Shown here in pieces: positions 1 through 43,269 of a stretch of 43,269 nt of DNA; the stretch's first letter is position 1; each line of letters opens with the position of its first letter. The stretch comes from Alphaproteobacteria bacterium (lineage in GTDB: Bacteria > Pseudomonadota > Alphaproteobacteria > Pelagibacterales > Pelagibacteraceae). The position numbers were made by a program, and so were the translations under genes. A model generated the notes under the pieces. It made no database searches. It saw only the letters and a program-made list of their open reading frames with translations, and was not told the DNA's origin. The DNA lies in contig VGCG01000005.1 in NCBI GenBank assembly GCA_016870175.1, forward strand, positions 1 through 43,269, given 5' to 3'.

Positions 1-1438
1 CCCCTGGAGAAGCACCTCCACAAATAATAGATATAGATGCTGTTGGAGCGATTGCAGTTTTATTTGAAAATCTCTCTTGGTAGCCATATTCAGCAGCATC
101 CGGGCAGGCCCCTCTCTCCTCAGCAAGTTCTTTTGAAGCTTTATTTACCTGTTCATGAATATATTTGAATATTTTTTTATTCCAGACTTTTGCCATTACA
201 GACTCCAATGGTATACTATTTTTTTGCAAGTAAGAATGCAAACCCATGACACCTAGGCCAACGCTTCTTTCTCTTTCTGCTGAGTATTTAGCATCTTTGA
301 ACTGCTCTGGAGCTCTTTCAATAAAATCCGTTAAAACATTATCTAAAAATCTCATTACATCAGGAATAATATTTTGATCATCTTTCCATTCATCATACAT
401 TTCTAAGTTTAATGACGACAAGCAACAAACCGCTGTTCTATCCTTGCCGTCTTTGTCTATACCTGTTGGTAAAGTTATTTCGCTACATAGGTTAGATGTT
501 TTAACAAATAAATTTGCAAGCTTATGATGTTGAGGAATTTGTCTGTTTACAGTATCAATATAAATTATATAAGGCTCTCCAGTTTCAATTCTTGCTGTTA
601 ATAATCTAATCCATAAATTTCTTGCAGATATAGTTTGTTGAATTGAACCATCTGCAGGACTTTTTAGAGCCCATTGTTCGTCTAATTCAACTGCTCGCAT
701 AAATGAATCTGAAACTAAAACTCCATGATGTAAGTTTAAAGCTTTTCTATTTGGATCGCCACCTGTTGGTCTTCTCATTTCAATGAACTCTTCTATTTCG
801 GGATGATCAATCGGCAGATAGCAAGCAGCGGAACCTCTTCTTAAAGATCCTTGACTAATTGCCATAGTTAATGAATCCATAACTTTAATAAATGGAATGA
901 TGCCTGAAGTTTTACCAACTTTACCAATTTTTTCACCAATCGATCTTAAATTGCCCCAATAACTTCCTATACCGCCGCCTTTGGCTGCTAACCAAACATT
1001 CTCACTCCATAGATTTAAAATTCCACCCAAACTATCTGATGCTTCATTTAAAAAACACGAAATTGGCAATCCTCTTCTGGTTCCACCATTTGATAAAACC
1101 GGTGTCGCTGGCATAAACCAAAGATTGCTGATATAATTATAAATTCTTTGCGCATGTAAATTATTATCCGAATATGTACTTGCCACTCTAGCAAAGAGAT
1201 CTTGGTAGGATTCGTTATGGCCAAGGTATCTGTCTTTTAATGTCGCTTTGCCAAAATCAGTTAATTTTACATCTCTGGAACGGTCAATTTTAATGATGAT
1301 ACCTTTCTCATTTTGAAATAATTCTGTTTCATTATTTAATGAAAATAAATCAGGTCTTTTATCTTTGATAACTTCGTTGGTTTTTGGGTTATATTCAGAG
1401 ACAGCACGTTTTAAGGCCTGAGATAGTATTTTATTCAT
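1..1438 (-). CDS. nrdA: Ribonucleoside-diphosphate reductase, alpha (large) subunit, 3' end missing
   Basis: Makes deoxyribonucleotides from ribonucleoside diphosphates, with a beta subunit (NrdB) not in the window. Translating the minus strand from the ATG at 1438 gives about 479 uninterrupted residues that run off the left edge. Recognisable class I blocks: GLPISCFLN (first active-site Cys), the run WLAAKGGGIG, SQGSLRRGSAACYLP, and NLCSEITLPT, which holds the Asn-Cys-Glu catalytic triad, followed by AVCCLSSLNLE (second redox Cys) and ERERSVGLGVMGLHSYL. The first active-site Cys lies only about 130 residues from the start, against about 225 in E. coli NrdA, so the N-terminal ATP-cone is absent, as in the short alpha subunits of Rickettsia and relatives. 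The gene is divergent from the phosphomannomutase at 1592. The C-terminal thiol pair lies outside the window. Confidence 0.95.
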   Translation of the reverse strand, partial: MNKILSQALKRAVSEYNPKTNEVIKDKRPDLFSLNNETELFQNEKGIIIKIDRSRDVKLTDFGKATLKDRYLGHNESYQDLFARVASTYSDNNLHAQRIYNYISNLWFMPATPVLSNGGTRRGLPISCFLNEASDSLGGILNLWSENVWLAAKGGGIGSYWGNLRSIGEKIGKVGKTSGIIPFIKVMDSLTMAISQGSLRRGSAACYLPIDHPEIEEFIEMRRPTGGDPNRKALNLHHGVLVSDSFMRAVELDEQWALKSPADGSIQQTISARNLWIRLLTARIETGEPYIIYIDTVNRQIPQHHKLANLFVKTSNLCSEITLPTGIDKDGKDRTAVCCLSSLNLEMYDEWKDDQNIIPDVMRFLDNVLTDFIERAPEQFKDAKYSAERERSVGLGVMGLHSYLQKNSIPLESVMAKVWNKKIFKYIHEQVNKASKELAEERGACPDAAEYGYQERFSNKTAIAPTASISIICGGASPG

Positions 1439-1469
1439 AAATTGTTATTGTATTTATATTAGGGTAAAA

Positions 1470-1516
1470 CAACTACATGTTGTATACGCTTATCGTTGAT
1501 ACACTATATAAGCAGC
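1470..1516 (-). promoter_or_regulatory. Candidate tandem NrdR boxes upstream of nrdA
   Basis: Two 16-base segments starting at 1470 and 1501 each match 11 of 16 positions of the NrdR-box consensus ACACWATATATWGTGT as I recall it. The first reads CAACTACATGTTGTAT and the second ACACTATATAAGCAGC. Their start-to-start distance is 31 bases, the three-helical-turn spacing typical of NrdR box pairs. They lie 32-78 bases upstream of the nrdA start, where a repressor would cover the promoter. The AT-rich background makes chance matches easy, so this is inference. Confidence 0.4.
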
Positions 1517-1591
1517 AAATCAACAGAACATTTATAGAACTATCAAAAAAAATTGCAATAAAAAAATTAAAAAAGGTTAAGTAATTAAAAA

Positions 1592-3046
1592 ATGGGCCAA
1601 AATTTAAAAATTGATCCTTATGGATTTAGAGAATATGACGCTCGATGGTTGTATCAAGAAGGCATAAATTTACTTGGAATCACGAATCTAGGAAAAGGTT
1701 TAGGAACACAAATTATAAATCATACAAAAAAAAATAATCCAAGAGTAATTATAGGTCACGACTATAGATCTTATAGCGAGGAAATTAAAAGTGCATTAAA
1801 AAAGGGATTAATATCTACCGGATGTTATGTCGAAGACATAGGTTTATCATTATCCCCGACGGTTTATTTTGCGCAATTTAATTTAGATGGAGATGGATTG
1901 GCAATGATTACTGCTAGTCATAATGAAAATGGTTGGACCGGGGTTAAGATGGGAATTAAAAAAGGATTAACTCACACACCTGAAGAAATGTTGGAATTGA
2001 AAGACATAACCCTTAATCAAAAATTTATAAAGGGACAAGGATCTGAGAAACAAATAAAAAATTTTCAAGAAATTTACAAAAATGAACTAATTAATAAAAA
2101 TAAAATTAATAGAAAAATTAAGACAGTGGTTGGATGTGGCAATGGCACAGCTGGAATATTTGCGCCTGAAATTTTGAGAGGTATAGGCTGTGAGGTAATA
2201 GAACTTGATTGTAACTTAGATTGGACTTTTCCAAAATATAATCCAAACCCTGAGGATTTAAAAATGCTACATGATATTGGAAAAGCAGTCAAAGATAACA
2301 AAGCTGAAATCGGCTTTGGCTTTGATGGAGACGGCGATCGAGTTGGAGTAATTGATAACAATGGTAATGAGATTTTTTCAGATAAGGTAGGACTGCTTAT
2401 TGCAAGGAACTTATCAGCAAAACACAAAAAATCCAAATTTATAGTTGATGTCAAATCTACGGGTCTTTATGCAACCGATAAAAAACTTTTAGAAAATAAT
2501 TGTGAAACAATTTATTGGAAAACTGGGCATTCACACATTAAAAGAAAAGTTCATACTGAAAAAGCATTAGCCGGATTTGAAAAAAGTGGTCACTTCTTTT
2601 TTAGTCAGCCATTAGGTTATGGTTATGATGATGGAATTAATTCAGCAATTCAAGTTTGTCATTTGTTGAGTAATCAAAATAAAATGCTGAATGAAATAAT
2701 TAACGAATTACCAAATACCTATCAAACACCTACAATGGCTCCTTTTTGTAAAGATGAAGAAAAATATCAAGTAGTTGAAGAACTAGTAAAACAGATTTAC
2801 ATAATTAAAGAAAATAAAACAAAGATAGATAATCAGCTTATTAAAGAAATATTAACTGTTAATGGAGTTAGATTTTCTTTTGAAGACGGTTCCTGGGGTC
2901 TAATAAGAGCTTCATCAAATAAACCATCTCTAGTGATTGTAACTGAAAGTCCTACTTCAAGCGAAAGAAAGAAGAAAATCTTTGATTTTATTGATAATTT
3001 GTTGCAAAAAACAGGCAAAATTGGAGAATACGATCAAAAAATTTAA
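1592..3046 (+). CDS. Phosphomannomutase / phosphoglucomutase (alpha-D-phosphohexomutase family)
   Basis: Interconverts hexose 1- and 6-phosphates, feeding nucleotide-sugar and envelope polysaccharide synthesis in the cytoplasm. The four family loops are present in order. The phosphoserine loop is TASHNENGWTGVKMG near residue 108; Glu replaces the usual Pro after TASHN. The Mg-binding loop is DGDGDRVGVID near residue 245, the sugar-specificity loop is GFEKSGHFFF near 325, and the C-terminal phosphate-binding loop is RASSNKPSLV near 445. The length of 484 residues is normal for the family. It is divergent from nrdA and is followed after 3 bases by the acetoacetyl-CoA synthetase, so the two are probably co-transcribed despite unrelated roles. 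Choosing between AlgC/ManB and Pgm specificity is not possible from sequence alone. Confidence 0.9.
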   Translation: MGQNLKIDPYGFREYDARWLYQEGINLLGITNLGKGLGTQIINHTKKNNPRVIIGHDYRSYSEEIKSALKKGLISTGCYVEDIGLSLSPTVYFAQFNLDGDGLAMITASHNENGWTGVKMGIKKGLTHTPEEMLELKDITLNQKFIKGQGSEKQIKNFQEIYKNELINKNKINRKIKTVVGCGNGTAGIFAPEILRGIGCEVIELDCNLDWTFPKYNPNPEDLKMLHDIGKAVKDNKAEIGFGFDGDGDRVGVIDNNGNEIFSDKVGLLIARNLSAKHKKSKFIVDVKSTGLYATDKKLLENNCETIYWKTGHSHIKRKVHTEKALAGFEKSGHFFFSQPLGYGYDDGINSAIQVCHLLSNQNKMLNEIINELPNTYQTPTMAPFCKDEEKYQVVEELVKQIYIIKENKTKIDNQLIKEILTVNGVRFSFEDGSWGLIRASSNKPSLVIVTESPTSSERKKKIFDFIDNLLQKTGKIGEYDQKI

Positions 3047-3049
3047 TTT

Positions 3050-4978
3050 ATGAATAAACCTCTTTGGAGAGCGTCCAAACAAAGAGTTAATGACTCAAAT
3101 TTATCAGATTTCTTAAAATTTATTAATTTCAAAGAAGATTACGACTTTAAAAAAATTTGGAAGTGGAGTGTTTTAAATCCAAAAATTTTTTGGTCAAAAT
3201 TTTGGGATTATTCGAAAATAATAGGACATAAAGGTAAAAAGATAATAGAAGAAAATAAAGTTTTTAATAAAACAATTTTTTTTCCAGATTCTAAAATAAA
3301 TTATACCGAAAATATTCTTAAAAAAAAAAGTAACAATATTGCTATTGGCTTTTTATCTGAAACAGGATTAGAAGAAAAAATTTCTTGGAATGAACTGTAT
3401 AAAAATGTTTGTAAAGTTTCATTTTACTTTAAATCTTTAAATTTAAAAAAAGGAGATCGTGTTGCAGCATATGTTCCAAATAAAATTGAAACAATTATAT
3501 GTTTTTTAGCTTGTGCAAAAAATGGGATAATTTGGTCTTCTTGTTCTCCTGATTTTGGTGAACGAGGAGTGATCAACCGATTTAAACAAATTAAACCTAA
3601 AATATTAATTACTAGTGATTATTATTTTTATAACGGAAAAAAAAATAATATCTTAAAAAAAATTGATAATATTTTAAAAAAAATACCCTCTATTAAAAAA
3701 ATAATAATTTTTCCATATGACTCAAAAACAAAAATAAAAATTAAAAAGTTTATAAATTTTCATAAAATTATTAATAATTCTATGTTAGATGAAACTTTTG
3801 AAAGGTTTGAATTTAACCACCCAATTTATATCCTTTATTCTAGTGGAACTACTGGCAAGCCTAAATGTATTACCCATGGAGCTGGTAATGTTTTAATTGA
3901 ACATAATAAAGAGTTTATTTTGCACTGCGATATTAAAAATGATGATAAATTATTTTATTTTACAACAACTAGTTGGATGATGTGGAATTGGTTAGTCAGT
4001 GGACTTGCTACAGGATCAAGTATTTTTTTGTATGATGGATCACCTACTTATCCAAAAATTGATACTCTGTTAAAATATTGCCAGGATCAAAAAATTAACC
4101 TCTTTGGTGTAAGTGCAAAATACATTGATCATTTAAAAAATGAAAATTTTATTAATAAAAATCTTGATTTGGACTCCATAAAAATTATTACTTCCACAGG
4201 ATCTCCTTTGGGAGATGAGAGTTTTAAATATGTTTATAACCATATTAAGCGAGATGTACATTTGGCTTCGATATCAGGTGGTACTGATATGGTTGGCTGT
4301 TTGGTTTTAGGAAATTTATTTTCCAATGTTTATAAGGGAGAAATTCAAGGTCAGAGTTTAGGAATTGATATAGACGTATTCACTGATCAAGGAGATAGCG
4401 CAAAAAATTATGAAAGAGGAGAACTAGTAGTTAAAAAACCTTTTCCCTCAATGCCAGTAAAGTTTTGGGGAGATGCTAATGGTAAAAAATATCATCAGGC
4501 TTATTTTACAAAATTTAAAAACATTTGGCATCATGGTGATTTCGTTGAAAAGACCACAAATAATGGATTCATTATGAGAGGTCGATCTGATACAACTTTA
4601 AATCCTGGTGGTGTAAGAATTGGAACTTCTGAAATTTATGAGCAAGTTGAAAGTATTGATTTTGTCACAGAGAGTTTAGTTGTCGGTCAAAATTATAAAG
4701 GAGATGAAAGAATTATTTTGTTTATAACTACTAAAAAAAATAAAATTCTAGATAAAAAAAAAATCAAAATAATTAAAAATATAATTAGAAGAAACTGTTC
4801 TCCTAGGCATGTACCCGCCGTGATCATAAAAGTTCCAGAAATTCCAAGAACTAAAAATGGAAAAATAGTTGAGCTTGCTGTCAAAAAAATAATTAATGGT
4901 GAAAAATTAAATAATAAAGATTCAATAGCAAATCCAAAAAGTTTAAATTTTTTTAAAAATTTAAAAGAGCTTAAATAG
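3050..4978 (+). CDS. aacS: Acetoacetyl-CoA synthetase
   Basis: ATP-dependent ligation of acetoacetate to CoA, an entry point for ketone bodies or the end of leucine/PHB breakdown. The 642-residue length matches the AacS family (about 650), which is longer than most acyl-CoA synthetases. The N-terminus WRASKQRVNDSNLSDFLKF is the AacS-specific start. The adenylation core shows the P-loop YSSGTTGKPKCITHG near 260, TTTSWMMWNWLVSGLATG near 305, SGGTDMVGCLVLG near 405, the hinge region GRSDTTLNPGGVRIG near 515, and the C-terminal catalytic Lys region PRTKNGKIVE near 602. It ends one base before the convergent thiolase ends. That neighbour uses the product: thiolysis of acetoacetyl-CoA to two acetyl-CoA. 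A Lys/Asn/Ile-rich stretch near residues 185-245 reflects strong AT bias. Confidence 0.93.
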   Translation: MNKPLWRASKQRVNDSNLSDFLKFINFKEDYDFKKIWKWSVLNPKIFWSKFWDYSKIIGHKGKKIIEENKVFNKTIFFPDSKINYTENILKKKSNNIAIGFLSETGLEEKISWNELYKNVCKVSFYFKSLNLKKGDRVAAYVPNKIETIICFLACAKNGIIWSSCSPDFGERGVINRFKQIKPKILITSDYYFYNGKKNNILKKIDNILKKIPSIKKIIIFPYDSKTKIKIKKFINFHKIINNSMLDETFERFEFNHPIYILYSSGTTGKPKCITHGAGNVLIEHNKEFILHCDIKNDDKLFYFTTTSWMMWNWLVSGLATGSSIFLYDGSPTYPKIDTLLKYCQDQKINLFGVSAKYIDHLKNENFINKNLDLDSIKIITSTGSPLGDESFKYVYNHIKRDVHLASISGGTDMVGCLVLGNLFSNVYKGEIQGQSLGIDIDVFTDQGDSAKNYERGELVVKKPFPSMPVKFWGDANGKKYHQAYFTKFKNIWHHGDFVEKTTNNGFIMRGRSDTTLNPGGVRIGTSEIYEQVESIDFVTESLVVGQNYKGDERIILFITTKKNKILDKKKIKIIKNIIRRNCSPRHVPAVIIKVPEIPRTKNGKIVELAVKKIINGEKLNNKDSIANPKSLNFFKNLKELK

Positions 4979-4979
4979 A

Positions 4980-6110
4980 TTATCTCTCAACACACATGGC
5001 AATGCCCATGCCACCGCCAATACATAAAGTTGCTAAACCTTTATGAACATCTCTCTTAATCATTTCGTGAATTAAAGTAACCAAAATTCTTGTGCCTGAA
5101 GCTCCTATTGGGTGCCCAATTGCTATAGCTCCACCATTTACATTCACTTTTTCCTCTGGAATATCTAATATTTTTAATACTGCAATGCTTTGTGCTGCAA
5201 ATGCTTCATTAACCTCAAAAAGATCTAAATCTTCTATAGACCAACCAGCTATCTCTAATGCCTTTTTACAGGAGGGAATTGGACCTGTGCCCATTAAAGC
5301 AGGATCAACTCCACAGCTAGCCCAGGATTTTATGGTAACTAATTTTTTTAACTCCCTTTTCTCAGCCTCAGCTGAAGACATAAGAATAACTGCAGCAGCA
5401 CCGTCATTTATTCCTGATGCGTTACCGGCTGTAACTGTTCCATCTTTTTGAAAAACTGGTTTTAATTGAGATAGAGCTTCTAAAGATATTCCGTCTCTTG
5501 GATGTTCATCTTTGTTAAAATCTATTTCAGAATTTTTTGATTTTATTTTAAAATTAATAATTTCATCTTTAAATCTATTTATTTTTTGTGCATTTAAAGT
5601 TTTTGTTTGAGAGCTAAAAGCAAACTTATCCTGCTGTTTTCTTGTAACTTGAAACTTGGTTGCAACATTTTCAGCTGTTATTCCCATATGGTATCCATTA
5701 AATGCATCCCATAAACCGTCTTTCATTAAAGTGTCTGCTGGGGCAAGTGACATGTTTTCTTGACCGCCTGCAATTACAATTTTGGAATCTCCAGCTTTAA
5801 TACTTTGAAAACCAGAGGCAATAGATCGTATTCCAGAGCCACAAACTTGATTAACGATGTAAGCTGGCTTTTCTTTGGGTATTCCAGATTTAATAGCTGC
5901 TTGCCTAGCTGGATTTTGACCAGCACCTCCTGTAAGCACTTGTCCCATAATAACTTCGTCTACTTCATCACTTTTTAATTTACATTGTTTAATTAACTCA
6001 GAAATTACAGCTGAACCAAGATCTTTAGCTGAAATATTTTTTAATGATTTCCCAAGCGTGCCTACTGCCGTTCTAAGTGCTGAGGTTATGACAATATCTT
6101 TAATATTCAT
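4980..6110 (-). CDS. Acetyl-CoA acetyltransferase (thiolase II), short loop form
   Basis: Condenses two acetyl-CoA to acetoacetyl-CoA or does the reverse. Catalytic residues are intact: nucleophile Cys90 in VNQVCGSG, the HM pair in NGYHMGITAENVA (141-142), the His in AIGHPIGASGTR, and Cys363 in CIGGGMGIAM. At 376 residues it is about 15 shorter than Zoogloea PhaA. The gap lies between MSLAP (near 124) and the DTLMKDGL block, removing about 16 residues that in tetrameric thiolases form the tetramerisation hairpin. I checked the DNA there: the deletion is in frame and the reading is clean. Convergent with aacS, with a single base between the stop codons and no terminator. Together they would convert acetoacetate to acetyl-CoA without a CoA-transferase. 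Confidence 0.92.
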   Translation of the reverse strand: MNIKDIVITSALRTAVGTLGKSLKNISAKDLGSAVISELIKQCKLKSDEVDEVIMGQVLTGGAGQNPARQAAIKSGIPKEKPAYIVNQVCGSGIRSIASGFQSIKAGDSKIVIAGGQENMSLAPADTLMKDGLWDAFNGYHMGITAENVATKFQVTRKQQDKFAFSSQTKTLNAQKINRFKDEIINFKIKSKNSEIDFNKDEHPRDGISLEALSQLKPVFQKDGTVTAGNASGINDGAAAVILMSSAEAEKRELKKLVTIKSWASCGVDPALMGTGPIPSCKKALEIAGWSIEDLDLFEVNEAFAAQSIAVLKILDIPEEKVNVNGGAIAIGHPIGASGTRILVTLIHEMIKRDVHKGLATLCIGGGMGIAMCVER

Positions 6111-6277
6111 GACGTAATTCTGTTATCTTCTTATTCATATTCTATTTAAAAAAAATTAATTAGCTACTATGAAATCTAAGTTCTATTTATAGATTTGTGA
6201 AATCCTTTTATTTAAATAGCTTTCAATTAAAGTGGTTTTAAATTTTAAATTTAAACAAATTGATGTAGAATAAAATT

Positions 6278-6541
6278 GTGAAAAAAATTTTAACAATAAT
6301 AGTTTTGAGCTTATTTTTTTTTGAGGTAGCTCAATCAGCATCTATTGAACTGTCAGAAAAATTAATTGAAAAGTGTACAAATAAACGCTTTGAAAAATTT
6401 TTTAAAGATGATCCCATCAACTTATCTTTAAAAGGAAAAACTACAAAAGAAAGATTGGAAAATCCAAATTATAATATTGTTTGGAAAAATTGCGAAAAAG
6501 ATTTAAAGCAATCTCAATCTGCTATGTTAAGCTGTCATTAA
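6278..6541 (+). CDS. Small secreted protein of unknown function
   Basis: An 87-residue ORF with a GTG start, followed at once by AAA-AAA. Residues 1-20 form a clear Sec signal peptide (MKKI, a hydrophobic run of about 12, then VAQSAS, with cleavage likely after Ser20 or Ala21). The mature part is about 66 residues, basic, with Cys at 33, 72 and 86 and a terminal His. I do not recognise the family. It stands alone on the plus strand between the divergent thiolase and the convergent dctP, with 32 bases to a GC-rich hairpin. Periplasmic location is inferred from the signal peptide. The signal peptide and clean ending support a real gene; the alternative is a chance ORF in AT-rich DNA. Confidence 0.6.
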   Translation: MKKILTIIVLSLFFFEVAQSASIELSEKLIEKCTNKRFEKFFKDDPINLSLKGKTTKERLENPNYNIVWKNCEKDLKQSQSAMLSCH

Positions 6542-6573
6542 ACAAAATTCTAAACGATTGACAAATTTTATTA

Positions 6574-6592
6574 GGCGCCTTTTTAAGGCGCC
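6574..6592. terminator. GC-rich hairpin between convergent genes, probable bidirectional transcription end
   Basis: GGCGCCTT at 6574-6581 pairs perfectly with AAGGCGCC at 6585-6592 around a 3-base loop, and it stands out in AT-rich surroundings. It lies 32 bases after the small secreted-protein gene and 13 bases after the dctP stop (minus strand). Neither side has a clean U-tract, so it may act as an mRNA 3'-end stabiliser as much as an intrinsic terminator. Confidence 0.55.
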
Positions 6593-6605
6593 CAAAATAA
6601 AAGTT

Positions 6606-7682
6606 TTATCTATAAGGATATCCTGCTTTATCCATTGTTTGTGCATATAGCTTAAATGCATCAACAACTTTTTTAGCTCGAGGACTGATCTTAGATGTTT
6701 CATCCCAGAAAGCTTCCGAGTCTTTTATAATTTTATTCCACTCATCATCCGGAAGGCTTGTGAGCTCCATTTTTTTGCCATTAACACGAAGATTAGCCTC
6801 TCCACCCCAATACCAGACTTGTCTGTAATAATGAGAGTCATTGATAGACATTCGATACAAAGCTTGAAGCTTCGGATTTATATTTTCCCAACTTTTTGAG
6901 TTAACAAAATACGAACCAAACCAAGCTCCAGTAACTGCATTTGTTAAAGCGTATTTACAAACATCAGCCCAACCCACTTCATAGGCTTCTGTAAATCCAC
7001 ACCAACAAACACCATCTAGTTCACCAGTTTGCATCGCAACTTCAACATCGTCCCATGGCACAATTACTGGAATTAAACCATATTGTGATAAGAACTTACC
7101 TGCAGTTGGAACTCCAAATACTCGTAGTCCTTTCATGTCGGCAATTTTTGTTATTTTTTTCTTTACGGTAAATAGATGACAAGGATCCCACGCACTAGTG
7201 CTTAGCCACTTAACATTTTCAACCTCACTATATGCTTGTTCCCATATTTCATTTAAACCATAATATCTAAATAAAGCTGGGACATCTAAACTGTATCTAG
7301 TCGCAAAAGGAAAATATCCTCCAAAAACCTGGATATCAACTGGAGATCCCATAGTAGCATCATCACTTTGCACTGCATCAATTGTTCCTGCTTGCATCGC
7401 TCTAAACAATTCGTCAGTTGGGACTAATTGATCTGCATAATACAACTCTATTTCCATTTCACCATAGGCTGCCTTATTAAATTCCTCAATTTGCGGCTTA
7501 ATAACATGAGCACCAAGTGGGGCTCCTGAATAAGTCTGAAGTCTCCATTTAACTGGATTTGATGCCGCAAAAACATATGGAGCTTTTACAGCTGCAGCTC
7601 CAGCTGCACCTAAAGTTAGCAAACCCGCTTTTTTAATAAAAGAACGTCGTTTACTTGTAATTAATTTTTTATTTTTTACCAT
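6606..7682 (-). CDS. dctP: TRAP transporter periplasmic binding protein, DctP family, Tat-exported
   Basis: Captures an organic acid in the periplasm and delivers it to the DctQM membrane complex; uptake is Na+-coupled in this family. Residues 10-41 form a twin-arginine signal (KRRSFIKKAG, a Gly/Ala-rich hydrophobic run, then VFAASN). The mature part follows the DctP fold, with the ligand-binding Arg expected in MKGLRVFGVPTAGKFL near 185-200. The 358-residue length and the Tat signal resemble the TakP-like (2-oxoacid / mannitol-chloroaromatic type) branch, but the substrate cannot be read. It follows dctM by 139 bases, a gap with an AT-rich hairpin and a likely dedicated promoter. A strong AAGGAGGG Shine-Dalgarno sits 3-4 bases before the ATG and can pair with a complementary CCTCCT just upstream. 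Confidence 0.93.
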   Translation of the reverse strand: MVKNKKLITSKRRSFIKKAGLLTLGAAGAAAVKAPYVFAASNPVKWRLQTYSGAPLGAHVIKPQIEEFNKAAYGEMEIELYYADQLVPTDELFRAMQAGTIDAVQSDDATMGSPVDIQVFGGYFPFATRYSLDVPALFRYYGLNEIWEQAYSEVENVKWLSTSAWDPCHLFTVKKKITKIADMKGLRVFGVPTAGKFLSQYGLIPVIVPWDDVEVAMQTGELDGVCWCGFTEAYEVGWADVCKYALTNAVTGAWFGSYFVNSKSWENINPKLQALYRMSINDSHYYRQVWYWGGEANLRVNGKKMELTSLPDDEWNKIIKDSEAFWDETSKISPRAKKVVDAFKLYAQTMDKAGYPYR

Positions 7683-7685
7683 AAA

Positions 7686-7736
7686 CCCTCCTTAATTTTT
7701 TAGGAGGTTATTATAGTTTTTAAGTTCAATAAACAA
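7686..7736 (-). promoter_or_regulatory. dctP promoter candidate and Shine-Dalgarno-sequestering hairpin
   Basis: On the minus strand a perfect TATAAT lies at 7715-7710, with a weak -35 (TTGTTT, 7736-7731) 15 bases upstream. A start point about seven bases downstream would begin near the CCTCCT at 7707-7702. That segment can pair with the AGGAGG of the ribosome-binding site (7692-7687) around a 9-base loop, three bases before the dctP ATG. The transcript would therefore open with a hairpin that hides the ribosome site. Pairing is seen in the sequence; promoter activity and control are inferred. Confidence 0.45.
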
Positions 7737-7782
7737 AATAATAATAAATTTGATGAATTAAACTTTGATAATAAATAAAATT

Positions 7783-7812
7783 TTAATAGTTTTAAAAAAA
7801 TTCAACTATTAA
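7783..7812 (-). terminator. AT-rich hairpin between dctM and dctP
   Basis: TTAATAGTT at 7783-7791 pairs perfectly with AACTATTAA at 7804-7812 around a 12-base loop, 10 bases after the dctM stop on the minus strand. It is followed by AATTTTATTT, a poor U-tract. It could lower read-through from dctQM into dctP, which seems to have its own promoter. The stem has only two G-C pairs, so it is weak. Confidence 0.3.
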
Positions 7813-7821
7813 GAGAAATTT

Positions 7822-9156
7822 TTAACCCAAATACTTTTCAGGAAGATAAGTTGCAATCTCAGGAAAAACCATAATCAATGTTAGAGCTAAAAGCATAACC
7901 AATAAAAAAGGTGTTATTGAATTATAAATATCTCTTAATGAAATTTCTTTTGGTGCCATTGCACGCATTAAAAATAAATTATATCCAAAAGGAGGAGTCA
8001 TATAAGCAATTTGGCAAGTAATTGTATACAAAACTCCATACCAAATTGGGTCAAAACCTAGTGAAATAATTAGTGGCACATACAATGGAGCAACGATCAC
8101 TAACATTGCTGTATCATCTAAAAACATTCCCATAATAATATAAGAAATTTGCATCATTATTAAAACTCCCCATGGGGATAAATTCCATCTTTCGATAAAT
8201 AATTTTTCAATTGCTTTTCCTGCGCCTAATCCATCAAATACTGAACCAAAACATAAAGCTGCTAAAATAATCCATAAAAACATGCAGGAAATACCAAGTG
8301 TTTTCCTAAGTGTAATTTCTACAATCTTTTTATTGAATTTTTTTTTATGGATTGCTGCAAAGGTTGCTAACAAAGCTCCAACTGCAGAACATTCAACGAG
8401 GCTTACAACCCCACCTAAAAATAATCCGGTCATTAGAAAAAATATAATAAAAGGAATAATTCCTGCTTTTAGCAATTTTATTTTTTCTATAAAAGGCATA
8501 TTTCTTTCATCTTCAGATAAAACTGGGCCTAAATTTGGTTGAAATTTGCATCTAAGATAAATGTAAATTATGAATAACGATGCCATCATTAAACCAGGCA
8601 AAATTCCAGCCATCCAAAGATGACTAACTGGTTGACGTGCGATCATTCCATATAAAACTAAAACTACACTTGGTGGAATTAAAATCCCAAGGGTGCTTCC
8701 CGCTTGGACTACTCCAGTTATCATTCTTTTATCATAATTTCTTTTAAGCATTTCTGGTAATGCAATAGTTGCTCCGACCGCCATCCCTGCTACACTCAAT
8801 CCATTCATTGCGGATATTACAATCATCATAAACATTGTTCCGATTGCTAAACCGCCTTTTACTCCACCAAAAAAAACATGAAACATACGGTATAAATCCT
8901 TAGCAATACCAGACTCAGAAATCATAAAACCCATGTATACAAATAATGGTAAAGTTAACATTGGATACCATTTAAATAATTTCCAAATAGCCGTGTATGG
9001 CATTTCAACTGAACCTTCTCCCCAAATCAATAAAGCTGAAGCAGCCGCAACAAAACCAATTGCACCAAAAACTCTCTGTCCTGTGCTCATCATTACTAGC
9101 ATGGTAATAAACATGAACAGTGCAATAAATTCATAGCTTAAGTATTGAGCTAGCAT
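7822..9156 (-). CDS. dctM: TRAP transporter large membrane subunit, DctM family
   Basis: The transport channel of the TRAP system, an inner-membrane protein with about 12 hydrophobic segments over 444 residues. Family blocks visible are the N-terminal TGQRVFGAIGF, the MNGLSVAGMAVGATIALPEM stretch near 115-135, the DctM signature GSTLGILIPPSVVLVLYG near 155-170, and MGMFLDDTAMLVIVAPLYVPL near 340-360. The length fits the usual 425-450 for an unfused DctM. It starts 3 bases after dctQ ends, so the two are translationally coupled, and dctP follows. Substrate is set by DctP and is unknown. Confidence 0.95.
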   Translation of the reverse strand: MLAQYLSYEFIALFMFITMLVMMSTGQRVFGAIGFVAAASALLIWGEGSVEMPYTAIWKLFKWYPMLTLPLFVYMGFMISESGIAKDLYRMFHVFFGGVKGGLAIGTMFMMIVISAMNGLSVAGMAVGATIALPEMLKRNYDKRMITGVVQAGSTLGILIPPSVVLVLYGMIARQPVSHLWMAGILPGLMMASLFIIYIYLRCKFQPNLGPVLSEDERNMPFIEKIKLLKAGIIPFIIFFLMTGLFLGGVVSLVECSAVGALLATFAAIHKKKFNKKIVEITLRKTLGISCMFLWIILAALCFGSVFDGLGAGKAIEKLFIERWNLSPWGVLIMMQISYIIMGMFLDDTAMLVIVAPLYVPLIISLGFDPIWYGVLYTITCQIAYMTPPFGYNLFLMRAMAPKEISLRDIYNSITPFLLVMLLALTLIMVFPEIATYLPEKYLG

Positions 9157-9159
9157 ATT

Positions 9160-9669
9160 TTATATTTTTTTATTTTGGGCTTTTGCAATATCTTTAAATA
9201 ATGTTGAAAAAGACTGAAGGAGCATTAAAATTATACCAATTAAAATTAAAGTTTTTATTGGCCATACATAAGGTGCCCAAGCAGTAAAAAGTTTTTGATT
9301 TGTTTTAATTGTATAAATTAAACTACTGTAAGAACCGATTAATAAAATCACTAAATAAAAAATTAAAAATATACTTGTAAAAATATCCATTTTTGCTTTA
9401 CCTTTTTGAGATAATTTTTCATAAAATAAATCCATACGTACATGGTCATCGGTAATCATTGAATAACCACCACCTAAAATATAATAGGCGGCAAGTGTAA
9501 ATTGGGCCATTTCGATAATCCACATCAAAGGATAATTAATAATATTTCTAGTAAAAAAAGATAAAATTAAAAGAAACATCATAAAAAAAACTCCATACAT
9601 CACAAGTTTTCCAACTTTTTCAGAAATCATATCAACAAAATGAACATATGAGGAAATAATTTTTGGCAT
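9160..9669 (-). CDS. dctQ: TRAP transporter small membrane subunit, DctQ family
   Basis: Small four-helix inner-membrane partner of DctM. The 169 residues show hydrophobic segments near 24-42, 50-68, 96-115 and 135-155, with the characteristic FTRNIINYPLMWIIEMAQFT and GGGYSMITDDHVRMDLFYEKL blocks. It is the first gene of the dctQMP unit. No clear promoter is visible in the 56 bases back to the TPR gene, which is also on the minus strand, so read-through from that gene is possible. Confidence 0.93.
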   Translation of the reverse strand: MPKIISSYVHFVDMISEKVGKLVMYGVFFMMFLLILSFFTRNIINYPLMWIIEMAQFTLAAYYILGGGYSMITDDHVRMDLFYEKLSQKGKAKMDIFTSIFLIFYLVILLIGSYSSLIYTIKTNQKLFTAWAPYVWPIKTLILIGIILMLLQSFSTLFKDIAKAQNKKI

Positions 9670-9725
9670 CTAATAAATTTTTATTGATAAGTTATATTTT
9701 AAATTTTTCAATGATAAAACTTAAA

Positions 9726-10274
9726 CTAAATTGAATTTTCTTTTATTATTTTCTCTAATTCTTTTATGACAGCGTCGGTAGATTTTATGGAAGGATATAT
9801 TTCTTTTGCTTTTTTATAACTCATCATAGCTTTTTCATAATTTTTTAATTGAATATTAACTAAACCTTGACCTGCCCAAGCTCCAAAGTGTCTTTCTTCA
9901 AGCGCTAATACTTTATCAATATCATCCTGAGATTTTTTATAATCGCCAACTAAATAATAAGCTGTAGCTCTTTTATTCCAAGCTTCAGCCCAATTTGGAT
10001 CTAGTTCTATTACTTCTGTAATTACCTCTATTGCTGCAAATAATTGATTTTGACTCATTAAATTTGCACCTTGATTTAATTTTAGAGTTTTTTTCTCATC
10101 AGTTGGATGTGTGCTCCAAATTTTCCATATTTGTTGTTCAATATTATAACTGTTCTGAGAATTAGTAATTTTAAGTTCTTTAAATAATTGGTCTAATTTA
10201 TTGGTTTGATTTTCTGCTTTTACATTCAGTATTAATAAAATAAAAATAATTAAACTAGTAAAAATTTTTGTCAT
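9726..10274 (-). CDS. Secreted tetratricopeptide-repeat protein
   Basis: 182 residues. An N-terminal Sec signal (MTKIFTSLIIFILLILNVKA, cleaved near residue 20) is followed by a charged region and then about three TPR units between residues 65 and 165. Typical TPR positions are seen in LDPNWAEAWNKRATAYYLVGDYKKS and FGAWAGQGLVNIQLKNYEKAM (each quoted in part). Such periplasmic TPR proteins act as protein-protein scaffolds; a specific partner is not evident. It lies 56 bases upstream of dctQ on the same strand and is divergent from the flavoprotein at 10396, with a 121-base gap in which I see only AT-rich sequence. Confidence 0.85.
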   Translation of the reverse strand: MTKIFTSLIIFILLILNVKAENQTNKLDQLFKELKITNSQNSYNIEQQIWKIWSTHPTDEKKTLKLNQGANLMSQNQLFAAIEVITEVIELDPNWAEAWNKRATAYYLVGDYKKSQDDIDKVLALEERHFGAWAGQGLVNIQLKNYEKAMMSYKKAKEIYPSIKSTDAVIKELEKIIKENSI

Positions 10275-10395
10275 TAATTTTAATTTAACAAAATATTATG
10301 CACTTGTCTTTAGGAGTAATATTTTGATTTAATTTAAATAATATCTTATTATTTTGTAATTAAAAACCATCCAATTAAAAATTAAGAGTTTACTT

Positions 10396-11577
10396 ATGTT
10401 TGAAAAATATAATGTTATAATAATTGGAGCTGGAGCAGCTGGTATTATGTGTGCTATTGAGGCCGGTAAAAGAGGAAGAAAAGTACTTTTATTGGATCAT
10501 GCTAAAAAAATTGGTGAAAAAATTAGAATTTCTGGTGGTGGCAGATGTAACTTTACTAATTTAAATATTCACCCGAATAAATTTATTTCGAAGAATCCTA
10601 AGTTTATAATTTCAGCGCTAAATCAATATAATCAAGAAGATTTTATCAAGCTAATCAATAAACATCAAATTAAATTTCACGAAAAGAAATTAGGACAGCT
10701 TTTTTGTGATGGAAGCGCTCAACAAATTATCGATATGCTACTTTTAGAATGTCAAAACGCTAAAGTCATTTTAAAAAAGGAGACAATTGTGTACAATATA
10801 GAAAAAAAAGATGATCAATACCTAATTGAAGCTAATACTGGTAAATATCTCTGTGACTCTTTAATTATTGCTACTGGAGGTCTTTCTGTTCCAAAGATTG
10901 GGGCAAGCGCATTTGGTTACGAAATAGCTAAAAAATTTAATTTAAATATTGTTGAAACTTTGCCAGCTTTAGTACCTTTAACTTTTAGTGAAAAAATACT
11001 TGAAATGTGCAAAGAACTCAGTGGCTTATCATTAGAGGCAATGGTTTCTTATAATAAAATATTTTTTGAAGAAGGAATGTTGTTTACTCATAGAGGTTTA
11101 AGCGGACCTTCTGTATTACAAATCTCTTCTTATTGGAAATTAGGTGATGATATTAAAATCAATCTCTCACCAAAAATAGATATGTTTAAATTTTTGGAAA
11201 ATAAAAAAAAATTAGAACCGAAAGAAGATATTAGTAAAGTAATTTTTAAAATTTTACCTAAAAGATTAGCATCATTAATATGTAAAGAAGTTGGGGTTTC
11301 GGGAAACATATCTGAAATATCAAACAAATTACTTAAAAAATTAAGCAATCAAATAAACGCTTGGTTTGTTAAACCAATTGGTTCAGAAGGTTATCGAACT
11401 GCTGAAGTTACATTAGGTGGTGTAGATACTAACGAACTCTATTCTAAATCAATGATGTCGATTAAACACCCTGGGTTATTTTTTATTGGAGAGGTAGTTG
11501 ATGTTACAGGTCATTTAGGAGGTTATAATTTTCAGTGGGCCTGGTCGTCTGGATTTGTTGCTGGTCAATATGCTTAA
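10396..11577 (+). CDS. NAD(P)/FAD-dependent oxidoreductase, HI0933/YhiN (BaiN/RdsA) family
   Basis: A flavoprotein of the YhiN family, whose physiological role is poorly defined. It has the N-terminal dinucleotide fold IIIGAGAAGIMCAIEAGKRG (residues 8-27), the family's GEKIRISGGGRCNFTN block near 41-56, the ATGGLSVPKIGASAFGYEIA (quoted to 20) stretch near 158-177, and the C-terminal FAD-contacting segment GEVVDVTGHLGGYNFQWAWS near 364-383. The 393 residues are the normal length. It is convergent with tesA (11 bases apart) and divergent from the TPR gene. No operon partner suggests a substrate. Confidence 0.9.
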   Translation: MFEKYNVIIIGAGAAGIMCAIEAGKRGRKVLLLDHAKKIGEKIRISGGGRCNFTNLNIHPNKFISKNPKFIISALNQYNQEDFIKLINKHQIKFHEKKLGQLFCDGSAQQIIDMLLLECQNAKVILKKETIVYNIEKKDDQYLIEANTGKYLCDSLIIATGGLSVPKIGASAFGYEIAKKFNLNIVETLPALVPLTFSEKILEMCKELSGLSLEAMVSYNKIFFEEGMLFTHRGLSGPSVLQISSYWKLGDDIKINLSPKIDMFKFLENKKKLEPKEDISKVIFKILPKRLASLICKEVGVSGNISEISNKLLKKLSNQINAWFVKPIGSEGYRTAEVTLGGVDTNELYSKSMMSIKHPGLFFIGEVVDVTGHLGGYNFQWAWSSGFVAGQYA

Positions 11578-11588
11578 TAAATCTTAAA

Positions 11589-12200
11589 TTAATTCAATAT
11601 TTTAATAATATTTTTTTTAATTGTTTCAGCAATAATTAATGCACCTTTTTCATTTGGGTGAATACCGTCACTTTGATTTAAACTTGGATTAAGTGCTACG
11701 CCTTCTAGTAAAAAAGGAATTAAGGTAAGATTATATTTCTTAGATAAATTTGGAAAGATTTGATCAAATTCTTTTTTATAGTTTGAACCATGAGATGTGG
11801 GCGCCATCATACCTGCTAAAACTACTTGAATATTTTTACTTTTAGCTAGTTTAATAATTTGTTCTAAATTATTTTGAGTTTCCATAGGACTAATTCCTCT
11901 TAACATATCATTTGCACCAAGACCTAAAATTATCAAATCAATATTAGCGTCCGATAATGTCCACTCAGCTCTATTTAAACCGCCTGATGAAGTACTACCA
12001 GACTCACTTCCATTAATAACTTGAATATCAAAGCCATCTGACTTTAACTTTTCCTCTAAAACATTAGATAAATGGTATTCCTTAGATAAACCATACCCCG
12101 CCATCAAACTATCACCAAATAACACAACCTTTTCTATAGCAAATGCTTCTAAGCTCACTAGACAGAATAACAATATTTTAATATTAAAACTTTTATTCAT
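11589..12200 (-). CDS. tesA: Periplasmic GDSL esterase/lysophospholipase, TesA-like
   Basis: SGNH hydrolase of acyl esters and thioesters, exported to the periplasm. An N-terminal signal peptide (about residues 1-22, ending ..LEAFA) is followed by block I GDSLMAGYG (Ser nucleophile), block II NGSESGSTSSGG (oxyanion Gly), block III GLGANDML (Asn) and block V DGIHPNEKG (Asp-His), so the catalytic set is complete. I chose the ATG at 12200; a TTG two codons earlier is possible but less likely. The start codon overlaps that of the divergent ybbA-like gene inside one CATG. The same tesA / ybbA-ybbP divergon exists in E. coli, which strongly supports the assignment. Confidence 0.92.
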   Translation of the reverse strand: MNKSFNIKILLFCLVSLEAFAIEKVVLFGDSLMAGYGLSKEYHLSNVLEEKLKSDGFDIQVINGSESGSTSSGGLNRAEWTLSDANIDLIILGLGANDMLRGISPMETQNNLEQIIKLAKSKNIQVVLAGMMAPTSHGSNYKKEFDQIFPNLSKKYNLTLIPFLLEGVALNPSLNQSDGIHPNEKGALIIAETIKKNIIKILN

Positions 12201-12864
12201 GAACAATCTTCTTCAATTAAAAAAAATTAATCTTAAATACCAAACAGGTAAAGATACCATAAAGGTTTTACAAGATATTGATTTAATTATTAAGCAAAAA
12301 GAGACAATTTCAATTGTCGGTGAAAGCGGCTCCGGTAAAACTAGCTTAATCATGCTGATTGGCGGATTAGAAAAAGTAACTTCTGGCAAAATTTACTTTC
12401 AAGATCAAGATATTACCTCATTAACTGAGGATGAGATATCCGAGATTAGAAGAAAAAATATTGGAATTGTTTTTCAATCTTTTTACCTCATACCAAATTA
12501 TACAGCAGTTGAAAACGTTGCATTAACTTTAGAACTTAACAAGTTTGAAAAACCCTTCGACCAAGCAAAGGAATTATTAGATAGATTTGGTCTTAAAAAT
12601 CGATTGAATAATTTACCTAGTCAATTATCTGGTGGAGAACAACAGCGTGTAGCGATTGCAAGATCAATTGCAATGAAGCCAGAATTAATCTTAGCAGATG
12701 AACCAACTGGAAACTTGGATAGTGAAAATTCTAAAATGATTTCAGATATTTTATTTAATTACGTCAAAGAAGAGGGCTCTTCGTTGATTTTAGTGACTCA
12801 CGATCTTAAACTTGCAAATAGGGCAAAAAAAATAATTAAACTTATGGATGGAAAAATTGTCTAA
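12199..12864 (+). CDS. ybbA: ABC transporter ATPase, YbbA (LolD/MacB-type) family
   Basis: Cytoplasmic ATPase of a type VII (MacB-like, mechanotransmission) ABC complex with the YbbP-like permease that follows. In 221 residues it has Walker [10 protein letters not shown] near 41-48, the Q-loop [15 protein letters not shown] near 90-104, signature [14 protein letters not shown] near 142-155, Walker [13 protein letters not shown] near 162-173 and the H-switch VTHD. It starts on the base pair shared with the tesA start and overlaps ybbP by 17 bases. The arrangement tesA (divergent), ybbA, ybbP matches E. coli, where the three are thought to act on hydrophobic or lipid-like compounds in the envelope. 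Confidence 0.92.
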
Positions 12865-15385
12865 TATTCAAGAATTAAGTCTAAATTTGAAATATGCTTT
12901 AAGAGATTTAAGTAGAAATTATAAAAAACTCTCTAGCATCATTATTACATTATTTATAAGTCTTTTTATATTAAGCGCTATTTTCACAATTGAAGATAGT
13001 CTTAACAAGGAATTAAATGAAAATGCCAAAGGTTTGCTTGGAGGAGATCTTGAAATTGATTACGACCGAAATCAAGGAGATCTTAATTTAATAAACCAAG
13101 TAAAGGAGTTTGCAACCATTATGGAAATGGTTGAGTTTAGCACAATGATTTCGACGATCAATCAAGATAGTAATCAATCTTTGTTTTCTCGGATTAAAAC
13201 AGTTGATCAAAATTATCCTTTGTATGGTTCTGTATTGTATGAACCTGCTGGTGCATTAAAAAGAATACATGAGGAAAAAAATACAATTTTAGTAAATGAA
13301 AATATTTTTAAAACACTAAAAATTGAAATTGATGAAAAAATTAAAGTTCAAGATCAGTTATTTACCATAGTAGGTATAATAAAATCAGTGCCAGACGTGA
13401 GTGGTTTTGTAGCTTTTGGAGACTTTGCCTTAACAGGAAAACAAACTCTAGATTTATTAAAACTGAATAGCATAGGAAGCTTTTTAAATTATGAATACAA
13501 AGTAAAATTTAAAGAAAACGATGACTCTAAAGAAATAGAAAAAAAAATTGAAGAAATTTTTAAAAATAATCCAAGGGTAAAATTGAGATATCCAGAAAAT
13601 TCCGCTAGCGGATTGAAAAGGATTATAAATAATTTTTCCCAATTTTTATCATTAGTTTCCATAAGCGCGATGTTAATTGCAGGAATAGGTGTAGCCAATA
13701 CGCTTCTTTCTTTTATCAATCAAAACAATATGTCGATTGCTGTTAAAAAAGCTTTAGGATTTTTTGCTGTGAATATAAAAACTATTTATTATCTTCAGTT
13801 ATTTTTCTTACTCTTTATCATAACCACTGTGGCATATATTTCGAGCTTTACAATTGTCCCGATTGTTGATGTTTTTTTATCAAACGGTCTTGGTCTAAAT
13901 ATTGAACCAATTTTTTCATTTGTAAATTTTATTAAAATTTTTTTAGTTGGACTACTAGTCCTTATAATTTTTTCTATCCCGACAATTAACGCTATCGATC
14001 AAATCAAAGCTTCAAACTTATTTAGAAATGTTTTTCAAAATTTACAATTTTACTACTCCAAAAAATCTATTTTTGTCAGTATAATATTGCTTTTTATTCT
14101 TATTTTATTATTCACTATTGGTTCGGCAAAACCTTTGTATAGTCTTAGCTATTTTGCTGCCTTCTTCACTTGTTTAACTATATTTTTCCTATTATCAAAA
14201 TTAATCATCTATTTTCTTAAAACTTTTAAAAACACAAAAAATATTTCATTAAAAGTGTCCATCAAAAATATTACTCAGACCAAAAGTATCACACCTATAA
14301 CAATTATGTCTCTAGGTTTGGGAGTTACATTGTTATTAACATTAGCCCTTGTTGGTAATAATTTTAAAAGAGAGATTGCAAAATCTATTCCTGAACTTGC
14401 ACCTGACTATTTTTTTGTTGGAATCCAAAAATCTGAAAAAGAAAAATTTATAAATACAATTAAAATGATGGACCCAAATATTGATTTGGAAATTGTCCCA
14501 ATAATCTCGTCAGGATTAATCAAAATCAATGGCATAGATCCAAATACTTACATCATGGCAGATAATGATAGCCACTGGGTTATCGAAAGCGATCGACGTT
14601 CCTCGTGGACTGATATTGTGCCGATAGACAATCCTATAGTGGCCGGTAAATGGTGGGACCTTTCAAAATCTAATAATCTTCAGATTTCTCTTGATGCTAA
14701 GGTAGCAAAAGACTTCAATATAAAACTTGGTGATATATTTACTTTAAATATTTACGGAAGAGAAATTGACGGCGAAGTAATAAATTTTAGAGAGGTTAAT
14801 TACCGTGATTTAAGTATTAATTTTGCAATGCTATTTAATCCTGAATTTGCAAACAAATTTCCTCATGAATTTTTATCTACAGCGAAATTTAATGATCTAT
14901 CTAAATTTAACGAAACAAAAATGATAGAAATTTTACCAAGTTTATCTATTATAAAAATAGCTGATTATTTGAACAAGGTAACCTCAGTTCTCAATAAGGT
15001 ATTTATTGCAGTTACAGTAATTTCAGCCATAACAATTGTGATTGGCTTAATTGTTATTTCAAGTGCAATTATGCTTCAAGGTAAAGTAAAAGAATTTCAA
15101 AATTTAGTTTTTAAAATTATTGGATTTTCAAAAAAAGAAGTGATTCTATCCTCTTTAATTGAGTTTTTAATTATCTTTAAATCAGTAATTTTAATTGCTG
15201 TATTTTTTGCGGTAATTGGTTCAAAATTTATCATAGAAAATATTTTTCAATTGGTGTGGGAGTTTGATCTAAAAATTTTAATTTATTTAGGATTTTCAAT
15301 TGGATTGGTAACTTTGTTGTTAATTATGATTGCGAACTTAAGGTTCTTAAATCCCAAAGCTTATCCTTTAATTAGAAATCAATAA
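12848..15385 (+). CDS. ybbP: ABC transporter permease, YbbP (FtsX-like, double domain)
   Basis: Inner-membrane permease with two large periplasmic domains, the partner of YbbA. In 845 residues (E. coli YbbP about 804) I see one N-terminal TM near 28-48, a periplasmic domain to about 260, a bundle of TMs at about 262-285, 312-340 and 360-382, two more near 405-455, a TM near 485-508, a second periplasmic domain to about 710, and a final FtsX bundle near 712-740, 762-790 and 805-832. That is the 10-TM layout of this family. The FtsX-type LFxxxxxxxxGFS-like segment is IIGFSKKEVILSSLIEFLII. The start overlaps the end of ybbA, implying coupled translation. Confidence 0.9.
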   Translation: MEKLSNIQELSLNLKYALRDLSRNYKKLSSIIITLFISLFILSAIFTIEDSLNKELNENAKGLLGGDLEIDYDRNQGDLNLINQVKEFATIMEMVEFSTMISTINQDSNQSLFSRIKTVDQNYPLYGSVLYEPAGALKRIHEEKNTILVNENIFKTLKIEIDEKIKVQDQLFTIVGIIKSVPDVSGFVAFGDFALTGKQTLDLLKLNSIGSFLNYEYKVKFKENDDSKEIEKKIEEIFKNNPRVKLRYPENSASGLKRIINNFSQFLSLVSISAMLIAGIGVANTLLSFINQNNMSIAVKKALGFFAVNIKTIYYLQLFFLLFIITTVAYISSFTIVPIVDVFLSNGLGLNIEPIFSFVNFIKIFLVGLLVLIIFSIPTINAIDQIKASNLFRNVFQNLQFYYSKKSIFVSIILLFILILLFTIGSAKPLYSLSYFAAFFTCLTIFFLLSKLIIYFLKTFKNTKNISLKVSIKNITQTKSITPITIMSLGLGVTLLLTLALVGNNFKREIAKSIPELAPDYFFVGIQKSEKEKFINTIKMMDPNIDLEIVPIISSGLIKINGIDPNTYIMADNDSHWVIESDRRSSWTDIVPIDNPIVAGKWWDLSKSNNLQISLDAKVAKDFNIKLGDIFTLNIYGREIDGEVINFREVNYRDLSINFAMLFNPEFANKFPHEFLSTAKFNDLSKFNETKMIEILPSLSIIKIADYLNKVTSVLNKVFIAVTVISAITIVIGLIVISSAIMLQGKVKEFQNLVFKIIGFSKKEVILSSLIEFLIIFKSVILIAVFFAVIGSKFIIENIFQLVWEFDLKILIYLGFSIGLVTLLLIMIANLRFLNPKAYPLIRNQ

Positions 15386-15514
15386 TTCTTATAATTGTAA
15401 TATTTAATTGCCGCAGCAAAAGATACTTGGCCTGATTAAGGTTTTAAACCCTAATTTTACTATTAATTTCAAAAAAAAATTTTAAATTATAAATAATAAA
15501 GATAATATAAATTT

Positions 15515-15973
15515 ATGGAATCTCTAAAAAAATGGATGGCAGACTGTGCTAATATTTTATTTGATGATAGTAAAAATGATTTAAGATCACTACCAAAGTC
15601 CGTTAGACTCCAAATATTGCTCGTTTTAAGTTTCATTTGGACCACTGTGTTCAGTCTTTATATTTTTTCATATACAACTTTTGCATTAGGTTGGGCGGGT
15701 ATTTATCTTGCACATATCGGATTAATTTTTGCTGTCTATATGACTTTTAAACAATTTCATAGAGCTGAGGCGAGATCAAGTAATGTCTTTAAAACAAAAA
15801 ACTATGATCCTTTTAAAATAATTGCTATAGTATTTGTTATTGTATTTATGTTTGTTTTTTCAAAAGGAATAGAAGTTTTAAATTCAAGTAATTCATATGA
15901 TATACAATATGATGGGTCTAGCAAGACGCCTGAAGAAAAGTGGTTACCATTCTCTAAAAAGAATAAAAATTAA
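15515..15973 (+). CDS. Uncharacterised inner-membrane protein
   Basis: 152 residues with three predicted TM segments: about 33-53 (IWTTVFSLYIFSYTTF), 55-76 (WAGIYLAHIGLIFAVYMTF) and 101-119 (IIAIVFVIVFMFVFSKG). The N-terminal 30 residues are polar with one Cys, and the C-terminus is Lys-rich. No family is recognised. Its stop codon shares one base with the start of the PsiE-like gene (TAATG), so the two are translationally coupled and may form a membrane pair. It lies 129 bases after ybbP, a gap with no clear signal beyond a weak imperfect hairpin. Confidence 0.75.
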   Translation: MESLKKWMADCANILFDDSKNDLRSLPKSVRLQILLVLSFIWTTVFSLYIFSYTTFALGWAGIYLAHIGLIFAVYMTFKQFHRAEARSSNVFKTKNYDPFKIIAIVFVIVFMFVFSKGIEVLNSSNSYDIQYDGSSKTPEEKWLPFSKKNKN

Positions 15974-16356
15974 TGAAAGATCTAATTAAAAATTTACAAC
16001 TTGGCTTACTTATTGTTATTTTATTAAGTACCGTTTTAGCAGTATTTCTTGAAATCCAAAAAATGTACATACTACAATCTATAACTTTAGCAGATTTATT
16101 ATTAATGTTTTTATACCTAGAAGTAATGGCAATGGTTAGAGTATTTTGGGAGGAACAAGCCATCAGCATAACTTTGCCTCTTTTAATTGCTATAACTGCT
16201 TTATCTCGATTTATAATATTACAAGGAAAAGAAATGGATCCATCATCGCTTGTCTATGAGTCTATTGCAATTTTGTTAATAGCAATTGCAATCGTAGTTA
16301 TGAGATTAAGACATAATAAATTTTTTGATCGTCAATCTAAAAAGATTGATAAATAA
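15973..16356 (+). CDS. PsiE-like (phosphate-starvation-inducible) membrane protein
   Basis: 127 residues with four hydrophobic segments near 9-26, 33-55, 64-84 and 95-112. The YLEVMAMVRVFWEEQAI segment near 48-64 and the RFIILQGKEMD stretch near 84-94 resemble the PsiE family, whose biochemical role is unknown. Its start overlaps the previous gene's stop by one base. No PHO-box-like sequence was noticed upstream of the pair, so phosphate control is not supported here. The 157 bases to the regulator gene (convergent) hold no recognisable signal. Confidence 0.7.
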   Translation: MKDLIKNLQLGLLIVILLSTVLAVFLEIQKMYILQSITLADLLLMFLYLEVMAMVRVFWEEQAISITLPLLIAITALSRFIILQGKEMDPSSLVYESIAILLIAIAIVVMRLRHNKFFDRQSKKIDK

Positions 16357-16513
16357 ATAAAGCTTAATCCATTTGAATTAATCTTGATAAATAGAAAATT
16401 ATATATTTTTTGTATCCGATGAATAAAGTTAAGCATTCCATAATCATTTGTAAAACTATTAGGTAAACTTTTTTTAAAGGGGATAAAAATCAATTTAAAA
16501 GCTTAAATATGAT

Positions 16514-17941
16514 TTAATCATTAACAACATAGACCGAAACACCCCTGGAGTTAATATCAACATCAAATTTTTTATGAAGTGGTGGAAAAGCACGCTGAGA
16601 ACAATCTAATCGATCACAAGTCCTACAAGAAACACCTATGGGAATTTCAGATGATTTATCATTAATATTAAGGTTTTCAGTATAAATTAAATCTTTTGCA
16701 TACTTTGCATCACAACCTAAGCCGATTGATAACAAACTCTTAGTTTTACCAAATTTTCCGATACCTTTTTCGACTGTTCGAGCAATGCATACATATTTTT
16801 CACCGTTGGTCATTTTACTAACTGCCGCTTGAATGATACCTGGTCTACTAAACGCAGAATAAACATTCCATCTGGGACACGCTCCTCCATATCGTGGAAT
16901 TTCAATTCCAGATAAAGAAAATCTCTTAGAAATATTTCCAGCAACATCTACTCTTAATAGATGAAAAGGAATCCCAGGTAACTTTGGATCTTGTAATGAA
17001 GTAACTCTGTGTGCCACTTGTTCAAATGAGGTTGCGAAAGTGATTTGTAATAATTCCAAATCATATTTAAGTTTTTTACACTCTGTATGAAATAATTTAT
17101 AGGGCATTAAAATAGCTGCCCCACAATAATTTAGCAGGGCGACTTTGGATAAATTCCTCGACTCCTCAGATGGGAACATGAAACCTGATAAATAATTTTC
17201 AATATCTTCCATTGCTCCCTCTTGTGCTATTTGAGCAGCTGCATAAAGTTTTTTAGTTTCTGTTGAACTATAATCACTTAACAAAAGTTCTTTTTTATTT
17301 TTATTATATATTTTTGAAAATGGTTTATTTTCATCTGGAATAACATCAACGACTTTTATAGAATATTCTGACTTTAAATACTCACACAATTCAATATATC
17401 TAGTACGATTATTTTTTTGAATTTTTTCAAAAACTTTATTTGCAAAATTCTCTAATTTAGGAAAATAATTTTTATTTTCCTGTAAAAAATCGGAGATTAC
17501 TTCCCCAGGAAAAGAATTTTTCCTATTATCAACTATCTTACCAGAAATTTTTTCAATTTTATTAACAAGTTCATGATCTTTCTTTTTTAATATATCGCCC
17601 AATTTAACTATAGCTTTGCCTATTTTTGGATTTGTGCTTACTAAGTCTTTAACTTCTGGGCCAAGAATATCTAAATCTTCAAATAATTGATCATCTAAAA
17701 TTTCATAAACACTATTTTCTAAATTAATGTCAGATTTTGATGATAAATCAGAAAGTTCTATATTAAGTTTTTCACAAACTTTTAACAATAAATCCCCATC
17801 AATTTTTCTCTTGCCACTTTCAATTAGGTTTAAATAGCTTGGAGATATATTCAAATCCTCCGCGAGTTTGTTCGCCTGAAGGCCTAATTGTCTCCTAAAA
17901 GACTTAATTTTTGGCCCAATTTTTAAATCAATTTGACTCAT
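16514..17941 (-). CDS. XRE-family regulator of short-chain acyl-CoA metabolism (RamB/ScfR/PccR type)
   Basis: 475 residues. An N-terminal HTH (about 8-62, with the recognition region ISPSYLNLIESGKRKI) is followed by a linker, an ImmA/IrrE-like domain (about 170-300) and the ScfR-type C-terminal domain (about 310-470), ending in the Cys cluster SCRTCDRLDCSQRAFPPLH. The IrrE-like part lacks an HEXXH motif (the equivalent helix reads YAAAQIAQEGA), so it is probably ligand-sensing, not a protease. Known family members (RamB, PccR, MccR) control glyoxylate-shunt or propionyl-CoA genes in response to acyl-CoA. Here the gene is divergent from aceA with an array of GTAAATT sites between, the likely operator for autoregulation and aceA control. 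Confidence 0.9.
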   Translation of the reverse strand: MSQIDLKIGPKIKSFRRQLGLQANKLAEDLNISPSYLNLIESGKRKIDGDLLLKVCEKLNIELSDLSSKSDINLENSVYEILDDQLFEDLDILGPEVKDLVSTNPKIGKAIVKLGDILKKKDHELVNKIEKISGKIVDNRKNSFPGEVISDFLQENKNYFPKLENFANKVFEKIQKNNRTRYIELCEYLKSEYSIKVVDVIPDENKPFSKIYNKNKKELLLSDYSSTETKKLYAAAQIAQEGAMEDIENYLSGFMFPSEESRNLSKVALLNYCGAAILMPYKLFHTECKKLKYDLELLQITFATSFEQVAHRVTSLQDPKLPGIPFHLLRVDVAGNISKRFSLSGIEIPRYGGACPRWNVYSAFSRPGIIQAAVSKMTNGEKYVCIARTVEKGIGKFGKTKSLLSIGLGCDAKYAKDLIYTENLNINDKSSEIPIGVSCRTCDRLDCSQRAFPPLHKKFDVDINSRGVSVYVVND

Positions 17942-17952
17942 ATTTTCTAGTT

Positions 17953-17999
17953 GTAAATTTTGTAAATTATAATTTACAAAATATTTCCTTAATTTACAA
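17953..17999. promoter_or_regulatory. Operator cluster 1: GTAAATT repeats and long palindrome at the regulator promoter
   Basis: GTAAATT occurs at 17953 and 17962 (9-base step), and its reverse complement AATTTAC at 17971 and 17991. The central pair sits in a perfect 26-base inverted repeat (17957-17982) with half-sites TTTGTAAA and TTTACAAA 6 bases apart. These are close to the TTTGCAAA half-site known for RamB/PccR proteins. A TATAAT for the regulator lies inside the palindrome (17971-17966, minus strand). The cluster begins 12 bases upstream of the regulator's start codon, so binding there should block it. Confidence 0.7.
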
Positions 18000-18025
18000 G
18001 CTTTTTAAACAATTAAGTAGATTAT

Positions 18026-18048
18026 GTAAATTTAGTAAATTATATAAT
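18026..18048 (+). promoter_or_regulatory. Operator cluster 2 and -10 candidate toward aceA
   Basis: Two more GTAAATT units start at 18026 and 18035, the same 9-base step as in cluster 1. They abut a TATAAT at 18043-18048, and no good -35 hexamer exists at the expected distance. The repeats therefore occupy the -35/spacer region of the likely aceA-side promoter. A start point near 18055 would fall on or beside the ATG of the 52-codon ORF, giving aceA a leader of about 200 bases. Confidence 0.6.
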
Positions 18049-18053
18049 TAATT

Positions 18054-18212
18054 ATGGAAAATAACACTAAAAAACAAAATAACAATAATCTAACAACTAA
18101 CGAGGAACATACCCAACACAGTCGTAAGGGTATTTACTTTAGAGACGATCATTGTGACTGGGGTTCTAGTGGTATTAACGATCTTGCAGAAGACAATAAC
18201 AATAGCAAGTAA
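18054..18212 (+). CDS. 52-residue hypothetical protein between the regulator and aceA
   Basis: An ATG at 18054 opens 52 codons ending in TAA at 18210-18212, 45 bases before aceA. The product is hydrophilic: an Asn/Gln/Lys-rich N-terminus, a centre with GIYFRDDHCDWGSSGIND (about 26-43) and an acidic Asn-rich tail. There is no signal peptide or TM segment. The central His-Cys-Trp stretch has a much more protein-like composition than chance AT-rich ORFs. I do not recognise a family. The predicted start point of transcription coincides with its ATG, so translation may be leaderless. The alternative is an untranslated aceA leader. Confidence 0.5.
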   Translation: MENNTKKQNNNNLTTNEEHTQHSRKGIYFRDDHCDWGSSGINDLAEDNNNSK

Positions 18213-18257
18213 TTAGTATACTTTAGAACTTTCCTTAATCTTAAATAAGAACCATAA

Positions 18258-19532
18258 ATGAGTGCCGAAAATATTTCTTACGATTTAAAAAGATATGCTG
18301 GAATAAAAAGAGATTATACGCCGTCAGATGTTGAAAGATTAAGGGGCTCGATAAAAATTGAATACACGATTTGTGATATTCAGTCGAAAAAACTTTGGAA
18401 ATTATTAAACTCAGAACCTTATATTAATACAATGGGTTCACTATCTGGTAATCAAGCTGTTCAACATGCAAAGGCCGGACTAAAAGCAATTTATTTAAGT
18501 GGATGGCAAGTAGCTGCTGATGCTAATTCAGCTGGTGAAATGTACCCCGATCAATCTTTATATCCTTATGATAGCGCTCCCAAGTTAGTCGAGTCAATGA
18601 ACAATTCTTTAATTAGAGCTGATCAAATTCAGCATATGGAAATTCATGATGGTGATATGAAAAAAGAAAACAAAACCGATTACATGTTACCTATTATTGC
18701 TGATGGCGAAGCTGGTTTTGGTGGACCTTTAAACGTCTTTGAACTTACTAAAAAATTTATAAAAACTGGGGCAGCTGGAGTTCATTTTGAAGATCAATTA
18801 GCTAGTGAAAAAAAATGTGGTCATATGGGAGGAAAAGTTTTAGTACCAACAAGCACTATGATCAGAAACTTAAAAGCAGCAAGATTAGCTGCTGACATTG
18901 CTAATGTTGAATTAATTATTTTAGCTAGAACAGACGCCAATGCCGCAAAACTAATTACCAACGATCATGATGATAATGACAAACCTTTTTTAACTGGTAA
19001 GAGATCTCCTGAGGGATTCTTTTACGTAAGAGAAGGAATTGAACAAGCAATTTCTAGAGGAATAGCTTACGCTCCTTATGCAGATTTAATTTGGTGCGAA
19101 ACAGCAACTCCCAATCTTTCTGAAGCTAAAAAATTTGCTGATGCTATTCATGAAAAGTTTCCAGGAAAATTGCTAGCATATAACTGTTCACCTTCTTTCA
19201 ATTGGAAAAAATATTTGTCTGACTCGGAAATAGCTTCTTTCCAACAAAAAATCGGTGCGATGGGATATAAATTTCAATTTATTACTCTCGCAGGATTTCA
19301 TGCTCAGAATATCGCTATTTTTGAATTAGCAGAAAAATACAAAAAAGAAGGTATGACCGCTTATTCAAGAATTCAACAATTAGAATTTGCAAGAGAAAAA
19401 GATGGTTATACCAGTATTAAACATCAAAGAGAGGTTGGGACTTCTTATTTTGATGCTGTATCTAACACTATCAGCAGTGGAAAAAGCTCAACTGGAGCAA
19501 TGTCGGGTTCAACTGAGTCGGAACAATTTTAA
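18258..19532 (+). CDS. aceA: Isocitrate lyase
   Basis: Splits isocitrate into glyoxylate and succinate, the first step of the glyoxylate shunt, in the cytoplasm. In 424 residues it shows YLSGWQVAADAN near 79-90, Mg-binding DGEAGFGGP near 149-157, FEDQ near 177, the catalytic motif KKCGHMGGK with Cys187, and NCSPSFNWKK near 315. The length matches the short bacterial form (E. coli 434). No malate synthase is in the window. There is no convincing Shine-Dalgarno before the ATG. The upstream GTAAATT array and divergent RamB-like regulator imply induction by acetate, acyl-CoA or a related metabolite. Confidence 0.97.
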   Translation: MSAENISYDLKRYAGIKRDYTPSDVERLRGSIKIEYTICDIQSKKLWKLLNSEPYINTMGSLSGNQAVQHAKAGLKAIYLSGWQVAADANSAGEMYPDQSLYPYDSAPKLVESMNNSLIRADQIQHMEIHDGDMKKENKTDYMLPIIADGEAGFGGPLNVFELTKKFIKTGAAGVHFEDQLASEKKCGHMGGKVLVPTSTMIRNLKAARLAADIANVELIILARTDANAAKLITNDHDDNDKPFLTGKRSPEGFFYVREGIEQAISRGIAYAPYADLIWCETATPNLSEAKKFADAIHEKFPGKLLAYNCSPSFNWKKYLSDSEIASFQQKIGAMGYKFQFITLAGFHAQNIAIFELAEKYKKEGMTAYSRIQQLEFAREKDGYTSIKHQREVGTSYFDAVSNTISSGKSSTGAMSGSTESEQF

Positions 19533-19566
19533 TAAAAATTTTTTTCAAATTTGCGAGTATTAATTA

Positions 19567-20334
19567 TTAAGATTTTATATTGTAACCTTTTTTAAATAAA
19601 AAAGCCACAATAAGAGTACAAACAATTAAGAACATAACCATAGAGCTAATACTTATCCATATGTTAAAATCTGAAACTCCATAAAATGCAAATCTCAATC
19701 CATTTATTAAATAAACTACAGGGTTAAAATAAGTCACTGTTTGCCAAAATGGCGATAACATATCTAGAGAATATAAACTTCCACCCAAAAATACCATCGG
19801 AGTAATTATTAATGTTGGAATGATTGAAATTTCTTCAAAATTTGAGCTCATTAAGCCAATTAAAAATCCAAATAATGAAAAGGTAACTGAAACCAATACA
19901 AGTAAAAATATCATTAAGAATGGATATTTAACGTTAACCTCTACAAAAAATAATGAGGTTATAAAAATAACCGAGCCAATGATTAAAGTTTTGCTGGCAC
20001 CCGCACCTACGAAAGCAATTACAATTTCTAAGGTTGAAATAGGAGCTGCTAAAATTTCATAAATAGTTCCGTTAAATTTTGGAAAAAAAATACCAAAAGA
20101 TGTATTACTAATTGATTGAGTTAAAAGTGTTAACATTAATAAACCGGGCACAATATATGATCCGTAACTTATCCCATCAATTTTTTCTACATAACCTCCA
20201 ATAACCGATCCAAAAACAATAAAATATAAAGATGTAGATAATACTGGGGATATTAAAGATTGTAGTAAGGTTCTTCTGAATCGATCCATTTCATGAAAAT
20301 AGATAGCTTTGAAACCATAAAAATTAAACTGCAT
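19567..20334 (-). CDS. yadH: ABC-2 type permease, YadH family
   Basis: Six-TM inner-membrane permease of an exporter; the 255-residue length matches E. coli YadH (256). The ABC-2 signature region is visible as GGSLYSLDMLSPFWQTVTYF near 177-196, followed by NPVVYLINGLRFAFYG. The N-terminal amphipathic segment (FKAIYFHEMDRFRRTLLQS) is typical. Its start overlaps the end of the ATPase gene upstream by 11 bases, so the two are co-translated. Substrate is unknown for the family; multidrug or envelope polymer export has been suggested for relatives. Confidence 0.88.
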   Translation of the reverse strand: MQFNFYGFKAIYFHEMDRFRRTLLQSLISPVLSTSLYFIVFGSVIGGYVEKIDGISYGSYIVPGLLMLTLLTQSISNTSFGIFFPKFNGTIYEILAAPISTLEIVIAFVGAGASKTLIIGSVIFITSLFFVEVNVKYPFLMIFLLVLVSVTFSLFGFLIGLMSSNFEEISIIPTLIITPMVFLGGSLYSLDMLSPFWQTVTYFNPVVYLINGLRFAFYGVSDFNIWISISSMVMFLIVCTLIVAFLFKKGYNIKS

Positions 20335-21259
20335 TATTTTCTCTTACTAAAGTGACAAATATCTTTTCTAAAGTACTTTGTTCAGTTTTTAAATCTTTAA
20401 GTTTTAATCCTGCATCTTTTAAATCTTGCAGCAAATTAGTTATTCCGGTTTGCTTTGCTTGAACATTATATGTGTATTCAATTGACATCCTGTTTTTACC
20501 CAAAGATAACTCATACTTTTGAAGTTGATTTGGAATTTCTAGAATTTCGTTTTGAAACTCTACAGTTAATTTTTTATGACCCATTTTTTTTAATAATTCT
20601 TTTGTTTCATCAATAACTATAATTTCACCTTGGTTTATTACAGCTACCCTATCCGCTATTGCTTCGGCCTCTTCTATGTAGTGAGTTGTTAAGATTATAG
20701 TTACACCCATTTCTCTCAATAAACCAACAACTTTCCACATATCTTGCCTTAATTCTACATCAACCCCAGCGGTTGGTTCATCTAAAAACAAAATAGTTGG
20801 TTCATGAGATAGTGCTTTTGCAATTAAAACTCTTCGTTTCATTCCACCAGACAATTGACGAAGTCTTGAGTCTTTTTTGTCCCATAAACTCAACTGTTTT
20901 AATATTTTTTCTATGTGCTGAGGATTTGGTTTTTTTCCATAAAGACCTCTGGAGTATGAAACATTATTAAATACTGTTTCAAATTGTTCTAAAAATAATT
21001 CCTGAGGAACTAATCCAATTCTAGATCGTGTTTCACGATAATCTGCAACTATATCGAAGCCATCTACAAAAATTTTTCCTGATGAGAGTGTTACAATTCC
21101 ACAAATAATATTAATCAAAGTCGTTTTGCCAGCGCCATTTGGACCAAGCATTGCAAAAATTTCACCTTTTTTTATAGCAAGGTTTATATTCTTTAATGCT
21201 TTAAAGCCATTATCATAATTTTTAAATAAGTTTGTTACAATAATTTGATTTTCGGACAT
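20324..21259 (-). CDS. yadG: ABC-2 transporter ATPase, YadG family
   Basis: Cytoplasmic ATPase of the YadGH exporter. In 311 residues (E. coli YadG 308) it shows Walker A GPNGAGKTT near 39-47, Q-loop VPQELFLEQ near 84, signature LSGGMKRRVLIAKAL near 138-152, Walker B ILFLDEPTAGVD near 158-169 and switch TTHY near 192. The C-terminal 90 residues are the regulatory extension of this subgroup. It is the first gene of a two-gene unit. The 89 bases between it and the end of thiV are AT-rich with no clear terminator. Confidence 0.92.
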   Translation of the reverse strand: MSENQIIVTNLFKNYDNGFKALKNINLAIKKGEIFAMLGPNGAGKTTLINIICGIVTLSSGKIFVDGFDIVADYRETRSRIGLVPQELFLEQFETVFNNVSYSRGLYGKKPNPQHIEKILKQLSLWDKKDSRLRQLSGGMKRRVLIAKALSHEPTILFLDEPTAGVDVELRQDMWKVVGLLREMGVTIILTTHYIEEAEAIADRVAVINQGEIIVIDETKELLKKMGHKKLTVEFQNEILEIPNQLQKYELSLGKNRMSIEYTYNVQAKQTGITNLLQDLKDAGLKLKDLKTEQSTLEKIFVTLVRENNAV

Positions 21260-21348
21260 ATAGATTTTAAAAATTATAAATTTTTATTTAATATATTGCA
21301 ATGGACTTAAGAAGATAAGACTATTATTTATAACAAGATTTTAAAATT

Positions 21349-22791
21349 TTAATTTTTTCTTATTTTAAAAATTAAAATGGGTGAAAAAGTCGCAATAATA
21401 AATGATAAAAATAACAAAGACTGACTAACAAAAGGCCCGAACATTTCTTTTGGTATTAGAATTCCAACTAGCAAACTTTTCGAAAAATCAGGTGAAGGGA
21501 ATAATAAAAGTCCAGTAATTAAACCTACGCCTATTGAAATATAAGCAACTTTTTCATTTAGAGCTTTACTATAAAAACTATAAAAAACTGTTAAAACAAA
21601 TGCACAGCAAAATAAATCGGCTAATAAAAATAAATATAAGATACTAAAACCTTTCGAAGCTATAAAAAATATGATTATTGATAAAATTATTATTAAGTAA
21701 CGTGACAATTTTAAATTGTTAATTTTGTTTTTTAAACTTAAAGATACTGGACCATCAACAACAATCAAACTTGAAATTGCATTAATTAAAGTATCAACGG
21801 TTGAAATTGTTAGAGTTAAACCTAAGATCATCACTATTAATGATAAAAGTTTTGTTTGATCTTTTAACAATAAGGAAAAAAAGGCAAGATCAGGAGAAAT
21901 GTTTGGATCTAAGGAAACTGCAACTAAACCTGTAAAACCCATAAAAAAAATGATTGGTACAATAATAAAGAATGAAAAAATTAAACTTTTTTTTAAAGTT
22001 TGATAATCTTTTGCAGCATAAACCCTTTGCCAATTCCCCTGATGAAATAAATTAGTGGCTGCAACTGCTATAAAAAAGGTTAATCCTGCAGTATAATTTG
22101 GAATATAATTGCGGCTTAATAAAAAGGAATTTTTTTCTTTAATGAATGAAAATGAAAATTGATTATCATTAAATAAAATTAAATAAAAGATCGAAATCGT
22201 TAGAAGAATTACAATAACAATCATTTGAATATTATCTGTAAAAATTGAAGCTTTTAAACCTCCATACAAAGTATAGGTTAAGGCTGATAACAGAACAACT
22301 AAAGCTGTAACCCAAAGTTTAATTCCAGAAATAAAATTGATAAGTAATGCAACTGCCGTAATCTCGGCGCATAAAAAGATGGACATATAAAAGATAGTAA
22401 GAATAAGAATAAGTTTAAATAAACTTTTACCAAATTTGACTCTTATAAATTCAATTAAAGTTGATCCTTTAGGAAATTGATTCCTAATTTTTTTTCCTAA
22501 AAAAATTAAAAAAATCATTGGAAAAGCTGTGCCTAAAGCATACCCAATTACAGCACCAATACCTCCCCAAGTAGCTGCGGAAGGTGGACCAAATAAAATC
22601 CAAGCTCCTAATGCAGATGCAACCAAACTATTTGTTAATGAAAAAATATTTATATTTCTGTTAGCTGTTAAATAGTTATTTAGTCCGGGATACTTTTTTG
22701 AATGAAAAAGACCTAATAGCGTAAAAAATAAACTAACAATAATTATTAAAGATAATGACGTTGTTTGATTTATAAAATATGTTTTATTCAC
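21349..22791 (-). CDS. thiV: Sodium:solute symporter, probable HMP (thiamin pyrimidine precursor) transporter
   Basis: SSS-family inner-membrane symporter with about 13 hydrophobic segments in 480 residues. It carries SALGAWILFGPPSAATWGG near 59-77, an unwound helix region near the expected Na+ site, and TVDTLINAISSLIVVDGP near 330-347. Specificity comes from context: the mRNA leader is a TPP riboswitch, which in bacteria controls thiamin synthesis and uptake. SAR11 cells are known to carry a riboswitch-controlled SSS gene, thiV, for 4-amino-5-hydroxymethyl-2-methylpyrimidine. The start is GTG at 22791, 4 bases after GGGAG, which is also part of the aptamer. Thiamin itself or another precursor remains possible. 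Confidence 0.85.
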   Translation of the reverse strand: MNKTYFINQTTSLSLIIIVSLFFTLLGLFHSKKYPGLNNYLTANRNINIFSLTNSLVASALGAWILFGPPSAATWGGIGAVIGYALGTAFPMIFLIFLGKKIRNQFPKGSTLIEFIRVKFGKSLFKLILILTIFYMSIFLCAEITAVALLINFISGIKLWVTALVVLLSALTYTLYGGLKASIFTDNIQMIVIVILLTISIFYLILFNDNQFSFSFIKEKNSFLLSRNYIPNYTAGLTFFIAVAATNLFHQGNWQRVYAAKDYQTLKKSLIFSFFIIVPIIFFMGFTGLVAVSLDPNISPDLAFFSLLLKDQTKLLSLIVMILGLTLTISTVDTLINAISSLIVVDGPVSLSLKNKINNLKLSRYLIIILSIIIFFIASKGFSILYLFLLADLFCCAFVLTVFYSFYSKALNEKVAYISIGVGLITGLLLFPSPDFSKSLLVGILIPKEMFGPFVSQSLLFLSFIIATFSPILIFKIRKN

Positions 22792-22794
22792 TAT

Positions 22795-22860
22795 GCTCCC
22801 TTTCTGAATTACCAGACAGGTTCTTAGGGTTTAATCTCAGTCTGTACGACACCCCTTGGA
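22795..22860 (-). ncRNA. TPP riboswitch (THI element), translational type
   Basis: On the minus strand the conserved order is present: AAGGGGTG, a short P3 (GTC/GAC), CTGAGA, AAACCC, AACCTG, a P5 hairpin TCTG-GTAATT-CAGA, and AAAGGGAG. GGGG pairs with the CCC (P2), and CCT pairs with AGG (P4). The last AGGGAG is also the ribosome-binding site of thiV, 4 bases before its GTG. Ligand binding would therefore directly mask initiation, with no need for a terminator. P3 is unusually short and there is almost no room for P1 before the predicted transcription start. Confidence 0.93.
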
Positions 22861-22863
22861 AAA

Positions 22864-22891
22864 ATTATAGAGTACTTTTTTAATTTAGCAA
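22864..22891 (-). promoter_or_regulatory. Promoter for the thiV riboswitch transcript
   Basis: On the minus strand a perfect TATAAT (22869-22864) lies 16 bases after TTGCTA (22891-22886), a 4/6 match to TTGACA. The start point would fall near 22857, at the very beginning of the aptamer. The element fits entirely in the 41 bases between the end of the ArgE-like gene and the riboswitch, so thiV can be expressed apart from the upstream operon. Confidence 0.6.
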
Positions 22892-22900
22892 ACAGTATAA

Positions 22901-24055
22901 TTAATAATTGTTGATAAGATTGTCTAAAAAAACACTACACTTTTTAATTTGCTCAATGCTTACAAATTCATTGGGTTTATGTGCTTGGTCAATACTTCCT
23001 GGTCCGCAAACAATTGTTGGAATATTAAATCTTTTATTGAATAAACCACCTTCAGATCCATAAACAACTTTTTTATGTTTATTATTATTTAAAAGTTTTT
23101 TTATTTTTTTTACTGGCTCAATTTCTGGACTAATATCGAGACCAGGGTAATTATTTATTTCGTTAATTTGAATCCCGGTTTTAGGAGAAATTTTATGCAT
23201 ATGTCCAGTCAATTTTTCATTAGCATAATCTTTAACTTTATTTGCTAAAACATTAGGATCATCCTCTCTAATATTTCTTATTTCGAATTCAAATTCACAC
23301 AAATTGGGCACTATGTTTAAAATAGTTCCCCCTTTAATTAAACCTGTGTGAAGTGTTGTATAAGGAATTTCATAATCATTATCGAAAGGCCCTTTAATTG
23401 ATTTTTCATTGTTCAATTCATCAATATATGCAATTAATTTTGAGGCATAATTAATGGCATTAACTCCAAATGGAGCTTGCCCTGAATGGCATGATAATCC
23501 ATTTACCTTTACGCTATATGAGTGTTTTCCTTTATGAGCTATTACCACGTCCATGCTTGTGGGCTCACCAATAATACAAAATTCAGGTTTTAGTGATTTT
23601 TGATCAATTAAATCAAGTAAACCATGAACACCTACACATCCTATTTCCTCATCATAGGAAAAGGCAAAATGAATAGGTTTCAAAAGTTTTTTTTTAACTA
23701 ATTGCGGTACGCGACTTAAAACTAAAGCAATAAAACTTTTCATATCCGACGTGCCTCTGCCATATAGCTTTTCATCTTTTTCTATCAATTGAAAAGGATC
23801 ACTAGTCCACGATTGATTTGTAACTGGAACTACATCGGTGTGACCAGAAAGAATAATACCACCTTCTGTATTAGGTCCTATAGTTGCAAATAAATTAGCC
23901 TTGGTTTTAGTTTCATCATAGACTAATTCAGATTTAATTTTGTATTGGTTCAAATAATTTTCAATGTATTTAATAAGATTTAAGTTTGATTTAAAACTCG
24001 TGGTATCAAAACCTATTAAAGCCTTTAATAATTCTAGAGAATTTTTTTCAATCAT
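22901..24055 (-). CDS. M20-family metallohydrolase, ArgE (acetylornithine deacetylase)-like
   Basis: Dinuclear zinc deacylase or deacetylase of the ArgE/DapE type, 384 residues. Metal-binding and catalytic motifs are SGHTDVVP near 71-78, GRGTSDMKS near 98, DEEIGCVG near 135, GEPTSMDV near 161 and a C-terminal PGSIDQAHKPNE near 350, so the enzyme looks active. A dimerisation domain lies near 175-290. It starts 5 bases after the DUF1028 gene and is the last member of the FMO-RidA-DUF1028 operon. That context argues for a catabolic N-acyl hydrolase at least as much as arginine synthesis. Confidence 0.85.
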   Translation of the reverse strand: MIEKNSLELLKALIGFDTTSFKSNLNLIKYIENYLNQYKIKSELVYDETKTKANLFATIGPNTEGGIILSGHTDVVPVTNQSWTSDPFQLIEKDEKLYGRGTSDMKSFIALVLSRVPQLVKKKLLKPIHFAFSYDEEIGCVGVHGLLDLIDQKSLKPEFCIIGEPTSMDVVIAHKGKHSYSVKVNGLSCHSGQAPFGVNAINYASKLIAYIDELNNEKSIKGPFDNDYEIPYTTLHTGLIKGGTILNIVPNLCEFEFEIRNIREDDPNVLANKVKDYANEKLTGHMHKISPKTGIQINEINNYPGLDISPEIEPVKKIKKLLNNNKHKKVVYGSEGGLFNKRFNIPTIVCGPGSIDQAHKPNEFVSIEQIKKCSVFLDNLINNY

Positions 24056-24060
24056 AATTT

Positions 24061-24738
24061 TTATAAATCACCTGGAACACCATAACTTGGCGCCTCTGAT
24101 GGATTTAATGCTCTTAATTTATAATCCTTCATTTGAGGCTCGAATAATTTCCATAATTTATAAAGTTCATCTATAGGTTGATTATCTGACCAATCAACTC
24201 TTAAATCAACGAGTGGCCAAGAGGTATTATCCGCAACTTTTATTCCCGCAGAATGCACAGGTCCCTCTTCTCCACCAGCATCTAATCCTGCTTTTAGTGC
24301 AATCATTAATCGTTCCGCAAGATGTAAATGAGAATTTTTTAAAAAATTATCAATCATAGCTTTTGGTATTTTAGTTGATTTAAGCATATTTCCTGCAGCA
24401 ATACAATTTAGCCCTTTTTCTAAACTATGAATTCCTAAAATCTTGGACCCAGAATATTTCCCTGTATTACCTTTTTTATCAATTAAAATTAACTGTCGAT
24501 ATTCAATGTGTTTTTCTTTTTCAATAATTTTATTTATAACTTCGTTTACAGTTAAACCCTTTTCTAAATAATCTAACATAAGATTTCCTAAACTAGGATT
24601 TGTAATATTTTGTGTGGAAGCTGCACCAATACCGGCTCGAACCCAGGGACATCGACTTGCAACACTAATGCTTGATGATGAAATTACAACTCCAAACATG
24701 TTGGTTTTTTCGCATCTTCCGATTAATGAAAAAGTCAT
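24061..24738 (-). CDS. DUF1028 family protein (Ntn-hydrolase-like)
   Basis: 225 residues with the typical DUF1028 start TFSLIGRCEKTNMFGVVISS, the WVRAGIGAASTQNITNPSLG (quoted to 20) stretch near 32-51, AAGNML near 114, and GLDAGGEEGPVHSAGI near 150-165. The family resembles Ntn hydrolases and often sits beside amidohydrolases and M20 peptidases, but no reaction is established. Its ATG overlaps the RidA stop by 4 bases, and its stop is 5 bases before the ArgE-like start. These fusions of reading suggest one polycistronic unit. Confidence 0.9.
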   Translation of the reverse strand: MTFSLIGRCEKTNMFGVVISSSSISVASRCPWVRAGIGAASTQNITNPSLGNLMLDYLEKGLTVNEVINKIIEKEKHIEYRQLILIDKKGNTGKYSGSKILGIHSLEKGLNCIAAGNMLKSTKIPKAMIDNFLKNSHLHLAERLMIALKAGLDAGGEEGPVHSAGIKVADNTSWPLVDLRVDWSDNQPIDELYKLWKLFEPQMKDYKLRALNPSEAPSYGVPGDL

Positions 24739-25151
24739 TTTGGAATTACTGCTGTTGCATCAATTTCAACTAACCATTCAGGTCTGGCTAAACGTTCAAC
24801 AACTAAACCAGTTGAGACAGGATAAACATCTTTTACATATTGTCCAATAACTCTGTATATTGCCTCTCGGTTTTTTATATCAGTGATATAAACCACTATT
24901 TTTACTAAATGACTCATTGATCCCCCAGCTTCTTCAATAAGTTGTTTAATATTTTGCATTACCTTGTGAGTTTGTTCAGCTGGATCATTGCTTTGAATAT
25001 TTATCCCATCATCTAAATTTTGAGGACATTGACCTCTGAGCCAAACCGTTCTTCCACCCTCTGTCACTACAGCTTGGCATAAGTCGTTATTTAGTTTTTG
25101 CTCTGGATAAGTATCCTTAGTATTAAATTTTCTTATTCTTTTGTGAGCCAT
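24735..25151 (-). CDS. RidA/YjgF/YER057c-family protein
   Basis: 138-residue Rid-family protein; canonical RidA hydrolyses reactive enamine/imine intermediates. The VKIVVYITDIKNREAIYRVI stretch near 88-107 and the C-terminal RPEWLVEIDATAVIP near 121-136 mark the family. The Arg of the RidA active site would fall in VERLARPEWLVEID, where the Arg-Pro is present, but the family's later residues differ from archetypal RidA, suggesting one of the Rid1-7 subgroups. It lies 14 bases after the flavin monooxygenase-like gene, a pairing that suits detoxification of an imine made by a flavoenzyme. Confidence 0.9.
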   Translation of the reverse strand: MAHKRIRKFNTKDTYPEQKLNNDLCQAVVTEGGRTVWLRGQCPQNLDDGINIQSNDPAEQTHKVMQNIKQLIEEAGGSMSHLVKIVVYITDIKNREAIYRVIGQYVKDVYPVSTGLVVERLARPEWLVEIDATAVIPK

Positions 25152-25165
25152 CTAATTTCAAATTT

Positions 25166-26407
25166 TTAATTGATTATATTATCGTTTTTTTTTGCGATTT
25201 GTTCAGCTAAATATTTCGCATCTTGCCAAACACCCCAAATAAAAGATGACCCTCTGTTAGATAACCAAGGCAAACCTATGAAATATATGCCGTTCACTTT
25301 TGCAACACCATTAAAATGATCAGGTTTTCCAGTTTGATCAAAAGTGTCGACTTTCAACCAACTAAAATCATACTGATAGCCGGTGGCCCAAATAATTGTT
25401 TTAATATCCTCTTTTTTAAGATCTATATTTAATACTGGGTTAATTACACAATCAGGATCCGACTCAATAATTCTTGCCTCTAGTTCTTCAGGAAAATTTA
25501 GATTATTTTTTTTAATATATTCATCTGCTTGATCTAAAATAGATATGTAACTTTTATCTCCATTATCCAGATTATATTTTAAGTCATTATTAAAAAATAA
25601 TTTTCCATTTTCGTATTTTGCAGTTAAACCTACTAAAGATAATCCTTGCTTTGCAAATTTTCTAAAATCAATAGTTTTACCACCATCATATCCACTAACA
25701 GCAATAGTCACATGTTGCGCGTTTGGATCAGGAGTCTTTTTTTGCCAGATTCCTAAAACACCAAACCACCAAACATTATCTTTTCCACGATATCGTCGAG
25801 GAGGTCTATTGTGTGGGCCTACAGATAAAAAAACTTTTTTTCCTGATAACATAATTTCTTGTGCAATTTGAGATCCTGAAGAACCTGACCCAACAATTAA
25901 AACAGATCCGTTTTCTAGTTGTTTTGGATTTTTGTAATATTGAGAATGAATTTGAGTAATGCCTATATCATTTGGGACAATTGAAGGAAAGACTGGTTTT
26001 TGAAAAGCACCGGTTGCAACCACAATATTATTTGCTTCAATCATGCCCTGGGATGTTTTAACCAAATATTTTGATGTGTTTTTGTTTAGAAAAACTTCTT
26101 CAACATTTGTATTGCATTTTATTGGTGCTCTAATCTTTTTGGCAAATTTTTCAAAATAAGAAACAACAGTATCTCTATGTGCAAAATAATTAGGCGCATG
26201 ATTGTCAAATTCTAAACTTGGAAATCGATCATGCCATGCTGGACCATTAGCAACTAAGGAATCCCATCTCGATGTTCGCCAACTTTCAACAATTCGATTT
26301 TTTTCATAAATTAAGTGCTCAATATTATGATTAGATAAATGTTCGCTCATCGCAAGACCTGCTTGTCCACCACCAACTATAATTGTATTTATTTTTTCAG
26401 TTTTCAT
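25166..26407 (-). CDS. Flavin-containing monooxygenase-like oxidoreductase (CzcO/YUCCA-like)
   Basis: 413 residues with two dinucleotide folds. FAD binding is IIVGGGQAGLAMSEHL near 9-24 and NADPH binding is VLIVGSGSSGSQIAQEI near 171-187. Between them the FMO-type element reads ITQIHSQYYKNP, close to the FxGxxxHxxxY motif. ATGYQYDFSWL near 341-351 is the usual C-terminal ATG motif. It may oxygenate a nitrogen or sulfur centre or a ketone; the substrate cannot be read. It is the first gene of the operon with RidA, DUF1028 and the ArgE-like hydrolase, all within 14 bases of each other. Confidence 0.88.
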   Translation of the reverse strand: MKTEKINTIIVGGGQAGLAMSEHLSNHNIEHLIYEKNRIVESWRTSRWDSLVANGPAWHDRFPSLEFDNHAPNYFAHRDTVVSYFEKFAKKIRAPIKCNTNVEEVFLNKNTSKYLVKTSQGMIEANNIVVATGAFQKPVFPSIVPNDIGITQIHSQYYKNPKQLENGSVLIVGSGSSGSQIAQEIMLSGKKVFLSVGPHNRPPRRYRGKDNVWWFGVLGIWQKKTPDPNAQHVTIAVSGYDGGKTIDFRKFAKQGLSLVGLTAKYENGKLFFNNDLKYNLDNGDKSYISILDQADEYIKKNNLNFPEELEARIIESDPDCVINPVLNIDLKKEDIKTIIWATGYQYDFSWLKVDTFDQTGKPDHFNGVAKVNGIYFIGLPWLSNRGSSFIWGVWQDAKYLAEQIAKKNDNIIN

Positions 26408-26543
26408 TTTTGATTACAATTATTTATTTTAAAAATTTACTATATAAAATTTTATTTTTTAAAAAACTAATTATAATAACTATAAAAGTTTTTTAAAAAG
26501 TAGACATTATTCAAATTATTTAATATTTTTAAAATATTACAAA

Positions 26544-26726
26544 ATGACTAATACTAAAAAAAAAAATAGTTGCTCATGTGGCAGATCGCCAGTAGGAAGA
26601 TGCTTGGGTTGGCATGATTTAACTGAAAGCGATTATCAAATAGAACTTAAGCAATTTCAAAAAAAATCTGAAAAAGACCAGCAAGCAATATATCATCCAA
26701 AAGCAATAGATGGCTTAGGAGATTAA
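26544..26726 (+). CDS. 60-residue protein with a CDGSH-like 3Cys-1His pattern
   Basis: A very small soluble protein. After a Lys-rich start comes CSCGRSPVGRCLGWH, with Cys10, Cys12, Cys20 and His24, then an acidic, Gln/Lys-rich helix-prone tail. The spacing (2, 8, 4) is one residue short of the CDGSH iron-sulfur pattern (2, 9, 4: C-x-C-x2-S/T-x3-P-x-C-D-G-S-H), and the Ser after CxCxx, the Gly and the final His match. It could hold a 2Fe-2S cluster or zinc. It is the only plus-strand gene in the right half of the window, divergent from the FMO gene with 136 AT-rich bases between, and convergent with the epimerase. Confidence 0.7.
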   Translation: MTNTKKKNSCSCGRSPVGRCLGWHDLTESDYQIELKQFQKKSEKDQQAIYHPKAIDGLGD

Positions 26727-26780
26727 CCAATTAAATTTGTTATAAGTATTATTTAAATTCTTAATTTTTAGTTGATTATA

Positions 26781-27782
26781 CTAATTAATTTTTAATCTTG
26801 TATAATATGAATAATTTTTATTTGGTTTAATTAGAGTTATTGGAAATTTTTTATTATTGGGAGAGTCCGGAAAAAATTGAGTTTCCAAACAAACGCCTTG
26901 ATAAGGAAACAATTTTTTTTTATAGCGTAAACCTTGACTTGTGTATAATTGAACTCCAGGTAAATTTGAAAAAATATCTACCTTAATATTATTATTAGTA
27001 TTTCTTAATGAAGCAACATAATTTCTAGGATTTTTTTTAATTATATAAGTTAAATCAAATCCTGATTGATTAATCGTATTTGAAATTTTTTTAATTTTTT
27101 GTTTTTTAATTAAGATTATTTTTTTTCCAATATTTAAAAAACTTTGAAAATCGTTAATTGTTCTAGTAGTTTTTTTTAATTTTCCAGTAGGTATTAATGT
27201 TCGATTTACTTCTAGGTATTGTGTTGCATTAATTTTTAGATCATGATTAAAAATATTTTTTTTTTTGATTGAGTTTAAATTCCAATAACAATGATTAGTC
27301 AAATTTACATGAGTATATTTATCCGAAATATAATCATATTTTATTATTAAGTCTTTATTTCTGAGTTCATATGTGCAAGAGACGTTTAAATTGCCTGGAA
27401 AGCCCTGATCCAAATGCTTAGAAAATAAATGATAAACAATTTTATTTTTACTATGAGATTTTTTTTCCCAAATCAGCCTATCAAATCCTTTTTTACCACC
27501 ATGTAATATATTTTTATTTTCATTTTTACTGAGATAATAAACATCGTTTTTAATTTTAAATTTTGCATTGGATATTCTACCAGCATATCTTCCACAGGTT
27601 GCACCTATATAAAAATTTTTATATTTATAATTGCTTATTGACCCTAAATTTAAAATTAAATTATTCTTTTTTTTTTTATGAAAAATCTCAAAGAGACTTG
27701 CTCCGATATTTATTGTTTTTATCCTTAAAAAATTATTTTCTATTTTCGAACTCTTTATTTTCACCGAGTCTATTAAAACCAC
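26781..27782 (-). CDS. galM: Aldose 1-epimerase (galactose mutarotase family)
   Basis: Interconverts alpha and beta anomers of aldoses in the cytoplasm. In 333 residues it has GRYAGRISNAKF near 65-76, ILHGGKKGFDRLIW near 91-104 (substrate His), VNLTNHCYWNLN near 161-172 (catalytic His) and CLETQFFPDSPNN near 302-314 (catalytic Glu). Composition is extremely Lys/Asn/Ile-rich even for this window. The start overlaps the SDR gene's end by 10 bases, so it is the last gene of the Gts-type importer operon. It would supply the beta-anomer preferred by the dehydrogenase encoded next door. Confidence 0.9.
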   Translation of the reverse strand: MVLIDSVKIKSSKIENNFLRIKTINIGASLFEIFHKKKKNNLILNLGSISNYKYKNFYIGATCGRYAGRISNAKFKIKNDVYYLSKNENKNILHGGKKGFDRLIWEKKSHSKNKIVYHLFSKHLDQGFPGNLNVSCTYELRNKDLIIKYDYISDKYTHVNLTNHCYWNLNSIKKKNIFNHDLKINATQYLEVNRTLIPTGKLKKTTRTINDFQSFLNIGKKIILIKKQKIKKISNTINQSGFDLTYIIKKNPRNYVASLRNTNNNIKVDIFSNLPGVQLYTSQGLRYKKKLFPYQGVCLETQFFPDSPNNKKFPITLIKPNKNYSYYTRLKIN

Positions 27783-28534
27783 CCTTTATCAACAATATAA
27801 GATTGATTGGTGCAGCCTGAGGATTGATCTGATGAAAAAAATAAAACTGCTTGAGCAATTTCAGCTGGCATTAATTTTTCTTTTAGACATTGTCTTTTCA
27901 TTAATTCTTTCTCTGACTCATCGTTCAGCCATAAATCTATTTGCCTTTGAGTCATTACCCAGCCTGGCACAACCGAGTTTACTCTTATATTAAACTGACC
28001 TAGATCCCTTGCAAAAGATCTGGATAGCCCAACAACTCCTGATTTTGCTGCTGTATAAGCTGCCATTCCGCCTTGACCAACCATCCAAGATGTTGATCCC
28101 ATGTTAATAATTGATCCTCCTCCATTTTCTATCATTGATTTTTTTACCGATTGTACAGTAAAGAAAAAATGTCTTAAATTTACATTTATTCTCTCATTCC
28201 AATACTCTTCTGTAACATCATCTATATTGTGTCTTGTGTCATTTGCAGCATTATTAATTAAAATATTAATAGGTCCTTTTTGATTTATAATATCAGCTAT
28301 AGTTTTTTGTAAGTGTTTTATATTTAAAAGATCACAATTTATAAAAGAGGGTATAGAGTAATTTTTATTTTTTATATCTTGAATTAATTTTTTTGACTCT
28401 ACCTCATTGATATCAATAAAATACACCTCTGAACCTTGTTCACAAAAATGCTCAACGATTGAGGCTCCTATACCTGAGCCTCCTCCTGTGATAAAAACTC
28501 TTTTATTTTCTAGATCAAAATATTTTACTTTCAT
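27773..28534 (-). CDS. SDR aldose dehydrogenase, D-xylose 1-dehydrogenase-like
   Basis: 253-residue short-chain dehydrogenase. The cofactor site is TGGGSGIG near 16-23, NNAAN near 92, catalytic Ser in MGSTSWMVG near 147, and YTAAK near 160-164. The block RHNIDDVTEEYWNERINVNL near 100-119 and the C-terminus CTNQSYIVDKGWF closely resemble Caulobacter xylose dehydrogenase (RHKLADVT..YWDERINVNLRH; CTGHEYWIDAGW), as I recall that sequence. The predicted reaction is oxidation of an aldose to its lactone, the first step of a Weimberg/Dahms-type route; xylose, arabinose, glucose or galactose are all possible. It is coupled to galM and 2 bases from the transporter ATPase. Confidence 0.88.
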   Translation of the reverse strand: MKVKYFDLENKRVFITGGGSGIGASIVEHFCEQGSEVYFIDINEVESKKLIQDIKNKNYSIPSFINCDLLNIKHLQKTIADIINQKGPINILINNAANDTRHNIDDVTEEYWNERINVNLRHFFFTVQSVKKSMIENGGGSIINMGSTSWMVGQGGMAAYTAAKSGVVGLSRSFARDLGQFNIRVNSVVPGWVMTQRQIDLWLNDESEKELMKRQCLKEKLMPAEIAQAVLFFSSDQSSGCTNQSYIVDKGWF

Positions 28535-28536
28535 TT

Positions 28537-29634
28537 CTATAATCTTTCTTCGGTTACTTCATCAAATAAAGAAATTTTATTAATGTCTAAATTTAATTTA
28601 TATTCTTTATTAATAATTATATCAATAGTTGACGGAAATTTACCCAAGAGCTGCTGATCACAATAATTAAAAGTTATTATTTGCTCATGACCAATGTATT
28701 CTGCAAGTTCGGATTTAACTTTTATTTCACAATCCGAGGAACTATTTTTTTCTACATACAAATGTTCTGGTCTTATACCAAGGACTATTTTTTTATCAGC
28801 ATTTATTTTTTGTTTAAATTTATAATCATTAAGTGGAATTTTAGACTCTTTGAGATGTTCATTTGCGACAAAAAAAATATTATTATTTTCTTGTTTAATT
28901 TTACCTTTAATTAAGTTCATTGACGGAGATCCAATAAAATCAGCAACAAAAATGTTATTAGGATAATCGTAAATATTTTTAGGTGTATCACATTGTTGAA
29001 TAACTCCGTGGTTCATTATTGCAATATTAGTCCCTAAACTCATCGCTTCTGTTTGATCATGTGTCACATAAACTACTGTTGTTTTTAAATTTTGATGTAA
29101 TTTTTTAATTTCTCTTCTCATTTCAACTCTTAATTTTGCATCAAGATTTGACAAAGGTTCATCAAATAAAAAAATTTTAGGATCTCTAACAAGAGCTCGT
29201 CCCATTGCTACCCTTTGCCTTTGACCCCCGGATAATTGTGAAGGCTTTCTTTCTAACAATTCTTTTATCTTTAATAATGTTGAAACTCTATTTAGAGCTT
29301 CTTCAATTTTATCTTTTGAAGTTTTCCTTTGCTCTAAACTAAAAGTAATATTTTTTTTAACTGTCATTGCTGGATAAAGAGCATAAGATTGAAATACTAA
29401 AGCAATATCCCTATCGCTAGGCTCCATATCGTTAACCTTATAATTATCAATAAGAATTTCTCCGCTTTTTGACGTCTCAAGACCTGCAATAGTATTCAAA
29501 AGGGTTGATTTTCCACAACCAGAAGGGCCTAATAAAACTAAAAATTCTCCATCATTAATATCTAAATTAATCCCTTTTAAAACTTCGGTTTTCCCAAAAT
29601 TTTTGTTGATATCGATTATTTTTAAGTTTGCCAT
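28537..29634 (-). CDS. Sugar ABC importer ATPase, MalK/UgpC type
   Basis: 365-residue CUT1-type ATPase. It has Walker A GPSGCGKST near 37-45, Q-loop FQSYALYPAMTVKKN near 81-95, signature LSGGQRQRVAMGRALV near 134-149, Walker B IFLFDEPLSNLDAKLR near 153-168, and VTHDQTEAMSLG near 190. The C-terminal 130 residues are the TOBE/MRD regulatory part, including GIRPEHLYVE near 288. It starts one base after the MalG-type permease ends, in the importer operon for a glucose/mannose-like sugar. Confidence 0.93.
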   Translation of the reverse strand: MANLKIIDINKNFGKTEVLKGINLDINDGEFLVLLGPSGCGKSTLLNTIAGLETSKSGEILIDNYKVNDMEPSDRDIALVFQSYALYPAMTVKKNITFSLEQRKTSKDKIEEALNRVSTLLKIKELLERKPSQLSGGQRQRVAMGRALVRDPKIFLFDEPLSNLDAKLRVEMRREIKKLHQNLKTTVVYVTHDQTEAMSLGTNIAIMNHGVIQQCDTPKNIYDYPNNIFVADFIGSPSMNLIKGKIKQENNNIFFVANEHLKESKIPLNDYKFKQKINADKKIVLGIRPEHLYVEKNSSSDCEIKVKSELAEYIGHEQIITFNYCDQQLLGKFPSTIDIIINKEYKLNLDINKISLFDEVTEERL

Positions 29635-29635
29635 A

Positions 29636-30538
29636 CTAACCCTTGACTGACCCCGCTGTTAATCCCCTGATAAAATATTTTCCTGCCAAAACGTAAACTA
29701 TTAAAGTTGGAAATCCAGCTATAATTGCTGCTGCCATATCTACGTTATAACGCTTAACACTAGAACTTGTTAGAACCATGTTGTTTAATGCAACTTGTAT
29801 GGGAGCTTCCTTTCCAAAAGTAAATGTTGCCCCAAATAAAAAATCATTCCATATCTGTGTAAATTGCCAAATCACTGTTACTACAAGTATTGGTGCAGAG
29901 ATTGGTAACATAATTTTAAAAAATATTTTAAAGAAACCAGCACCATCAATTCTTGCAGCTTTAACAATTTCATCTGAAATGGAAACGTAATAATTTCTGC
30001 AAAATAAAGTTGTAAAACATAATCCGTAAATCACATGGACTAAAATTAATCCGAAGATCGAATTTGATATTCCCATAAATCCTAAAGTTCTCGACATTGG
30101 TAAAAGAATTGATTGATAAGGAATAAATGTTCCAAATAAAAATAATAAAAATATATAGCTATCACCCTTAAATCGCCATTTAGTTAAAGCGTATCCATTA
30201 ATTGCGCCCATGATTGTTGAAATAATAACAGCTGGTAAAACCATTTTAGCAGAGTTCCAAAAATAAGTTTTTAAAAACACATCTCCAGCTGCAAAACCTT
30301 GTCCATTCCACGCTACATACCAAGACTCAAGATTTAAATCGTTGGGTAAAGCGAATAAATTACCCTGACGTATCTCAGCCATAGTTTTAAATGACGTCAC
30401 AATCATGACGTAGAGAGGTGCGATATAATATGCTGCAAAAACTGCTAATATCAAAAATAATATCCAGCGGTAAATAGTATTTTTTGTTTTAGATGCTTTT
30501 TCTAATTGTTGATATTTTTGATTATTATTTTCTATCAT
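29636..30538 (-). CDS. gtsC: Sugar ABC importer permease, MalG type (GtsC-like)
   Basis: 300-residue inner-membrane permease with six TM segments (about 23-43, 92-112, 125-145, 160-180, 205-227, 268-286). The ATPase-contacting EAA loop is EIVKAARIDGAGFFKIFFKI near 190-209. The N-terminal MIVTSFKTMAEIRQGNLFAL segment matches CUT1 MalG-like subunits. It overlaps the partner permease by 14 bases. The symbol follows the Pseudomonas Gts system, based on resemblance of the whole set and the binding protein. Confidence 0.9.
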   Translation of the reverse strand: MIENNNQKYQQLEKASKTKNTIYRWILFLILAVFAAYYIAPLYVMIVTSFKTMAEIRQGNLFALPNDLNLESWYVAWNGQGFAAGDVFLKTYFWNSAKMVLPAVIISTIMGAINGYALTKWRFKGDSYIFLLFLFGTFIPYQSILLPMSRTLGFMGISNSIFGLILVHVIYGLCFTTLFCRNYYVSISDEIVKAARIDGAGFFKIFFKIMLPISAPILVVTVIWQFTQIWNDFLFGATFTFGKEAPIQVALNNMVLTSSSVKRYNVDMAAAIIAGFPTLIVYVLAGKYFIRGLTAGSVKG

Positions 30539-31400
30539 CTTCTCTTTTTAATTCTGAATATAAATATGGAACAACTATTGCTGAAACAGTTAAAAACATC
30601 ATAATTGCACTCGCTGAAGCTAAACCAATTTCACTTCTATGGAAGGCCATTTGCGTCATAAACACTGCAGGCATATCAGACGATATTCCTGGACCTCCAG
30701 CGGTCAATGCAATTACCAAATCATAACTTTTAATTGCCAAGTGAACTAAAATTACAATTGCACTCATAAATACTGGTCTCATCATTGGTAAAATAATTTT
30801 TGTATATAGAGAAATTAAACCAGCCCCATCAATTTTTGCCGCTTTAATTATTTCATCATCAATCGATCTTAATCCTGCTAAAAAAATTGCCATTATAAAG
30901 CCTGATGATTGCCAAACGCCGGCAATTACTATTGTGTATATTGACATTCCAGGAGTAACTAGCCAGTCAAATGTAAACGATGAAAAACCGAGGTCTTGAG
31001 CAAATTTTTCCAATCCTAGCGTAGGATTTAGCATCCATCTCCAAGCTGTTCCTGTTACTATAAAGGATAAAGCCATGGGATATAAGTAGATTGTTCTTAA
31101 AAAACCCTCTGCCCTAATTTTTTGATCAAGTAGAATTGCAAGTATAATTCCAATCAAAACACATAAAATAATAAACAATATTGTAAATATAAATAAATTT
31201 TCAACAGCTATATGCCATCTCGGCATTGACCATAATCTATAATATTGATCCAAACCCCAAAATTGATACTGAGGTAATAATTTAGACTTTGTAAAAGAAA
31301 CATAAATTGTCCAAAAAATAAAACCATAGACAAACCAAGCAATTACACCAAAAGATGGGGCTATGACAATTCTTGGTAAATTTCTTTTTAACCAAAACAT
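30525..31400 (-). CDS. gtsB: Sugar ABC importer permease, MalF type (GtsB-like)
   Basis: 291-residue inner-membrane permease, six TM segments (about 10-32, 70-92, 105-125, 155-175, 205-227, 262-282). The EAA loop is EIIKAAKIDGAGLISLYTKI near 187-206. The start APSFGVIAWFVYGFIFWTIY resembles Pseudomonas GtsB. It is separated from the binding-protein gene by 68 bases that contain a 12-base-pair hairpin, and no Shine-Dalgarno is evident before its ATG (TTAATTAAAAGCTG). Low permease output relative to binding protein is the expected result. Confidence 0.9.
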   Translation of the reverse strand: MFWLKRNLPRIVIAPSFGVIAWFVYGFIFWTIYVSFTKSKLLPQYQFWGLDQYYRLWSMPRWHIAVENLFIFTILFIILCVLIGIILAILLDQKIRAEGFLRTIYLYPMALSFIVTGTAWRWMLNPTLGLEKFAQDLGFSSFTFDWLVTPGMSIYTIVIAGVWQSSGFIMAIFLAGLRSIDDEIIKAAKIDGAGLISLYTKIILPMMRPVFMSAIVILVHLAIKSYDLVIALTAGGPGISSDMPAVFMTQMAFHRSEIGLASASAIMMFLTVSAIVVPYLYSELKREDDRK

Positions 31401-31414
31401 CAGCTTTTAATTAA

Positions 31415-31447
31415 TTTGCGCGCTATATTTTTATAATAGCGCGCAAA
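31415..31447 (-). promoter_or_regulatory. Strong intercistronic hairpin after gtsA
   Basis: TTTGCGCGCTAT (31415-31426) pairs perfectly over 12 bases with ATAGCGCGCAAA (31436-31447) around a 9-base loop, 22 bases after the binding-protein stop and 15 before the permease start. There is no U-tract downstream. It probably stabilises or attenuates the mRNA so the binding protein is made in excess of the permeases, as with intercistronic hairpins in other CUT1 operons. Confidence 0.6.
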
Positions 31448-31468
31448 AAATTTTAATTAACTTAATGA

Positions 31469-32719
31469 TTAACTAGCAGCCATAACCGCAGCCGATAATT
31501 TAGTTACTGCGTCTTGTGAAGACATATCTGAGTTAAAATGTTCAGTGACAACGTCTTGAATTGCACCTTTAACTCCAAGCTCCAAAGTCATACCATGTGC
31601 AAAGCTAGGAAGTAATCCCCCTTTTTTTGCAGCAGTATTTAAGTCTTTGTTTGATTTTTTTGCACAGATATCAAAATCATCCATTGGTACATCAAGTCTC
31701 GCAGGTATCGAACCTTTGTAGATATTGAAAACTTTTTGGAAATCTTGACCCATCATCAAACTTGCAAGAAGTTTTTGACCTTCTACTTTATCTTGTCCTT
31801 CAACTTTAAAGAAAATGAAAGAGTCAACATTGTAAAGGTATCCGTTATCAGATGGAGTTGTTCCGCAATAATAATCGACATCTGGATTTAAACCAGCTGC
31901 AGCAAACTCGCCTTTTGCCCAGTCACCCATTATTTGGAAACCAGCTTTACCTTCCATAACCATAGCAGTGGCTACGTTCCAGTCTCTACCTGGAGAACCT
32001 GGATCAGTATAATTTTTTAGTTTTCTCATTTGGTCAAAAATTTTAACCATTACAGGTCCACCTAATGTAGCAGCATCTGCTTCTACAAAAGCTTTTCTAT
32101 AAAAGTCATTTCCACCGATCCCAAGAGCTACTGCTTCAAAAACAGTCGCGTCTTGCCACGGCTGAGAACCATGTGCTAAAGGAATAATTCCTTTTGCTTG
32201 TAACTTATCAGCAGCAGCATTAAACTCATCCCAAGATTTTGGCATTTTGATTCCATTAGAGTCTAAAACTTTTTTATTTGCCCAAAACCAATCAATTCTG
32301 TGAATGTTAACAGGTGCAGCACAATATGCCTTACCATCATCACATTTCATATGACTAGCAACTTGCTTACTTAAAAGTTTGTCCCAACCCTCAGCTTTTG
32401 CTACAGCATCAATATTATATGGTGCTACAACACCTTCTCTATCGTATGCTTGAATAGTTGGTCCTTTAATTTGTGCAGCAGCTGGTGCATCATTAGCTAC
32501 AATTCTAGCTTTTAAAGTTTGCATAGCAGCATCTCCACCACCACCCGCAACTGGCATGTCTGTCCATGCTCCACCTTTTGCAGCAAAATCATCTTTTAAA
32601 ACTTTAAGTGCTTTTGCTTCTCCACCAGATGTCCACCAGTGAAGTACTTCAGCACTAGATCCAGCATATGAAAATGTTGGAGCTAATACCATTGCAAAAA
32701 TAGCAATTATTTTCTTCAT
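31469..32719 (-). CDS. gtsA: Sugar ABC importer periplasmic binding protein, GtsA (glucose/mannose)-like
   Basis: 416 residues, with a Sec signal peptide 1-19 (MKKIIAIFAMVLAPTFSYA, cleavage before GSS). The mature start EVLHWWTSGGEAKALKVL, then GGGGDAAMQTLKARIVANDAP (described in part), PAAAQIKGP and MGDWAKGEFAAAG, are hallmarks of the glucose/mannose binding proteins of Thermus and Pseudomonas. Trp residues at the mature N-terminus and near WPD-like positions suit sugar stacking. It is the first gene of the importer operon with a good Shine-Dalgarno (AAGGGAG). The 176-200 bases upstream are AT-rich with long A/T runs and no firm promoter. Confidence 0.9.
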   Translation of the reverse strand: MKKIIAIFAMVLAPTFSYAGSSAEVLHWWTSGGEAKALKVLKDDFAAKGGAWTDMPVAGGGGDAAMQTLKARIVANDAPAAAQIKGPTIQAYDREGVVAPYNIDAVAKAEGWDKLLSKQVASHMKCDDGKAYCAAPVNIHRIDWFWANKKVLDSNGIKMPKSWDEFNAAADKLQAKGIIPLAHGSQPWQDATVFEAVALGIGGNDFYRKAFVEADAATLGGPVMVKIFDQMRKLKNYTDPGSPGRDWNVATAMVMEGKAGFQIMGDWAKGEFAAAGLNPDVDYYCGTTPSDNGYLYNVDSFIFFKVEGQDKVEGQKLLASLMMGQDFQKVFNIYKGSIPARLDVPMDDFDICAKKSNKDLNTAAKKGGLLPSFAHGMTLELGVKGAIQDVVTEHFNSDMSSQDAVTKLSAAVMAAS

Positions 32720-32895
32720 TATTTCTCCCTTGTTTTATTTTTATTAAAAAAAAAAATTAATTTACAAACTAATGTTAGAAATTGATATTAAAATTATTTT
32801 TTAAGTAATAATTGGCATTAATTTTTTTTTGTAAAAAAATCAATAAAATATGGAAAAAAAAGTTATAAAATTTTTTTTACAATTCTTAGTTGTAT

Positions 32896-33798
32896 TTAAT
32901 AAACTGACATTCTACCTAATCTTGCCGCACCTCTAACACCGCTGGCATCGCCAAACTTTGGTTTTAAAAAAACTCCCTCATATTCTTTTCCAATAACAAA
33001 TTTTTTAACCATAGACTCAATTTCAGTTAAAAAATCAATTTCATTTGAAAGACCTCCACCAAAAATAAATACATCTGGGTCTAATATATTTATTATTAAT
33101 GACAAGGAGATTGCTAAATTTATTTTAAAATCGTCAATAAATGATTTTGCATCCAAATCATGTTTTCTATTAAGTTCAAAAATTTCATTTGCCTTAAGAT
33201 TTTTTGAATGTTTATTATTAAATCTTTTTGCTAAACTGAGTCCTGAAATAAAACTTTCTATTTCACCATTGCTTTGAAAATTACTATCAAGATTTTCTTT
33301 TTTTGCTAAATGATATGGCATTTGGTTATGGCCCCATTCTCCAGCTACACCATTCGGGCCGGTTACAATTTTTTTATCTATCACAAGACCACCACCAACT
33401 CCTGAACCTAAAATTATTCCATAAACAATTTTATAATGTTTACCTGAACCATCAATAGCCTCAGATAAAGCAAAACAGTTTGCATCATTTTCACAAAAAA
33501 CTTCTCTACCTAAAGCTTCTCTTAAATGTTTTTGAAATGGTTTTTTTTCAATCCACATACAATTAGGAGCATTTTTAACTAAACCTGTTTGTGGTGAATG
33601 TACACCTGGATGACAAACTCCGACGGGAAGTGTTTTATTAAATTCTTTTTCTAAATTTACAACGGTATTTTTAATTGAATTAATTATTGAAAAATAATCT
33701 TTTGGACATTCTTTTCTAGTTCTATGTGTCTCTTCACCATTTTCTCTTAAAACTACACTCTCTATTTTTGTAGCTCCAACATCAAAACCAATTTGCAT
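32896..33798 (-). CDS. ROK-family sugar kinase lacking the zinc-binding cysteines
   Basis: ATP-dependent kinase of a sugar (glucose, fructose, mannose, N-acetyl sugars in the family). I chose the ATG at 33798, which gives MQIGFDVGATKIES and follows the upstream stop by one base; an ATG 24 bases earlier is open but would overlap that gene. It has the phosphate loop DVGATK, VCHPGV near 60, catalytic Asp in CENDANCFALSEA near 102-114, GSGVGGGLV near 130 and GEWGHN near 150. The usual CxCGxxGC zinc motif is replaced by SNFQSNGE just before IESFISG. It is the last gene of the polyol/sugar unit. Confidence 0.88.
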   Translation of the reverse strand: MQIGFDVGATKIESVVLRENGEETHRTRKECPKDYFSIINSIKNTVVNLEKEFNKTLPVGVCHPGVHSPQTGLVKNAPNCMWIEKKPFQKHLREALGREVFCENDANCFALSEAIDGSGKHYKIVYGIILGSGVGGGLVIDKKIVTGPNGVAGEWGHNQMPYHLAKKENLDSNFQSNGEIESFISGLSLAKRFNNKHSKNLKANEIFELNRKHDLDAKSFIDDFKINLAISLSLIINILDPDVFIFGGGLSNEIDFLTEIESMVKKFVIGKEYEGVFLKPKFGDASGVRGAARLGRMSVY

Positions 33799-33799
33799 A

Positions 33800-34549
33800 T
33801 TAGTATGTAGCTCTCCCCCCACTTAAATCGAAAACGGCCGCTGTTGAAAATGAATTTTCTTCACTACACAGCCATGTAACTAAAGAAGCAAGTTCCTCAA
33901 CTTTTACAAATTTGTTTCTAGGAATTTTTGAGAGCATATAATCAATATGTTCTTGGGTGATTTGATCAAATATCCTAGTTTTTGCAGCAGCAGGTGTCAC
34001 GCAATTTACTGCAATATTTTTAAGAGCCAATTCTTTACCTAAAGATTTAGTTAAACCAATTACCCCTGCCTTTGATGCACTGTACGCACTTGCGTTTGGA
34101 TTTCCCTCTTTGCCGGCAATTGATGCAATATTAACGATACGTCCATAGTTGTTTTTAATCATAAGTGGAACAACTGCTTTACAACAATAAAAAACAGAAT
34201 TTAAATTTAAATTTATAACCCTGTTCCATTCCTCTACTGGGTAGTCCGCAACAGTTTTAATTATACCAGCAATACCTGCATTATTAACAAAAATATCAAT
34301 TTTGCCGTGCTTATTCTCAACTTCCTTTAAACTTTGAATAATTTTTTCAAAATTAGTTATATCAACAATTCGATAAGTTAAATTTTTAGAATTTATTTTA
34401 TTTAAGGCTTTTTTAGTCTCGTCTTCATCAATATCCCAAATGATAACTTTTGCTCCAGCATCGATAAATCTTTCTGTAATTGCAAATCCAAAGCCTTGAG
34501 CACCACCTGTTACTATCGCAACTCTGTTATTTAAATCAAATTTAATCAT
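33800..34549 (-). CDS. SDR-family oxidoreductase
   Basis: 249-residue classical SDR with TGGAQGFG near 15-22, NNAGIAG near 89, catalytic Ser in NIASIAGKEG near 140, and YSASK near 155-159. The C-terminus FSTAAVFDLSGGRATY is typical of SDRs found in rhizobial sugar/polyol clusters (sugar-acid or sugar-alcohol dehydrogenases), not FabG. The substrate is unknown, probably a keto- or hydroxy-sugar intermediate of the pathway encoded around it. It lies 9 bases after the aldo-keto reductase and one base before the ROK kinase. Confidence 0.88.
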   Translation of the reverse strand: MIKFDLNNRVAIVTGGAQGFGFAITERFIDAGAKVIIWDIDEDETKKALNKINSKNLTYRIVDITNFEKIIQSLKEVENKHGKIDIFVNNAGIAGIIKTVADYPVEEWNRVINLNLNSVFYCCKAVVPLMIKNNYGRIVNIASIAGKEGNPNASAYSASKAGVIGLTKSLGKELALKNIAVNCVTPAAAKTRIFDQITQEHIDYMLSKIPRNKFVKVEELASLVTWLCSEENSFSTAAVFDLSGGRATY

Positions 34550-34558
34550 TTTTTTTAT

Positions 34559-35587
34559 TTAGTAGGAGCTTGATGCAAGCCATAAGTTAATTCCTCCATC
34601 TTTAGCTTTTTTATTAATTAATAACAACTCATTTTTAGAAAAATTCAAATTATTTAAACTTTCTACATTTTCTTTTAGTTGTTTTAAATTTCTTACTCCT
34701 ATCAAAGCTGAAGTAACAGCTTTATTATTTAAAACCCAAGCAATAGACATTTGAGCTAATGACTGTCCTCTTTTTTTTGCAATAACATTTAGGTCATTTA
34801 TAGTTTTAATATTTTTACTAGTAATTAATTTTTTATTTAAGGATGTTATTTTTTGATTAGCTCTAGAATTTTTAGGAATTTTCTTTAAATATTTTTCAGA
34901 TAACATTCCTTGAGCTATTGGTGAAAAAGCAATACAACCAATACCATAATTTATTAAAGTTTGAGTTAAATCTTTTTCGATCCATCTATTAATAATAGAA
35001 TAAGACGGCTGATGAATTAGTATTTTTATATTTCTTGATTTTAAAATTTTATAAATTTCTTTTGTTTTTTTTGAGGAATATGAAGAAATTCCAACATACA
35101 AAGTTTTTCCCGATTTATAAATGTTTTCTAAAGCATCAGCGGTTTCCTCTAAAGGTGTATTTGGATCAAATCGATGTGAATAAAATATATCAAAATAATC
35201 TAATCCCATTCTTTTTAAACTTTGATCACAACTCGCTACAATATGTTTTTTAGATCCCCACTCACCGTATGGACCAGCCCACATGTCATATCCCGCTTTG
35301 GATGAAATAATGAGCTCATCTCTATATTTTTTAAAATCAGTTTTCATTATTTTTCCAAAATTAATTTCTGCACTTCCATATGGAGGACCATAGTTATTAG
35401 CTAAATCAAAATGGGTAATCCCTAAATCAAAGGCTTTATATATAACTTTTTTAGACTCAGGATTTATAGTTTTTTTTCCAAAGTTGTGCCAAAGGCCTAA
35501 ACTAATTAATGGTAGCTTAAGACCACTAGTTCCGCATTTTCTATATTGCATTTCGCTATATCTTTTATCGAATGCTTTATAAATCAT
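34559..35587 (-). CDS. yghZ: Aldo-keto reductase, YghZ (GPR) family
   Basis: 342-residue NADPH-dependent reductase. E. coli YghZ reduces L-glyceraldehyde 3-phosphate and methylglyoxal. The resemblance is strong: RYSEMQYRKCGTSGLKLPLI at 9-28, SLGLWHNFG near 30, FDLANNYGPPYGSAE near 60 (catalytic Asp and Tyr), SSKAGYDMW near 98 (Lys), YSHRFD near 140 (His), ISSYSSKKT near 170 and the C-terminus NLWLASSSY. The extended N-terminus before MQYRKCG matches E. coli, supporting the start at 35587. It ends 9 bases before the SDR and lies one base after rbsK. Confidence 0.92.
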   Translation of the reverse strand: MIYKAFDKRYSEMQYRKCGTSGLKLPLISLGLWHNFGKKTINPESKKVIYKAFDLGITHFDLANNYGPPYGSAEINFGKIMKTDFKKYRDELIISSKAGYDMWAGPYGEWGSKKHIVASCDQSLKRMGLDYFDIFYSHRFDPNTPLEETADALENIYKSGKTLYVGISSYSSKKTKEIYKILKSRNIKILIHQPSYSIINRWIEKDLTQTLINYGIGCIAFSPIAQGMLSEKYLKKIPKNSRANQKITSLNKKLITSKNIKTINDLNVIAKKRGQSLAQMSIAWVLNNKAVTSALIGVRNLKQLKENVESLNNLNFSKNELLLINKKAKDGGINLWLASSSY

Positions 35588-35588
35588 T

Positions 35589-36500
35589 TTAATATTCTTC
35601 TACCTCTTTCAATAATGGCATTGAACTCGCCGCTCCTAATCTAGTTGTTGAGATACCGCCAACTTTATTTGCAAATATTACTGAGTCTTTATAAGTATAG
35701 CCCATTGCTAGAGCAACAGCTAAAGCACCATTAAAAGCATCACCTGCTCCAGTGGTATCAACAACACTCTTTTTTAATTTGAAAGCTTCAATAAAATAAT
35801 TTTCATCTTTGTTTGCAAAATAAACACCTTTTGCACCTAATGTAATAATAATATTTTTAATACCCATGTCCAAAAATTGTTTTGCTGCATATTTCATATC
35901 TTCCTCAGTATGGATTTTTTTATTAAGATAAAATTCCGCTTCAATTTCATTTGGAGTAAAAAAATCTAACAAAGAAAAATCTTCTTTATTTACTTTTCTC
36001 GCTGGCGCTGGATTTAAAATTGTAAGACAATTATTTTGTTTAGCTTTTTTTAAAGCATAGATTGTAGTTAAGTCTGGTGTTTCCATTTGCGTTAAAAATA
36101 TCTTGGATTTTTTTATTACCTCCAAATTTTTATCAATATCCTCATTATTTAAATAAGCAGCTGCGCCGGGGACAATATTAATTGCGTTATGACCTGTTTC
36201 ATTAATCATAATGCCAGCTACTCCTGTAGATAAATTTGGGTCTTGAATTACAGAGCTCGTATTTACGCCTGCCTCTTTATAATAAGAGAAAGCCATATCT
36301 GCGTAATGGTCTTTACCGACTTTAGTTATAAAATTTACCTTACCCTTTAATCTTGCAGCAGCAATTGCTTGATTAGAACCTTTGCCGCCAGGGCCTACTA
36401 AATGTTTGTTTCCTAAAATTGTTTCTCCTCTTGTAGGTATCTTATTTCCAAAAAAACTGAGATCAGCAACAAATACACCAAAAATACAAATTTGGTTCAT
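35589..36500 (-). CDS. rbsK: Ribokinase-like sugar kinase (PfkB family)
   Basis: Phosphorylates a sugar at the primary hydroxyl; ribose is the classic substrate. In 303 residues it has the substrate motif GPGGKGSNQAIAAARL near 37-52, FITKVGKD near 57, NPAPAR near 161, TPNEIEAE near 178, ITLGAKGVY near 216 and the catalytic DTTGAGDAFNGALA near 242-255. All RbsK motifs are intact. It overlaps the FucU/RbsD gene by 4 bases (ATGA). Given the FucU partner and the importer, the true sugar could be ribose, fucose-like or another pentose/ketose. Confidence 0.9.
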   Translation of the reverse strand: MNQICIFGVFVADLSFFGNKIPTRGETILGNKHLVGPGGKGSNQAIAAARLKGKVNFITKVGKDHYADMAFSYYKEAGVNTSSVIQDPNLSTGVAGIMINETGHNAINIVPGAAAYLNNEDIDKNLEVIKKSKIFLTQMETPDLTTIYALKKAKQNNCLTILNPAPARKVNKEDFSLLDFFTPNEIEAEFYLNKKIHTEEDMKYAAKQFLDMGIKNIIITLGAKGVYFANKDENYFIEAFKLKKSVVDTTGAGDAFNGALAVALAMGYTYKDSVIFANKVGGISTTRLGAASSMPLLKEVEEY

Positions 36501-36970
36501 TCCTTATCAAGAATCCAAACACTGCCGTCTGGTTTAATTACACCTTTTGTTAATATAAAACATGCAAATGGCCTTACATCCGATGTTGAAACAACCGCAT
36601 AAGATTTTTTAGCTTCTTCATAAAAGGATTGTCTTTCAATAGAACCTACTTGCCAATTATCTCCTGAAACTTCTTTTACTGCTTTAATAAAATCTTTATG
36701 AGCATCTGTTAACTCATTTGGTTTATCATCTACTTCCATTCTATTTGCTGCTTTTCCTCCTTTAGAAACAACAAAACTATCGAGCGGAAATACAGATAGA
36801 ATTGCTCTTGAGGCATCATTAATATTTACTCCATCTAATCTTACGACAGTTTTATTCATTGTATGCGCTGGGAAATTGGCATCAGCTATAACTAATTTAT
36901 CACCATGACCCATTGAACGAAGAGTAAATAATAGCTTTGGACTTAGAATTGGATCAAGTTTTATCAACAT
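36497..36970 (-). CDS. fucU: RbsD/FucU-family sugar mutarotase (FucU-like)
   Basis: Interconverts anomers of a sugar such as L-fucose or D-ribose. In 157 residues the FucU-type motifs are ISPxLL-like SPKLLFTLRSMGHGDKLVIADANFPAHTM (the His of MGHGD being catalytic; described in part), DGVNINDASRAIL near 47-59, FPLDSF near 61, and SFYEEAKKSYAVVSTSDVRP near 115-134. MGHGD and DANFPAH match FucU and not RbsD (LGHTD, DAGLPIP). It is about 15 residues longer than E. coli FucU at the C-terminus. It lies 64 bases after the binding-protein gene, beyond a strong hairpin. Confidence 0.88.
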   Translation of the reverse strand: MLIKLDPILSPKLLFTLRSMGHGDKLVIADANFPAHTMNKTVVRLDGVNINDASRAILSVFPLDSFVVSKGGKAANRMEVDDKPNELTDAHKDFIKAVKEVSGDNWQVGSIERQSFYEEAKKSYAVVSTSDVRPFACFILTKGVIKPDGSVWILDKE

Positions 36971-36982
36971 TAACTTTGGTAA

Positions 36983-37014
36983 TTAAAGGGTGGAAATTTT
37001 ATTCCACCCTTTAA
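36983..37014 (-). promoter_or_regulatory. Strong hairpin after the binding-protein gene
   Basis: TTAAAGGGTGGAA (36983-36995) pairs perfectly over 13 bases with TTCCACCCTTTAA (37002-37014) around a 6-base loop. It lies 20 bases after the binding-protein stop and 12 bases before the fucU start. On the minus strand UUUAAUU follows, so partial termination is possible. Position and strength parallel the hairpins after gtsA and dctP. Confidence 0.6.
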
Positions 37015-37034
37015 TTTTTCTTTTATTTTAAATA

Positions 37035-37958
37035 CTATTTAAAATCTTTAGCGTTTTCTTTAGTAACTAATTGAGTTCCTGTATCAATATTTGGATCAAT
37101 CTTTTTACCATTTGCTAACTCAAGTGCGTATTTTACTCCATAAGCACCCATGTTGTATGAGAATTGTGCAACAGTCGCTGTCATCTCACCTGCTAAAATA
37201 CTATTAGCGGCATCTGGAGTTGCATCAAAACCTACAACTGTAATATCCTTCATTCCAGCATCTTTAAGAGCTTGAATTGCACCTAACGCCATATTGTCGT
37301 TAGATCCAAAGATTGCCTTAATATTCGGATTTTTTGCAAGAATAGCTTCTGTTACTGATCTTGCTTTTGCAGTGTCCCATTCAGCTGTTTGTGTAGCTAC
37401 GATATTTAAACCACAACCTTTTAAACCTTTAGCAGCACCATCTCTTCTTAGTAATGCTGTCGATTGAGACTCGATACCAGTTAAGATAGCAACATCAGAA
37501 CCTTTTGGAGTTTTTTCACAAATAAATTTAGCAGCTAACTCAGCTCCATTTTCATTGTTAGTTCCAATAAAAGTTACACCCTCGTTACTTCCTTTTGTAT
37601 CAACAAACACAACTGGAATACCGTTTTTGATTGCATCATCTACAATTGGAGCTAATGCATTTGGATCTGAAGGAGCAAGCGCAATAGCGTCAACGCCTTT
37701 TGCAATTTGATCTTCTAATTGATTAACTTGTGCTTGCACATCACCTTCTTGTGGTGGTGCAATCATAATCAATTTTACTCCTAATTTTTTAGCTTCTTCT
37801 GCAGCACCTTTTTCAACAGAAGCCCAAAAAGGGTTTCCTGATCCAGGGCCTTTAATACTAAACAAAATAGTTTTTTCAGCAAACGAACTTGCAACTGAAA
37901 TGCTTAGCATCAAAAATAAAGATGTAAAAAATACACCTAATTTTTTAATTATATTCAT
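37035..37958 (-). CDS. Ribose/fructose-type ABC importer periplasmic binding protein (RbsB family)
   Basis: 307 residues with a Sec signal peptide to about residue 27 (..SVASSFA, cleavage before EKT). The mature fold is the RbsB/Peripla_BP_4 type: ILFSIKGPGSGNPFWASVEK, QVNQLEDQIAKGVDAIALAP near 74-93, DTKGSNEGVTFIGTNNENGA near 124-143, GSNDNMALGAIQAL near 216 and VVGFDATPDA near 238. Asn, Asp and Arg positions typical of CUT2 sugar binding are present. A Shine-Dalgarno (AGAGGAAAAA) precedes it. The 133-base gap to the permease is wide for this cluster, so the gene may have its own promoter. Confidence 0.9.
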   Translation of the reverse strand: MNIIKKLGVFFTSLFLMLSISVASSFAEKTILFSIKGPGSGNPFWASVEKGAAEEAKKLGVKLIMIAPPQEGDVQAQVNQLEDQIAKGVDAIALAPSDPNALAPIVDDAIKNGIPVVFVDTKGSNEGVTFIGTNNENGAELAAKFICEKTPKGSDVAILTGIESQSTALLRRDGAAKGLKGCGLNIVATQTAEWDTAKARSVTEAILAKNPNIKAIFGSNDNMALGAIQALKDAGMKDITVVGFDATPDAANSILAGEMTATVAQFSYNMGAYGVKYALELANGKKIDPNIDTGTQLVTKENAKDFK

Positions 37959-38091
37959 TATTTTTCCTCTGTTTGATTTTTAAAAACAACTTTAAAGAAC
38001 GTAATAAATAATATTTAATCATAAAAGACAACTCTTAAATGAATTTATTTGAAAAGTTAGTTATCAATTATAAGTTGAATTATTAAAAAAA

Positions 38092-39105
38092 CTATTTTCT
38101 AGTTCCTAGATCTTTTCTCAAAACATCGATGTAAACCGCAATTACTATGATTGCTCCTATAAACACTTGTTGCCAAAAAGCACTTACATCCATCAAATTT
38201 AAACCATTCCTCAATATTCCCATTATCATAACACCTGCAAAAACTCCTAACACTGTGCCTCTTCCACCAAAGAAACTCGCACCACCAATAATACATGCAG
38301 CTATTGCATCGAGCTCAGCATTTAAACCAGCATTTGGGTATCCTGAGTCAGCTCTACCTGCTAAAATAAGTGCACCAAACCCAGACAAAAGTCCACATAG
38401 CGAGTAAACAATTACTAAAATTTTATCTACATTTATTCCCGCAGCTCTTGCTGCATTAGGATTGCCCCCTATCGCATAAATCCATTTTCCTGTTCTTGAG
38501 TGATTTAAAAATAACCACATAGAGAAAAACACACTCGCGATTAAAATTACGCTTACCGGCAAGTACTGTGTTTCGTCCAATCCTAGCCATGTCAAATCAA
38601 TTCTCCCATTTCCGATAAATCTAACTTCATCCGTAAATCCACTTATGGGAGATCCACCTGATATTAAATTGCCTGCTCCCCTAAATATATAAAGTGTGCC
38701 AAGAGTCATAATAAATGGATGTGGCATACGGAGAAAAACTATTCCTAAACCATTAAACATTCCACAAAGCATTCCTAATATTAAAGGAATAAGTACCACA
38801 ATGTACCATTCAGCTCCTGACTTGGCGGTAATTGCTAAGACCATGAGAGACAACATCATTATCGATCCTACAGATAGATCAATACCAGCAGTAACAATCA
38901 CGATAAAAACTCCTAACGCAAGCATCGATTGCCAAGACACTTGTTTAAAAATATTAGTTATATTTCTCCATGACAAAAATACTTCTGGCTGCAGAAAATG
39001 AAGACCAACTATCATAATTATTAAGACGATTAAAATTCCATACTTTTCAAAATATGGAATGCTTTTTAAAAACAAACTTTCTTTATTAATTTCTTTAATT
39101 TCCAT
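38092..39105 (-). CDS. Ribose/fructose-type ABC importer permease (RbsC/FrcC family)
   Basis: 337-residue CUT2 permease with about ten hydrophobic segments. It has the family motifs TAGIDLSVGSIMMLS near 72-86, FNGLGIVFLRMPHPFIMTLG (quoted to 20) near 122-141, GGNPNAARAAGINV near 218-231 (cytoplasmic coupling loop), and AACIIGGASFFGGRGTVLGV near 272-291. It starts two bases after the ATPase gene's end. With the single-domain ATPase this resembles the Frc fructose system more than RbsABC. Confidence 0.92.
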   Translation of the reverse strand: MEIKEINKESLFLKSIPYFEKYGILIVLIIMIVGLHFLQPEVFLSWRNITNIFKQVSWQSMLALGVFIVIVTAGIDLSVGSIMMLSLMVLAITAKSGAEWYIVVLIPLILGMLCGMFNGLGIVFLRMPHPFIMTLGTLYIFRGAGNLISGGSPISGFTDEVRFIGNGRIDLTWLGLDETQYLPVSVILIASVFFSMWLFLNHSRTGKWIYAIGGNPNAARAAGINVDKILVIVYSLCGLLSGFGALILAGRADSGYPNAGLNAELDAIAACIIGGASFFGGRGTVLGVFAGVMIMGILRNGLNLMDVSAFWQQVFIGAIIVIAVYIDVLRKDLGTRK

Positions 39106-39107
39106 AT

Positions 39108-39857
39108 TTATTTTTTACCCATAATCCAACCAATGACTTCGTCTTTAGAAGTTTTTGACAATTCTGCTTCCGCAAAGTTGGTACCTTGAAAAAGAGCAGT
39201 GATACGATCGCAAACAGCAAAAATATCGTCCATTCGATGACTTATAATAATTACACTAACCCCAATTTTTTTTAACCCATTAATAAGATCTAAAACTTTA
39301 CTTACCTCTTTAATTGCTAGAGCTGCAGTCGGTTCATCCATAATCACTACTTTAGAATTAAAAGCTGTTGCTCTCGCTATAGCTATGGCCTGCCTTTGAC
39401 CTCCGGATAATTCTTCAACTTTTTGATCAGAACTTTTTACATGAATTTTTAACTTGTCTAAATGTGCTTCTGATAATTCTTTAATTTTCTTGTAATCTAA
39501 TAGTTTTAAAAAACTAAAGCTTTTAATTGGTTCACGACCAAGAAAAATATTTTCTCCAATTGGTAAATTACCCGCTAGCGCCAGATCTTGATAAACCATT
39601 TCTAGACCCAAATTTTGAGAATCTCTTGGGCTTTCTAAAACTTCTTTTTTTCCATAAAAATACATCTCACCTTTACTAGGTTTATAAAGGCCCGAAAGTA
39701 TCTTCATTAAAGTTGATTTTCCTGCTCCATTATCCCCTACAACACCAAGACATTCTCCTTCTCTAACTGTTAAATTAACATTTTCTAATGCAGTAATAGT
39801 GCCGAAATATTTTGAGATGTTTTTAGCTTCTAAAATTATTTTATTTGAAATGGTCAT
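39108..39857 (-). CDS. Ribose/fructose-type ABC importer ATPase, single-domain (FrcA-like)
   Basis: 249 residues, one nucleotide-binding domain only; RbsA/XylG/MglA have two (about 500 residues). It has Walker A GDNGAGKSTLMKILSG near 38-53, Q-loop VYQDLALAGNLPIGEN near 88, signature LSGGQRQAIAIARATA near 150-165, Walker B VVIMDEPTAALAIKE near 170-184 and the ISHRMDD switch. There is no frameshift remnant of a second domain, so this is the natural FrcA-like form that works as a homodimer. It is the first transporter gene, 19 bases after the D-2-hydroxyacid dehydrogenase. Confidence 0.92.
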   Translation of the reverse strand: MTISNKIILEAKNISKYFGTITALENVNLTVREGECLGVVGDNGAGKSTLMKILSGLYKPSKGEMYFYGKKEVLESPRDSQNLGLEMVYQDLALAGNLPIGENIFLGREPIKSFSFLKLLDYKKIKELSEAHLDKLKIHVKSSDQKVEELSGGQRQAIAIARATAFNSKVVIMDEPTAALAIKEVSKVLDLINGLKKIGVSVIIISHRMDDIFAVCDRITALFQGTNFAEAELSKTSKDEVIGWIMGKK

Positions 39858-39876
39858 TTTATAACATAAAAAAAAA

Positions 39877-40899
39877 TTAGTTTATTGCAACTGGTTTAGA
39901 TCTTAATAAGCCAACAGTTTCTCTTTCCGCTCTTTTACACAATCTAGGCGGCAGATTTTTGGAAATTAATTTCATATCTTCCATAACTATATTGCCCATT
40001 TCCTCAAACACTGATTTTAAGGCTCCCGCTCGATGAGCAGAAAACAAAATATTTTTTACTTTTCTTATTGGATCATTTTTTTTTACTGGTTCATCTGGAA
40101 ATACATCTGTGGCCACATAAATATCTCCTTTTTTCACTCTATTTATCAAATGTTTAAAATTGACCACCGCTGCTCTACTCATTAAAATAAATAAAGATTG
40201 GGGTTTTAATTTATTAAGCAGTTTTTTATCAATAAGATAAAAGTTATTTTTTGTAATAGCCGCAAGCACATAGATGACATCACAAGTTTTAAACATATTT
40301 TCAAGCGAAATATTTTTAAAACCATTCTCAATAATAATTTTATTAGGCACCCATGGATCATAAATATTAATATCGTTAGAAAAAGGTAATAAGAGAGGTG
40401 TTAGAGCTTTTGCAATATCGCCATATCCTAAAAGACCTATTTTTTTTTGACTCAATAACGATGCTTTTAAATTTCCCTCTAAACCATATTTTTCTTTTTT
40501 ATTAAGAAAACTTTGTTGTGAATTATGAATATCTCTTAATAAAGATAAAGTTAAACCTAAAGCAAGTTCTGCAACCGGCTTTGAAAACACTGGTGAGGTT
40601 GCAATTACATGAATTCCTTTTTCAAAACAATAATTATAATCCATGTTATCTAGAAAGTTACTTTCAACATTAATGATGGCCTTAAGTTTTTTTGCTTTTA
40701 ATAAAAGAGCTTTGTCCAGATCTGGTTGACCAAGGATAAATGTGGCTTTATGAATATTATTTTCATAAAACCTTTTTTTATTCGTTTTAGGCGAACTTAA
40801 GATTGTATAATTTGATTTTAATTCTTTAAATTTTTTTTTAGTAAATATTAATTCTAAAGTCCTTGGATATGGATCTGAAATCACTATCGGTTTTGTCAT
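39877..40899 (-). CDS. NAD-dependent D-2-hydroxyacid dehydrogenase family protein
   Basis: 340 residues with the Rossmann motif KKIGLLGYGDIAKAL near 152-166. The catalytic triad of the family is visible: Arg in LMSRAAVVNFKHL near 240, Glu in TDVFPDEPVKK near 264, and His in ILFSAHRAGAL near 287. It interconverts a 2-keto acid and a D-2-hydroxy acid; here it probably acts on a sugar-acid or inositol-derived intermediate. It lies between the Gfo/Idh/MocA gene (18 bases) and the importer ATPase (19 bases). Confidence 0.88.
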   Translation of the reverse strand: MTKPIVISDPYPRTLELIFTKKKFKELKSNYTILSSPKTNKKRFYENNIHKATFILGQPDLDKALLLKAKKLKAIINVESNFLDNMDYNYCFEKGIHVIATSPVFSKPVAELALGLTLSLLRDIHNSQQSFLNKKEKYGLEGNLKASLLSQKKIGLLGYGDIAKALTPLLLPFSNDINIYDPWVPNKIIIENGFKNISLENMFKTCDVIYVLAAITKNNFYLIDKKLLNKLKPQSLFILMSRAAVVNFKHLINRVKKGDIYVATDVFPDEPVKKNDPIRKVKNILFSAHRAGALKSVFEEMGNIVMEDMKLISKNLPPRLCKRAERETVGLLRSKPVAIN

Positions 40900-40917
40900 A
40901 AATTACAATCCATTAAT

Positions 40918-42075
40918 TTATTTCATTATCTTTTTTAATTCCTTCATTGAAAATAGATCTGGCTTTTTACATGTGGTCTTAATTAATTGAGGTGTCCTTA
41001 GCTTGCATGCTTTCATTGTTGATAGAATAATATCTAACACGTGTAGCGACAGTTCCCCATTACAGACATGTCTTTTATTATTTTCTATGGCGTAAGCCAT
41101 TTCAGCTAATCCAACCCCTCTATAATTAGCGTTAGTTGGTGACTCATTGGCTCTTGAGCTTTGCGATTTTATATTTATTCTACCTAACGGCATATGATCT
41201 GTTTTATATTCTAACCAAGGATTACCAATCTTTTTACATATATAAACTGATCCACCAAACATATTTGGATCAGGTACAATCATTGAACCCTTATTGCCAT
41301 ATAATTCAATATGGTTTCTTTGGTGGGCTATCACATCAAAAGATAGAGTTAACCTAATGGTTGTACCATTGTTAAAATCAATTGTTGATAAATAAGTTGT
41401 AGGACACTTCACTTTAAATGTTTTATTTTTTTTTGGACCAATTCCAATTGTTCTTTTTTTTTTGCCCTCAACAATTCGTCCACTTACTTTTTTAGCTGGT
41501 CCTAACAAGTTGACAAGTGCAGTTAAATAATAAGGTCCCATATCAATTACAGGGCCACCCTCTTTTTTTGCAAACCAAGGTTCAGGATTTGGATGATAAG
41601 TCTCTAGTCCTGGAAATGCAAATATTGCACTGCCCAAAATAATTTTACCTATAATATTTTTTTCCAGTAACTCTTTTGATTTTTGAATTCCACCCCCTAG
41701 AAAAGTATCAGGTGCATTACCAATATATAAATTTTTCTTTTTTGATAATTTAATTAATTCCTGTCCATCTTTAAAATTAATAGCCAATGGCTTTTCGGAA
41801 TAAACATGTTTGCCACTTAATAACGCTTGTTTTGCAACTTGATAATGAGCCTTAGGAATTGTTAAATTAAGAATAATTTCAACATCTTGATCATTCAATA
41901 AATCTTTGACACTCAAAGCTTGGATTTTATACGTTTGAGCACATTTAATGGCATTGGAGTGTATAATATCTGCGCACTTTACAATTTTTATATTATTAAA
42001 ATATTTTTGCGCCCTAAAATATGTTTCGGCAATATTCCCGCAACCTATCAAACCCACTTTAAAAACTTTATTCAT
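40918..42075 (-). CDS. Gfo/Idh/MocA-family oxidoreductase (inositol dehydrogenase-like)
   Basis: 385-residue NAD(P)-dependent dehydrogenase. The nucleotide site is VGLIGCGNIAETYF near 7-20. The family's catalytic motif is YSEKPLAINFKDGQELIKL near 92-110 (EKP Lys), with NAPDTFLGGGIQKSK near 120-134. GGPVIDMGPYYLTALVNLLG (quoted to 20) near 173-192 contributes the D-x-G-x-Y/H active-site residues, with Tyr where many inositol dehydrogenases have His. Next to IolD, myo-inositol 2-dehydrogenase or a related polyol/sugar dehydrogenase is the best guess. It starts 13 bases after iolD ends. Confidence 0.85.
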   Translation of the reverse strand: MNKVFKVGLIGCGNIAETYFRAQKYFNNIKIVKCADIIHSNAIKCAQTYKIQALSVKDLLNDQDVEIILNLTIPKAHYQVAKQALLSGKHVYSEKPLAINFKDGQELIKLSKKKNLYIGNAPDTFLGGGIQKSKELLEKNIIGKIILGSAIFAFPGLETYHPNPEPWFAKKEGGPVIDMGPYYLTALVNLLGPAKKVSGRIVEGKKKRTIGIGPKKNKTFKVKCPTTYLSTIDFNNGTTIRLTLSFDVIAHQRNHIELYGNKGSMIVPDPNMFGGSVYICKKIGNPWLEYKTDHMPLGRINIKSQSSRANESPTNANYRGVGLAEMAYAIENNKRHVCNGELSLHVLDIILSTMKACKLRTPQLIKTTCKKPDLFSMKELKKIMK

Positions 42076-42088
42076 GAAAATTTATTTA

Positions 42089-43269
42089 TTAAACCCCTTG
42101 TCTTTGCTTGGATTTTCCCTCTTTGTGAATTTTTAAAGCATTTTCATTTTCTCTCGTTGTTGGAATTTCTAACGTTGGACTTTCCCAGAAAGCTGATCCC
42201 TCTAACCATTCGTATGCATGGGTTTTAATGGATATCACGTAGGTAACCTTAGATTTTTTAGCTCTTTGGACTGCTTTTTCTAAATCTGCTATTGAATTTA
42301 CATGCTCTGACTTAGCACCCATGCTTTCTGCATGCTTTGCAAAATCAAAACTTACTAATCCAGGTGTTTTTGAACTTTTAAATAAATTATTAAATTCTTT
42401 GCCACCTTTAAATAATTGAAGTCGATTGATAACAGCAAAACCTCCATTGTCACAAACAATTATAATTAATTTATTATTTGTAATTACAGAAGAATAAATA
42501 TCAGTATTATTTAATAGATAAGATCCATCACCTACAAAAGAAATAACTTCTTTATCAGGATTTGCCATCTTAATGCCTAGAGCACCAGAAATCTCATAAC
42601 TCATACAACTAAAACCCCATTCGGTTTCATGAGTATTAAGTTCACGAGGTCTCCAAACTTGAATAACTTCACCAACCAATCCTCCTGCTGCGGTTACGGC
42701 AATATCAGTTGGGTCTGAATTTCTATAAACAGCACCAATTACCTGAGCATAACTTGGAATTTCTTGATTGGTTGGTCCACTTTGCTTTTCGATATAATTA
42801 TTCCAAGATTTTAATTCAAATTGAGATTTTTTTTGCCACTCATCACCTGCTCTCCAATCACCTAATGCTAAAGATAATTCTTTTAAACAAACTTTAGCGT
42901 CACCAACAACTGCTTGAGCAAGATGCTTATTAGCATCAAACCTTGAAACATTGATTGAAACTAATTTAAATTTTTCATTTTCGAAAACTGACCATGAACC
43001 GGTGGTGAAATCTCCTAATTTAGTTCCTATAGCAATTGCAAGATCCGTCTGCTTAGCTAAAGCGTTGGCATTTTTTCCTCCAAGCCCTCCTATTTGACCT
43101 GCGTAATGAGAATGATCTTTTTTCATTGTTGAATATCCCATCACTGTTTGGGTAACAGGAATATTATGTTTGATTGCAAATTCACTTAACTCACTCATTG
43201 CATCAGAATAAAAAACACCTCCCCCTGAAATTATAATTGGATTTTTCGATAATTTAATTTTTTCAGCAG
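42089..43269 (-). CDS. iolD: 3D-(3,5/4)-trihydroxycyclohexane-1,2-dione acylhydrolase (IolD), start missing
   Basis: ThDP-dependent hydrolase that opens the ring in myo-inositol breakdown. The reading frame is open to the right edge, so the N-terminal (pyrimidine-binding) third and the start lie outside; about 393 of some 610-640 residues are present. Visible are the central domain start PIIISGGGVFYSDA, IGGLGGKNANALAKQTDLAI (20) and the ThDP/Mg motif VGDGSYLLNNTDIYSSVIT...CDN (GDG to N), with HETEWGFSCMSYEISGALG (19) just before it. It is the most upstream gene seen in the long minus-strand sugar unit; other iol genes may lie beyond the edge. Confidence 0.93.
   Translation of the reverse strand, partial: AEKIKLSKNPIIISGGGVFYSDAMSELSEFAIKHNIPVTQTVMGYSTMKKDHSHYAGQIGGLGGKNANALAKQTDLAIAIGTKLGDFTTGSWSVFENEKFKLVSINVSRFDANKHLAQAVVGDAKVCLKELSLALGDWRAGDEWQKKSQFELKSWNNYIEKQSGPTNQEIPSYAQVIGAVYRNSDPTDIAVTAAGGLVGEVIQVWRPRELNTHETEWGFSCMSYEISGALGIKMANPDKEVISFVGDGSYLLNNTDIYSSVITNNKLIIIVCDNGGFAVINRLQLFKGGKEFNNLFKSSKTPGLVSFDFAKHAESMGAKSEHVNSIADLEKAVQRAKKSKVTYVISIKTHAYEWLEGSAFWESPTLEIPTTRENENALKIHKEGKSKQRQGV

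Follow-up and report, generated by a model that had tools for sequence, protein, structure and literature searches.

A conserved array of paired half-sites between a RamB-like regulator gene and aceA in SAR11 bacteria, a probable operator of the regulator

Results

A half-site array in the gap between the regulator gene and aceA

In SAR11 bacteria, the gap between a gene for a regulator of the ScfR/RamB type and the divergent isocitrate lyase gene aceA contains an array of short half-sites. From sequence comparison, this array is predicted, with good confidence, to be the operator of the adjoining regulator. It was analyzed in a stretch of 43,269 nt of a Pelagibacteraceae genome (contig VGCG01000005.1), which is called the window throughout. 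Six copies of GTAAATT or AATTTAC are found within 89 bp (17953–18041) of the window sequence. GTAAATT on the plus strand starts at 17953, 17962, 18026, and 18035, and AATTTAC, the form of the minus-strand copies, starts at 17971 and 17991. The features of the region are:

16514–17941, minus strand: ScfR/RamB-type regulator, 475 amino acids, with HTH_3, IrrE-like, and ScfRs C-terminal domains
17953–17959, plus strand: R1, GTAAATT, opens the regulator-side pair P1; GTAAA is invariant among relatives
17957–17982, no strand assigned: perfect palindrome of 26 bp, ATTTTGTAAATTATAATTTACAAAAT, around R2 and R3
17962–17968, plus strand: R2, 9 bp past R1, from the repeat search and the alignment of relatives
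17971–17977, minus strand: R3, AATTTAC, inverted, at +20 relative to R1 (87 of the 88 regions)
17991–17997, minus strand: R4, inverted, at +40 relative to R1 (86 of the 88 regions), retained by other SAR11 genera
17993–18000: conserved core of R4, TTTACAAG
18026–18032, plus strand: R5, opens the aceA-side pair P2, 73–74 bp from R1
18035–18041, plus strand: R6, 9 bp past R5, followed by an invariant TATA at 18041–18044
18048–18053, minus strand: R7, degenerate remnant of a seventh half-site, TTTACA in 73 of 88 relatives
18054–18212, plus strand: microprotein gene, 52 amino acids, core RDDHCDWGSSG, the gene that directly follows the array
18258–19532, plus strand: aceA, isocitrate lyase, 424 amino acids (NCBIfam NF011645, E 1.6e-215, above the cut-off)

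The step is 9 bp inside both direct pairs, P1 (R1 and R2) and P2 (R5 and R6). In the direction of aceA the order is R1> R2> <R3 ... <R4 ... R5> R6> <R7, and both clusters consist of a direct pair and an inverted third site. R7 directly abuts the start codon of the microprotein gene in most Pelagibacter, and it has been lost in the window genome. A previous sequence-only reading had described six sites in two clusters with a 9-base step and the palindrome of 26 bases, and all of them were recovered at the positions it had given. The array also lies inside the interval it had delimited (17942–18257), but this interval is not wholly intergenic, as it includes the 52-amino-acid gene. The microprotein gene, the seventh site, the fixed spacing of the two clusters, and the specificity for a single locus had been overlooked.

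The possibility was considered that the repeats arose by chance in a genome with 70% A+T. Shuffling of the stretch yielded six copies of some 7-mer in 1.4% of the cases (p about 0.014). The palindrome is the longest of the window, the runner-up having 18 bp, and dinucleotide shuffling of the stretch gave a palindrome of 26 bp about 5 times in 100,000 (p about 5e-5). The perfect palindrome is unique to the window genome, and the relatives keep only its two half-sites. Taken alone, the window sequence thus lends moderate support to the repeats and strong support to the palindrome; the comparative support described below is decisive.

Conservation of the array across SAR11

Each locus was oriented, and the stretch between the regulator gene and aceA was compared, which yielded 88 distinct Pelagibacter regions. 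The distance between P1 and P2 is 73 bp in 77 of these and 74 bp in 10, and the sole exception for P1 among the 88 regions is a mutated R1. R7 is inverted and located at +95/96 in 73 of 88 regions. In contrast to the nearly fixed spacing of the array, the listed Pelagibacter loci have anywhere from 33 to 82 bp between the microprotein gene and aceA. Clustering at 85% identity reduces the 88 regions to 13, and the invariance is partly due to shared ancestry. In the 13 representatives with less than 85% identity, the GTAAA/TTTAC columns are invariant or nearly so, and many spacer columns vary. The closest public loci are from Pelagibacteraceae and have regulators that are 87–96% identical to that of the window.

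More distant genera have related arrangements. In the genera g2, g3, and g4 (7 loci, regulators 59–61% identical) a second arrangement is present, the same in all seven loci, with a pair of opposite orientation at -50 and another pair at +43 from R4, both with 9-bp steps. In genus g9 (regulator 68% identical) the pairs are 92 bp apart, and there is no clear R4. Between the two arrangements, the distance from P2 to R4 changes from 33 to 43, i.e., by exactly 10 bp or about one helical turn; for P1, the size of the shift varies with the way its flipped orientation is counted. The 73 bp between P1 and P2 are close to 7 x 10.5 bp, or about seven helical turns.

The sequence-only reading had proposed the conservation of the repeats among relatives as a check, and this was borne out in the 88 Pelagibacter regions and in other genera. 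A chance origin of the repeats, the probability of which we regard as negligible, is ruled out by alignment columns and distances that stay unchanged in dozens of genomes and in other genera.

The adjoining regulator

The regulator has the three-domain architecture of the ScfR family, and the Pfam matches to ScfRs (E 2.2e-58), HTH_3 (2.1e-12), and Peptidase_M78 (2.2e-8) were each above the gathering score. The best NCBIfam match was RamB (E 5e-107), yet the score was below the curated cut-off: it reached 358 bits against the equivalog NF038139, for which 700 bits are required. Therefore, the protein is named RamB-like and not a member of the equivalog. The closest solved relative is PrpR from M. 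tuberculosis (PDB match, E 5e-64). The four Fe-S cysteines that are typical of the family are conserved in comparison to PrpR, as C-X2-C-X4-C and a fourth cysteine in the GAF-like domain; the segments GGACPRW and CRTCDRLDC align with PrpR. The assignment to the RamB/ScfR type in the sequence-only reading is thus upheld by the ScfRs domain, the RamB-like NCBIfam match, and the similarity to PrpR. As is typical of class 2 RamB, the gene is divergent from a glyoxylate-shunt gene, namely aceA, in all listed SAR11 loci. Paired, nearly identical half-sites near the divergent starts, as in ScfR-type operators, are also present. Convergent with the regulator gene, a protein of 152 amino acids without a family (15515–16356, plus strand) is encoded beside a PsiE-family protein.

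The motif and known operators of ScfR proteins

PrpR from M. tuberculosis binds the site TTTGCAAA, and its footprint comprises two octamers one nucleotide apart, i.e., with a 9-bp step (PMC3420887). The half-site of the array, TTTGTAAA, had been reported to differ by one base from the family site TTTGCAAA, and this agrees with the PrpR site (PMC3420887). In other alphaproteobacterial families, TTTGTAAA was found upstream of 16 of 26 ScfR genes, with 0.2 expected, and TTTGCAAA upstream of 4 of 26. Because of this difference, TTTGTAAA is the usual form in Alphaproteobacteria and not a product of A+T-richness; an origin by AT drift or as a peculiarity of SAR11 is ruled out by the 16 upstream regions. 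The genes that carry TTTGTAAA include ScfR genes that are located away from aceA. In the loci L154–L180, the 200 bp upstream of most of the sampled alphaproteobacterial ScfR genes contain TTTGTAAA octamers, and these frequently form pairs whose step is 8, 9, or 17 bp. A step of 9 bp as a universal rule for the other Alphaproteobacteria was rejected, as 8, 9, and 17 bp were equally common among sites with at most one mismatch.

For the operator of RamB from Paracoccus denitrificans, a class 2 ScfR, wild-type and mutated oligonucleotides have been published, and both boxes are needed for activation (PMC10370305). The SAR11 word TTGTAAATTTTGTAA was compared with the wild-type oligonucleotide. The best match was 11/15 at position 17 (p 0.007), followed by 9/15 at position 49; these are exactly the two boxes that had been mutated, and a further 9/15 match overlaps the first box. 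As in SAR11, the ScfR gene of Paracoccus is divergent from glyoxylate-shunt genes (PMC10370305), and there are two boxes, the best-scoring stretches for the SAR11 motif, each with two TGTNA-like half-sites at a 9-bp step. The two systems differ in that the Paracoccus boxes are 32 bp apart and malate synthase is first in the operon, whereas in SAR11 the pairs are 73 bp apart, extra half-sites are present, the microprotein gene comes first, and the sites are near both start codons. Spacing by whole helical turns in both cases, about seven in SAR11 and about three for the 32 bp in Paracoccus, is suggestive only.

The M. tuberculosis PrpR system shares the 9-bp step, the protein family, and the Fe-S cysteines (PMC3420887, PMC6765138), but its site is TTTGCAAA instead of TTTGTAAA, methylcitrate genes are the main target, and there is one pair instead of two clusters. 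RamB from Corynebacterium glutamicum (class 1) is likewise a regulator of acetate metabolism, and its site AA/GAACTTTGCAAA shares TTTGnAAA with the SAR11 motif (PMC4448153). It differs in having many targets with single sites of 13 bp (PMC4448153), whereas the SAR11 pairs were found at one locus only. A search of open-licence papers found no relevant literature on TTTGTAAA or a SAR11 RamB. ScfR operators were already known; the SAR11 arrangement, its fixed spacing, and its use at a single locus were not found in this literature.

Restriction to a single locus

Nine genomes, eight of which are at least 99% complete, were searched for the paired pattern TTGTAAATNTTGTAAAT with at most one mismatch. 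All matches outside of the ramB-aceA region were within open reading frames, and their number was about that of a control with the reversed pattern. A genome scan for further paired sites, which had been suggested together with the operator, thus revealed none outside of genes beyond the array itself. Outside of genes, strong paired sites, i.e., pairs with at most one mismatch as opposed to weaker or single sites, are confined to the ramB-aceA locus in these nine genomes.

Among 397 genomes of the order, 216 had the regulator and aceA, 7 only a match to the regulator, 4 only aceA, and 170 neither; about 43% of the sampled genomes were thus without both. The regulator gene and aceA appear to come and go together as a cassette. 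In two of the four genomes with aceA only (G092 and G239), aceA is at the start of a contig, where the regulator gene would be cut off, and the microprotein gene is present. In G283, which belongs to another genus, no regulator, microprotein, or paired sites were found, and aceA is located elsewhere (L202, C4:139000–143416); the genome is 86% complete, and the absence of the regulator is therefore uncertain. Its aceA sits downstream of an open reading frame with a PCHRV motif, which we take to be that of methylated-DNA cysteine methyltransferases. This locus may serve as a natural control, or its aceA may have been moved or replaced.

These results bear on the possibility that the sites belong to another DNA-binding protein, global or nucleoid-associated, and that the ScfR gene is located beside them by coincidence. 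AT-rich sites can indeed suit several proteins. However, the paired motif is confined to the ramB-aceA locus in the nine genomes searched and is absent upstream of the aceA of G283, for which no regulator was found, and it matches the mapped RamB boxes as well as the words upstream of the ScfR genes of the class. Another protein as the cognate binder is therefore very improbable.

The microprotein gene and the search for promoters and RNA elements

The microprotein is recognizable in the Pelagibacter loci and is more diverged in g2, g4, and g9. The core DxxDWGxxG is invariant among the homologues, and the dN/dS of the core is about 0.10, by which the microprotein is under purifying selection at the amino acid level. 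It had no Pfam or NCBIfam family match, and searches of nine aceA-less SAR11 genomes and of 140 further genomes sampled from the class did not detect it. The structure model had a pLDDT of 58 and no fold. Joint control of the microprotein gene with aceA is the simplest reading. In the genera g2 and g3, a different small open reading frame (IESNCV..., containing cysteine) is present just upstream of aceA (L119:3203–3370 and L122:1031–1198, and also in L118 and L121).

A scan for sigma-70-like promoters found none in the array that reached the threshold, and the number in the region was that expected by chance. The proposal of the sequence-only reading that one cluster covers the -10 of the regulator gene and the other the -35 and spacer on the aceA side was thus not substantiated. 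By hand, two options could be drawn that are indistinguishable, namely TTTACA at R4 with a TATAGA-like -10, and TAGATT with TATAAA after R6.

The conservation of P2 and R7 might reflect control at the RNA level, via the leader or the translation start of the microprotein gene or aceA, more than protein binding. R7 abuts the ATG in most Pelagibacter, and a small open reading frame precedes aceA in the manner of a leader peptide. On the other side, an Rfam search yielded no match in the window, the regulator side carries the same half-site word with the same 9-bp step, and the microprotein is selected at the level of its amino acids. RNA-level control is thus improbable as the main cause of this conservation.

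Expression under iron limitation

In Ca. Pelagibacter ubique under iron limitation, microarray data showed an increase of aceA (SAR11_1240) by 1.58-fold (P 0.09) and of the adjoining regulator (SAR11_1242) by 1.60-fold (P 0.05) (PMC2864753). The joint rise is statistically weak and as expected for an Fe-S repressor that acts on both genes. The gap in the numbering suggests that SAR11_1241 is the microprotein. From its gene order, genome G011 (L195, 4199–9682; sfuA-sfuB-sfuC-small gene-aceA-regulator) is probably Ca. P. ubique HTCC1062. In G011, the sfu iron transporter genes follow aceA in the same orientation and the regulator gene is divergent; transcription running on from sfu therefore does not account for the increase in either aceA or the regulator. 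Local effects on aceA are possible, as the neighbouring sfu genes were strongly induced. The window genome has genes for an ABC-2 exporter where G011 has the sfu genes.

Discussion

The proposed operator and the sign of control

The sites, their geometry and conservation, the specificity for one locus, the protein family, the cysteine ligands, and the match to a mapped RamB operator were observed directly. Binding by the adjoining regulator, bridging by a tetramer, and the nature of the ligand are what we infer from them, and this holds most of all for the sign of control. The array would control two divergent units, ramB and microprotein-aceA. The HTH domains of the regulator would recognize half-sites of the TTTGTAAA type as pairs with a 9-bp step. 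PrpR from M. tuberculosis forms a tetramer that contains a [4Fe-4S] cluster and CoA (PMC6765138). A tetramer of the SAR11 regulator may occupy P1 and P2 together, with R3, R4, and R7 as accessory sites; with about seven helical turns between them, the pairs face the same side of the helix, which would make joint occupancy possible. P1 is located just upstream of the start codon of ramB and P2 just upstream of that of the microprotein gene. Because the pairs adjoin the start codons, the bound state is taken to hold down both units, and this closeness suggests occlusion, which would result in autorepression and repression of the glyoxylate shunt. Binding of acyl-CoA and/or loss of the [4Fe-4S] cluster would change the oligomer and release both units.

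With regard to the sign of control, we lean slightly towards a repressor, and an activating or dual role has a substantial likelihood of its own. By analogy, the regulator might use the same operator chiefly to activate microprotein-aceA, with P1 as the activation site and P2 or R4 for tuning. In Paracoccus, expression of the target depends on the divergently transcribed RamB and on both boxes (PMC10370305); moreover, P1 and R3 are upstream of any plausible promoter on the aceA side, and R4 holds the -35-like TTTACA. However, a repressor fits better with the position of P2 beside the start codon of the microprotein gene and with R7, which in most relatives directly abuts this codon. The joint rise of regulator and aceA upon iron limitation (PMC2864753) and the finding that activation by PrpR is abolished by loss of the Fe-S cluster (PMC6765138) also speak against this alternative, so that a chiefly activating regulator is plausible, but not our first choice.

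Repression could also be part of a more far-reaching scheme, in which a single-target Fe-S repressor reads iron and acyl-CoA and bridges the two clusters, and the SAR11-specific microprotein adjusts isocitrate lyase or the regulator post-transcriptionally. We consider this scheme unlikely in its entirety.

SAR11 bacteria, which number among the most abundant cells of the ocean, possess few regulators, and the array would represent a dedicated switch for the glyoxylate shunt at a single locus. If this is true, the switch would tie the fate of carbon to the iron status of the ocean via the Fe-S cysteines and the link of the family to acyl-CoA. The half-site word can serve as a motif for RamB-like regulators throughout Alphaproteobacteria, and the microprotein represents an unnamed, conserved gene family within the aceA unit.
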